NCBI RefSeq assembly: GCF_963583255.1
Contig: NC_084819.1
Location: 19,672,960 to 19,736,959 of the forward strand
Source of the DNA: Pyrus communis
Lineage: Eukaryota; Streptophyta; Magnoliopsida; Rosales; Rosaceae
DNA length: 64,000 nt
Direction: 5' to 3'
A program made the position numbers and the translations under genes. Of the stretch, positions 1-64,000 are shown piece after piece. Position 1 is the first letter of the stretch, and each line of letters opens with the position of its first letter. A model generated the notes under the pieces. The model was not told the DNA's origin, ran no database searches, and saw nothing but the letters and a program-made list of their open reading frames with translations.

Positions 1-370
1 AACGCAGCATTTTCGTCCCCATTAGGACAATATGACAACATACTTTTGCCTCGTTGTATTTCACACGACAAATTAAGCTCTTTGTTCTGTTACATTTAAT
101 GCGACAAATCATTTTTTTCAACGCACAATCATTTGTTGCGCGACAAATTTCATTATTTTGTCTCACAATTTTTTTTTCATGACCTTTGTGCAACGAACTA
201 GTTATTTCCTAAGGGCAAGGTTTTGTAGGGCAACCCCAATTTTCTGGTGGCGGGTGAGCTTGTAACATATATGGAACAATATCACACAGTTTTTGCGCAT
301 ATATAGTTGCATGCCTGAAATAACACTAAATATGGAACCATATTTCAGTTTTTTTATTTTGTTGCTTTGG
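1..370. other. Upstream flank of SOT copy 1; TCGTCGC-type repeat remnants
   Basis: No convincing gene. The stretch repeats imperfect words such as GCGACAAAT, TTGTTGCGCGACAA and TTCGTCCCC, which also occur at the unit right end (11590-11754) and around 6240-6660 and 7590-7745. Such TCGTCGC/GCGACGA words are common in subterminal regions of plant CACTA-type elements, so this may be old transposon DNA; the assignment is inference. Confidence 0.4.
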
Positions 371-504
371 TATATAAGAACTAATTAACTAAATTGTGTT
401 CTAGAATTAAGATAATTCAAATTTCTTCGTTGATTGATGACAGTATTGGATGACGATGTTTGTTTCCATGAACAACAACATTTCAAACAAATGGATATAA
501 TTTG

Positions 505-510
505 TATAAA
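505..510 (+). promoter_or_regulatory. Candidate TATA box, SOT copy 1
   Basis: TATAAA lies about 100 bp before the start codon and just before the CT-rich leader, a usual plant arrangement. An alternative TATATAA is at 371-377. Equivalent boxes are at 12261-12266, 26402-26407, 42735-42740 and 56298-56303. The start site cannot be seen from sequence alone. Confidence 0.45.
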
Positions 511-546
511 TGGTACTTGATTAATAGCTCATTCCTCATATCTAAT

Positions 547-571
547 TCTCTCTCTCTCTCTCTCTCTCTCT
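547..571 (+). repeat. (CT)n microsatellite in SOT copy 1 leader
   Basis: About 12 TC repeats between the TATA candidate and the start codon, so probably in the 5' untranslated leader. It is the shortest of the five alleles within this array. Confidence 0.9.
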
Positions 572-609
572 TTATCTATCTATCAATTCATTTATCTAGC
601 TCTATAGAT

Positions 610-3266
610 ATGGAGATGGCTGACCAGAGAGCAGAAAATAACGTCGTCTCCGGCCAACCCCAGAATAGTATTGCTGACTTTGATCCCCCAAAGAAACCCA
701 AGACAAAGAAGTTTGCTGTTGCCTGTGCCGTTTTGGCTTCAATGACGTCTATCTTACTGGGTTATGGTAATTGTTCCTTAAAACTCATGGATATTGTTAG
801 TGGTTGTGGTTCTCTAATGATACCCTCATTCTCCAGTCTTGTTCTTATTTGATTAAAAATATTATCTTACTATTGCAATGTGCCATTCTCCGTTCCTACT
901 CTTTTTGTTTTGGAAGAAACTTCTCCACCTACGACGCATGCTTATTTCAAATTTATTTACAGATATTGGTGTAATGAGTGGAGCGTCTCTCTTCATCAAA
1001 GAAAACCTCAATATCAGCGATGTTCAAGTTGAAGTTCTTAACGGTACCTTGAATATATACTCTCTCATTGGCTCCGCCTTGGCCGGTAAAACCTCTGACT
1101 GGATTGGACGCCGGTACACCATAGTACTTGCCGGAACAATCTTCTTTATTGGAGCTCTCCTCATGGGTTTTGCCCCGAACTACGCCTTCCTCATGTTTGG
1201 TAGATTCATTGCCGGAGTTGGAGTTGGCTATGCTCTTATGATAGCTCCTGTCTACACCGCCGAGATCTCTCCGGCCTCGTTTCGTGGCTTCCTCACATCT
1301 TTCCCTGAGGTTTTTTTCAGTACCACATTATATTATCATATAATATACTAACTATTTTTGTTATTAGCCAGGGTGATATGTTTACGTAAATATAAGCCTC
1401 TAAGTATTTGAAAAAAGTTATGCTTGCGAGACCATATAGTTATATCACATTTCTATATCATCTCATGTAACACGTGGTGCATACAATGAACATTCAATAA
1501 GATAAATTCATTAATTGATGTGGCATTTAAACCATCACTTGCCATGTCCGAAGGTATAAAAATATGGTAAAAAAATGTGATATTCTAACAATTTCCTCGT
1601 AAAAAGTAGGGGATTCCTATTCACACACCTCTTTTTACCTCCCACACACAATTGTTAATTTTTGTCCACTGGTTTTCTTCAATTCATTCGATCCGATGAC
1701 CAAAAATTGAAAGATTGTGTGAGATGGTAAAAAAGAGCGTGTGAATAGCACCACCCAAAAAATAATGCTAAGGACACCAGATATTTATAGCACATTAGTG
1801 TATCATCTCATGTGGCAAGTAATGTATGCAACCAACGTTCAATGAGATAAATTCATTAATTAATGTGACATGTACACATCACTTGCCACATTAGATAGTG
1901 CACAAATGCCATATAAAAATGTGCTCACCCTAGAATTTTCCTAAAATATCTACTGGGTGGCGCTATCCACACCATGTTTTACTTTCCATACACCTTCTGA
2001 ATTTCCGACCATAAGATCAAATGAACTAAAGAATATCAAAAGACGGAAATTAACAAGAGATGTGTGAAAAATACTAATGGATGTGTAGATAGAACCACCC
2101 TATTTATTGTTTCGTAAACCTCTCAAATGCATGCACGTGGAGTTTATATTAATAGAATTGATCATTTTGAAAATATGTAGGTGTTTGTTAACGTTGGTAT
2201 ATTACTGGGGTACGTATCCAACTTTGCCTTAGCCAAGCTCCCAATCCACTTGAACTGGAGGATCATGCTCGGCATCGGCGCAATTCCCTCAGTTTTTCTA
2301 GCCCTCGGCGTTTTAGCCATGCCCGAGTCACCACGCTGGCTCGTCATGCAAGGGAGACTCGGAGACGCCAAGCGAGTACTAAATAGAACATCATCTTCTG
2401 AAGAGGAATCGCAGCTCAGACTAGACGAGATTAAAGAAGCTGCAGGAATCCCCAAAGACTCAAAGGATGAGGTCGTTCAGGTTTCTAAACGCAGCCAAGG
2501 TGAAGGTATATGGAAGGAATTGCTCATTCGCCCTACGCCGGCCGTTCGCCACATTTTAATAGCAGCCCTTGGTATCCACTTCTTCCAACAAGTGTCGGGT
2601 ACAGACTCTGTGGTTTTGTACAGCCCCAGGATCTTCGAGAAAGCGGGAATCACTTCTTACAATGACAAGCTACTTGCAACCGTGGCTGTTGGATTTGTCA
2701 AGACCATTGCAATCTTGGTGGCAACATTTCAAGTTGATCGGTTCGGACGTCGTGCTTTGCTTTTAAGCAGCGTGGGTGGAATGGTAGTTTCTTTTACGCT
2801 ACTCGGTGTGGGTCTTACGGTCGTTGATCAATCCCACAGCAAGGTCCCATGGGCCGTCGGGTTGTGCATCGCCATGGTACTATTCATAGTCGCTTTTTTC
2901 TCCATTGGGTTGGGACCCATCACGTGGGTCTACAGCTCTGAGATCTTTCCGTTGCAGTTGCGCGCACAAGGGTGCAGTATGGGGGTGGCCGTAAACAGGT
3001 TGACGAGCGGGGTCATCTCCATGACTTTTATTTCATTGTATAAGGCCATCACGATTGGTGGGGCCTTCTTTCTTTACGCGGGAATTGCTGCGCTTAGTTG
3101 GGTCTTCTTTTATACATTGTATCCAGAAACGCAGGGTCGATCCCTTGAAGATATGGAGGTCTTGTTTGGTAAATACCACAAGTGGAGAGAAGCCAATGCC
3201 ATGCTTAACAAGACTAAGCAAGCTGATCATGGTTTTGGTGACGTCAACAAGGCTCAAATCCATTAG
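610..3266 (+). CDS. SOT: Sorbitol/polyol transporter, copy 1
   Basis: Proton-coupled sugar-alcohol carrier of the major facilitator superfamily, expected in the plasma membrane of phloem or sink cells. Exons are 610-766, 963-1309 and 2181-3266; both introns have GT...AG ends, and the spliced frame gives 529 residues, normal for the SOT/PLT family. Visible motifs: lysine-rich cytosolic N-terminus, DWIGRR at 98-103, PESPRW at 216-221, FFQQ at 302-305, DRFGRR at 354-359, GPITWVYSSEIFP from 413, PETQG at 483-487; the twelve-helix pattern is complete. A second ATG two codons downstream (616) would give a start MADQ, as I recall for apple and cherry SOTs; either is possible. Intron 2 (871 bp) is largely MITE sequence. 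The protein is identical to copy 2. The substrate is inferred from family similarity. Confidence 0.9.
1421..2100. repeat. Stack of four MITE-like inverted repeats in SOT intron 2
   Basis: Intron 2 consists mostly of four short elements with imperfect terminal inverted repeats: about 1421-1590, 1617-1756, 1768-1933 and 1955-2100. The first and third resemble each other (both with ATCATCTCATGT and GATAAATTCATTAATT). The second and fourth resemble each other in opposite orientation (ends like CTATTCACAC...GTGTGAATAG). The same stack is in introns 13086-13956, 27235-28106, 43584-44454 and 57038-57908, so it predates the duplications. Confidence 0.7.
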
Positions 3267-3510
3267 GAATAGAAGGGCAATGCTCAATCAATGTTTAATG
3301 CACTTTATGACGATGATCAATTCCTTTGTCTCATATATTTCAGTTATATGCAACTGTACTTACATTTATAAGAATAATTTTCATTAAAACCCAAAAACTT
3401 GTTTGGTACGTAGTGAAGTTGAAAATTTTGAAAACTTTTGGTTTTCATCTTTAGTGAAACATAGATCTCAAGCAATCGCTCCAACCATTATATTAAATTC
3501 TGAACTTTTA

Positions 3511-3688
3511 AGAAGAATAATGCCAAGGAACCAAATTTTCAAACCAAATTTTGTAAGCCAAATGATACGATTGTTTATGGTTGGATTATTACTTAAGTGT
3601 TGATTAACATGCTTAACTCTTATTGATGATACATCATTTGGTTTGCAAAATTTGGTTTAAAAGTTTGCTACCTAGCATTATCCTTCTT
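3511..3688. mobile_element. MITE 3' of SOT copy 1
   Basis: About 178 bp with inverted ends of about 50 bp: the left end begins AGAAGAATAATGCCAAGG and the right end finishes CTAGCATTATCCTTCTT. There is no coding capacity. A related but distinct element sits at 4903-5069 in the same unit. Copies at the same place: 15283-15459, 29010-29186, 45785-45961 and 59239-59415. Confidence 0.7.
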
Positions 3689-3840
3689 AAAAAATCACTA
3701 GACACATCACATGAAAACCCCAGTCTACCTAGACATCCATTGACTTACCTGTAAACCCTCACCCTCGCTTATCGACTCGCCCTTTATTGTTCTCTCTGAT
3801 CCTAGCGTCCTTTCTAACATTTTCTAGTGGACACAAAATT

Positions 3841-4842
3841 TGTTGGAGAACAATTCAGAAATAAACAAAAATAACATAAATAAACAAAACTTGAAATTCT
3901 AATATTTATTAACCAAAAATACTTGTCGTGCAGAATGAAATTACAGAATAAATACATAAATTAATATAAGAATAACATTGGTACTAACTTGATTATAGAA
4001 GGTAGAGGCAAGCGTAAAAGCTATGTCATTCGAACAGTATTTCCGTCTCACTCTTGTGCTTGTGGCTCTACAACGTCTGCTCGACCAGAATTCAACTACC
4101 TAATTCTACAACCTGCACTGGATTCTAGAATTCTAGCGAATTTGCTTTGTGTGCTTACTCTCTGGAATTTTCGTACGGAAGAAAAAGAGGAAGAAATGAT
4201 GATCTCACTTGGATACTGTGATTACAAATATATAGGTTGTTTCACACCCTTTCAAATACCTGTTCAACGTATTTGAAAGTACACAACTCTTTTTATGAAA
4301 TGAGTTGTGTCTTTTAATCAAAACATTTTTAATTAATAAATTAATTATACAAGCCTAATCCACACAACCATAAGGCCTAAGCCTTCAATCCATTTCCAAA
4401 TGATCAATGTTCTAATTACTAGACTAAAGCACTAAATCTATATAAAGGGCAATGAACCTTTAGTGTTTCCCGATGTGGGACACCAAAAGTCTCAAAACCC
4501 TTACAAAATCTTCATCATCAAGATCAATCGAGCGCACAAGTTCTGTGCTCACTTTCACCTTTTGGGAAGGTTCAGAGTCTCAGACATCTTATTTTCTTTG
4601 TTAAGTAACAAGACGTTCTATCAATATGTTTGGTAGATGTGCTTAATATATAATTGTTTGTTCTTGTTAGAACATTTAGTTAATTTAGAATCTTCTTCGT
4701 AATTGCAAGAAGGTAAATTTTTATAGTAATTATTTTAGGAATTCGTCTCATATGGGTTTTGTCAAACCCTATATATAAATATATTATACACATTGTATCA
4801 GACAAATCAGGGAATCATATTTCTATATGGTATCATAGCAGG
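3841..4842 (+). mobile_element. Old LTR-like fragment ending in a primer-binding-like site
   Basis: The fragment starts TGTTGGAGAACAATTC, contains the CCGATGTGGGACACC word common in plant LTRs (near 4470), and ends at TGGTATCATAGCAGG (4828-4842), which resembles the initiator-tRNA primer site of copia elements with one change. No internal coding region or second LTR follows, so this is a decayed left end at most. U1 lacks about 126 bp present in U3. Equivalents: 29340-30456, 46115-47226, and a partial copy ending at 53238. Confidence 0.45.
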
Positions 4843-4902
4843 TTGCTCTATGTATAAAACTCGACGGCCACACGTGCTCTACGTCACCTTATTTGTATTA
4901 GA

Positions 4903-5069
4903 GTAAGGCCAGAGAGACTAAATTTATGGACACAATTTTGAAAACTAAAGGACATGAAAGTTGATGATTGGTTTATTACTTACTCGTTGATAAACGTGCT
5001 TATTCTTATTGGTGACACATCATTTAGTTTATAAATTTAGTCTCCAAATTTGGTCTTCCTAGCATTACC
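4903..5069. mobile_element. Second MITE of the unit
   Basis: Inverted ends around GACTAAATTTAT (left) and ATAAATTTAGTC (right), finishing CTAGCATTACCC. The interior (TTATTCTTATTGGTGACACATC) resembles that of the MITE at 3511-3688, so the two belong to one family. Equivalents begin near 30517, 47287 and 53297; it is deleted in U2 and U6. Confidence 0.65.
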
Positions 5070-6080
5070 CTGTGTGTTGTCCACGTGTTAGGCATGAAAA
5101 TTCAGTGACACACTCTGATCCCAATAACACAAGTTACGAGACCGCAATATGCTGGCCGCCACTAAATTGATCACATGAACCCATCATGAGATAACGTCAC
5201 AAGCCGACTTAGTGATGAAAGCCATCGTAAGATAATTATGATGTGAATGAATTTGAACCAAACTGTTCTTTATTAATAATCAAAACAGTCTAGTAAGAAA
5301 ACCTCATCAACCTCCTCACTTGGGGACACATGTTCGAGGATGTAATCTCATCCTTATCGTATTACACCAAAGCTGATAGTAGCCTCACACAACAGTTAAC
5401 ACAAAATAATGTAGTGTCATATATAATCAAGAGTACAATCATGCAATTATTAAACTCATTGTCAAGCCTACTCTTCACTTCCTGGATTATCTTTGTTCTC
5501 ACTATGTCCTGAGAGGTCGACAAAATAAAGTGTGAGTGGATCAAGTTTATCTAGTTAAAATCATTTGAATATAATAACCCTCGTTTTGAAATCATATATA
5601 TAGTAAAAAACTATAAGTAATCAAGTTTATATCACTTCGCTTGTCATATCAAAGAATGTAAATTCCATTCACATTATCAAAGTAATTCAAGTGTATAGCA
5701 AGTAGTTGAAGTGGCATTTACCTAATTGATGATTAGTGTCTATTAACGAATTTAGATTTTACTGGAAATATCAATAACTGCATTAAACCTACGGTCGTAG
5801 CTAGCTATACAATATGTATGATGACCATTTGTTGAAAATGAATCACCAATAGTCTTAAGATATCATTCAAGTTTAACTAGATTTAAGTCTCCTCAAAGAC
5901 TACTCAAGAACATAATATAATATAATATAATATAATATATAATATTGTAATATACATCAAATGGTAAGTAGAGCGTCCTTCCTCGTTAGGCTCCTTGCAT
6001 GATTCCTTTTTAATAGCTACTAAATTAATTAATCATACATTCGAAGAAAAAATTAATCAACAAATAAAAATAAACTAATC
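5070..6080. other. Non-coding spacer with (AATAT)n tract
   Basis: No supported gene; the short ORFs here are conserved only because the unit is duplicated. An AATAT-type microsatellite lies at about 5912-5945; its length differs in U3 (about 31528-31550), U4 (about 48293-48325), U5 (about 54308-54352) and U6 (about 59720-59740). Confidence 0.7.
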
Positions 6081-6239
6081 TTCAATCAATTGGGAGAGGA
6101 AGAGATGGAGGAGAGTGTAGGGTGTTTGTGTATAAGAGAGAGAGAGATGCAAGGAGAAACAGCAGCCGCCGAGGGGAACAGCGAAAGGAGAATGGGAATA
6201 TAGAAGAACGCACAAACCTAATTGGTGAAGTAGTGTTTG

Positions 6240-7750
6240 CCCGACGGAAATCCTCGACAGGCACCTTCACTCAGTCGTCGAGCAAATGTGTTTCTGCTCG
6301 TTTTTTAACACATCGATGTGGTCCTTTGTTAAAACTAACTGAAACCGTTAGTCAATGAAACTGTCCGTCGGGCAAACTGAACTTAGCCAACGAATCAGTG
6401 TTTTGTCCCGCAAGACTCAATGACTTGCGCGCCAAATTTTTTGCTAGCGCCAAAATCTTGCCCTACGACAGTCAAATGGGGAAAAATTTACGCTACGAAG
6501 GATTTTTCCGCGAAAGGTACCTTTTCTCAACGACTAAAAACCTTCATCGTGCAAATGCCTTCAAGTAAGTGCGGGTAAGGAGTTTTTTGGCACCAAATAG
6601 TCGCATGACGAGGAATTTCCCACGTAAACATTACGCGAGAGATTTTATCAAGTAAAGGGCTTTGAAATGGTCAGTGCACATTGAACTTGTCGTATTTAAA
6701 ATATCTTAAGGTCTTGTTTTAATTTTGGTGAGATGGCCGATTCCGCTGCTCTTACAACTAAGCAATGCAAGGGAGAAGTATTTGGGAAAGGTAATAATTA
6801 AGTTTCTGTGGATGTAATATTTATATTTTTGGAAAAACAATTTTGGGTGAATCACTTACTGTGATTTAGAAATTTATGTTTTGTTTCCGTAGATACTGCA
6901 AATAAAAAAAACCCAGAGATCGATGCAGGCTCAAAAGGAGGAAAATGCGCAACGTATGCGAATCATTTATGATGATATGAGGGGATTGAATACGATGACG
7001 AATGTGGAGCTTATGCACGACATTCGTGTACTAGTGCGGATCAACTGTTTTACGAAGCGGGCGTCTTGGAACAATTTGCCTGAGGACTTGAAGAAGTCTA
7101 TGTTGGATGAATTATCAGTAAGTGTAAATTAGTAAAATCATTATTATTTTGTTAAATAGTATATTATAACGATTAATTTGTAATTATTTTTTGTGTCACA
7201 ATGTAACTATATTATTTATGTTACGGACCAACGCTTGATGAAGTTGATCGATGAGATGTTCAGGACGCATAACCGGCAGTGGTGGCCTAACGTCTAGCGA
7301 CACGTAGAATTACAGGGAAATCCTGACAGACTAGTGGAGTAGAAGTGTTAATTAAGTGTTGTGGACGAATAACATATGTTTATATTTGTGTATTTGAGGA
7401 CAATGTTTTTAATTATTTCTTTAATATGTATTTGAATTAAAATTTCAGTTTAATTGATTAGTTGGTTAATTTGATTTATTTGGTTAACTTAATTTGATTT
7501 AAGTTTTTTTTTTATTTTACTTAATCAATTAGACAATAAACTCCTTATTTACATAAGTTTCAAAATTTCAAATAAATATTTAAATTTAATGTCTTCTGTC
7601 GCTTCAGCATTTAGGCGGCGAACTTGTCATCGCACAAAAATATTCGTCGCGCAAAGTGGCCAAAAAATTCAGGTAGATTTTGCGCCAATTTTCGACGGTA
7701 TATGTTTTGAACAATGCAGGTTTCGTCGCACAAAGAGTTCGTGTTTATAA
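6240..7750. mobile_element. TCGTCGC-motif-rich, CACTA-like remnant
   Basis: Imperfect words such as CCGTCGGGCAAAC, TTCGTCGCGCAAAG, TTTCGTCGCACAAAG and GGCGGCGAAC recur on both sides of the short ORF at 6923-7132. Plant CACTA elements often carry such GCGACGA/TCGTCGC subterminal words. No CACTA terminus and no complete transposase is seen, so this is a tentative remnant. Equivalents: about 31840-33350 and 48610-50110; deleted in U2. Confidence 0.35.
6923..7132 (+). CDS. Short exon-like ORF, unknown (U1)
   Basis: An open frame of 69 codons rich in charged residues (start MQAQKEENAQRMR, later SWNNLPEDLKKSMLDEL). A GTAAGT donor-like site lies within the last codons, so the true exon could end near 7120. 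About 80 bp downstream a second open stretch reads LMKLIDEMFRTH before a stop. This pattern might be a decayed exon pair of a plant transposase, given the motif-rich DNA around it, but I do not recognise the family. The frame is unbroken in three units, with an in-frame 21-bp deletion in U4. Confidence 0.3.
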   Translation: MQAQKEENAQRMRIIYDDMRGLNTMTNVELMHDIRVLVRINCFTKRASWNNLPEDLKKSMLDELSVSVN

Positions 7751-8293
7751 TCAGATTGCTCAGCTGAAGAGGTAAAAATTGCAAATTTCGCAGCAACTGC
7801 CTCTGCCACCAGAAAAATCCAGCCTTCCTCCTTCCATTACTATCAAATCCATCCTCTAATACTCCCATCATCTCAATCTTCATCATCTCTCCCTAAATCG
7901 ATCTATCCTACTGTATTCGGTATGCGTTTTTGTTTTGTATTTGAAAATTTCATTGTGAATTTGTACTAACGCCATTAAATTTGTTTTCTATAGAGCTGTT
8001 GTATACGATTATCGATTGGTGAAGAACGAAATTGGAGGTATGTTCTTTGGTTTTCAAAAATTTAAATTATTTAATTTATTTTTAAATTATGGTGTGTTAA
8101 ATTGTTTGTATATAAACTATTGTGTACGTTACAAACAAAATTGTTTTTGTGTTGTACAAAGTTAATGGAAAAGCCTGCCATTGTTTGAGTGTTTCTCGAG
8201 TTTACCCGAATTAAGTCAAATGTAGTAAAAATTAAAAATTTGATAGTTATCTGGTCGTTGTGAGCTGTAGTAATGTTAATTGTCCTTCATCAG
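7750..8293 (+). other. Possible leader exons upstream of ACP remnant
   Basis: CT-rich sequence ending TATTCG|GTATGCG near 7920, and a 44-bp segment between CTATAG and GGAG|GTATG near 7994-8037, have splice-like borders and could be leader exons of the ACP gene. No plastid transit peptide frame is visible in them. Equivalent DNA is at 15504-15977, 33400-33895 and 50170-50664. Confidence 0.35.
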
Positions 8294-8873
8294 GCAAAGC
8301 CGGATGCGGTGGAAAGGGTGTCTAAGATAGTAAAGAAGCAACTTGCATTGCCAGACGACTCTGCAGTTACCGGCGAGTCAAAGTTTTCCGAACTTGGAGC
8401 GGATTCTCTAGATACGGTACATTCAACATTCATTAACATGCTACTCCGGTTTCTTTATATTTTTTCCATCTGTATTCGCAGGGAGTTCTTCTAACCAGAA
8501 AAATATACTACATTTCACAATCGTTACGACTATTGCAGTACTAGTGAAGAATAAGGAGACATATTGGTTACTTTGTGTGCAATCTTTCAAAATTCTCTTT
8601 ACTTTTAACAGTGTTCGTTGCAGTTAAAAATCTTCAGACGTAGAAATCATTTTGGTTTCTCTAACGTAGTTACAGTTTCGGTATTTAAACTTCATTGTTA
8701 TTTGTTGTAGTTTGAATTTGTTCTAATGTGAAGCTGCACTCCAGGTTGAGATTGTGATGGGACTTGAGGAGGAATTCGGCATCAGTGTGGAAGAGGAAAG
8801 CGCTCAGACCATTGCAACTGTGCAGGATGCCGCAGATGTTATTAAGAAGCTCATTGAGAAAAATAAGGCGTAG
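8294..8873 (+). pseudogene. Acyl carrier protein, two-exon remnant with intact domain (U1)
   Basis: Two exons, 8294-8416 and 8745-8873, with AG/GT borders join in frame to an 83-residue ACP domain ending at TAG (8871-8873). The DSL motif (GADSLDTV), whose serine takes phosphopantetheine, is intact, and the second exon carries [17 protein letters not shown]. Plastid ACPs of plants have the same exon junctions; the protein carries acyl chains in fatty-acid synthesis. No start codon with a transit peptide is found upstream, and reading from the only nearby ATG (8273) crosses the acceptor. It is therefore called a probable pseudogene or 5'-incomplete gene, although the domain itself is undamaged. 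Confidence 0.7.
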
Positions 8874-9508
8874 AAGCGATGGAAACGAGTCGAGAAGCAT
8901 TTTCATTTCCTAGCCTGCTTTAGAGATAAGTACTTGGTAGACTGGTTATGTACTCGGTTGTTTTGTGTTAAATCCGAACCTCGTAGTTGCGTGGTTTTAC
9001 TATAAATTTATGAATTTTCGAGTTTCTGTTGAGTTTTCGATACTCTCGTTTCTTTTCACCGGTGGAGTTCTGATCAAATGGAGAATAACCGTACAATGTT
9101 CGCCAGACCATGCTGTTGCGTAACGATTATGGATGGTTTGGAAGACTTCCGAGCAGCTTATTTTTTGAAATTTCAGAAACTTGTGCAAGACCATACTTTT
9201 GCAAATCTGAAACAAGTGAACTTAAAAGCTTTTTATCATCGTTGAACGAGTATTTTGAGAATTGTTATGTGTAGTGAATACACACAAATCCTATTGCCCG
9301 TGTCATCGGTAGCAACAGAAATTTTGGGTTATAAAGTTAAATCAAATCAAATCAGCAAATCAAATTAACAAAAATTCATTGAGAATTAAAATTTAGGCAA
9401 AACAAAAACCCAAAATTGAGCACATTACACTATCACAAACAAAAAATTGATATAGCAAACAAAAAGTCAATACCTTTGAGAATTTGGGGTTCGACTCGGA
9501 GAGCACGG

Positions 9509-9513
<5 letters not shown>
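8874..9513. other. Spacer downstream of ACP remnant
   Basis: Probably the former 3' untranslated region of the ACP gene followed by AT-rich DNA. No gene is supported; the minus-strand ORFs here are chance frames repeated by duplication. Equivalents are at 21796-22424, 34476-35058 and 51376-51868. Confidence 0.6.

Positions 9514-9571
<58 letters not shown>
9514..9571 (+). repeat. (GA)n microsatellite (U1)
   Basis: About 28 GA repeats. U2 has a long allele too (22425-22479), while U3 (about 35059-35073) and U4 (about 51869-51884) have short ones, pairing U1 with U2 and U3 with U4. Confidence 0.9.
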
Positions 9572-9573
<2 letters not shown>

Positions 9574-10841
9574 TCAGTCTCAGGGCAATTTCCGTCTGAA
9601 ATGCTGAAATTCTCATCATCTGGTAGCGGACAGAAGTGAGGACTTGTGTGGGTGGGAAAGGTGGTGGGGGAGGCGGAGAGATTTCGGCGAAATACAAGCA
9701 GAGGCCGGATAGACGTTAAGACACCGCCATTGTTAGTGGTCGGAGTTGTGAGTGAGAGAAGTCAGGTCTTTTTGCAGTTGGGGTTTCCCTCGGTTTTTTA
9801 ACAGGCGCACAAGTTTAAATATAATCAAATTTTGTGACCCAATTGGGAATATAACTTTGATATGACAAAACGATTTTGGGGAAAATTTGCGAATAGAAAG
9901 AATATAAAAAGTCGCTTTTGCCCCCTAAGGTGAGGGTAACCCTTTTCTCAAAATATCAAGTATGCCCTTATGGTTGCTTCCCTAATGCGTTGGCAGACAA
10001 TTTCTCTCCGACTTTAATTTTAGCCGATTATTCTTTGAACTTTTATAATTATTCAATTTCCTCCTTACACTTTGACTTTAGTTGATTATCTCCTGAACTT
10101 TTATAATACCCAATTTCCTTCCTGACTCATGGTTGCTTACTAGGAAAAGGAGATCAATATAAATGCTGAAATTAAATTACAGCATATAAATCGTCTTAGT
10201 GTATTTGAGGCGGTTTAGTTTGAGTTTTGATTGGTTTTAGCTACTGAAATCACATATATTATGATCTCGAAGTTGCAGAGAGTAAGATAAGGGAGAGAAG
10301 AGTGAACAAAAACGAAAACGTCTCTTGAGAATCTACAGCGGATTTCTTCCAATCTATTATGCCAAACACGAAGAGAGTGTGAGCAATATAGCCGTTGCTA
10401 GCTCACACCTTAGCTAGAAGTGTAGCACGCGAGTTGCACATAACAACTCAAATTAGACAGGTGACACGATATACATTTTAAAACATAATTCATCATTCAA
10501 ATTCAAATTCAAGTACATTTGAGTTGTTGAAGAAGAAAAGTTGGAAATCTAATCCTGCTTATATATGGTAGAACAAGTGTGAGATTGTATTCATCAACTT
10601 TCAATTATAGATGTCTCCTATTAATTTTCTCATCTTCATATCTTTTTTTAAAAGTGTAAATGAATTCTAAAAGCCGAATACGTGTATCTTAAATATAGGA
10701 TACACATATCCATCAAGTCAAAGACATGTCCATAGACCATGATACGTATCGGATGAGTATCCGAGAGTATCAGGCAAATATCTTATCCAATCAAGTATCA
10801 GATATGGATACACAATCAAACATAAGTATTTGTGCATCATA
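9572..10841. other. Non-coding spacer with GATAC-rich repeats
   Basis: No gene recognised. The right part (about 10670-10820) is rich in words such as GATACGTATC, GTATCCGAGAGTATC and GGATACACA, suggesting decayed repeat DNA. Compared with U2 and U3, about 300 bp is missing at 10487. Confidence 0.6.
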
Positions 10842-10858
10842 GGTGCTTATTTTCTATT

Positions 10859-11020
10859 TTTTTTAGTACAACGATATAGTTTACATTGAGGGAGGAGTTC
10901 GGCTAAGCCACACAATGGGCAATCTAATTTGATATTGAATTAGCCATCCACGAGGTTCGAATCTAATACCTCTCACGTTCAAGTAAAGAGAAATACCATC
11001 AGACTGTAATATTGAGTGAC
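10859..11020 (-). mobile_element. tRNA-derived SINE (U1)
   Basis: The element is flanked by a 17-bp direct repeat, GGTGCTTATTTTCTATT, at 10842-10858 and 11021-11037, a typical target-site duplication of target-primed insertion. Read on the minus strand it begins with a box-A-like word (GTCTGGTGGTAT), then a box-B-like word (GATTCGAACC) about 40 bp later, and ends in an A-rich tail (the T run at 10857-10864 on the plus strand). It is non-coding; RNA polymerase III transcription is inferred. Confidence 0.72.
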
Positions 11021-11037
11021 GGTGCTTATTTTCTATT

Positions 11038-11754
11038 GGTTTGCAACCAAAGTACCAAAGCGATCAAAAGGAAATAACTAGCTAGAAAGTAACCAAATTT
11101 ATAAGAGGCATATACTGTGATACTGAGTTGTGTTGTGTGCACCAGATCAACGAATCTCACTGAGGAGTTAATTTAGTTCTAATTTTTATTGACAACCAAT
11201 TATATATTATGCGGTTAACAGTAATTTTTATTATCGATCAACCAATTTTTGTTGCTTTGCCTTTTTTTCACCTTCTTTTTTTGGGTTAATTTTGCAGCTA
11301 GTAGTAAAAGTAAAGTGTGGATAACAACAATTTTCGGGAATTGCAGATAGTATTTATTTAGCAAAATGTATATATATGAACAACTTTTGAAATTGTACGT
11401 ACAATTTCTTTATATTATAAATAAAACAAATTTATTAATTATTTTTACAATTTAATTATAAAAAAAATTGTAATTAACTTTTTTATAAATTATTGTTACA
11501 ATTTAATTTAAAAAAAATTTAATTGTTGTTTTAATTTAAAAAATGTTTTCACAACCCAAAAGAAAAAAAATATGTATATTAAACTTTACGCAACAAAACC
11601 TTTTGTCGTGTAACAGTAAATGCCACAACCATATTTGTCGCGTAACAGTAATACGCATACGACAAATTTGTGACAATTAAATAATGTTAAAATTACTCCA
11701 ATTTGTTGCATGAATGTTTACTAAACAAAACGTTTCGTCGCGCAATGCTTTACT
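11038..11754. other. AT-rich right end of unit U1
   Basis: No gene. AT-rich DNA (11380-11560) is followed by TCGTCGC-type words (TTTGTCGCGTAACAG, TTTCGTCGCGCAATGC) that lead into the next unit. Equivalents are 25180-25896, 41613-42230 and 54535-55792. Confidence 0.7.
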
Positions 11755-12260
11755 AACGCAGCATTTTCGTCCCCATTAGGACAATATGACAACATACTTT
11801 TGCCTCGTTGTATTTCACACGAAAAATTAAGCTCTTTGTTCTGTTACATTTATTGCGACGAATCATTTTTTTCAACGCACAATCATTTGTTGCGCGACAA
11901 ATTTCATTATTTTGTCTCACAATTTTTTTTTTTCATGACCTTTGTGCAACGAACTAGTTATTTCCTAAGGGCAAGGTTTTGTAGGGCAACCCCAATTTTC
12001 TGGTGGCGGGTGAGCTTGTAACATATATGGAACAATATCACACAGTTTTTGCGCATATATGGTTGCGTGCCTGAAATGACACTAAATATGGAACCATATT
12101 TCAGTTTTTTTATTTTGTTGCTTTGGTATATAAGAACTAATTAACTAAATTGAGTTCTAGAATTAAGATAATTCAAATTTCTTCGTTGATTGATGACAGT
12201 ATTGGATGACGGTGTTTGTTTCCATGAACAACAACATTTCAGACAAATGGATATAATCTG

Positions 12261-12266
12261 TATAAA
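12261..12266 (+). promoter_or_regulatory. Candidate TATA box, SOT copy 2
   Basis: TATAAA at the same place as in copy 1, about 120 bp before the start codon because the CT tract is longer here. Confidence 0.45.
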
Positions 12267-12299
12267 TGGTACTTGATTAATAGCTCATTCCTCATATCT

Positions 12300-12302
<3 letters not shown>

Positions 12303-12353
<51 letters not shown>
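12303..12353 (+). repeat. (CT)n microsatellite in SOT copy 2 leader
   Basis: About 25 repeats, roughly twice the copy 1 allele. Confidence 0.9.
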
Positions 12354-12360
<7 letters not shown>

Positions 12361-12385
12361 ATTTAATTTATCTAGCTCTATAGAT

Positions 12386-15042
12386 ATGGAGATGGCTGAC
12401 CAGAGAGCAGAAAATAATGTCGTCTCCGGCCAACCCCAGAATAGTATTGCAGACTTTGATCCCCCAAAGAAACCCAAGACAAAGAAGTTTGCTGTTGCCT
12501 GTGCCGTTTTGGCTTCAATGACGTCTATCTTACTGGGTTATGGTAATTGTTCCTTAAAACTCATGGATATTGTTAGTGGTTGTGGTTCTCTAATGATACA
12601 CTCATTCTCCAGTCTTGTTCTTATTTGATTAAAAATATTATCTTACTATTGCAATGTGCCATTCTCCGTTCCTACTCTTTTTGTTTTGGAAGAAACTTCT
12701 CCACCTACGACGCATGCTTATTTCAAATTTATTTACAGATATTGGTGTAATGAGTGGAGCGTCTCTCTTCATCAAAGAAAACCTCAATATCAGCGATGTT
12801 CAAGTTGAAGTTCTTAACGGTACCTTGAATATATACTCTCTCATTGGCTCCGCCTTGGCCGGTAAAACCTCTGACTGGATTGGACGCCGGTACACCATAG
12901 TACTTGCCGGAACAATCTTCTTTATTGGAGCTCTCCTCATGGGTTTTGCCCCGAACTACGCCTTCCTCATGTTTGGTAGATTCATTGCCGGAGTTGGAGT
13001 TGGCTATGCTCTTATGATAGCTCCTGTCTACACCGCCGAGATCTCTCCGGCCTCGTTTCGTGGCTTCCTCACATCTTTCCCTGAGGTTTTTTTCAGTACC
13101 ACGTTATATTATCATATAATATACTAACTATTTTTGTTATTAGCCAGGGTGATATGTTTACGTAAATATAAGCCTCTAAGTATTTGAAAAAAGTTATGCT
13201 TGCGAGACCATATAGTTATATCACATTTCTATATCATCTCATGTAACACGTGGTGCATACAATGAACATTCAATAAGATAAATTCATTAATTGATGTGGC
13301 ATTTAAACCATCACTTGCCATGTCCGAAGGTATAAAAATATGGTAAAAAAATGTGATATTCTAACAATTTCCTCGTAAAAAGTAGGGGATTCCTATTCAC
13401 ACACCCCTTTTTACCTCCCACACACACTTGTTAATTTTTGTCCACTGGTCTTCTTCAATTCATTCGATCCGATGGCCAAAAATTGAAAGATTGTGTGAGA
13501 TGGTAAAAAAGAGCGTGTGAATAGCACCACCCAAAAAATAATGCTAAGGACACCAGATATTTATAGCACATTAGTGTATCATCTCATGTGGCAAGTGATG
13601 TATGCAACCAACGTTCAATGAGATAAATTCATTAATTAATGTGACATGTACACATCACTTGCCACATTAGATAGTGCACAAATGCCATATAAAAATGTGC
13701 TCACCCTAGAATTTTCCTAAAATATCTACTGGGTGGCGCTATCCACACCATGTTTTACTTTCCATACACCTTCTGAATTTCCGACCATAAGATCAAATGA
13801 ACTAAAGAATATCAAAAGATGGAAATTAACAAGAGATGTGTGAAAAATACTAATGGATGTGTCGATAGAACCACCCTATTTATTGTTTCGTAAACCTCTC
13901 AAATGCATGCACGTGGAGTTTATATTAATAGAATTGATCATTTTGAAAATATGTAGGTGTTTGTTAACGTTGGTATATTACTGGGGTACGTATCCAACTT
14001 TGCCTTAGCCAAGCTCCCAATCCACTTGAACTGGAGGATCATGCTCGGCATCGGCGCAATTCCCTCAGTTTTTCTAGCCCTCGGCGTTTTAGCCATGCCC
14101 GAGTCACCACGCTGGCTCGTCATGCAAGGGAGACTCGGAGACGCCAAGCGAGTACTAAATAGAACATCATCTTCTGAAGAGGAATCGCAGCTCAGACTAG
14201 ACGAGATTAAAGAAGCTGCAGGAATCCCCAAAGACTCAAAGGATGAGGTCGTTCAGGTTTCTAAACGCAGCCAAGGTGAAGGTATATGGAAGGAATTGCT
14301 CATTCGCCCTACGCCGGCCGTTCGCCACATTTTAATAGCAGCCCTTGGTATCCACTTCTTTCAACAAGTGTCGGGTACAGACTCTGTGGTTTTGTACAGC
14401 CCCAGGATCTTCGAGAAAGCGGGAATCACTTCTTACAATGACAAGCTACTTGCAACCGTGGCTGTTGGATTTGTCAAGACCATTGCAATCTTGGTGGCAA
14501 CATTTCAAGTTGATCGGTTCGGACGTCGTGCTTTGCTTTTAAGCAGCGTGGGTGGAATGGTAGTTTCTTTTACGCTACTCGGTGTGGGTCTTACGGTCGT
14601 TGATCAATCCCACAGCAAGGTCCCATGGGCCGTCGGGTTGTGCATCGCCATGGTACTATTCATAGTCGCTTTTTTCTCCATCGGGTTGGGACCCATCACG
14701 TGGGTCTACAGTTCTGAGATCTTTCCGTTGCAGTTGCGAGCACAAGGGTGCAGTATGGGGGTGGCCGTAAACAGGTTGACGAGCGGGGTCATCTCCATGA
14801 CTTTTATTTCATTGTATAAGGCCATCACGATTGGTGGGGCCTTCTTTCTTTACGCGGGAATTGCTGCGCTTAGTTGGGTCTTCTTTTATACGTTGTATCC
14901 AGAAACGCAAGGTCGATCCCTTGAAGATATGGAGGTCTTGTTTGGTAAATACCACAAGTGGAGAGAAGCCAATGCCATGCTTAACAAGACTAAGCAAGCT
15001 GATCATGGTTTTGGTGACGTCAACAAGGCTCAAATCCATTAG
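12386..15042 (+). CDS. SOT: Sorbitol/polyol transporter, copy 2
   Basis: Exons 12386-12542, 12739-13085 and 13957-15042 splice to 529 residues with all family motifs in the positions given for copy 1. By eye, the coding sequence differs from copy 1 at eight sites (two in exon 1, none in exon 2, six in exon 3), all silent, so the two genes encode the same protein. That is what selection for function, or recent gene conversion, would leave. The ACP remnant and copia element lie downstream; because of the U2 deletion only about 0.9 kb separates this gene from the ACP remnant. Confidence 0.9.
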
Positions 15043-15282
15043 GAATAGAAGGGCAATCAATCAATGTTTAATGCACTTTATGACGATGATCAATTCCTTT
15101 GTCTCATATATTTCAGTTATATGCAACTGTACTTACATTTATAAGAATAATTTTCATTAAAACCCAAAAGTTGTTTGGTACGTAGTGAAGTTGAAAATTT
15201 TGAAAACTTTTGGTTTTCATCTTTAGTGAAACATAGATCTCAAGCAATCGCTCCAGCCATTATATTAAATTCTGAACTTTTA

Positions 15283-15459
15283 AGAAGAATAATGCCAAGG
15301 AACCAAATTTTCAAACCAAATTTTGTAAGCCAAATGATACGATTGTTTATGGTTGGATTATTACTTAAGTGTTGATTAACATGCTTAACTCTTATTGATG
15401 ATACATCATTTGGTTTGCAAAATTTGGTTTAAAAGTTTGCTACCTAGCATTATCCTTCT
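15283..15459. mobile_element. MITE 3' of SOT copy 2
   Basis: Same element and position as 3511-3688. Its right end was partly copied into the adjacent deletion junction at 15466-15503. Confidence 0.68.
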
Positions 15460-16371
15460 AAAAAAATTTGGTTTAAATGATACATCATTTGGTTTGCAAA
15501 ATTCAGCCTTCCTCCTTCCATTACTATCAAATCCATCCTCTAATACTCCCATCATCTCAATCTTCATCATCTATCCCTAAATTGATCTATCCTACTGTAT
15601 TCGGTATGCGTTTTTGTTTTGTATTTGAAAATTTCATTGTGAATTTGTACTAACGCCATTAAATTTGTTTTCTATAGAGCTGTTGTATACGATTATCGAT
15701 TGGTGAAGAACGAAATTGGAGGTATGTTCTTTGGTTTTTCAAAAATTTAAATTATTTAATTTATTTTTAAATTATGGTGTGTTAAATTGTTTGTATATAA
15801 ACTATTGTGTACGTTACAAACAAAATTGTTTTGTGTTGTACAAAGTTAATGGAAAAGCCTGCCATTGTTTGAGTGTTTCTCGAGTTTACCCGAATTAAGT
15901 CAAATGTAGTAAAAATTAAAAATTTGAGAGTTATCTGGTAGTTGTGAGCTGTAGTAATGTTAATTGTCCTTCGTCAGGCAAAGCCGGATACGGTGGAAAA
16001 GGTGTCTAAGATAGTAAAGAAGCAATTTGCATTGCCAGATGACTCTGCAGTTACCGGCGAGTCAAAGTTTTCCGAACTTGTTGCGGATTAATAGATACGG
16101 TACATTCAACATTCATTAACATGCTACTCCGGTTTCTTTATATTTTTTCCATCCGTATTCGCAGGGAGTTCTTCTAACCAGAAAAATATACTACATTTCA
16201 CAATCGTCACGACTAATGCAGTACTAGTGAAGAATAAGGAGACATATTGGTTATTTTGTGTGTAATCTTTCAAAATTCTCTTTACTTTTAACAGTGTTCG
16301 TTGCAGTTAAAAATCTTCAGACGTAGAAATCATTTTGGTTTCTCTACCGTAGTTACAGTTTCGGTATTTAA

Positions 16372-16376
16372 ACTTC
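16372..16376 (+). repeat. Target-site duplication, left (ACTTC)
   Basis: ACTTC here and at 21611-21615 flank the copia element. Removing the element and one copy restores the sequence of the empty site in U1 near 8690. Confidence 0.9.
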
Positions 16377-16784
16377 TATTGGATGGTTGTTTATTTGAAG
16401 TAGGGTTGGAAGTAGGGTTCCTAAGAGTTGGAAGCATCATGGAGTATCATGGAAGAATAGAATAATGGAAAGCTAGCTAATGCATGGATTCAAACTTTTG
16501 GCTAAAACTTAAGTGATGCTTTAGTGCATCTTAGTTTAATATCTACTTTAGGCATAATGCAAGCCTTGATGATGTTTAGTTAGGTAGAGTGGAGACCTCA
16601 TCATCATTGTAAGGATTAATTAGTGGTTTAAGTTAGGTGGAGGTGTCATGGAGGGGTCTTAACTCTCCATTGTTTCCGTAGCTTTCCTCTTAGTTTTCTA
16701 TAGGTTCCTCTATATATGTTTTGTTGTTCTTGTAACTAAAAATGATGAATGAATGAGATACAATTCATTCCTTGAAAATCAATA
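16377..16784 (+). repeat. 5' LTR of copia element
   Basis: 408 bp, starting TATTGGATGG and ending AAAATCAATA. Differences from the 3' LTR: T versus C near 16503 (CTTTTGG/CTTTCGG) and C versus A near 16693 (CCTCTTAG/CCTATTAG). Confidence 0.95.
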
Positions 16785-16799
16785 TGGTATCAGAGCAGG
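16785..16799 (+). other. Primer binding site of copia element
   Basis: TGGTATCAGAGCAGG directly after the 5' LTR is complementary to the 3' end of initiator methionine tRNA, the usual copia primer. Confidence 0.9.
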
Positions 16800-16845
16800 A
16801 AAAATAACCTGCTTCTGCTTCATCCGAACGTGATCAATCCTCAAG

Positions 16846-19800
16846 ATGGTTGAAGAAAATCCTCTTAGGTCAGATGCTGAAAGTTCACCGGTTCTTTCTT
16901 CCGGAAATATGTCTGAGGTGGATGTCAATCCAAATCAAAGGTTAAGCTCAGTCTTGTTAAATGAGTTTAATTACTTACCTTGGTCGAGAGCAGTGAGCCT
17001 TGCTCTAGGTGGAAGGTCCAAGCTAGGGTTCATAAATGGAAGCATCGAAGTTCCTGATGCTTCCTCACCAACATATGAAAACTGGCTTTGCAAGGATCAG
17101 CTAGTTATGTCATGGCTCCTAAATTCCATGGAGCGTAAACTAGCTGAAATATTCAGTTATTCTGAATCATCATTCGAGCTATGAGAGACAGTCAAGGAGA
17201 TGTATGGCAGTCAAAACAATGCTGCACGTGTGTTTCAACTAAAGAAGGACATTTCCAACCTGCAACAAGAAGGAAAGCCATTTGTTCAACTTCTTGGCAG
17301 CATGAAGAGCATGTGGAATGAGTTGAAAATGTATCGGCCTCATACAACTGAAGCGTCCGTGCTACTGAAAAGGGCAGAAGAAGACAAGATATTCCAACTC
17401 TTGTCAAGCCTTGATTCAGGATACGAAGACCTACGAAGCCACATACTCATGAACCCCGAACTACCTTCCTTCACCAGTGTATGTGCAACAATCCAACGTG
17501 AAGAAGTACGAAGGAAAGTCATGAACATTGGCACAAAGACCAATGTAACTGAAGCAAGGTCTTACCTAACCAACGAAAGAAAATACAAAGTGAAGAATCC
17601 ACACTTGAAGTGCCAACATTGAAACTATACTGGCCATGTTAAGGAGACATGCTGGATTTTACATCCAGAATTAAAGCCAGAGTTCATGAAGGATAACAAG
17701 GGCTCACAAAGACTGAACCGTGCACCACACAGAGCCAACAATGCATCTACCTCAACCTCACATGGGTCTGACGCACTCAAGAGCTTCACAGCAAATCCGG
17801 CTGCACTCATAAATGAGTTTGCAGCATATCTTCAAAGCAAGAAAGAAGAGGTTAAGAGTGATCAAACGGTCGTTTTTGAAGATGGAAACTCAACAGCTTT
17901 GCTAGGCAAGTTCGCTGGTTTTCTGACAGACACACAACACATGTCCCAAGATGACATGCAAGGTATCATGACTGCTTTCAAAACTGCTCTTAATGTAAAT
18001 ATGATGCATGATTTTTGGATTGTTGATTCGGGTGCCACAGATCATATGACCAATCATGTTTCTAAGTTTCAAAAGTTTGAAAAATTTTCGCAACCTTCTC
18101 AAGTCTCAACTGCCAATGGTGAGAGTTCCAAGGTTTTAGGCAAGGGAAATATCCACTTAATGTCGGACAAAATTGAGTCAGTAGCCTTATATGTTCCTTC
18201 TTTTCCATTTCAACTTCTATCTGTGGGAAAAATCACCAATACCTTGAATTGTTTAGCCATCTTCTCTCCTCACAATGTCATTTTTCAGGATTGTCTCACC
18301 AAGAAGACGATTGGTGAAGGGTTTTATCTAGATGGTCTCTATTACATATCAAAAAGCAGTCCCAGGGGATTTCAAGCCAAGTCCAATCCATCCCAAGATA
18401 GTCAATTGTGGCATCAACGTCTAGCTCATCCTTCTCAACCTGTTTTGTCATCTTTGTTTCCAAATTTAGGGAATGATTTAATTTCGTGTGAAACCTGTCA
18501 TTTGTCTAAGGACACTAGATTGCCTTTTAACCCATCCTTATCTAGGACTAGTAAAGTTTTCGAACTAGTTCACTCAGATGTATGGGGACCAACGTTTGAA
18601 TCTTTTGATGGTTATAAGTATTATGTGATCTTTGTTGATGATTTCTCTAAAGCCACTTGGTTGTACCTTTTAAAGTCTAAGAGTAAAGTGATGGAAGTAT
18701 TTAAGGATTTTCACAACCTTGTTAAGAACCATTTTTCTTCTCAAATTCAAACTTTAAGATCTGACAATGGCACCGAATACACGTCCCATCTCATGTCACA
18801 ATATTTGAGCAATCATGGTATCATGCATCAAACAAGCTGTGTTGGCACACCTCAACAAAATGGTGTAGCCGAAAGGAAAAATCGTGACATACTGGAAAAA
18901 ACAAGAGCATTAATGTTACACATGAATGTACCAACAAGATTTTGGTCCCAAGGAGCCATGGCGGCTGTGTACATCATCAATAGACTTCCTAGCCGAGTCT
19001 TGGGGTTTAAATCTCCCCTTGAAGTCATGAAAGGAAGAAAAATCGACCTCTCACATCTTAGAACCTTTGGTTGTGTCTGTTTTGTTCATGTTCAGTCACA
19101 CCATCGAGATAAATTGGACCCTAGAGCTCTCAAATGCATTTTTCTTGGTTATTCATCAACACAAAAAGGATATAAGTGCTATGATCCCCAACTGAGAAAA
19201 ATCATTGTATCCAAAGATGTTCGATTCCATGAAGCTAACCCTTTTTTCAGCAAGTCACTTGAAGCCACAGGTCAGGGGGAGTGTATCTTTGATCTGCTTC
19301 ATCTACCAAGAATCAGCACTCCAGATGTTTTAAATGAAAGAGGTTCTAACCATGACAACAATGATGAATCTCCTACACCACTCACTGAAGTCAACAATGA
19401 AGGCACTCATCCTGATGGTTCTATGGATGATGATAACAGCGGCAACCAAGAAAATCTTCAAAGTGTGGCTGATAATTTGAACGAGGATGAGACAACTCTC
19501 CCAGTACCTCGATGCAACCCTCGGCGTGATAGACAACCTCCCACAAGACTTCAAGATTTTGTCACATATAAACCGAGGTATCCAATCTCCAATTGCGTGT
19601 CGTATCAAAAGGTGACTCCATCTATTGCTGCTTTTCTTAATACCATTTCAAGTCACAGTGAGCCTCAAAACTTTCATGAGGCTAATAACCAAGTTGTGTG
19701 GAAAGAAGCAATGCGAGATGAACTCAAAGCACTGGACCAACATAACACCTGGAGCATCACCAAACTTCCAAAAGGAAAAAGGGCAGTGGGCTGCAAATGG

Positions 19801-21195
19801 ATCTATAAGATCAAGTTTAATGCTGATGGTTCAATTGAAAGACATAAAGCCAGGCTGGTGGCTCGAGGATTCACTCAAACATTTGAGGTAGATTACAAAG
19901 AAACATTTGCTCCTGTTGCAAAAATGAACTCAGTTAAGGTCCTATTGTCTGTTGCCATCAATAAGGGTTGGTCCATGTACCAAATGGACATAAAGAACGC
20001 CTTTCTACATGGTGATCTTGAAGAAGAGGTCTATATGAGATTGCCACCAGGACACCCTCAAAGCCAGGAGCCTGATTTGGTGTGTAAGTTGCATAAGTCG
20101 ATTTATGGATTGAAGCAATCGCCTCGTGCTTGGTATGCAAAACTAAGTTCAGTTCTTCATAGTGTTGGTTTCAAAAGGAGTAATGCAAATTCATCATTAT
20201 TTGTTCGCACGGGAGCTGCGAGCAAATTAGTTGTGTTGATATACGTGGATGACTTAATAATTACAGGTGATAATGCTGCAGAGATCTCCACACTCAAAAA
20301 GTCACTTCAACAAAGATTTGCAATTAAAGATCTTGGGGTGCTGAAGTATTTTCTTGGAATCGAAATGGCATCTTCTCACAAGGGACTATTTCTTAATCAA
20401 CGAAAATACGTCATGGACCTACTCAAGGATGCTAATATGAGCGATGCTAAGCCTGCACTTACTCCTTTCGATAGCAAGCTCAAACTTGACTTGGGAGGCA
20501 CACCACTCTCGGATATCAGCTCCTATCAGAGGCTTGTCGGTAAGCTGATTTACCTAACGATCACCAGACCTGACATCTCATATTCAGTGAGTATAGCCAG
20601 TCAATTCATGCATTCCCCCACCATCGAGCATTTGAACCTTGTAAAAAGGATCTTACGTTACTTAAAAGGGTCCGTTGGTCGTGGCATCCTCATGACGAAG
20701 AATGACAACACTCAAATCATGGGGTACTGCGATGCAGATTAGGCAGGAAATGCCATCGATCGCAAGTCCACCACTGGTTACTGTACCTTTGTCGGTGGAA
20801 ATTTGGTCACATGGAAGAGCAAAAAACAAACTGTCATTGCAAGATCAAGTGCCGAAGCTGAATATCGTGCAATGGCCTCAACCGCGTGTGAGCTGATATG
20901 GCTAAAAGGACTTCTATGTGACTTAGGTGTGTTCACGACTCAACCAATGACCTTATTTTGTGACAACCAGGCTGCTATGCACATAGCATCAAATCCATTC
21001 TTTCACGAGAGAACGAAGCACATTGAAGTCGACTGTCACTATGTTCGTGAACAAGTACAGTCGCAGGTGATTCAGACACATTATGTAAAAAGCTCCGATC
21101 AGCTGGCCGATATATTCACCAAACCTCTGGCCTCTCATCAGTTTCAAAGACTCCTCTCCAAGCTTGGATCCATCAACCTTTTGGATCCAGCTTGA
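16846..21195 (+). pseudogene. Copia gag-pol polyprotein with three in-frame stops
   Basis: One frame of about 1449 codons runs from ATG 16846 to the stop at 21193-21195, interrupted at 17182-17184, 17620-17622 (inside the zinc-knuckle region) and 20740-20742 (inside RNase H). No frameshift is seen. Domains in order: gag (16846-17700), protease with DSGATDH (18025 on), pre-integrase LWHQRLAHP (about 18400), integrase with HSDVWGP (18571), RSDNGTEY (18757) and TPQQNGVAERKN (about 18847), reverse transcriptase with NAFLHGDL (19996) and YVDDLI (20242), and RNase H with [11 protein letters not shown] (20842). The middle frame of 1018 codons holds protease, integrase and RT uninterrupted. Confidence 0.93.
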
Positions 21196-21202
21196 GGGGG
21201 AG
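21194..21202 (+). other. Polypurine tract of copia element
   Basis: GAGGGGGAG immediately before the 3' LTR; it primes plus-strand DNA synthesis in LTR elements. Confidence 0.85.
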
Positions 21203-21610
21203 TATTGGATGGTTGTTTATTTGAAGTAGGGTTGGAAGTAGGGTTCCTAAGAGTTGGAAGCATCATGGAGTATCATGGAAGAATAGAATAATGGAAAGCT
21301 AGCTAATGCATGGATTCAAACTTTCGGCTAAAACTTAAGTGATGCTTTAGTGCATCTTAGTTTAATATCTACTTTAGGCATAATGCAAGCCTTGATGATG
21401 TTTAGTTAGGTAGAGTGGAGACCTCATCATCATTGTAAGGATTAATTAGTGGTTTAAGTTAGGTGGAGGTGTCATGGAGGGGTCTTAACTCTCCATTGTT
21501 TCCGTAGCTTTCCTATTAGTTTTCTATAGGTTCCTCTATATATGTTTTGTTGTTCTTGTAACTAAAAATGATGAATGAATGAGATACAATTCATTCCTTG
21601 AAAATCAATA
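21203..21610 (+). repeat. 3' LTR of copia element
   Basis: 408 bp, 406 identical to the 5' LTR, followed by the right target duplication ACTTC at 21611-21615. Confidence 0.95.
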
Positions 21611-22417
21611 ACTTCATTGTTATTTGTTGTAGTTTGAATGTGTTCTAATGTGAAGCTGCACTCCAGGTTGAGATTGTGATGGGACTTGAGGAGGAATTCG
21701 GCATCAGTGTGGAAGAGGAAAGCGCTCAGACCATTGCAACTTTGCAGGATGCCGCATATGTTATTGAGAAGCTCATTGAGAAAAATAAGGCGTAGAAGCG
21801 ATGGAAACGAGTCGAGAAGCATTTTCATTTCCTAGCCTGCTTTAGAGATAAGTACTTGGTAGACTGGTTATGTACTGGGTTGATTTGTGTTAAATCCGAA
21901 CCTCGTAGTTGCGTGGTTTTACTATAAATTTAGGAATTTTCGAGTTTCTGTTGAGTTTTCGATACTCTCGTTTCTTTTCACTGGTGGAGTTCTGATCAAA
22001 TGGAGAATAACCGTACAATGTTCGCCAGACCATGCTGTTGCGTAACGATTATGGATGGTTTGGAAGACTTCCGAGCAGCTTATTTTTTGAAATTTTAGAA
22101 ACTTGTGCAAGACCATACTGTTGCAAATCTGAAACAAGTGAACTTAAAAGCTTTTTATTATCGTTGAACGAGTATTTTGAGAATTGTTATGTGTAGTGAA
22201 TACACACAAATCCTATTGCCCGTGTCATCGGTAGCAACAGAAATTTTGGGTTATAAAGTTAAATCAAATCAAATTAACAAAAATTCATTGAGAATTAAAA
22301 TTTAGGCAAAACAAAAACCCAAAATTGAGCACATTACACTATCACAAACAAAAAATTGATATAGCAAACAAAAAGTCAATACCTTTGAGAATTTGGGGTT
22401 TGACTCGGAGAGCACGG

Positions 22418-22424
<7 letters not shown>

Positions 22425-22479
<55 letters not shown>
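22425..22479 (+). repeat. (GA)n microsatellite (U2)
   Basis: About 27 repeats, similar in length to the U1 allele. Confidence 0.9.
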
Positions 22480-22481
<2 letters not shown>

Positions 22482-22934
22482 CTCAGTCTTAGGGCAATTT
22501 CCGTCTGAAATGCTGAAATTCTCATCATCTGGTAGCGGACAGAAGCGAGGACTTGTGTGGGTGGGAAAGGCGGTGGGGGAGGCGGAGAGATTTCGGCGAA
22601 ATACAAGCAGAGGCCGGACATACGTTAAGACACCGCCATTGTTAGTGGTCGGAGTTGTGAGTGAGAGAAGTCAAGTCTTTTTTGCAGTTGGGGTTTCCCT
22701 CGGTTTTTTAACAGGCGCACAAGTTTAAATATAATCAAATTTTGTGACCCAATTGAGAATATAATTTTGATATGACAAAACGATTTTGGGGAAATTTTGC
22801 GAATAGAAAGAATATAAAAAGTCGCTTTTGCCCCCTAAGGCAAGGGTAACCCTTTTCTCAAAATATCAAGTATGCCCTTATGGTTGCTTCCCTGATGCGC
22901 TGGCAGACAATTTCTCTCCGACTTTAATTTTAGC
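22480..22934. other. Non-coding spacer (U2)
   Basis: Equivalent of U1 9572-10033; no gene seen. Confidence 0.6.
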
Positions 22935-24619
22935 CGATTATTCTTTGAACTTTTATAATTATTCAATTTCCTCCTTTCACTTTGACTTTAGTTGATTATC
23001 TCCTGAACTTTTATAATACCCAATTTCCTTCCTGACTCATGGTTGCTTACTAGGAAAAGGAGATCAATATAAATGCTGAAATTAAATTACAGCATATAAA
23101 TCGTGTTAGTGTATTTGAGGCGGTTTAGTTTGAGTTTTGATTGGTTTTAGCTACTGAAATCACATATATTATGATCTCGAAGTTGCAGAGAGTAAGATAA
23201 GGGAGAGAAGAGTGAACAAAAACGAAAATGTCTCTTGAGAATCTACAGCGGATTTCTTCCAATCTATTATGCCAAACACGAAGAGAGTGTGAGCAATATA
23301 GCCGTTGCTAGCTCACACCTTAGCTAGAAGTCTAGCATGCGAGTTGCACATAACAACTCAAATTAGACAGGTGACACGATATACACCATCTAGATGTTTA
23401 AATCGTAGTCGTCCATTACACATGAATACGACTTCAAACTTAGGAACATTTCTATGAATCTAAAACAGAAACCAAGCCATATCAATCTGCAATCCTCCAC
23501 TCCTTGTAGCTACGTACAGAGCTTATATTTCAACAAATCAATGCACGCATGATACTCCAGAAAAAGCAATATGACATTATACTAATAACCGAACTGATAA
23601 AAAGGAAAGAGTAATGCTTATCTATGAAGCATGGATACAGATACGGATACAGTGATACAATACGACACGACACAACGATACGAAAATCTCTAAAAATTGA
23701 GATACGATATGCTATGGATACAACAAATAAAAATATACATTTTAAAACATAATTCATCATTCAAATTCAATTTTAAAAATATACGATTATTCTTTGAACT
23801 TTTATAATTATTCAATTTCCTCCTTTCACTTTGACTTTAGTTGATTATCTCCTGAACTTTTATAATACCCAATTTCCTTCCTGACTCATGGTTGCTTACT
23901 AGGAAAAGGAGATCAATATAAATGCTGAAATTAAATTACAGCATATAAATCGTGTTAGTGTATTTGAGGCGGTTTAGTTTGAGTTTTGATTGGTTTTAGC
24001 TACTGAAATCACATATATTATGATCTCGAAGTTGCAGAGAGTAAGATAAGGGAGAGAAGAGTGAACAAAAACGAAAATGTCTCTTGAGAATCTACAGCGG
24101 ATTTCTTCCAATCTATTATGCCAAACACGAAGAGAGTGTGAGCAATATAGCCGTTGCTAGCTCACACCTTAGCTAGAAGTCTAGCATGCGAGTTGCACAT
24201 AACAACTCAAATTAGACAGGTGACACGATATACACCATCTAGATGTTTAAATCGTAGTCGTCCATTACACATGAATACGACTTCAAACTTAGGAACATTT
24301 CTATGAATCTAAAACAGAAACCAAGCCATATCAATCTGCAATCCTCCACTCCTTGTAGCTACGTACAGAGCTTATATTTCAACAAATCAATGCACGCATG
24401 ATACTCCAGAAAAAGCAATATGACATTATACTAATAACCGAACTGATAAAAAGGAAAGAGTAATGCTTATCTATGAAGCATGGATACAGATACGGATACA
24501 GTGATACAATACGACACGACACAACGATACGAAAATCTCTAAAAATTGAGATACGATATGCTATGGATACAACAAATAAAAATATACATTTTAAAACATA
24601 ATTCATCATTCAAATTCAA
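22935..24619 (+). repeat. 849-bp tandem duplication inside U2
   Basis: 22935-23770 and 23784-24619 are two copies that look identical by eye, joined by a short AT-rich filler (23771-23783). The offset is 849 bp. It contains only non-coding spacer, including GATAC-rich repeats. U1 and U3 have a single copy, so the event is private to U2 and recent. Confidence 0.9.
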
Positions 24620-25000
24620 GTACATTTGAGTTGTTGAAGAAGAAAAGTTGGAAATCTAATCCTGCTTATATAGAGTAGAACAAGTGTGAGATTGTATTCA
24701 TGGTTTTAATTAAAATGAAGCTCTCTTTGTATTCATCAACTTTCAATTATAGATGTCTCCTATTAATTTTCTCATCTTCATATCTTTTTTTCAAAGTGTA
24801 AATGAATTCTAAAAGCCGAATATGTGTATCTTAAATATAGGATACGCATATCCATCAAGTCAAAGACATGTCCATAGACCATGATACGTATCAGATGAGT
24901 ATCCGAGAGTATCAGGCAAATATCTTATCCAATCAAGTATCAGATATGGATACACAATCAAACATAAGTATTTGTGCATCATAGGTGCTTATTTTCTATT

Positions 25001-25162
25001 TTTTTTAGTACAACGATATAGTTTACATTGAGGGAGGAGTTCGGCTAAGTCACACAATGGGCAATCTAATTTGATATTGAATTAGCCATCCACGAGGTTC
25101 GAATCTAATACCTCTCACGTTTAAGTAAAGAGAAATACCACCAGACCGTAATATTGAGTGAC
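25001..25162 (-). mobile_element. tRNA-derived SINE (U2)
   Basis: Same insertion as in U1, flanked by GGTGCTTATTTTCTATT at 24984-25000 and AGTGCTTATTTTCTATT at 25163-25179, the right copy having one change. Confidence 0.72.
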
Positions 25163-25179
25163 AGTGCTTATTTTCTATT

Positions 25180-25896
25180 GGTTTGCAACCAAAGTACCAA
25201 AGCGATCAAAAGGAAATAACTAGCTAGAAAGTAACCAAATTTATAAGAGGCATATACTGTGATACTGAGTTGTGTTGTGTGCACCAGATCAACGAATCTC
25301 ACTGAGGAGTTAATTTAGTTCTAATTTTTATTGACAACCAATTATATATTATGCGGTTAACAGTAATTTTTATTATCGATCAACCAATTTTTGTTGCTTT
25401 GCCTTTTTTTCACCTTCTTTTTTGGGTTAATTTTGCAGCTAGTAGTAAAAGTAAAGTGCGGATAACAACAATTTTCGGGAATTGCAGATAGTATTTATTT
25501 AGCAAAATGTATATATATGAACAACTTTTGAAATTGTACGTACAATTTCTTTATATTATAAATAAAACAAATTTATTAATTATTTTTACAATTTAATTAT
25601 AAAAAAAATTGTAATTAACTTTTTTATAAATTATTGTTACAATTTAATTTTAAAAAAATTTTAATTGTTGTTTTAATTTAAAAAATGTTTTCACAACCCA
25701 AAAGAAAAAAAATATGTATATTAAACTTTACGCAACAAAACCTTTTGTCGTGTAACAGTAAATGCCACAACCATATTCGTCGCGTAACAGTAATACGCAT
25801 ACGACAAATTTGTGACAATTAAATAATGTTAAAATTACTCCAATTTGTTGCATGAATGTTTACTAAACAAAACGTTTCATCGCGCAATGCTTTACG
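25180..25896. other. AT-rich right end of unit U2
   Basis: Same content as 11038-11754; no gene. Confidence 0.7.
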
Positions 25897-26401
25897 AACA
25901 CAGCATTTTCGTCCCCATTAGGACAATATGACAACATACTTTTGCCTCGTTGTATTTCACACGACAAATTAAGCTCTTTGTTCTGTTACATTTAATGCGA
26001 CGAATCATTTTTTTCAATGCACAATCATTTGTTGCGCGACAAATTTCATTATTTTGTCTCACAATTTTTTTTTTCATGACCTTTGTGCAACGAACTAGTT
26101 ATTTCCTAAGGGCAAGGTTTTGTAGGGCAACCCCAATTTTCTGGTGGCGGGTGAGCTTGTAACATATATGGAACAATATCACACAGTTTTTGCGCATATA
26201 TAGTTGCGTGCCTGAAATGACACTAAATATGGAACCATATTTCAGTTTTTTTATTTTGTTGCTTTGGTATATAAGAACTAATTAACTAAATTGTGTTCTA
26301 GAATTAAGATAATTCAAATTTCTTCGTTGATTGATGACAGTATTGGATGACGGTGTTTGTTTCCATGAACAACAACATTTCAGACAAATGGATATAATTT
26401 G

Positions 26402-26407
26402 TATAAA
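26402..26407 (+). promoter_or_regulatory. Candidate TATA box, SOT copy 3
   Basis: TATAAA in the position conserved among all copies. The promoter looks intact although the gene is broken. Confidence 0.42.
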
Positions 26408-26440
26408 TGGTACTTGATTAATAGCTCATTCCTCATATCT

Positions 26441-26443
<3 letters not shown>

Positions 26444-26503
<60 letters not shown>
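26444..26503 (+). repeat. (CT)n microsatellite in SOT copy 3 leader
   Basis: About 30 repeats. Confidence 0.9.
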
Positions 26504-26509
<6 letters not shown>

Positions 26510-26534
26510 ATTTAATTTATCTAGCTCTATAGAT

Positions 26535-29102
26535 ATGGAGATGGCTGACCAGAGAGCAGAAAATAATGTCGTCTCCGGCCAACCCCAAAATAGTATTGCA
26601 GACTTTGATCCTCCAAAGAAACCCAAGACAAAGAAGTTTGCTGTTGCCTGTGCCGTTTTGGCTTCAATGACGTCTATCTTACTGGGTTATGGTAATTGTT
26701 CCTTAAAACTCATGGATATTGTTAGTGGTTGTGGTTCTCTAATGATACACTCATTCTCCAGTCTTGTTCTTATTTGATTAAAAATATTATCTTACTATTG
26801 CAATGTGCCATTCTCCGTTCCTACTCTTTTTGTTTTGGAAGAAACTTCTCCACCTACGACGCATGCTTATTTCAAATTTATTTACAGATATTGGTGTAAT
26901 GAGTGGAGCGTCTCTCTTCATCAAAGAAAACCTCAATATCAGCGATGTTCAAGTTGAAGTTCTTAACGGTACCTTGAATATATACTCTCTCATTGGCTCC
27001 GCCTTGGCCGGTAAAACCTCTGACTGGATTGGACGCCGGTACACCATAGTACTTGCCGGAACAATCTTCTTTATTGGAGCTCTCCTCATGGGTTTTGCCC
27101 CGAACTACGCTTTCCTCATGTTTGGTAGATTCATTGCCGGAGTTGGAGTTGGCTATGCTCTTATGATAGCTCCTGTCTACACCGCCGAGATCTCTCCGGC
27201 CTCGTTTCGTGGCTTCCTCACATCTTTCCCTGAGGTTTTTTTCAGTACCACGTTATATTATCATATAATATACTAACTATTTTTGTTATTAGCCAGGGTG
27301 ATATGTTTACGTAAATATAAGCCTCTAAGTATTTGAAAAAAAGTTATGCTTGCGAGACCATATAGTTATATCACATTTCTATATCATCTCATGTAACACG
27401 TGGTGCATACAATGAACATTCAATAAGATAAATTCATTAATTGATGTGGCATTTAAACCATCACTTGCCATGTCCGAAGGTATAAAAATATGGTAAAAAA
27501 ATGTGATATTCTAACAATTTCCTCGTAAAAAGTAGGGGATTCCTATTCACACACCCCTTTTTACCTCCCACACACACTTGTTAATTTTTGTCCACTGGTC
27601 TTCTTCAATTCATTCGATCCGATGGCCAAAAATTGAAAGATTCTGTGAGATGGTAAAAAATAGCGTGTGAATAGCACCACCCAAAAAATAATGCAAAGGA
27701 CACCAGATATTTATAGCACATTAGTGTATCATCTCATGTGGCAAGTGATGTATGCAACCAACGTTCAATGAGATAAATTCATTAATTAATGTGACATGTA
27801 CACATCACTTGCCACATTAGATAGTGCACAAATGCCATATAAAAATGTGCTCACCCTAGAATTTTCCTAAAATATCTACTGGGTGGCGCTATCCACACCA
27901 TGTTTTACTTTCCATACACCTTCTGAATTTCCGACCATAAGATCAAATGAACTAAAGAATATCAAAAGACGGAAATTAACAAGAGATGTGTGAAAAATAC
28001 TAATGGATGTGTAGATAGAACCACCCTATTTATTGTTTCGTAAACCTCTCAAATGCATGCACGTGGAGTTTATATTAATAGAATTGATCATTTTGAAAAT
28101 ATGTAGGTGTTTGTTAACGTTGGTATATTACTGGGGTACGTATCCAACTTTGCCTTAGCCAAGCTCCCAATCCACTTGAACTGGAGGATCATGCTCGGCA
28201 TCGGCGCAATTCCCTCAGTTTTTCTAGCCCTCGGCGTTTTAGCCATGCCCGAGTCACCACGCTGGCTCGTCATGCAAGGGAGACTCGGAGACGCCAAGCG
28301 AGTACTAAATAGAACATCATCTTCTGAAGAGGAATCGCAGCTCAGACTAGACGAGATTAAAGAAGCTGCAGGAATCCCCAAAGACTCAAAGGATGAGGTC
28401 GTTCAGGTTTCTAAACGCAGCCAAGGTGAGGGTATATGGCAGGAATTGCTCATTCGCCCTACGCCGGCCGTTCGCCACATTTTAATAGCAGCCCTTGGTA
28501 TCCACTTCTTTCAACAAGTGTCGGGTACAGACTCTGTGGTTTTGTACAGCCCCAGGATCTTCGAGAAAGCGGGAATCACTTCTTACAATGACAAGCTACT
28601 TGCAACCGTGGCTGTTGGATTTGTCAAGACCATTGCAATCTTGGTGGCAACATTTCAAGTTGATCGGTTCGGACGTCGTGCTTTGCTTTTAAGCAGCGTG
28701 GGTGGAATGGTAGTTTCTTTTACGCTACTCGGTGTGGGTCTTACGGTCGTTGATCAATCCCACAGCAATAGAAGGGCAATGCTCAATCAATGTTTAATGC
28801 ACTTTATGACGATGATCAATTCCTTTGTCTCATATATTTCAGTTATATGCAACTGTACTTACATTTATAAGAATAATTTTCATTCAAACCCAAAAACTTG
28901 TTTGGTACGTAGTGAAGTTGAAAATTTTGAAAACTTTTGGTTTTCATCTTTAGTGAAACATAGATCTCAAGCAATCGCTCCAACCATTATATTAAATTCT
29001 GAACTTTTAAGAAGAATAATGCCAAGGAACCAAATTTTCAAACCAAATTTTGTAAGCCAAATGATACGATTGTTTATGGTTGGATTATTACTTAAGTGTT
29101 GA
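26535..29102 (+). pseudogene. SOT: Sorbitol transporter copy 3, 3'-deleted
   Basis: Exons 1 (26535-26691) and 2 (26888-27234) and the start of exon 3 (from 28107) match copy 1, with one replacement (WKEL to WQEL). At about 28769 a 427-bp deletion, with a two-base AA overlap at the junction, removes codons 389-529 and the normal stop. The frame then runs into the former 3' untranslated region and MITE and stops at 29100-29102, giving a hypothetical 499-residue chimera. The lost part contains the last transmembrane helices, GPITWVYSSEIFP and PETQG, so sugar transport is very unlikely. Confidence 0.93.
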
Positions 29103-29186
29103 TTAACATGCTTAACTCTTATTGATGATACATTATTTGGTTTGCAAAATTTGGTTTAAAAGTTTGCTACCTAGCATTATCCTTCT
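29010..29186. mobile_element. MITE 3' of SOT copy 3
   Basis: Same element as 3511-3688; its left part is now read in frame by the deleted SOT copy 3. Confidence 0.68.
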
Positions 29187-29339
29187 TAAAAAATCACTAG
29201 ACACAGCACATGAAAACCCCAGTCTACCTAGACATCCATTGACTTACCCGTAAACCCTCACCCTCGCTTATCGACTCTCCCTTTATTGTTCTCTCTGATC
29301 CTAGCGTCCTTTCTAACATTTTCTAGTGGACACAAAATT

Positions 29340-30456
29340 TGTTGGAGAACAATTCAGAAATAAACAAAAATAACATAAATAAACAAAACTTGAAATTCTA
29401 ATATTTATTAACCAAAAATACTTGTCGTGCAGAATGAAATTACACAATAAATACATAAATTAATATAAGAATAACATTGGTACTAACTTGATTATAGAAG
29501 GTAGAGGCAAGCGTAAAAGCTATGTCATTCGAACAGTATTTCCGTCTCACTCTTGTGCTTGTGGCTCTACAACGTCTGCTCGACCAGAATTCAACTACCT
29601 AATTCTACAACCTGCACTGGATTCTAGAATTCTAGCGAATTTGCTTTGTGTGCTTACTCTCTGGAATTTTCGTACGGAAGAAAAAGAGGAAGAAAGGATG
29701 ATCTCACTTGGATACTGTGATTACAAATATATAGGTTGTTTCACATCCTTTCAAATACATGTTCAGCGTATTTGAAAGTACACAACTCTTTTTATGAGCA
29801 GTGTCTTTTAATCAAAACATTTTTAATTAATAAATTAATTAAAAACTTAATCCGAAAATTAAAATTAATGAATTAGATTAACTTTAAATTCCAAGGCCCC
29901 AAGTGTCCCCAAGGCTCTTGTGTTGATTAATTAATATTAATTGCATTTAGGCTATATATTATACAAGCCTAATCCACACAACCATAAGGCCCAAGCCTTC
30001 AATCCATTTCCTAATGATCAATGTTCTAATTACTAGACAAAAGCACTAAATCTATATAAAGGGCAATGAACCTTTAGTGTTTCCCGATGTGGGACACCAA
30101 AAGTCTCAAAACCCTTACAAAATCTTCATCATCAAGATCAATCGAGCGCACAAGTTCTGTGCTCACTTTCACCTTTTGGGAAGGTTCAGAGTCTCAGACA
30201 TCTTATTTTCTTTGTTAAGTAACAAGACGTTCTATCAATATGTTTGGTAGATGCACTTAATATATAATTGTTTGTTCTTGTTAGAACATTTAGTTAATTT
30301 AGAATCTTCTCCGTAATTGCAAGAAGGTAAATTTTTATAGTAATTATTTTAGGAATTCGTCTCATATGGGTTTTGTCAAACCCTATATATAAATATATTA
30401 TACACATTGTATCAGACAAATCAGGGAATCATATTTCTATATGGTATCATAGCAGG
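29340..30456 (+). mobile_element. Old LTR-like fragment (U3, longer form)
   Basis: Same as 3841-4842 but retains about 126 bp (about 29838-29965) absent from U1. It ends with TGGTATCATAGCAGG at 30442-30456. Confidence 0.45.
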
Positions 30457-30516
30457 TTGCTCTTTGTATGAAGCTCGACGGCCACACGTGCTTTACGTCA
30501 CCTTATTTGTATTAGA

Positions 30517-30683
30517 GTAAGGCCAGACAGACTAAATTTATGGACACAATTTTGAAAACTAAGGGACATGAAAGTTGATGATTGGTTTATTACTTACTCG
30601 TTGATAAACATGTTTATTCTTATTGGTGACACATCATTTAGTTTATAAATTTAGTCTCCAAAGTTGGTCTCCCTAGCATTACC
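30517..30683. mobile_element. Second MITE (U3)
   Basis: Equivalent of 4903-5069 with the same inverted ends. Confidence 0.6.
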
Positions 30684-32526
30684 CTGTGTGTTGTCCACGT
30701 GTTAGGCATGAAAATTCAGTGACACACTATGATCCCAATAACACAAGTTACGAGGCCGTAATATGCTGGCCGCCACTAAATTGATCACATGAACCCATCA
30801 TGAGATAATGTCACAAGCCGACTTAGTGATGAAAGCCATCATAAGATAATTATGATGTGAATGAATTTGAACCAAATTGTTCTTTATTAATAATCAAAAC
30901 AGTCTACTAAGAAAACCTCATCAACCTCCCCACTTGGGGACACATGTTCGAGGATGTAATCTCATCCTTATCGTATTACATCAAAGCTGATAGTAGCCTC
31001 ACACAACAGTTAACACAAAATAATGTAGTGTCATATATAATCAAGAGTACAATCATGCAATTATTATACTCATTGTCAAGCCTACACTTCACTTCCTGGA
31101 TTATCCTTGTTCTCACTATGTCCTGAGAGGTCGACAAAATAAAGTGTGAGTGGATTAAGTTTATCTAGTTAAAATCATTTGAATATAATAACCCTCGTTT
31201 TGAAATCATATATATAGTAAAAAACTATAAGTAATCAAGTTTATATCACATCGCTTGTCATATCAAAGAACGTAAAATCCATTCACATTATCAAAGTAAT
31301 TCAAGTGTATAGCAAGCAGTTGAAGTGGCATTTACCTAATTGATGACTAGTGTCTATTAACGAATCTAGATTTTACTGGAAATATCAATAACAACACTAA
31401 ACCTACGGTCGTAGCTAGCTATACAATATGTATGATGACCATTTGGTGAAAATGAATCACCAATAGTCTTAAGATATCATTCAAGTTTAACTAGATTTAA
31501 GTCTCCTCAAAGACTACTCAAGAACATAATATAATATAATATATAATATTGTAATATACATCAAATGGTAAGTAGAGCGTCCTTCCTCGTTAGGCTCCTT
31601 GCATGATTCCTTTTTAATAGCTACTAAATTAATTAATCATACATTCGAAGAAAAAAATAATCAACAAATAAAAATAAACTAATCTTCAATCAATTGGGAG
31701 AGGAAGAGATGGAGGAGAGTGTAGGGTGTTTGTGTATAAGAGAGAGAGAGATGCAAGGAGAAACAGCAGCCGCCGAGGGAAACAGCGAAAGGAGAATGGG
31801 AATATAGAAGAACGCACAAACCTAATTGGTGAAGTAGTGTTTGCCCGACGGAAATCCTCGACAGGCACCTTCACTCAGTTGTCGAGCAAATGTGTTTTTG
31901 CTCATTTTTTAACACATTGATGTGGTCCTTTGTTAAAACTAACTGAAACCGTTAGTCAATGAAACTGTCCGTCGGGCAAATTGAACTTAGCCAACGAATC
32001 AGTGTTTTGTCCCACAAGACTCAATGACTTGCGCGCCAAATTTTTTGTTGGCGCCAAAATCTTGCCCTGCGACAATCAAATGTGGAAAAATTTACGCTAC
32101 GAAGGATTTTTCCGCGAAAGGTACCTTTTCTCAACGACTAAAAACCTTCATCGTGCAAATGCCTTCAAGTAAATGCAGGTAAGGAGTTTTTTTGCACCAA
32201 ATAGTCGCATGACGAGGAATTTCCCACGTAAACATTATGCAAGAGATTTTATCAGGTAAAGGGCTTTGAAATGGTCAGTGCACATTGAACTTGTCGTATT
32301 TAAAATATCTTAAGGTCTTGTTTTAATTTTGGTGAGATGGCCGATTCCGCTGCTCTTACAACTAAGCAGTGCAAGGGAGAAGTATTTGGGAAAGGTAATA
32401 ATTAAGTTTCTGTGGATGTAATATTTATATTTTTGGAAAAACAATTTTGGGTGAATCACTTACTATGATTTAGAAATTTATGTTTTGTTTCCGTAGATAC
32501 TGCAAATAAAAAAAACCCAGAGATCG
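30684..32526. other. Spacer with (AATAT)n and TCGTCGC-type repeats (U3)
   Basis: Equivalent of U1 5070-6922. The AATAT tract near 31528-31550 is shorter than in U1. No gene seen. Confidence 0.6.
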
Positions 32527-32736
32527 GTGCAGGCTCAAAAGGAGGAAAATGCGCAACGTATGCGAATCATTTATGATGATATGAGGGGATTGAATACGAT
32601 GACGAATGTGGAGCTTATGCACGACATTCGTGTACTAGTGCGGATCAACTGTTTTACGAAGCGGGCGTCTTGGAACAATTTGCCTGAGGACTTGAAGAAG
32701 TCTATGTTGGATGAATTATCAGTAAGTGTAAATTAG
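32527..32736 (+). CDS. Short exon-like ORF, unknown (U3)
   Basis: 69 codons, the same protein as the U1 ORF at 6923-7132, with a changed codon just upstream of the ATG. Function unknown. Confidence 0.3.
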   Translation: MQAQKEENAQRMRIIYDDMRGLNTMTNVELMHDIRVLVRINCFTKRASWNNLPEDLKKSMLDELSVSVN

Positions 32737-33895
32737 TAAAATCATTATTATTTTGTTAAATAGTATATTATAACGATTAATTTGTAATTATTTTTTGTGT
32801 CACAATGTAACTATATTATTTATGTTACGGACCAACGCTTGATGAAGTTGATCGATGAGATGTTCAGGACGCATTACCGGCAGTGGTGGCCTAACATCTA
32901 GCGACACGTAGAATTACAGGGAAATCCTGACAGACTAGTGGAGTAGAAGTGTTAATTAAGTGTTGTGGACGAATAACATATGTTTATATTTGTGTATTTG
33001 AGGACAATGTTTTTAATTATTTCTTTAATATATATTTGAATTAAAATTTCAGTTTAATTGATTAGTTGGTTAATTTGATTTATTTGGTTAACTTAATTTG
33101 ATTTAAGTTTTTTTTTTATTTTACTTAATCAATTAGACAATAAACTCCTTATTTACATAAGTTTCAAAATTTCAAATAAATATTTAAATTTAATGTCTTT
33201 TGTCGCTTCAGCATTTAGGCGGCGAACCTGTCATCGCACAAAAATATTCGTCGCGCAAAGTGGCCAAAAAATTCAGGTAGATTTTGCGCCAATTTTCGAC
33301 GGTATATGTTTTGAACAATGCAGGTTTCGTCGCACAAAGAGTTCGTGTTTATAATCAGATTGCTCAGCTGAAGAGGTAAAAATTGCAAATTTTGCAGCAA
33401 CTGCCTCTGCCACAGGAAAAATTCAGCTCCTCCTTCCACTACTATCAAATCCATCCTCTAATACTCCCATCATCTCAATCTTCATCATCTCTCCCTAAAT
33501 CGATCTATCCTACTCTATTCGGTATGCGTTTTTGTTTTGTATTTGAAAATTTCATTGTGAATTTGTACTAATGCCATAAAATTTGTTTTCTATAGAGCTG
33601 TTGTATACGATTATCGATTGGTGAAGAACGAAATTGGAGGTATGTTCTTTGGTTTTCAAAAATTTAAATTATTTAATTTATTTTTAAATTATGGTGTGTT
33701 AAATTGTTTGTATATAAACTATTGTGTACGTTACAAACAAAATTGTTTTTGTGTTGTACAAAGTTAATGGAAAAGCCTGCCATTGTTTGAGTGTTTCTCG
33801 AGTTTACCCGAATTAAGTCAAATGTCGTAAAAATTAAAAATTTGATAGTTATCTGGTCGTTGTGAGCTGTAGTAATGTTAATTGTCCTTCATCAG

Positions 33896-34475
33896 GCAAA
33901 GCCGGATGCGGTGGAAAGGGTGTCTAAGATAGTAAAGAAGCAACTTGCATTGCCAGATGACTCTGCAGTTACCGGCGAGTCAAAGTTTTCCGAACTTGGA
34001 GCGGATTCTCTAGATACGGTACATTCAACATTCATTAACATGCTACTCCGGTTTCTTTATATTTTTTCCATCTGTATTCGCAGGGAGTTCTTCTAACCAG
34101 AAAAATATACTACATTTCACAATCGTTACGACTATTGCAGTACTAGTGAAGAATAAGGAGACATATTGGTTATTTTGTGTGCAATCTTTCAAAATTCTCT
34201 TTACTTTTAACAGTGTTCGTTGCAGTTAAAAATCTTCAGACGTAGAAATCATTTTGGTTTCTCTAACGTAGTTACAGTTTCGGTATTTAAACTTCATTGT
34301 TATTTGTTGTAGTTTGAATTTGTTCTAATGTGAAGCTGCACTCCAGGTTGAGATTGTGATGGGACTTGAGGAGGAATTCGGCATCAGTGTGGAAGAGGAA
34401 AGCGGTCAGACCATTGCAACTGTGCAGGATGCCGCAGATGTTATTGAGAAGCTCATTGAGAAAAATAAGGCGTAG
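33896..34475 (+). pseudogene. Acyl carrier protein, two-exon remnant with intact domain (U3)
   Basis: Exons 33896-34018 and 34347-34475 join to an undamaged 83-residue ACP domain with GADSLDTV. The second exon reads [20 protein letters not shown], whereas U1 has EESAQ and DVIKKL. As in U1, no transit peptide or start codon is evident upstream, so expression of a plastid protein is doubtful. Confidence 0.7.
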
Positions 34476-35058
34476 AAGCGATGGAAACGAGTCGAGAAGC
34501 ATTTTCATTTCCTAGCCTGCTCTAGAGATAAGTACTTGGTAGACTGGTTATGTACTCGGTTGTTTTGTGTTAAATCCGAACCTCGTAGTTGCGTGGTTTT
34601 ACTATAAATTTATGAATTTCCGAGTTTCTGTTGAGTTTTCGATACTCTCGTTTCTTTTCACCGGTGGAGTTCTGATCAAATGGAGAATAACCGTACAATG
34701 TTCTCCAGACCATGCTGTTGCGTAACGATTATGGATGGTTCGGAAGACTTCCGAGCAGCTTATTTTTTGAAATTTCAGAAACTTGTGCAAGACCATACTG
34801 TTGCAAATCTGAAACAAGTGAACTTAAAAGCTTTTTATCATCGTTGAACGAGTATTTTAAGAATTGTTGTGTAGTGAATAGACACAAATCATATTGCCCG
34901 TGTCATCGGTATCAACAGAAATTTTGGGTTATAAAGTTAAATCAAACAAAAACCCAAAATTGAGCACATTACACTATCGCAAACAAAAAATTGATAAAGC
35001 AAACAAAAAGTCAATACCTTTGAGAATTTGGGGTTCGACTCGGAGAGCACGGAAATGG

Positions 35059-36692
35059 AGGAGAGAGAGAGAGACTCTCAGTCTCAGGGCAATTTCCGTC
35101 TGAAATGCTCTCATCATTTGGTAGCGGACAGAAGCGAGGACTTGTGTGGGTGCGAAAGGCAGTGGGGGAGGCGGAGAGATTTCGGCGAAATACAAGCAGA
35201 GGCCGGACGGACGGTTAAGACGCCGCCATTGTTGGTGGTTGGAGTTGTGAGTGAGAGAAGTAAGGTATTTTTTGCAGTTGGGTTTTCCCTCGGTTTTTTA
35301 ACAGGCGTACAAGTTTAAATATAATCAAATTTTGTGATCCAATTGGGAATATAATTTCGATATGACAAAACGATTTTGGGGAAAATTTGCGAATAGAAAG
35401 AATATAAAAAGTCGCTTTTGCCCCCTAAGGCAAGGGTAACCCTTTTCTCAAAATATCAAGTATGCCCTTATGGTTGCTTCCCTGATGCGCTGGCAGACAA
35501 TTTCTCTCCGACTTTAATTTTAGCCGATTATTCTTTGAACTTTTATAATTATTCAATTTCCTCCTTACACTTTGACTTTAGTCGATTATCTCCTGAACTT
35601 TTATAATACCCAATTTCCTTCCGGACTCATGGTTGCTTACTAGGAAAAGGAGATCAATATAAATGCTGAAATTAAATTACAGCATATAAATCGTGTTAGT
35701 GTATTTGAGGCGGTTTAGTTTGAGTTTTGATTGGGTTTAGCTACTGAAATCACATATATTATGATCTCAAAGTTGCAGAGAGTAAGATAAGGGAGAGAAG
35801 AGTGAACAAAAACGAAAACGTCTCTTGAGAATCTACAGCGGATTTCTTCCAGTCTATTATGCCAAACACGAAGAGAGTGTGAGCAATATAGCCGTTGCTA
35901 GCTCACACCTTAGCTAGAAGTCTAGCACGCGAGTTGCACATAACAACTCAAATTAGACAGGTGACACGATATACACCATCTAGATGTTTAAATCGTGGTC
36001 GTCCATTACACATGAATACGACTTCAAACTTAGGAACATTTCTATGAATCTAAAACAGAAACCAAGCCATATCAATCTGCAATCCTCCATTCCTTGTAGC
36101 TACGTACAGAGCTTATAGTTCAACAAATCAATGCACACATGATACTCCAGAAAAAGCAATATGACATTATACTAATAACCGAACTGATAAAAAGGAAAGA
36201 GTAATGCTTATCTATGAAGCATGGATACAGATACGGATACAGTGATACGATATGACACGACACGACAACACGAAAATCTCTAAAAATTGAGATACGATAT
36301 GCTATGGATACAACAAATAAAAATATACATTTTAAAACATAATTCATCATTCAAATTCAAGTACATTTGAGTTGTTGAAGAAGAAAAGTTGGAAATCTAA
36401 TCCTGCTTATATATAGTAGAAGAAGTGTGAGATTGTATTCATGGTTTTAATTAAAATGAAGCTCTCTTTGTATTCATCAACTTTCAATTATAGATGTCTC
36501 CTATTAATTTTCTCATCTTCATATCTTTTTTTAAAAGTGTAAATGAATTCTAAAAGCCAAATACGTGTATCTTAAATATAGGATACACATATCCATCAAG
36601 TCAGAGACATGTCCATAGACCATGATACATATCGGATGAGTATCCGAGAGTATCAGGCAAATATCGTATCCAATCAAGTATCAAATATGGAT
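35059..36692. other. Non-coding spacer (U3)
   Basis: Equivalent of U1 9514-10800, with a short (GA)n tract. It retains the 300 bp (about 35976-36330) missing from U1. GATAC-rich repeats are present; no gene recognised. Confidence 0.6.
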
Positions 36693-37202
36693 TGACACGC
36701 CCCGACCCCGATATTCCCCGAATACCAAGGTAGGCACGTGCTGGCCGACACCCGAGGGTGACGAAAGCCATTTATTAAGTGCAAATGCTGAAAACAAGGG
36801 ATAAATAAGGTTTATAAATATAAAAGAATAATTAATATGTAAATAAGGACCGTGTTCAGAGCACACCTCTAATCTAGAACACTAAAAGAAAATAATATAA
36901 AATTGAATGAAACAAAGGAGTGGGTCCTACACCGAGAGGACTCGAAGATGCCGATGCGGAAGTGCCTGGACGTCGGGATTGTATGCCTCGATTCTAAGTC
37001 CTGAAGGGGGCGCAAAACAAACATGAGTGGACCAGGTTGATATATATATAATAAAACAGTTATCAACATACTAACCCCCAGGTTTTATGAAAACACAAGT
37101 ATAATGAGAAACATAGGTTTTCCGAAATCTAGCATGTCGTGCAATGTCTCAAATCATCATTCTCATAAACAATAATAATCACTAGTGAATGTCCGATATA
37201 AC

Positions 37203-37330
37203 ACTTCAGGCCCCATGCCGGCTCCCCGTCTCTGAGCACACAGTCAGAGGAAAATGCACTTCAGGCCCTTTGCCGGCTCCCCGTCTCTGAGCAGACAGTC
37301 AGAGGAAAACACATTTCAGGCCCTATGCCA
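37203..37330 (+). repeat. 55-bp direct repeat, about 2.3 copies
   Basis: Copies start ACTTCAGGCCCC (37203), ACTTCAGGCCCT (37258) and ATTTCAGGCCCT (37313), inside the solo-LTR-like insertion. Confidence 0.8.
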
Positions 37331-37874
37331 ACACCAAACCGTCGCCCGGGACGGACCGGATCTATCCCTACGTCCCGTAGCGGAAATGACCACTAGGTAA
37401 GTACAAAACCAGTGAACATACATATATTGAAAATCAACTTCATAGTATAAAGTCATCCATCATCTATACTATAAAGAGGTGTTCTAAACATGTTCTAAAT
37501 ATCATATCGTCATCCATCAGATATGCTATAAGAACATGGGTTATAGGAAAAATAGTAATAATTCAAACTAGCCTTAGTAAGCATGTTATCTCGTAAAACG
37601 TTCATAAAACATAATCGTAAAGTCATGCTTTTCTGTGTATGCAATTCTACCATTAAAACATGCATTTTTAGAAGGGGTCCACTCACAGTACTTCGCCGTC
37701 GAAAAGACACGCCATCTAGCGAAGAAGGAAACGCCACAGATAATTGCCCCTAAGCACATAAATGGTACATTTAGTCAAACTCTACTCAACCAAAAGAATT
37801 TGGGAAAACGGACATCGGAAACGGGTTCAGGACGTCGAAATTAGCCTAGGAGGGGTTCCGCACGGAAACCCAAA

Positions 37875-37992
37875 AAGTCAACGGTCAAAGTCAACATTGA
37901 CCGCTGACCGGTCAAAGTCAAAGTCAACGCTGACCGTTGACCGGGTCAACGGTCAGACCGGGTCCGGGTCCGGGTCAACGGGTCAAACAAGT
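37875..37992. repeat. GTCAA/TTGAC-rich block
   Basis: About eleven GTCAA or TTGAC words lie in under 120 bp, mixed with GGGTCCGGGTC repeats. TTGAC is the core of the W-box bound by plant WRKY factors; whether they act here is unknown. Confidence 0.6.
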
Positions 37993-38935
37993 CTGGGCTT
38001 GGATCCAGGTTGGGTTAAAGGGTTTGGACTTGGGTTGGATCCGGGTTTGGGCCTAAAGGGTTTGGGTTAGGATAATTGGGTTTAGGTTTTAGGTGGGCTG
38101 AGTTTGGGCTTTAACCTCACGGCCCAATGGCCCAATTAAAAAGGGTTTTGGGCTTGGTTCACACGGCCCTAAGGCCTTTGGGGTTTTAAAGTAAACAAAA
38201 ATAAAAATAAAAACAGAAAAGGTTAGGGTTTTGGGCCAAATACCAAAACAGGCCTAAGGCCCGTGGGGGAAGGAAACGGCCTGAAGGCCTGGGTGGTTTC
38301 TTGGGCTGGGTTTCCCGCCGGAGAAGAAGGCCGGAATTCGGCCGGAAAATTCCCAAGCTCCGTTGGAGCTCTAAACTCAACCAAAACATGTCATTCAATA
38401 TACCAAATTGAAGCCCCGAAGATAAGGAATCGAAATATACCCTTGGTTCCTGTCATTGTGGCCGGAGTTGGCCGGAAAACAGCCTGGAAGCCACCGGTGT
38501 CCGCCGGAACTGGGTAAGATTCAAATGAGCATAACTTCTTCAATACTCAATGAAATTGAGTGAAACAAAAAGGAAAGTTGTAGTTCTCAGCGAGACGAAG
38601 AGATTGATACCTCGCACGCCGGCCAACTCGCCGTGGTTTGGCCGGAAATTGCCTCGAAAGGGGCGGTGCTCGCCGGAAAATTGGGTGTGCACTCACCCGT
38701 GCCAAAAACACTCCAAAACCTTGGAATTCAAGAACCCAAACTCAATAACCACATCTAGGCAAAGTCTAACATAAGAAAAGAAAAAGAAAAAGGGCTTACC
38801 CAATCGGAAAACAACCAAAACTCGCCGGAGGTGTTCGTGTCCTCCCGGCGCCGCGAGCAGGGGAAAGAGAGAGAGAGAGAGAGATGCAGTTGAATGGCGA
38901 TGATGGTGATGATTTCCTCGAGTAGGTGTAGTTGT

Positions 38936-38958
38936 GGGTGTGTGTGTGTGTGTGTGTT
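38936..38958 (+). repeat. (GT)n microsatellite
   Basis: Short GT run within the solo-LTR-like insertion, next to a purine-rich tract (38960-39090). Confidence 0.8.
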
Positions 38959-39283
38959 GTCACGGGGAAGAAGAAGAGAAGAATGGAGGAGTTTTCAAAA
39001 AGAAAGGAAAAAGGTGCAGACAAAGAAAGAAAAGAAGGAAAGAAGAAAAAAAGAAAAAGAAGAAAGAAGAGAGGAGGGACACGGCAGGGGGGACAAAACA
39101 GGGGGTGGGCCCCTTGGGCTCACCAATTAAGGTTTAAAAAACAATTTTAAAAAGGAAGGTATCCCCCAAACTTAGTGAAAATACAAAAATACCCATTTTC
39201 TTCAGTAAATCCCGGGACGGGTTGTTACATGGATACACGACCAAACATAAGTATTTGTGCATCATAGGTGCTTATTTTCTATT

Positions 39284-39444
39284 TTTTTAGTACAACGATA
39301 TAGTTTACATTGAGGGAGGAGTTCGGCTAAGCCACACAATGGACAATCTAATTTGATATTGAATTAGTCATCCACGAGGTTCGAATCTAATACCTCTCAT
39401 GTTCAAGTAAAGAGAAATACCACCAGACCGTAATATTGAGTGAC
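39284..39444 (-). mobile_element. tRNA-derived SINE (U3)
   Basis: Same insertion as U1 and U2, with GGTGCTTATTTTCTATT at 39267-39283 and 39445-39461. Confidence 0.72.
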
Positions 39445-39563
39445 GGTGCTTATTTTCTATTGGTTTGCAACCAAAGTACCAAAGCGATCAAAAGGAAATA
39501 ACTAGCTAGAAAGTAACCAAATTTATAAGAGGCATATACTGTGATACTGAGTTGTGTTGTGTG

Positions 39564-39756
39564 TAAAGGGATAAGTAGTCATAGCTAACAGCTTGTACAG
39601 CTGTCATTTATAGATGTAACAGTTTTGTAACTAATCTCTGTATTAGAGACCTAATTATGTGTAATTAGGTACTAAGCTTTGTTAGAGAACTGTATATATA
39701 TTGAGTTGTAATTCTTACACATTAAGTAATGAAATACAAAGAGTCAGTTTCTTATA
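39564..39756 (+). repeat. 5' LTR of rearranged copia element
   Basis: 193 bp, TAAAGGGATAAG to TTTCTTATA, with no difference from the 3' LTR. Confidence 0.92.
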
Positions 39757-39770
39757 TGGTATCAGAGCTG
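39757..39770 (+). other. Primer binding site of rearranged element
   Basis: TGGTATCAGAGCTG directly follows the LTR and matches the initiator-tRNA type. The inverted RT fragment is fused to it through the shared GCTGTTG word. Confidence 0.88.
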
Positions 39771-40283
39771 TTGAATAAAAGTTTGACACTGAGAGGCATC
39801 GGGACCAGTAACAAGTATGTCATCGACATACACCAAGACCATCACCAGAGAAGGAGCAGAGCGCACAAACAAAGAGCAATCAGACTGAGAATTAACAAAA
39901 CCAAGAGAAAGCAAGGTGCGACCAAGTTTGTCATACCAGGCCCGAGGGGCTTGTCTTAAGCCATAAAGAGATCTATTTAGCTTGCAGACAAAGGAAGGCT
40001 TAGAGGCATCAACAAAACCAGGAGGTTGTTGCATAAACACCTCCTCTTTCAGAGAACCATGAAGAAACGCATTACTAATATCCAACTGATGAAGAAACCA
40101 ATCATTTTGGACAGCAAGGGTTAATAAAATGCGAATGGTGACTGGTTTGGCAACAGGACTGAAGGTTTCTGTAAAATCAAGACCGGCTTGCTGGTGAAAT
40201 CCCTTGGCTACAAGGCGAGCCTTGTACCGATCAATCGTGCCATCGGGTTTCCTTTTAATCCGGAACACCCATTTGCAGCCCAC
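39762..40283 (-). pseudogene. Inverted copia reverse transcriptase fragment
   Basis: The minus strand reads about 173 codons without a stop: GCKWVFRIKRKPDG, then NAFLHGSLKEEVFM, LYGLRQAPRAWYDKL and YVDDILVTG (the catalytic box). This is the N-terminal half of a copia RT domain. It lies backwards between the primer site and the integrase fragment, so it cannot be made from the element's own sense RNA. Confidence 0.92.
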
Positions 40284-40332
40284 AAGGTCTCTCTCCGGCT
40301 TCTATCCCCTTCAAGGTCTCTCTCCGGCTTCT
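40283..40332 (+). repeat. 21-bp direct repeat at inversion junction
   Basis: The same 21 bases occur at 40283-40303 and 40312-40332 (core AAGGTCTCTCTCCGGCTTCT). They mark the border between the inverted RT fragment and the forward integrase fragment, a typical scar of template switching or slippage. Confidence 0.85.
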
Positions 40333-41439
40333 TCTTCACATACTGCTCTTCTTACCACTAAAGTTTCGTTGAAGACATGGCATCACAGACTTGGTCATCC
40401 TTCCTCTGCTATGTTTCGGAAAGTTTTAAATAAGCAGTGTCTTCCCTCCATTGGTGACAAGTCTGTATCTTTTTTTTGCACAGATTGTGCAATAGGCAAA
40501 AACCATAAGCTGTCTTTTTCTCCTAGCACTAGTTCTACTTCAACTAGTTTAGAGTTACTCCATTGTGATGTTTGGGGTCCGTCTCCAGTCCTTTCTGTTA
40601 CTGGTTACAGATTCTACTTGTTGATTGTGGATGATTTTACTAAATACACATGGCTGTTTCCTATGAAAGCTAAATCTGAGGTCTTTTCTCTCTTTGTCAT
40701 CTTCAAGGCCTATGTTGAGAACTTGATTGGTAATAAAATCAAAATCTTGAGATCTGATTCAGGGGGTGAATTCACCAGTTCTGTGTTCAATTCATTTCTC
40801 TCCAGCAATGGCATCTCTCATCAATATAACTGTCCTCGTGACACTCATTTTCAGGCTGTTAAACGCATTCTTCGGTTTCTCAAAGGCACTATTGATCAAG
40901 GCATCTGGTTCAAAAAGGGATCTCTGCAGCTCACCGCTTTCTCTGATGCGGATTGGGCTGGCTGTGTTTTTGATCGTCGCTCTACTTCTGGCTATTGTAT
41001 CTACTTCGGTTCCAATCTTATCAGTTGGAGTGCTAAAAAGCAGCCCACTGTTGCCCGTTCTTCCACTGAGGCCGAATATCGCTCTCTTGCCCTTACTGCT
41101 GCAGAACTTACATGGATCTGCAAGATTTTCAATGACATTACTTTCCCTCTTTCTCATCCCCCTATACTGTGGTGTGACAATGTTTCTGCAATTTCTTTGG
41201 CTTCCAATCCTGTCTTTCATGCGCGCACTAAGCATGTGGAGATCGATTACCATTACATTCGGGAACTTGTTCTTGCAGGTTTGGTCAAGGTGCTCTATGT
41301 CCCCACTGAACACCAGGTTGCAGATATTCATACTAAGTCCTTACCCAAGGCACGATTTCATTTCCTTCAATCCAAGCTTTCTCTGGGTTCTCCTCCGATT
41401 AGCTTGAGGGGGTGTAAAGGGATAAGTAGTCATAGCTAA
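40333..41439 (+). pseudogene. Fused copia integrase-RNase H fragment
   Basis: One open frame joins pre-integrase (WHHRLGHPS, 40378 on), partial integrase (HCDVWGP, RSDSGGEFTSS; it ends near 40840 before the catalytic glutamate region) and the end of RT plus RNase H (RILRFLKG, DADWAGC, RSSTEAEYRSL). The junction near 40835-40850 deletes the end of integrase and most of RT in frame. The frame runs through the polypurine tract and stops in the 3' LTR at 41437-41439. Confidence 0.9.
41404..41414 (+). other. Polypurine tract of rearranged element
   Basis: TTGAGGGGGTG just before the 3' LTR. Confidence 0.8.
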
Positions 41440-41607
41440 CAGCTTGTACAGCTGTCATTTATAGATGTAACAGTTTTGTAACTAATCTCTGTATTAGAGA
41501 CCTAATTATGTGTAATTAGGTACTAAGCTTTGTTAGAGAACTGTATATATATTGAGTTGTAATTCTTACACATTAAGTAATGAAATACAAAGAGTCAGTT
41601 TCTTATA
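41415..41607 (+). repeat. 3' LTR of rearranged copia element
   Basis: 193 bp, identical to 39564-39756, followed by the GTGTG target duplication. Confidence 0.92.
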
Positions 41608-41612
41608 GTGTG

Positions 41613-42230
41613 CACCAGATCAACGAATCTCACTGAGGAGTTAATTTAGTTCTAATTTTTATTGACAACCAATTATATATTATACGGTTAACAGTAATTT
41701 TTATTATCGATCAACCAATTTTTGTTGCTTTGCCTTTTTTTCACCTTCTTTTTTTGGGTTAATTTTGCAGCTAGTAGTAAAAGTAAAGTGTGGATAAAAA
41801 CAATTTTCGGGAATTGCAGATAGTATTTATTTAGCAAAATGTATATATATGAAGAACTTTTGAAATTGTACGTACAATTTTCTTTATATTATAAATAAAA
41901 CAAATTTATTAATTATTTTTACAATTTAATTATAAAAAAAATTGTAATTAACTTTTTTATAAATTATTGTTACAATTTAATTTAAAAAAAAAATTTAATT
42001 GTTGTTTTAATTTAAAAAATGTTTTCACAACCCAAAAGAAAAAAAATATGTATATTAAACTTTACGCAACAAAACCTTTTGTTGTGTAACAGTAAATGCC
42101 AGAACCATATTCGTCGAGTAACAGTAATATGCATACGACAAATTTGTAACAATTAAATAATATTAAAATTACTCCAATTTGTTGCATGAATGTTTACTAA
42201 ACAAAACGTTTCGTCGCGCAATGCTTTACT
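41613..42230. other. AT-rich right end of unit U3
   Basis: Equivalent to 11140-11754; no gene. Confidence 0.7.
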
Positions 42231-42734
42231 AACGCAGCATTTTCGTCCCCATTAGGACAATATGACAACATACTATTGCCTCGTTGTATTTCACACGACA
42301 AATTAAGCTCTTTGTTTTGTTAAATTTAACTCGACGAATCATTTTTTTCAACGCACAATCATTTGTTGCGCGACAAATTTCATTATTTTGTCTCACAATT
42401 TTTTTTTCATCACCTTTGTGCAACGAACTAGTTATTTCCTAAGGGCAAGGTTTTGTAGGGCAACCCCAATTTTCTGGTGGCGGGTGAGCTTGTAACATAT
42501 ATGGAACAATATCACATAGTTTTTGCGCATATATAGTTGCATGCCTGAAATGACACTAAATATGGAACCATATTTCAGTTTTTTTATTTTGTTGCTTTGG
42601 TATATAAGAACTAATTAACTAAATTGTGTTCTAGAATTAAGATAATTCAAATTTGTTCGTTGATGGATGACAGTATTGGATGACGATGTTTGTTTCCATG
42701 AACAACAACATTTCAGACAAATGGATATAATTTG

Positions 42735-42740
42735 TATAAA
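42735..42740 (+). promoter_or_regulatory. Candidate TATA box, SOT copy 4
   Basis: TATAAA in the conserved position, here about 145 bp from the start codon because of the very long CT tract. Confidence 0.45.
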
Positions 42741-42773
42741 TGGTACTTGATTAATAGCTCATTCCTCATATCT

Positions 42774-42776
<3 letters not shown>

Positions 42777-42851
<75 letters not shown>
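42777..42851 (+). repeat. (CT)n microsatellite in SOT copy 4 leader
   Basis: About 37 repeats, the longest allele in the array. Confidence 0.9.
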
Positions 42852-42858
<7 letters not shown>

Positions 42859-42883
42859 AATTCATTTATCTAGCTCTATAGAT

Positions 42884-45540
42884 ATGGAGATGGCTGCCCA
42901 GAGAGCAGAAAATAACGTCGTCTCCGGCCAACCCCAGAATAGTATTGCAGACTTTGATCCCCCAAAGAAACCCAAGACAAAGAAGTTTGCTGTTGCCTGT
43001 GCCGTTTTGGCTTCAATGACGTCTATCTTACTGGGTTATGGTAATTGTTCCTTAAAACTCATGGACATTGTTAGTGGTTGTGGTTCTCTAATGATACACT
43101 CATTCTCCAATCTTGTTCTTATTTGATTAAAAATATTATCTTACTATTGCAATATGCCATTCTCCGTTCCTACTCTTTTTGTTTTGGAAGAAACTTATCC
43201 ACCTGCGACGCATGCTTATTTCAAATTTATTTACAGATATTGGTGTAATGAGTGGCGCGTCTCTCTTCATCAAAGAAAACCTCAATATTAGCGACGTTCA
43301 AGTTGAAGTTCTTAACGGTACGTTGAATATATACTCTCTCATTGGCTCCGCCTTGGCCGGTAAAACCTCTGACTGGATTGGACGCCGGTACACCATAGTA
43401 CTTGCCGGAACAATCTTCTTTATTGGAGCTCTCCTCATGGGTTTTGCACCGAACTACGCCTTCCTCATGTTTGGTAGATTCATTGCCGGAGTTGGAGTTG
43501 GCTATGCTCTTATGATAGCTCCTGTCTACACCGCCGAGATCTCTCCAGCCTCGTTTCGTGGCTTCCTCACATCTTTCCCTGAGGTTTTTTTCATTACCAC
43601 ATTATATTATCATATAATATACTAAATATTTTTGTTATTAGCCAGGGTGATATGTTTACGTAAATATAAGCCTCTAAGTATTTGAAAAAAGTTATGCTTG
43701 TGAGACCATATAGTTATTTCACATTTCTATATCATCTCATGTAACACGTGGTGCATACAATGAACATTCAATAAGATAAATTCATTAATTGATGTGGCAT
43801 TCAAACCATCACTTGCCACGTCCGATGGTATAAAAATATGGTAAAAAAATGTGATATTCTAACAATTTCCTCGTAAAAAGTAGGGGATTGCTATTCACAC
43901 ACCCCTTTTTACCTCCCACACACTCTTGTTAATTTTTGTCCACTGGTCTTCTTCAATTCATTCGATCCGATGGCCAAAAATTGAAAGAATGTGTGAGATG
44001 GTAAAAAAGAGCGTGTGAATACCACCACCCAAAAAATAATGCTAGGGACACCAGATATTTATAGCACATTAGTGTATCATCTCATATGGCAAGTGATGTA
44101 TGCAACCAACATTCAATGAGATAAATTCATTAATTAATGTGACATGTACACATCACTTGCCACATTAGATAGTGCATAAATGCCATATAAAAATGTGCTC
44201 ACCCTAGAATTTTCCTAAAATATCTACTGGGTGGCGCTATCCACACCATGTTTTACTTTCCATACACCTTCTGAATTTCCGACCACAAGATCAAATGAAC
44301 TAAAGAATATTAAAAGACGGAAATTAACAAGAGGTGTGTGAAAAATACTAATGGATGTGTAGATAGAACCACCCTATTTATTGTTTCGTAAACCTCTCAA
44401 ATGCATGCACGTGGAGCTTATATTAATAGAATTGATCATTTTGAAAATATGTAGGTGTTTGTTAACGTTGGTATATTACTGGGGTACGTATCCAACTTTG
44501 CCTTAGCCAAGCTCCCAATCCACTTGAACTGGAGGATCATGCTCGGCATCGGCGCAATTCCCTCAGTTTTTCTAGCCCTCGGTGTTTTAGCCATGCCCGA
44601 GTCACCACGCTGGCTCGTCATGCAAGGGAGACTCGGAGACGCCAAGCGAGTACTAAATAGAACATCATCTTCTGAAGAGGAATCGCAGCTCAGACTAGAC
44701 GAGATTAAAGAAGCTGCAGGAATCCCCAAAGACTCAAAGGATGAGGTCGTTCAGGTTTCTAAACGCAGCCAAGGTGAAGGTATATGGAAGGAATTGCTCA
44801 TTCGTCCCACGCCGGCCGTTCGCCACATTTTAATAGCAGCCCTTGGTATCCACTTCTTTCAACAAGTGTCGGGTACAGACTCTGTGGTTTTGTACAGCCC
44901 CAGGATCTTCGAGAAAGCAGGAATCACTTCTTACAATGACAAGCTACTTGCAACCGTGGCTGTTGGATTTGTCAAGACCATTGCAATCTTGGTGGCAACA
45001 TTTCAAGTTGATCGGTTTGGACGTCGTGTTTTGCTTTTGAGCAGCGTGGGTGGAATGGTAGTTTCTTTTACACTACTCGGTGTGGGTCTTACGGTCGTTG
45101 ATCAATCCCACAGCAAGGTCCCATGGGCCGTCGGGTTGTGCATCGCCATGGTACTATTCATAGTCGCTTTTTTCTCCATCGGGTTGGGACCCATCACGTG
45201 GGTTTACAGCTCTGAGATCTTTCCGCTGCAGTTACGCGCACAAGGGTGTAGTATGGGGGTGGCCGTAAACAGGTTGACGAGCGGGGTTATCTCCATGACT
45301 TTTATTTCATTGTATAAGACCATCACGATTGGTGGGGCCTTCTTTCTTTACGCGGGAATTGCTGCGCTTAGTTGGGTCTTCTTTTATACGTTGTATCCAG
45401 AAACGCAGGGTCGATCCCTTGAAGATATGGAGGTCTTGTTTGGTAAATACCACAATTGGAGAGAAGCCAATGCCTTGCTTAACAAGACTAAGCAAGCTGA
45501 TCATGGTTTTGGTGACGACAACAAGGCTCAAATCCATTAG
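42884..45540 (+). CDS. SOT: Sorbitol/polyol transporter, copy 4
   Basis: Exons 42884-43040, 43237-43583 and 44455-45540 splice to 529 residues, with all motifs and splice sites intact. It differs from copies 1 and 2 by replacements including D5 to A near the start, RRAL to RRVL after the DRFGRR motif (shared with copy 5), KAITI to KTITI, and HKWREANAM to HNWREANAL plus GDVN to GDDN in the cytosolic tail. Most changes lie in the tails, where the family varies. It is an expected plasma-membrane sorbitol carrier; activity has not been shown. Confidence 0.9.
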
Positions 45541-45784
45541 GAATAGAAGGGCAATGCTTAATCAATGTTTAATGCACTTTATGACGATGATCAATTCCTT
45601 TATCTCATATGTTTCAGTTATATGCAACTGTACTTACATCTATAAGAATAATTTTCGTTAAAACCCAAAAACTTGTTTGGTACGTAGTGAAGTTGAAAAG
45701 TTTGAAAAGTTTTGGTTTTCATCTTTAGTGAAACATAGATCTCGAGCAATCGCTCCAGCCATTATATTAAATTCTGAACTTTTA

Positions 45785-45961
45785 AGAAGAATAATGCCAA
45801 GGAACCAAATTTTCAAACCAAATTTTGTAAGCCAAATGATACGATTGTTTATGGTTGGATTATTACTTAAGTGTTGATTAACATGCTTAACTCTTATTGA
45901 TGATACATCATTTGGTTTGCAAAATTTGGTTTAAAAGTTTGCTACCTAGCATTATCCTTCT
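45785..45961. mobile_element. MITE 3' of SOT copy 4
   Basis: Same element as 3511-3688. Confidence 0.68.
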
Positions 45962-46114
45962 AAAAAAATCACTAGACACAGCACATGAAAACCCCAGTCT
46001 ACCTAGACATCCATTGACTTACCTGTAAACCCTCACCCTCTCTTATCGACTCTCCCTTTATTGTTCACTCTGATCCTAGCGTCCTTTCTAACATTTTCTA
46101 GTGGACACAAAATA

Positions 46115-47226
46115 TGTTAGAGAACAATTCAGAAATAAACAAAAATAACATAAATAAACAAAACTTGAAATTCTAATATTTATTAACCAAAAATACTTGT
46201 CGTGCAGAATAAAATTACACTATAAATACATAAATTAATATAAGAATAACATTGGTACTAACTTGATTACAGAAGGTAGAAGCTAGCAAAAGCTATGTCC
46301 TTCGAACAGTACTTCTGTCTCACTCTTGTGCTTGTGACTCTACAACGTCTGCTCGACCAGAATTCAACTACCTAATTCTACAACCTGCACTGGATTCTAG
46401 AATTCTAGCGAATTTGCTTTGTGTGCTTACTCTCTGGAATTTTCGTAAGGAAGAAAAAGAGGAAGAAAGGATGATCTCACTTGGATACTGTGATTACAAA
46501 TATATAGGTTGTTTCACAACCTCTCAAATACCTGTTCAGCGTATTTGAAAGTAACAACTCTTTCTAAGAGCTGTGTCTTTTAATCAAAACATTTTTAATT
46601 AATAAATTAATTAAAAACTTAATCCGAAAATTAAAATTAATGAATTAGATTAATTTTAAATTCCAATGCCTCAAGTGCCCCCAAGGCTCTTGTCTTGATT
46701 AATTAATATTAATTGCATTTAGCCTATATTATACAAGCCTAATCCACACAACCATAAGGCCCAAGCCTTCAATCTATTTCCAAATGATCAATGTTCTAAT
46801 TACTACACTAAAGCACTAAATCTATATAAAGGGCAATGAACCTTTAGTATTTCTCGATGTGGGACACCAAAAGTCTCAAAACCCTTAAAAAATCTTCATC
46901 ATCAAGATCAATCGAGCACACAAGTTCAGTGCTCACTTTCACCTTTTGGGAAGGTTCAGAGTCTCATACATCTTATTTTCTTTGTTAAGTAACAAGACGT
47001 TCTATCGATATGTTTGGTAGATGTGTTTAATATATAATTGTTTGTTCTTGTTAGAACATTTAGTTAATTTAGAATCTTCTCGGTAATTGCAAGAAGGTAA
47101 ATTTTTATAGTAATTATTTTAGGAATTCGTCTCGTATAGGTTTTGTCAAACCCTATATATACATATATTATACAGATTGTATCAGACATATCAGGGAATC
47201 ATATTTCTATATGGTATCATAGCAGG
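46115..47226 (+). mobile_element. Old LTR-like fragment (U4)
   Basis: Equivalent of 29340-30456 (longer form), ending with TGGTATCATAGCAGG at 47212-47226. Confidence 0.45.
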
Positions 47227-47286
47227 TTGCTCTATGTATGAAGCTCGACGGCCACGCGTGCTCTACGTCACCTTATTTGTGTTAGA

Positions 47287-47451
47287 GTAAGGCCAGAAAG
47301 ACTAAATTTATGGACACAATTTTGAAAACTAAAGGACATAAAAGTTGATGATTGGTTTACTTACTCGCTGATAAACGTGCTTATTCTTATTGGTGACACA
47401 TCATTTAGTTTATAAATTTAGTCTCCAAATTTGGTCTCCCTAACATTACCC
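47287..47451. mobile_element. Second MITE (U4)
   Basis: Equivalent of 4903-5069. Confidence 0.6.
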
Positions 47452-49317
47452 TGTGTGTTGTCCACGTGTTAGGCATGAAAATTCAGTGACACACTCTGAT
47501 CCAATAACACAAGTTACGAGGCCGTAATATGCTGGCCGCCACTAAATTGATCACATGAACCCATCATGAGATAACATCACAAGCCGAATTAGTGATGAAA
47601 GCCGTCGTAAGATAATTATGATGTGAATGAATTTGAACCAAACTGTTCTTTATTAATAATTAAAACAGTCTACTAAGAAAACCTCATCAACCTCCCCACT
47701 TGGGGACACATGTTCGAGGATGTAATCTCATCCTTATCGCATTACACCAAAGCTGATAGTAGCCTCACACAACAGTTAACACAAAATAATGTAGTGTCAT
47801 ATATAATCAAGAGTACAATCATGCAATTATTATACTCATTGCCAAGCCTACTCTTCACTTCCTGGATTATCCTTGTTCTCACTATGTCCTGAGAGGTCGA
47901 TAAAATAAAGTGTGAGTGGATCAAGTTTATCTAGTTAAAATTATTTGAATATAATAACCCTCGTTTTGAAATCTTATATACAGTAAAAAACTATAAGTAA
48001 TCAAGTTTATATCACATCGCTTGTCATATCAAAGAATATAAATTCCATTCACACTATCAAAGTAATTCAAGTGTATAGCAAGCAGGTGAAGTGGCATTTA
48101 CCTAATCAATGACTAGTGTCTATTAACGAATCTAGACTTTACTGGAAATATCAATAACTGCATTAAACCTACGGTCGTAGCTAGCTATACAATATGTATG
48201 ATGACCATTTGGTGAAAATGAATCACCAATAGTCTTAAGATATCATTCAAGTTTAACTAGATTTAAGTCCCCTCAAAGACTACTCAAGAACATAATATAA
48301 TATAATATAATATAATATAATATATAATATTATAATATACATCAAATGGTAAGTAGAGCGTTCTTCCTCGTTAGGCTCCTTGCATGATTCCTTTTTAATA
48401 GCTACTAAATTAATTAATCATACATTCGAAGAAAAAATTAATCAACAAATAAAAATAAACTAATCTTCAATCAATTGGGAGAGGAAGAGATGGAGGAGAG
48501 TGTAGGGTGTTTGTGTATAAGAGAGAGAGAGAGAGAGAAAGATGCAAGGAGAAACAGCAGCCGCCGAGGGGAACAGCGAAAGGAGAATGGGAATAAAGAA
48601 GAACGCACAGACCTAATTGGTGAAGTAGTGTTTGCCCGACGGAAATCCTCGACATGCACCTTCACTCAGTGGTTGAGCAAATGTGTTTCTGCTCGTTTTT
48701 TAACACATCGGTGTGGTCCTTTGTTAAAACTAACTGATACCGTTAGTCAATGAAACTGTCCGTCGGGCAAACTAAACTTAGCCAACGAATCAGTGTTTTG
48801 TCCTGCAAGCCTTAATGACTTGCGTGCCAAATTTTTTGTTGGCTCCAAAATCTTGCCCTACGACAGTCAAATGTGGAAAAATTTATGCTACGAAGGATTT
48901 TTCCGCGAAAGGTACCTTTTCACAACTACTAAAAACCTTCATCGTGCAAAGGCTTTCAAGTAAATGCGGGTAAGGAGTTTTTTGGCACCAAATAGTCACA
49001 TGACGAGGAATTTCCCATGTAAACATTATGCGAGAGATTTTATCAGGTAAAGGGCTTTGAAATGGTCAGTGCACATTGAACTTGTTGTATTTAAAATATC
49101 TTAAGGTCTTGTTTTAATTTTCGTGAGATGGCCGATTCCGCTGCTCTTACAACTAAGCAATGTAAGGGAGAAGTATTTGGGAAAGGTAATAATTAAGTTT
49201 TTGTGGATGTAATATTTATATTTTTGGAAAAACAATTTTGGGTGAATCACTTACTGTGATTTAGAAATTTATTTTTTGTTTCCGCAGATATTGCAAATAA
49301 AAAAAACCTAGAGATCG
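47452..49317. other. Spacer with (AATAT)n and TCGTCGC-type repeats (U4)
   Basis: Equivalent of U1 5070-6922. A short GA run at about 48522-48538 is longer than in U1. No gene recognised. Confidence 0.6.
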
Positions 49318-49506
49318 GTGCAGGCTCTAAAGGAGGAAAATGCGCAACGTATGCGAATCATTTATGATGATATGAGGGGATTGAATACGACGAGGAATGC
49401 TGAGCTAGTGCGGATCAACTGTTTTACGAAGCGGGCGTCTTGGAAAAATTTACCTAAGGACTTGAAGAGGTCTATGTTGGATGAATTATCAGTAAGTGTA
49501 AATTAG
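49318..49506 (+). CDS. Short exon-like ORF, unknown (U4, 7-codon deletion)
   Basis: 62 codons, homologous to 6923-7132 but missing seven codons in frame after residue 28 and with several replacements (for example NNLPED to KNLPKD). Function unknown. Confidence 0.28.
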   Translation: MQALKEENAQRMRIIYDDMRGLNTTRNAELVRINCFTKRASWKNLPKDLKRSMLDELSVSVN

Positions 49507-50664
49507 TAAAATCATTATTATTTTGTTAAATAGTATATTATAACGATTAATTTGTAATTATTTTTTGTGTCACAATGTAACTATATTATTTATGTTACGG
49601 CCAACGCTTGATGAAGTTGATCGATGAGATGTTCAGGACGCATTACTGGCAGTGGTGGCCTAACGTCTAGCGACACGTAGAATTACAGGGAAATCCTGAC
49701 CGACTAGTGGAGTAGAAGTGTTAATTAAGTGTTGTGGACGAATAACATATGTTTATATTTGTGTATTTGAGGACAATGTTTTTAATTATTTCTTTAATAT
49801 GTATTTGAATTAAAATTTCAGTTTAATTGATTAGTTGGTTAATTTGATTTATTTGGTTAACTTAATTTGATTTAAGTTTTTTTTTATTTTACTTAATCAA
49901 TTAGACAATAAACTCCTTGTTTACATAAGTTTCAAATTTTCAAATAAATATTTAAATTTTATGTCTTCTGTCGCTTCAGCATTTAGGCGGCGAACCTGTC
50001 ATCGCACAAAAATATTCGTCGCACAAAGTGGCCAAAAAATTCAGGTAGATTTTGCGCCAATTTTTGATGGTATATGTTTTGCGCAATGGAGGTTTCGTCG
50101 CACAAAGAATTTGTGTTTATAATCAGATTACTCAGCTGTAGAGGTAAAAACTGCAAATTTTGCAGCAACTGCCTCTGCCACCAGAAAAATTCAATCTTCC
50201 TCCTTCCATTACTATCAAATCCATCCTCTAATACTCCCATCATCTCAATCTTCATCATCTCTCCCTAAATCGATCTATCCTACTATATTCGGTATGCGTT
50301 TTTGTTTTGTATTTGAAAATTTCATTGTGAATTTGTACTAATGCCATTAAATTTGTTTTCTATATAGCTTTTGTATACGATTATCGATAGGTGAAGAACG
50401 AAATTGGAGGTATGTTCTTTGGTTTTCAAAAATTTAAATTATTTAATTTATTTTTAAATTATGGTGTGTTAAATTGTTTGTATATAAACTATTGTGTACG
50501 TTACAAAAAAAATTGTTTTGAGTTGTACAAAGTTAATGGAAAAGCGTGCCATTGTTTGAGTGTTTCTCGAGTTTACCCGAATTAAGTCAAATGTAGTAAA
50601 AATTAAAAATTTGATAGTTATCTGGTAGTTGTGAGCTGTAGTAATGTTAATTGTCCATCATCAG

Positions 50665-51375
50665 GCAAAGCCGGATACGGTGGAAAAGGTGTCTAAGATA
50701 GTAAAGAAGCAACTTGCATTGCCAGATGACTCTGCAGTTACCGGCGAGTCAAAGTTTTCCGAACTTGGAGCGGATTAATAGATACGGTACATTCAACATT
50801 CATTAACATCCTACTCCGGTTTCTTTATATTTTTTCCATCCGTATTCGCAGGGAGTTCTTCTAACCAGAAAAATATACTACATTTCACAATCGTTACGAC
50901 TATTGCAGTACTAGTGAAGAATAAGGAGACATATTGGTTATTTTGTGTGCAATCTTTCAAAATTCTCTTTACTTTTAACAGTGTTCGTTGCAGTTAAAAA
51001 TCTTCAGACGTAGAAATCATTTTGGTTTCTCTAACGTAGTTACAGTTTCGGTATTTAAACTTCATTGTTATTTGTTGTAGTTTGAATTTGTTCTAATGTG
51101 AAGCTGCACTCCAGGTTGAGATTGTGATGGGACTTGAGGAGGAATTCGGCATCAGTGTGGAAGAGGAAAGCGGTCAGACCATTGCAACTGTGCAGGATGC
51201 CGCAGATGTTATTGAGAAGCTCATTGAGAAAAATAAGGCGCAGAAGCGATGGAAACGAGTCGAGAAGCATTTTCATTTCCTAGCCTGCTTTAGAGATAAG
51301 TACTCGGTAAACTGGTTATGTACTCGGTTGTTTTGTGTTAAATCCGAACCTCGTAGTTGCGTGGTTTTACTATAA
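50665..51375 (+). pseudogene. ACP remnant, broken (U4)
   Basis: The first exon (50665-50786) carries the same GATTAATAGAT lesion as U2, destroying the DSL motif. In the last exon (from 51115) the normal TAG stop has become CAG at 51241-51243, so the frame continues into the former 3' untranslated region to 51375. These two faults make a working ACP very unlikely. Confidence 0.87.
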
Positions 51376-52348
51376 ATTTATGAATTTTCGAGTTTCTGTT
51401 GAGTTTTCGATACTCTCGTTTCTTTTCACCGGTGGAGTTCTGATCAAATGGAGAATAACCGTACAATGTTCGCCAGACCATGCTGTTGCGTAACGATTAT
51501 GGATGGTTCGGAAGACTTCCGAGCAGCTTATTTTTTGAAATTTCAGAAACTTGTGCAAGACCATACTGTTGCAAATCTGAAACAAGTGAACTTAAAAGCT
51601 TTTTATCATCGTTGAACGAGTATTTTGAGAATTGTTGTGTGTAGTGAATAGACACAAATCATATTGCCCGTGTCATCGGTATCAACAGAAATTTTGGGTT
51701 ATAAAGTTAAATCAAATTAACAAAAATTCATTGAGAATTAAAATTTAGGCAAAACAAAAACCCAAAATTGAGCACATTACACTATCGCAAACAAAAAATT
51801 GATAAAGCAAACAAAAAGTCAATACCTTTGAGAATTTGGGGTTCGACTCGGAGAGCACGGAAATGGAGGAGAGAGAGAGAGAGACTCTCAGTCTCAGGGC
51901 AATTTCCGTCTGAAATGCTGAAATTCTCATCATTTGGTAGCGGACAGAAGCGAGGACTTGTGTGGGTGGGAAAGGCAGTGGGGGAGGCAGAGAGATTTCG
52001 GCGAAATACAAGCATAGGCCGGACGGACGGTTAAGACGCCGCCATTGTTGGTGGTCGGAGTTCTGAGTGAGAGAAGTAAGGTATTTTTTGCAGTTGGGTT
52101 TTCCCTCGGTTTTTTAACAGGCGCACAAGTTTAAATATAATCAAATTTTGTGACCCAATTGGGAATATAATTTCGATATGACAAAACGATTTTGGGGAAA
52201 ATTTGCGTATAGAAAGAATATAAAAAGTCGCTTTTGCCCCCTAAGGCAAGGGTAACCCTTTTCTCAAAATATCAAGTATGCCCTTATGGTTGCTTCCCTG
52301 ATGCGCAAGCAGACAATTTCTCTCCGACTTTAATTTTAGCCGATTATG
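51376..52348. other. Spacer to U4/U5 junction
   Basis: Equivalent of U1 9004-10033, with a short (GA)n near 51869-51884. No gene. It ends where a Cassandra LTR fragment is joined. Confidence 0.6.
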
Positions 52349-52439
52349 CGAAGCCAGTAAGCTCCCAAAAGGTCTCGTGCTAGGTAGGGATGAGAATATA
52401 CACATAAGGATCACTCCCTTGGCGATGTGGGATGTCACA
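52349..52439 (-). mobile_element. Cassandra LTR end fragment at U4/U5 junction
   Basis: 91 bp matching the end of the Cassandra LTR at 55600-55690, and followed by the same flanking sequence (ATGCATACGACAAATTTG). It is therefore a copy of the 55690 junction brought here by duplication, not a separate insertion. Confidence 0.88.
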
Positions 52440-52761
52440 ATGCATACGACAAATTTGTGACAATTAAATAATATTAAAATTACTCCAATTTGTTGCATGA
52501 ATGTTTACTAGACAAAACATTTCGTCGTGCAATGCTTGACTAACGCAGCATTTTCGTCCCCATTAGGACAATAGGACAACATACTTTTGCCTCGTTGCAT
52601 TTCACACGAAAAATTAAGCTCTTTGTTCTGTTACATTTAATGCGACGAATCATTTTTTTTTTAACGCACAATCATTTGTTGTGCGACAAATTTCATTATT
52701 TTGTCTCACAATTTTTTTTTTTCATGACCTTTATGCAAAGGACTAGTTATTTCCTAAGGGC

Positions 52762-53238
52762 AACCATAAGGCCCAAGCCTTCAATCCATTTCCAAATGAT
52801 CAATGTTCTAATTACTAGACTAAAGCACTAAATCTATATAAAGGGCAATGAACCTTTAGTGTTTCCCGATGTGGGACACCAAAAGTCTCAAAACCCTTAC
52901 AAAATCTTCATCATCAAGATCAATCGAGCGCACAAGTTCTGTGCTCACTTTCACCTTTTGGGAAGGTTCAGAGTCTCAGACATCTTATTTTCTTTGTTAA
53001 GTAACAAGACGTTCTATCAATATGTTTGGTAGATGCGCTTAATATATAATTGTTTGTTCTTGTTAGAACATTTAGTTAATATAGAATCTTCTCCGTAATT
53101 GCAAGAAGGTAAAATTTTATAGTAATTATTTTAGGAATTCGTCTCATATGGGTTTTGTCAAACCCTATATATAAATATATTATACACATTGTATCAGACA
53201 AATCAGGGAATCATATTTCTATATGGTATCATAGCAGG
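52762..53238 (+). mobile_element. Partial LTR-like fragment (U5)
   Basis: Right half of the LTR-like fragment, ending in TGGTATCATAGCAGG at 53224-53238; the left half was lost with the SOT gene. Confidence 0.42.
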
Positions 53239-53296
53239 TTGCTCTATGTATGAAGCTCGACGGCCACACGTGCTCTACGTCACCTTATTTGTATTA

Positions 53297-53465
53297 GAGT
53301 AAGGCCAGAGAGACTAAATTTATGGACACAATTTTGAAAACTAAAGGACATGAAAGTTGATGATTGATTTATTTCTTACTCGTTGATAAACGTGCTTATT
53401 CTTATTGGTGACACATCATTTAGTTTATAAATTTAGTCTCCAAATTTGGTCTCCCTAGCATTACC
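53297..53465. mobile_element. Second MITE (U5)
   Basis: Equivalent of 4903-5069. Confidence 0.6.
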
Positions 53466-55053
53466 ATGTGTGTTGTCCACGTGTTAGGCATGAAAATTCA
53501 GTGACACACTCTGATCCCAATAACACAAGTTACGAGGCCGTAATATGCGGGCCGCCACTAAATTGATCACATGAACCCATCATGAGATAACGTCACAAGC
53601 TGACTTAGTGATGAAAGCCATCGTAAGATAATTATGATGTGAATGAATTTGAACCAAACTGTTCTTTATTAATAATCAAAACAGTCTACTAAGAAAACCT
53701 CATCAACCTCCCCACTTGGGGACACATGTTCGAGGATGTAATCTCATCCTTATCGTATTACACCAAAGCTGATAGTGGCCTCACACAACAGTTAACACAA
53801 AATAATGTAGTGTCATATATAATCAAGAGTACAATCATGCAATTATTATACTCATTGTCAAGCCTACTCTTCACTTCCTGGATTATCCATGTTCTCACTA
53901 TGTCCTGAGAGGTCGACAAAATAAAATGTGAGTAGATCAAGTTTATCTAGTTAAAATCATTTGAATATAATAACCCTCATTTTGAAATCATATATATAGT
54001 AAAAAACTATAAGTAATCAAGTTTATATCACATCGCTTGTCATATCAAAGAATGTAAATTCCATTCACTTTATCAAAGTAATTCAAGTGTATAGCAAGCA
54101 GTTGAAGTGGCATTTACCTAATTGATGACTAGTGTCTATTAACGAATCTAGATTTTACTGGAAATATCAATAACTGCATTAAACCTACGGTCATAGCTAG
54201 CTATACAATATGTATGATGACCATTTGGTGAAAATGAATCACCAATAGTCTTAAGATATCATTCAAGTTTAACTAGATTTAAGTCTCCTCAAAGACTACT
54301 CAAGAACATAATATAATATAATATAATATAATATAATATAATATAATATATAATATTGTAATATACATCAAATGGTAAGTAGAGCGTCCTTCCTCGTTAG
54401 GCTCCTTGCATGAGTGACGGTGCTTATTTTTTATTGGTTTGCAACCAAAGTACCAAAGCGATCAAAAGGAAATAACTAGCTAGAAAGTAACCAAATTTAT
54501 AAGAGGCATATACTGTGATACTGAGTTGTGTTGTGTGCACCAGATCAACGAATCTCACTGAGGAGTTAATTTAGTTCTAATTTTTATTGACAACGAATTA
54601 TATATTATACGGTTAACAGTAATTTTTATTATTGATCAACCAAATTTTGTTGCTTTGCCTTTTCACCTTATTTTTTTGGGTTAATTTTGCAGCTAGTAGT
54701 AAAAGTAAAGTGTGGATAACAACAATTTTCGGGAATTGCAGATAGTATTTATTTAGCAAAATGTAGATATATGAAGAACTTTTGAAATTGTACGTACATT
54801 TTTCTTTATATTATAAATAAAACAAATTTATTAATTACTTTTACAATTTAATTATAAAAAAAATTGTAAATAACTTTTTTATAAATTATTGTTACAATTT
54901 AATCAAATTTTTTTTTAATTGTTGTTTTAATTTAAAAAATGTTTTCACAACCCAAAAGAAAAAAAATATGTATATTAAACTTTACGCAACAAAACCTTTT
55001 GTTGCGTAACAGTAAATGCCACAACCATATTTGTCGCGTAACAGTAATATGCA
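53466..55053. other. Spacer of U5 with internal jump
   Basis: The (AATAT)n tract at about 54308-54352 is the longest in the array. At about 54413 the sequence jumps past the ORF, ACP and SINE to the AT-rich unit end. No gene. Confidence 0.65.
55049..55053 (+). repeat. Target-site duplication of Cassandra (ATGCA)
   Basis: ATGCA here and at 55691-55695. The uninterrupted site in U4 reads AATATGCATACGAC near 42127. Confidence 0.9.
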
Positions 55054-55156
55054 TGTCACATCCCGGCCCGGGGCAGATCACTTCTCGGGCCCGCTCCACC
55101 ACCGTAGCACGATATTGTCCGAATTGGGCTTACCATTCCCTCACGGTTTTGTTTTT

Positions 55157-55236
55157 GGGAACTCACGAGCAACTTCCCAGTGGGTCACCCTTCATGGGAT
55201 TGCTCTAGCCCCCTTCTCGCTTAACTTCGGAATTCC
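55157..55236 (-). promoter_or_regulatory. 5S-like RNA polymerase III internal promoter, first LTR
   Basis: On the minus strand: CCGAAGTTAAGCG (box A region), then GGGTGACCCACTGGGAAGTT (box C region). The box C region has one change from the other LTR. Pol III transcription is known for Cassandra and is inferred here. Confidence 0.75.
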
Positions 55237-55510
55237 TACGGAACCCGAAGCCAGTGAGCTCCCAAAAAGCCTCGTGCTAGGTAGGGATGAGAATATACAT
55301 ATAAGGATCACTCCCTGGGCGATGTGGGATGTCACAATCCACCCCCCTTAGGGGCCCGACGTCCTCGTCGGCACACACGGCATCAGGGTTAGGCTCTAAT
55401 ACCATTTTGTCACATCCCGGCCCGGGGCAGATCACTTCCCGGGCCCGCTCCACCACCATAGCACGATATTGTCCGCTTTGGGCTTACCATTCCCTCACGG
55501 TTTTGTTTTT

Positions 55511-55590
55511 GGGAACTCACGAGCAACTTCCCAGTGGGTCACCCATCATGGGATTGCTCTAGCCCTCTTCTCGCTTAACTTCGGAGTTCC
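55511..55590 (-). promoter_or_regulatory. 5S-like RNA polymerase III internal promoter, second LTR
   Basis: Second copy with intact GATGGGTGACCC. On the minus strand this is the 5' LTR, the one that would drive transcription. Confidence 0.77.
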
Positions 55591-56297
55591 TACGGAACCC
55601 GAAGCCAGTGAGCTCCCAAAAGGCCTCGTGCTAGGTAGGGATGAGAATATACACATAAGGATCACTCCCTGGGCGATGTGGGATGTCACAATGCATACGA
55701 CAAATTTGTGACAATTAAATAATATTAAAATTACTCCAATTTGTTGCATGAATGTTTACTAGACAAAACGTTTCGTCGTGCAATGCTTGACTAACGCAGC
55801 ATTTTCGTCCCCATTAGGACAATATGACAGCATACTTTTGCCTCGTTGCATTTCACACGAAAAATTAAGCTCTTTGTTCTGTTACATTTAATGCGACGAA
55901 TCATTTTTTTTAACGCACAATCATTTGTTGTGCGACAAATTTCATTATTTTGTCTCACAATTTTTTTTTTTCATGACCTTTATGCAACGAACTAGTTATT
56001 TCCTAAGGGCAAGGTTTTGTAGGGCAACCCCAATTTTTTTGTGGCGGGTGAGCTTGTAACATATATGGAACAATATCACACAGTTTTTGCGCATATATAG
56101 TTGCGTGCCTGAAATGACACTAAATATGGAACCATATTTCAGTTTTTTATTTTGTTGCTTTGGTATATAAGAACTAATTAACTAAATTGTGTTCTAGAAT
56201 TAAGATAATTCAAATTTCTTCGTTGATTGATGACAGTATTGGATGACGGTGTTTGTTTCCATGAACAACAACATTTCAGACAAATGGATATAATTTG

Positions 56298-56303
56298 TAT
56301 AAA
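56298..56303 (+). promoter_or_regulatory. Candidate TATA box, SOT copy 5
   Basis: TATAAA in the conserved position about 100 bp before the start codon. Confidence 0.45.
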
Positions 56304-56336
56304 TGGTACTTGATTAATAGCTCATTCCTCATATCT

Positions 56337-56339
<3 letters not shown>

Positions 56340-56377
<38 letters not shown>
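56340..56377 (+). repeat. (CT)n microsatellite in SOT copy 5 leader
   Basis: About 19 repeats. Confidence 0.9.
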
Positions 56378-56382
<5 letters not shown>

Positions 56383-56404
56383 TCATTTATCTAGCTCTAT
56401 AGAT

Positions 56405-58994
56405 ATGAAGATGGCTGACCAAAGAGCAGAAAATAACGTCGTCTCCGGCCAACCCCAGAATAGTATTGCAGACTTTGATCCCCCAAAGAAACCCAAGACA
56501 AAGAAGTTTGCTGTTGCCTGTGCTGTTTTGGCTTCAATGACGTCTATCTTACTGGGTTATGGTAATTGTTCATTAAAACTCATAGATATTATTAGTGGTT
56601 GTGGTTCTCTAATGATAAACTCATAGATATTTTTGTTTTGGAAGAAACTTCTCCACCTGCGACGCATGCTTATTTCTAATTTATTTACAGATATTGGTGT
56701 AATGAGTGGAGCGTCTCTCTTCATCAAAGAAAACCTCAATATCAGCGATGTTCAAGTTGAAGTTCTTAACGGCACCTTGAATATATACTCTCTCATTGGC
56801 TCCGCCTTGGCCGGTAAAACCTCTGACTGGATTGGACGCCGGTACACCATAGTACTAGCCGGAACAATCTTCTTTATTGGAGCTCTCCTCATGGGTTTTG
56901 CCCCGAACTACGCCTTCCTCATGTTTGGTAGATTCATTGCCGGAGTTGGAGTTGGCTATGCTCTTATGATAGCTCCTGTCTACACCGCCGAAATCTCTCC
57001 GGCCTCTTTTCGTGGCTTCCTCACATCTTTCCCTGAGGTTTTTTTCATTACCACGTTAAATTATCATATAATATACTAACTATTTTTGTTATTAGCCAGG
57101 GTGATATGTTTACGTAAATATAAGCCTCTAAGCATTTGAAAAAAGTTATGCTTGCGAGACCATATAGTTATATCACATTTCTATATCATCTCATGTAACA
57201 CGTGGCGCATACAATGAACATTCAATAAGATAAATTCATTAATTGATGTGGCATTTAAACCATCACTTGCCACGTCCAAAGGTATAAAAATACGGTAAAA
57301 AAATGTGATATTCTAACAATTTCCTTGTAAAAAGTAGGGGATTGCTATTCACACACCCCTCTTTACCTTCCACACACTCTTGTTAATTTTTGTCCACTGG
57401 TCTTCTTCAATTCATTTGATCCGACAGCCAAAAATTGAGAGAATGTGTTAGATGGTAAAAAAGAGTGTGTGAATAGCACCACCCAAAAAATAATGCTAGG
57501 GACACCAGATATTTAGAGCACATTAGTGTATCATCTCATGTGGCAAGTGATGTATGCAACCAACATTCAATGAGATAAATTCATTAATTAATGTGACATG
57601 TACACATCACTTGCCACATTAGATAGTGCACAAATGCCATATAAAAATGTGCTCACCCTAGAATTTTCCTAAAATATCTACTAGGTGGCGCTATCCACAC
57701 CATGTTTTACTTTCCATACACCTTCTGAATTTCCGACCGCAAGATCAAATGAACTAAAGAATATCAAAAGACGGAAATTAACAAGAGGTGTGTGAAAAAT
57801 ACTAAGGGATGTGTAGATAGCACCACCCTATTTATTGTTTCGTAAACCTTTCAAATGCATGCACGTGGAGTTTATATTAATAGAATTGATCATTTTGAAA
57901 ATATGTAGGTGTTTGTTAACGTTGGTATATTACTCGGGTATGTATCCAACTTTGCCTTAGCCAAGCTCCCAATCCACTTGAACTGGAGGATCATGCTCGG
58001 CATCGGCGCAATTCCCTCAGTTTTTCTAGCCCTTGGCGTTTTAGCCATGCCCGAGTCACCACGCTGGCTCGTCATGCAAGGGAGACTCGGAGACGCCAAG
58101 CGAGTACTAAATAGAACATCATCTTCTGAAGAGGAATCGCAGCTCAGACTAGACGAGATTAAAGAAGCTGCAGGAATCCCCAAAGACTCAAAGGATGAGG
58201 TCGTTCAGGTTTCTAAACGCAGCCAAGGTGAAGGTATATGGAAGGAATTGCTCATTCGCCCCACACCGGCTGTTCGCCACATTTTAGTAGCAGCCCTTGG
58301 TATCCACTTCTTTCAACAAGTGTCGGGTACAGACTCTGTGGTTTTGTACAGCCCTAGGATCTTCGAGAAAGCGGGAATCACTTCTTACAATGACAAGCTA
58401 CTTGCAACCGTGGCTGTTGGATTTGTCAAGACCATTGCAATCTTGGTGGCAACATTTCAAGTTGATCGGTTCGGACGTCGTGTTTTGCTTTTGAGCAGCG
58501 TGGGTGGAATGGTAGTTTCTTTTACGCTACTCGGTGTGGGTCTTACGGTCGTTGATCAATCCCACAGCAAGGTCCCATGGGCCGTCGGGTTGTGCATCGC
58601 CATGGTACTATTCATAGTCGCTTTTTTCTCCATCGGGTTGGGACCCATCACGTGGGTCTACAGCTCTGAGATCTTTCCGTTGCAGTTGCGCGCACAAGGG
58701 TGCAGTATGGGGGTGGCCGTAAACAGGTTGACGAGCGGGGTCATCTCCATGACTTTTATTTCATTGTATAAGGCCATCACGATTGGTGGGGCCTTCTTTC
58801 TTTACGCGGGAATTGCTGCGCTTAGTTGGGTCTTCTTTTATACGTTGTATCCAGAAACGCAGGGTCGATCCCTTGAAGATATGGAGGTCTTGTTTGGTAA
58901 ATACCACAAGTGGAGAGAAGCCAATGCCATGCTTAACAAGACTAAGCAAGCTGATCATGGTTTTGATGACGTCAACAAGGCTCAAATCCATTAG
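56405..58994 (+). CDS. SOT: Sorbitol/polyol transporter, copy 5
   Basis: Exons 56405-56561, 56691-57037 and 57909-58994 splice to 529 residues with all family motifs. Intron 1 is only 129 bp (196 bp in the other copies) after an internal deletion that leaves both splice borders. Replacements relative to copy 1: E2 to K, HILIAAL to HILVAAL, RRAL to RRVL (shared with copy 4) and GFGDVN to GFDDVN. If translation starts at the second ATG (56411) the E2K change is irrelevant. It is the last transporter of the array. Confidence 0.9.
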
Positions 58995-59238
58995 GAATAG
59001 AAGGGCAATGCTCAATCAATGTTTAATGCACTTTATGACGATGATCAATTCCTTTGTCTCATATATTTCAGTTATATGCAACTGTACTTACATTTACAAG
59101 AATAATTTTCATTAAAACCCAAAAACTTGTTTGGTACGTAGTGAAGTTGAAAATTTTGAAAACTTATGGTTTTCATCTTTAGTGAAACATAGATCTCAAG
59201 CAATCGCTCCAGCCATTATATTAAATTCTGAACTTTTA

Positions 59239-59415
59239 AGAAGAATAATGCCAAGGAACCAAATTTTCAAACCAAATTTTGTAAGCCAAATGATACGATT
59301 GTTTATGGTTGGATTATTACTTAAGTGTTGATTAACATGCTTAACTCTTATTGATGATACATCATTTGGTTTGCAAAATTTGGTTTAAAAGTTTGCTACC
59401 TAGCATTATCCTTCT
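59239..59415. mobile_element. MITE 3' of SOT copy 5
   Basis: Same element as 3511-3688. Confidence 0.68.
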
Positions 59416-60104
59416 AAAAAAAATCACTAGACACAGCACATGAAAACCCCAGTCTACCTAGACATCCATTGACTTACCCGTAAACCCTCACCCTCGCTTA
59501 TCGACTCTCCCTTTATTGTTCTCTCTGATCCTAGCGTCCTTTCTAACATTTTCTAGTGGACACAAAATCTGTTGGAGAACAATTTAGAAATAAACAAAAA
59601 TAACATAAATAAACAAAACTTGAAATTCTAATATTTATTAACCAAAAATACTTGTCGTGCAGAATGAAATTACACAATAAATACATAAATTAATATAAGA
59701 ATAACATTGGCTCTACAACGTAATATAATATAATATTATAATATACATCAAATGGTAAGTAGGGCGTCCTTCCTCATTAGGCTCCTTGCATGATTCCTTT
59801 TTAATAGCTACTAAGTTAATTAATCATACATTCGAAGAAACAATTAATCAACAAATAAAAATAAACTAATCTTCAATCAATTGGGAGAGGAAGAGATGGA
59901 GGAGAGTGTAGGGTGTTTGTGTATAAGAGAGAGATGGAGGAGAGTCTAGGGTGTGGTCCTTTGTTAAAACTAACTGAAACCGTTAGTCAATGAAACTGTC
60001 CATCGGGTAAACTGAACTTAGCCAACGAATCAGTGTTTTGTCCTGTAAGCCTCAATGACTTGCGCACCAAATTTTTTGTTGGCGCCAAAATCTTGCCCTA
60101 CGAC
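59416..60104. other. Collapsed right part of U6
   Basis: Short pieces of the unit joined by deletions: LTR-like start (59573-59720), a short AATAT tract (about 59720-59740), leader-like GA-rich DNA with a small GGAGGAGAGT duplication (59900-59955), and TCGTCGC-type DNA. No gene. Confidence 0.65.
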
Positions 60105-60279
60105 TAGACCTGGCAATTTCTGACACGACCCGATAACCCGACACGACACGACACGAAATTAACAGGTGTTTGGGTCGACACGATAACGAATCGGGTCTTA
60201 TCGGGTAACCCGATAAGCACCTGTTAAGATAACGGGTTGGGTCGGGTATACACGTGGGTAAACACGATACACGATAAGC

Positions 60280-60865
60280 AGAATATTATTTTTATAATTT
60301 TATAACCCTTAAAAAATACTGTAATAATTATATACATTAATTTTACAATTTTATACCCCTAAAAATTATAATAAATATATATATATTAAATTAACTATAA
60401 AATTTATAATAATTATAATAATTATATATACTATAATAATTATACCCCCAAAATATTAAGTCTGTCTATACTAATTATATATATATATATATATTAAATT
60501 TTATAAAAACTATAATAATTATTAATTAATAATTTAATATGCATGATCATGCATTGCATATTTGCATGATTTTGCATCCATTGAAATTTGATGCGTCAGG
60601 ACTCAGATGTGATTTGTTTCCATTCTCAAATTTCAATAATCAATTTCTTGCCATTGCCATTTGCCAACTTGCCGCCCTTTTTGAAAAAAAAAATCAAAAA
60701 TGGAGGGAAAATGAAAATGTTAAGAAAAGTTGAAAATAAAACAAAAAAGTGAGGGAATTCAATTAGGGAAAGATGTTGGAGGGAAAAGTGAAAATGATAA
60801 GAAAAAGTTGAAAAGGAAACAAAAAAGAGAGGGAAAAATGAAAATTAATAGAAGTGGTGAATCTA
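60280..60865. other. AT-rich non-coding stretch
   Basis: Long AT-rich DNA including ATATATATAT runs; no gene. The segment near 60320-60370 resembles 62240-62300 on the other side of the tandem repeat. Confidence 0.7.
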
Positions 60866-62221
60866 AGTATAAATAAACTCTAAGTGTTAGTGAATCTATC
60901 GTTTTACGAATTCTCCAAAACTAATTTCAACGATCCAAACCGTCAAAATTGTTTGTATATGCTTGGAGATCACATCAGCAAAAAATCACAAAAAAAAAAC
61001 ATTCAGAGATCAAGTAAACGGGACAAAGCTTTTCAACGGTTATAAATGAAAAATCACGATTTAACGGTTATTTTAACTCCGATTTTGATGATTTTTTATA
61101 ACGACACTCCTTGACCCTATATGAATACAATGAATGAATTCGATATTCAATTTAAAATATTTACACAAGTGGATACCACAAAATCTTATGTTATACTTAA
61201 TAAAAGTATAAATAAACTCTAAGTGTTAGTCAATCTATCGTTTTACGAATTCTCCAAAACTAATTTCAACGATCTAAACCGTCAAAATTGTTTGTATATG
61301 CTTGGAGATCACATCAGCAAAAAATCACAAAAAAAAAAACATTCAGAGATCAAGTAACGGGACAAAGCTTTTCAACGGTTATAAACGAAAAATCACGATT
61401 TAACGGTTATTTTAACTCCGATTTTGATGATTTTTTATAACTACACTCCTTGACCCTATATGAATACAATGAATGAATTCGATCTTCAATTTAAAATATT
61501 TACACAAGTGGATACCACAAAATCTTATGTTATACTTAATAAAAGTATAAATAAACTCTAAGTGTTAGTCAATCTATCGTTTTACGAATTCTCCAAAACT
61601 AATTTCAACGATCCAAACCGTCAAAATTGTTTGTATATGCTTGGAGATCACATCAGCAAAAAATCACAAAAAAAAACATTCAGAGATCAAGTAACGGGAC
61701 AAAGCTTTTCAACGGTTATAAACGAAAAATCACGATTTAACGGTTATTTTAACTCCGATTTTGATGATTTTTTATAACTACACTCCTTGACCCTATATGA
61801 ATACAATGAATGAATTCGATCTTCAATTTAAAATATTTACACAAGTGGATACCACAAAATCTTATGTTATACTTAATAAAAGTATAAATAAACTCTAAGT
61901 GTTAGTCAATCTATCGTTTTACGAATTCTCCAAAACTAATTTCAACGATCCAAACCGTCAAAATTGTTTGTATATGCTTGGAGATCACATCAGCAAAAAA
62001 TCACAAAAAAAAAAACATTCAGAGATCAAGTAACGGGACAAAGCTTTTCAACGGTTATAAACGAAAAATCACGATTTAACGGTTATTTTAACTCCGATTT
62101 TGATGATTTTTTATAACTACACTCCTTGACCTTATATGAATACAATGAATGAATTCGATCTTCAATTTAAAATATTTACACTAGTGGATGTGGATATGTT
62201 ATAATTTATATACTTAATAAA
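60866..62221 (+). repeat. Four tandem copies of a 339-bp repeat
   Basis: Monomers start AGTATAAATAAACTC at 60866, 61205, 61544 and 61881, and the next AGTAT is at 62222, giving spacings of 339, 339, 337 and 341 bp. The copies are almost identical apart from the length of an A run (CACAAAAAAAAC) and scattered bases. The frames that appear open in single monomers are not conserved and are not genes. Confidence 0.93.
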
Positions 62222-62350
62222 AGTATGAATCAACTATAATATTAATAATTATATACATTAATTTAATAATTTTATATCCCTAAAAAGTAAAAATTATAAT
62301 AATTATATATATATATATATTAAATTAAATTTAAAAATTGATGACCATTG

Positions 62351-62380
62351 GATCGGCTGAGATTAAATCTCAGCCGTCCA
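62351..62380. repeat. Palindrome 1 (CGGCTGAGATT...)
   Basis: GGATCGGCTGAGATT, one base, then AATCTCAGCCGTCC: an 11-bp stem with a single central A. It could form a hairpin. Confidence 0.85.
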
Positions 62381-62432
62381 TTTCATAATTATATATATAT
62401 ATTTTATTAAATTTAAAAAATTGATAACCATT

Positions 62433-62463
62433 GGATCGGCTGAGATTTAATCTCAGCCGTCCA
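62433..62463. repeat. Palindrome 2, same as palindrome 1 but for the central base
   Basis: Same arms with central T, within a longer direct repeat (AACCATTGGATCGGCTGAG) shared with palindrome 1. Confidence 0.85.
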
Positions 62464-62479
62464 TTGTGTAGGTAATCAA

Positions 62480-62820
62480 CACTCTCATTAACTCAACTCA
62501 ATCAAACACTCACTCAGTCTCTGTCTCACTGTCTCTCTCTCTCTCTCGAAAATACTCGAATCCTCGATCGACTTCGTCTTCGACTCTCCGAGACCTCACG
62601 CCGTCACGCGGACGCGGCGCCTCACGGGCCCTCTCACTTCACCTCAGTCTCAGATCAGTGACCTCACTCTCCTCGTCGTCCTCGAGTCTCGACCTCACCC
62701 AGGTCCCAGACTGTCACCCTCATCCTCACTCAGTCACTCCTCACGGGTTCACCCACTCTGTCACCCTCCTCACTCACTCCTCAGTCTGCCCTCCTCGGCT
62801 CCTCCTCACTGCACAACAAG
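62480..62820 (+). other. CT/TC-rich leader-like exon with strong donor
   Basis: Pyrimidine-rich sequence (CTCTCTCTCTC near 62535, CACTCACTCC words) ends AACAAG|GTAAGAAATT at 62820/62821, a good splice donor. Rising GC content after AT-rich DNA is typical of a plant gene start. A 60-codon ATG frame (62658-62840) is low-complexity and crosses the donor, so the exon is more likely untranslated. Confidence 0.4.
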
Positions 62821-64000
62821 GTAAGAAATTCCTGCAATAAACTCAAGGGTTTCTGAATTAGGGCTTGTCGAATTAGGAATTTCTTAAATTAGGGTTTCTA
62901 AATTGGGGCTTTTGGAATTAGGAATTTCTGAAATTGAAGTTTCTGAATTAGGGATTTTGAATAGGGACTCTGAATTTGGGCTTTTGGAATTAGGAATTTC
63001 TGAAATTGAAGTTTCTGAATTAGGGATTTTGAATAGGGACTCTGAATTTGGGCTTTTGGAATTCGAAATTTCTTAAATTAGGGTTTCTAAATTGGGGCTT
63101 TTGGAATTAGGAATTTCTGAAATTGAAGTTTATGAATTAGGGATTTATGAATAGGGACTCTGAATTAGGGCTTTTGGAATTCGAAATTTCTGAAATTCAT
63201 GTTTCTGAATTAGGGATTTTGAAATTCATGCTTCTGAATTAGGGATTTTGAAATTCATGTTTCTGAATTAATGCATGTTTCGCCCTCTGTTTGCTTACTA
63301 TTTGAGACTGAGTGCAGACTATTTGAATGCATGTTTCGCCCTCTGTTTGAGTGCAGACTATTTGTTTCGCCCTCTGTTTGCTTACTAGTTGAATGCATGT
63401 TTCTGAATTAATGCATGTTTCGCCCTCAGTCACTCTGAATTAATGCATGTTTCGCCCTCTGTTTGTCTGAGAAGCCTGCCGTTTTGAAGGTGCTTTCTTT
63501 TTGTTTGTTTTGTTAAATTATGGTCTCTTTTTTTGTTCTTGGAATCGAATTGTGGGAAATGGGATTTGGGTTAAATTTTGTATAAATTGTTATATTATTA
63601 TTTATTTGATTACACCATAAAAGGGTTATGAAAAGCTTTGACTAAATATCCACTTTTAGTTAATTGTTTTCTAATGTGAACGGGGATCTCCCTGCTAATT
63701 GCTGTCTGGGTTTTATAGAATATCCATTGATTACTCTATTTCTGTGGAGTTTGTTCTCTGAATATGTGAAGTAAGTTTTTTTTTTCCTTGGGCAAAACTC
63801 AAAAGTGCAGTAATTTTTCTTAGGGTGGGGAGAATGTGAATATGTTAAAGCTAGGGTTTACTCGCAGCTAGGGTTTAGGTTTCCTTGTTTCTAGGGCTAC
63901 TTACGTAGTGGTTTAAGTAGCCGTTAATAATTCCTGTTTTTATGGAACAGATTTGTTTCACGTTTCAGTTTCAAGCTTAGTCAAATACCACGATCCTAGG
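62821..64000 (+). other. Intron-like tract with short direct repeats
   Basis: From 62850 to 63250 the words GAATTAGGGATTTTGAATAG and GGGCTTTTGGAATTAGG recur in tandem with a period near 65 bp. From 63270 to 63470 GCATGTTTCGCCCTCTGTTTG recurs. The rest is T-rich and intron-like. No coding exon is recognised before the window ends. Confidence 0.5.

Follow-up and report, generated by a model that had tools for sequence, protein, structure and literature searches.

A young Ty1/copia copy in a Pyrus communis transporter array, with an interior probably scrambled by template switching during reverse transcription

How does a retrotransposon come to have an interior in which pieces are missing, one is duplicated and another is turned around, while its long terminal repeats (LTRs) are identical and its target-site duplication (TSD) is perfect? 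The question is raised by a copia element at positions 39564–41607 of the window, i.e. the whole stretch of 64,000 nucleotides analysed here, where self-comparison places it inside a tandem array of transporter-like gene units.

The array occupies window positions 1–64000 and comprises five sugar-alcohol transporter-like gene units at a spacing of 12–16 kb, with repeats that are mostly 91–100% alike and some stretches at 65–76%; its genes, named from protein sequence, are presumably sugar-alcohol (polyol/sorbitol-type) transporters. AG/CT repeats lie close to the transporter gene starts. The third transporter copy (28107–29102) diverges in frame from its sisters past VVDQSHS, and an insertion or rearrangement may have disrupted it; 17623–20742 holds a further copia-like element, whose open frame is 1,039 codons long. 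The apparent start of one transporter copy is found ~1.3 kb downstream of the scrambled element, whose right flank matches the sister units at 92–97% identity where the alignments are longer. The features of the element and its insertion site are as follows (window coordinates, strand, feature and evidence).

39559–39563, no strand: left TSD, GTGTG; flank overlap of 5 bp at the three empty sites of sister units
39564–39756, plus: 5′ LTR, 193 bp, TA..TA; boundaries as in all five relatives with both LTRs in the slice
39757–39768, plus: primer-site stub, TGGTATCA (native) and GAGC (common to the tRNA complement and antisense RT), junction J1; primer sites of relatives
39765–40285, minus: inverted reverse transcriptase (RT) segment, 521 bp, ruler relative 3802–3282, YVDD region included; Pfam and relatives
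40283–40303, plus: 21-bp repeat, copy 1; CAA common with RT (J2), then 18 nt of pre-integrase
40300–40829, plus: pre-integrase and N-terminal integrase core in native order; Pfam and relatives
40312–40332, plus: 21-bp repeat, copy 2, native, within the pre-integrase; relatives
40829–40837, plus: junction J4, mismatch base A and 8-nt microhomology CTGTCCTC; six relatives
40838–41405, plus: end of RT and RNase H region; homology (Pfam made no RNase H call)
41406–41414, plus: polypurine tract GAGGGGGTG; identical letters before the 3′ LTR in five relatives
41415–41607, plus: 3′ LTR, 193 bp; pairwise LTR comparison
41608–41612, no strand: right TSD, GTGTG; evidence as for the left
11135–11139, no strand: empty site in a sister repeat unit; flank alignment
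25277–25281, no strand: empty site in a sister repeat unit; flank alignment
54533–54537, no strand: empty site in a sister repeat unit; flank alignment

From left to right, the element thus consists of an LTR, an 8-nt stub of the primer site, inverted RT, a 21-bp duplication, forward pre-integrase and integrase, a deletion of 1,716 nt, the RNase H region, the polypurine tract and the second LTR. Pfam assigns RVT_2 to the minus strand (E 3.9e-55) and both gag_pre-integrs and rve to the plus strand, and the two copies of the 21-bp repeat are spaced by 29 nt. These strands and repeat coordinates, together with six relatives from the same genome, confirm the preliminary description of a scrambled interior with a reversed RT, a 21-bp scar and a deletion between integrase and RNase H. 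The relatives are 97.3–99.6% identical to the element over the RT segment and fix both the native order and all four breakpoints. On the relative that served as a ruler (1–4882), the element corresponds to 1–201, an inverted 3802–3282, ~1859–2400 (blastn edges 1855–2402) and 4104–4882. The ~1.66 kb missing after the primer site would, judged by position, be gag and protease. The integrase is cut before an ERKH stretch that is present in the relatives and presumably holds its last catalytic residue, and the element has no sense RT.

Two features assign the family to Ty1/copia: integrase precedes RT and RT precedes RNase H in the intact relatives, and the window element has an LTR pair with a 5-bp TSD, a primer-binding site (PBS) beside the 5′ LTR and a polypurine tract beside the 3′ LTR. 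The five relatives with both LTRs are 4.85–4.89 kb long and their LTR pairs differ at 0, 1, 0, 1 and 2 sites; a frame of more than 1,450 codons is found in two of the six relative slices, the longest being below 970 in the other four. Altogether 23 of the 39 RT loci recovered were mapped, ruler included, and the other 16 could change the counts given below; the mapped set includes four 5.7-kb slices, and one copy (L012) aligns only from ruler position 508. Rfam gave no match in the window at gathering scores, and a scan of an LTR word against viral contigs gave none either. Among the best 120 of 5,923 proteins, none carried the same fusion at high identity, a weak result given that protein sets often omit transposons; the best matches in this set span about half of the query, and a few proteins, at 35–48% identity, cover both integrase and RNase H in fusions of other kinds.

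When and how often did the element insert? Its two LTRs are identical at 193 of 193 positions and GTGTG stands on both sides, as the preliminary description had it, and in three sister units this site is unfilled, the element's flanks overlapping there by exactly GTGTG. Because of these identical LTRs, the TSD and the three empty sites, the element goes back to a single integration event, one that is later than the duplication of the units since the three sisters keep the unfilled site. At 1.3e-8 substitutions per site per year, the rate used in PMC3701649, the absence of differences in 193 sites sets a 95% bound of 1.55% divergence or ~0.6 My. The window is a tandem array and thus error-prone to assemble, which could suggest an assembly or library chimera, but neither a 5-bp duplication of a site that is empty in three sister units nor LTR ends matching those of the family would be expected of one, and we regard this explanation as exceedingly improbable.

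All five relatives with both LTRs in their slice share 193-bp TA..TA LTRs and perfect 5-bp TSDs, which rules out an LTR start at TG (195 bp with a 3-bp TSD). The TA..TA ends of this family (window 39564 and 39756, and relatives) are non-canonical and go with 5-bp TSDs; non-canonical ends named in the accessible text of published papers are TA..CA, TG..TA, TG..TT, AA..CA and TG..GA.

The overlaps at the four junctions amount to 4 nt at J1 (only with a tRNA copy), 3 nt at J2, 4 nt at J3 and 8 nt at J4. Among 200,000 random junctions, overlaps of at least 3 nt occurred at a frequency of 0.057, of at least 4 nt at 0.019 and of at least 8 nt at 0.0003, i.e. the overlap at J4 is clearly non-random and that at J2, taken by itself, is not.

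At J4, the 8-nt CTGTCCTC borders a deletion that measures 1,716 nt against the ruler, is equal in five of the six relatives and is 27 nt smaller in the sixth. Base 40829, immediately before it, is an A in the element; in all six relatives, the integrase-side sequence has G at this place and the RNase H-side sequence has A. Since only three other substitutions set the element apart from all six relatives over 1,636 interior bp, a chance mutation at precisely this base is unlikely; the same comparison gave no indication of a segment from a different source lineage. A strand growing from the RNase H side, i.e. a minus strand on RNA, would end in a base that mispairs G.T with the integrase template, and its extension would leave an A, whereas growth from the integrase side should have retained the G. 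To judge by these letters, the retained A would fit minus-strand synthesis with extension of a terminal mismatch. For HIV-1, duplications made by RT are described as driven by microhomology and accompanied by terminal mismatch extension (PMC13288777, accessible text).

J2 lies at the 3-nt CAA. J3 lies at the 4-nt TTCT (CGGCTTCT versus CGGATTCT), the last four nucleotides of repeat copy 1, which are also found in the upstream pre-integrase; the jump slips back by 29 nt, and the 21-bp repeat is its consequence. A repeat native to the source is ruled out, as all six relatives have the second copy alone and protein relatives agree. Overlaps of 6 and 7 nt at the RT/pre-integrase junction and the back-slip, obtained by a protein-only reading, are replaced by 3 and 4 nt in the nucleotide comparison. 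The overlaps at J1–J3 are short (3–4 nt), and the direction of the jumps is not legible from the letters there.

At J1, after the LTR, the element reads TGGTATCA and then GAGCTGTTG, and all five near-identical relatives with a visible site read TGGTATCACCGCC; the antisense RT of the relatives reads GTACT followed by GAGCTGTTG. GCTGTTG, which the preliminary description had taken for an overlap at the primer site, is therefore no primer-site match: it derives entirely from RT, the relatives have TGGTATCACCGCC at this place, and the overlap with native DNA is 0 nt. Four nucleotides, GAGC, are nevertheless common to J1 and TGGTATCAGAGC, which we take to be the complement of the initiator tRNA. 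The primer site is TGGTATCAGAGC in the element versus TGGTATCACCGC in the seven nearest relatives with a visible site (the five near-identical ones, L015 and L016). For further elements of plants, TGGTATCAGAGC is likewise given as the PBS (PMC7215508, PMC3977881, accessible text). We infer that GAGC took part in the junction as DNA copied from tRNA; GAGC is also native to RT, being present in the antisense RT of five of the six relatives (AAGC in one), and a 4-nt match at a fixed position has a chance of 1/256. Only with tRNA-copied DNA as the donor would J1 thus represent microhomology. Nine distant copies (L019–L027) help to delimit this signature: in six the site is visible next to what looks like an LTR end, with variable letters past TGGTATCA (CCGCC-like or TCCC). 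One of these, L019 (C10:1469800-1479700), shows TGGTATCAGAGCCA ahead of CCGCC, the pattern that a retained copy of the tRNA end would leave. Because of L019, the tRNA-type letters are unique to the element only within its close family, and since GAGC stands in the primer site of this copy, an unseen source copy with such a site may exist.

Taken together, these data make it very probable that the element is young and non-autonomous, a Ty1/copia copy in which RT switched templates repeatedly within one particle just before integration and so scrambled the interior. Placing the origin in the last reverse transcription, as the preliminary description had suggested among other options, is supported by the breakpoints against six relatives, the tRNA-type primer site and the mismatch at J4. 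In this scenario, the minus strand growing on RNA would skip 1,716 nt from the RNase H side to the integrase at the 8-nt match, extending a terminal mismatch. It would then copy the pre-integrase, slip back by 29 nt at TTCT and switch at CAA onto the opposite-sense strand of a second co-packaged genome, of which 521 nt of RT would be copied. Joining at GAGC to plus-strand strong-stop DNA, with its end copied from the initiator tRNA, would allow strand transfer to finish and yield two identical LTRs, and a helper integrase would insert the finished molecule, duplicating 5 bp of target as usual. The outcome would be no different had the steps run in another order, with the strong-stop DNA straying onto RT RNA. 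A second template molecule is needed for any such one-round model because J4 removed the very stretch to which the inverted RT belongs; the two packaged genomes of a particle could supply it. That all jumps fell into one round is an argument from parsimony. Autointegration was rejected, as the inverted piece abuts the primer site and not an LTR end.

An intact insertion might instead have been rearranged in place by host repair, be it microhomology-mediated replication or several inversions and deletions. Microhomology at J2–J4 fits this too, given that such replication leaves similar scars, and identical LTRs with an intact TSD are compatible with it; contrary to the preliminary description, these two features do not by themselves place the scramble before integration, since a rearrangement confined to the interior leaves both intact and merely has little time to occur. 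Yet repair would need about two inversions and two deletions, or three copy jumps, within ~0.6 My, and would explain neither why the primer site shifted exactly toward the tRNA complement with respect to near-identical relatives nor the mismatch at J4. What speaks for an origin before integration is the combination of the event count, the little time available, the tRNA-type letters and the mismatch at J4, and we consider later repair very unlikely.

Might the scramble have been assembled over several cycles, or be the offspring of an already scrambled parent? For this, a 584-bp query spanning J1–J3 was searched against the element's own genome (487 Mb, 29 contigs), and the best 40 of 478 candidates were scored. 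Just one of 41 matches, at the element's own place, covered the full query, and the remaining ones were confined to query positions 9–532; a second copy of the junction should outrank RT-only matches within these best 40 of 478 candidates. Several copies with the same rearranged interior, as in a TRIM- or LARD-like mobile family, were not found with this query among these candidates. The preliminary proposals that the scrambled form had itself been retrotransposed and that its junction might reveal a mobile non-autonomous family hence find no support in the candidates scored. A stepwise history, in which the J4 deletion preceded the inversion by at least one cycle or in which earlier scrambled copies have since been lost, would be helped by the LTRs, PBS stub and polypurine tract that remain in the element, and Tos17, a copia element without gag, is believed to rely on the Gag of Lullaby (PMC3977881, accessible text). 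Against it stand the lack of a second J1/J2 copy among the best 40 of 478 candidates and the position of the inverted RT within the 1,716 nt of J4: had J4 come first, RT would still have had to come from another genome. We judge such a history to be unlikely, and template switching in a single particle remains the preferred reading.

A second copy with an inverted RT piece, L015 (contig C5, slice 1693–6496, about 2735192–2739995), shares 88–94% identity with the ruler; its TSD (CACCC) is perfect and its LTRs differ at 2 of 164 sites. It shows a deletion (about 1564–2039) followed by 2040–4204, inverted 3733–2820, ~21 unmatched nt and a 3′ LTR with a truncated start, which aligns no earlier than about position 30. 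Between its sense and inverted RT, 33 of 914 bp are substituted (about 96% alike); set against its LTRs to ask whether the inverted RT came from another genome, this divergence is not distinguishable from theirs (33/914 versus 2/164, Fisher p 0.15). By eye, one of its junctions has an overlap of at most a base or so and another contains filler. Because the inverted piece adjoins the 3′ LTR and is joined with minimal overlap and filler, L015 lacks the J1 signature and may have another origin. Inverted RT is thus present in two of the 23 mapped copies (of 39 loci), and although two cases do not make a rate, inverted pol pieces may recur in the family.

One tentative and rather doubtful proposal connects these observations. 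The tRNA-copied end of strong-stop DNA (..GAGC) would be mismatched at its proper site, as the primer site of the family matches the initiator tRNA for only 8 nt, and a misdirected second strand transfer captured by pol would then leave inverted pol beside the primer site. The same proposal would have inverted pol recur in the family and the L015 hairpin silence it: with both sense and inverted RT, L015 is predicted from its sequence to yield a transcript with an RT hairpin of 0.9 kb, a possible trigger of silencing. The window element has antisense RT without sense RT, and therefore its transcript could pair only with the RNA of other copies, in trans. An inverted derivative, Mu killer, is said to silence its relatives.

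Overall, the scrambled element is an unusually legible case of a known process. In maize, structural variants of the Stonor family are reportedly ascribed to reverse transcription. Complex elements of the Triticeae that arose by template switching likewise have an intact 5-bp TSD and highly similar outer LTRs, from which an origin in one round was inferred (Sabot and Schulman 2007, PMC1950507, accessible text); those elements have two cores sharing a third, internal LTR, an arrangement absent from the window element, which shows an inverted piece, a back-slip and deletions instead. Defective integrated copies with inverted or deleted interiors are likewise described for HIV-1 proviruses, and template switching in reverse transcription is named as a source of their large deletions, but HIV-1 is a retrovirus and not a plant copia element, and the likeness is one of description (PMC9278108, accessible text). 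The tomato copia element TARE1 resembles the present family in an LTR that begins with TA (194 bp), a 5-bp TSD and a length of about 4.7 kb, and its PBS TGGTATCAAGAA begins with TGGTATCA before departing from TGGTATCAGAGC. It differs in LTRs that end in CA, where the window element is TA..TA, in its 354 copies and in that no scramble is described in the accessible text (PMC3701649). TARE1 is called Ale there, and this likeness might point, as a lead only, to the Ale lineage. Tos17 is likewise gag-less and thought to depend on the Gag of another element, but in the window element the integrase is cut and RT inverted as well (PMC3977881, accessible text). Titles and opening lines of abstracts in the open-licence literature, which mostly excludes subscription papers, yielded no inverted-RT copia copy of this kind.

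The empty sites, sister copies at 97–99.6% identity and a tRNA-like base signature are what allow each jump to be placed, and the element thus serves as a naturally preserved log of the mistakes that reverse transcriptase made in a plant. Non-autonomous derivatives could originate from mistakes of this kind, and the data suggest a possible susceptibility to them in a family whose match to the tRNA is short. L015, in turn, offers a concrete locus at which to address the question of self-silencing.
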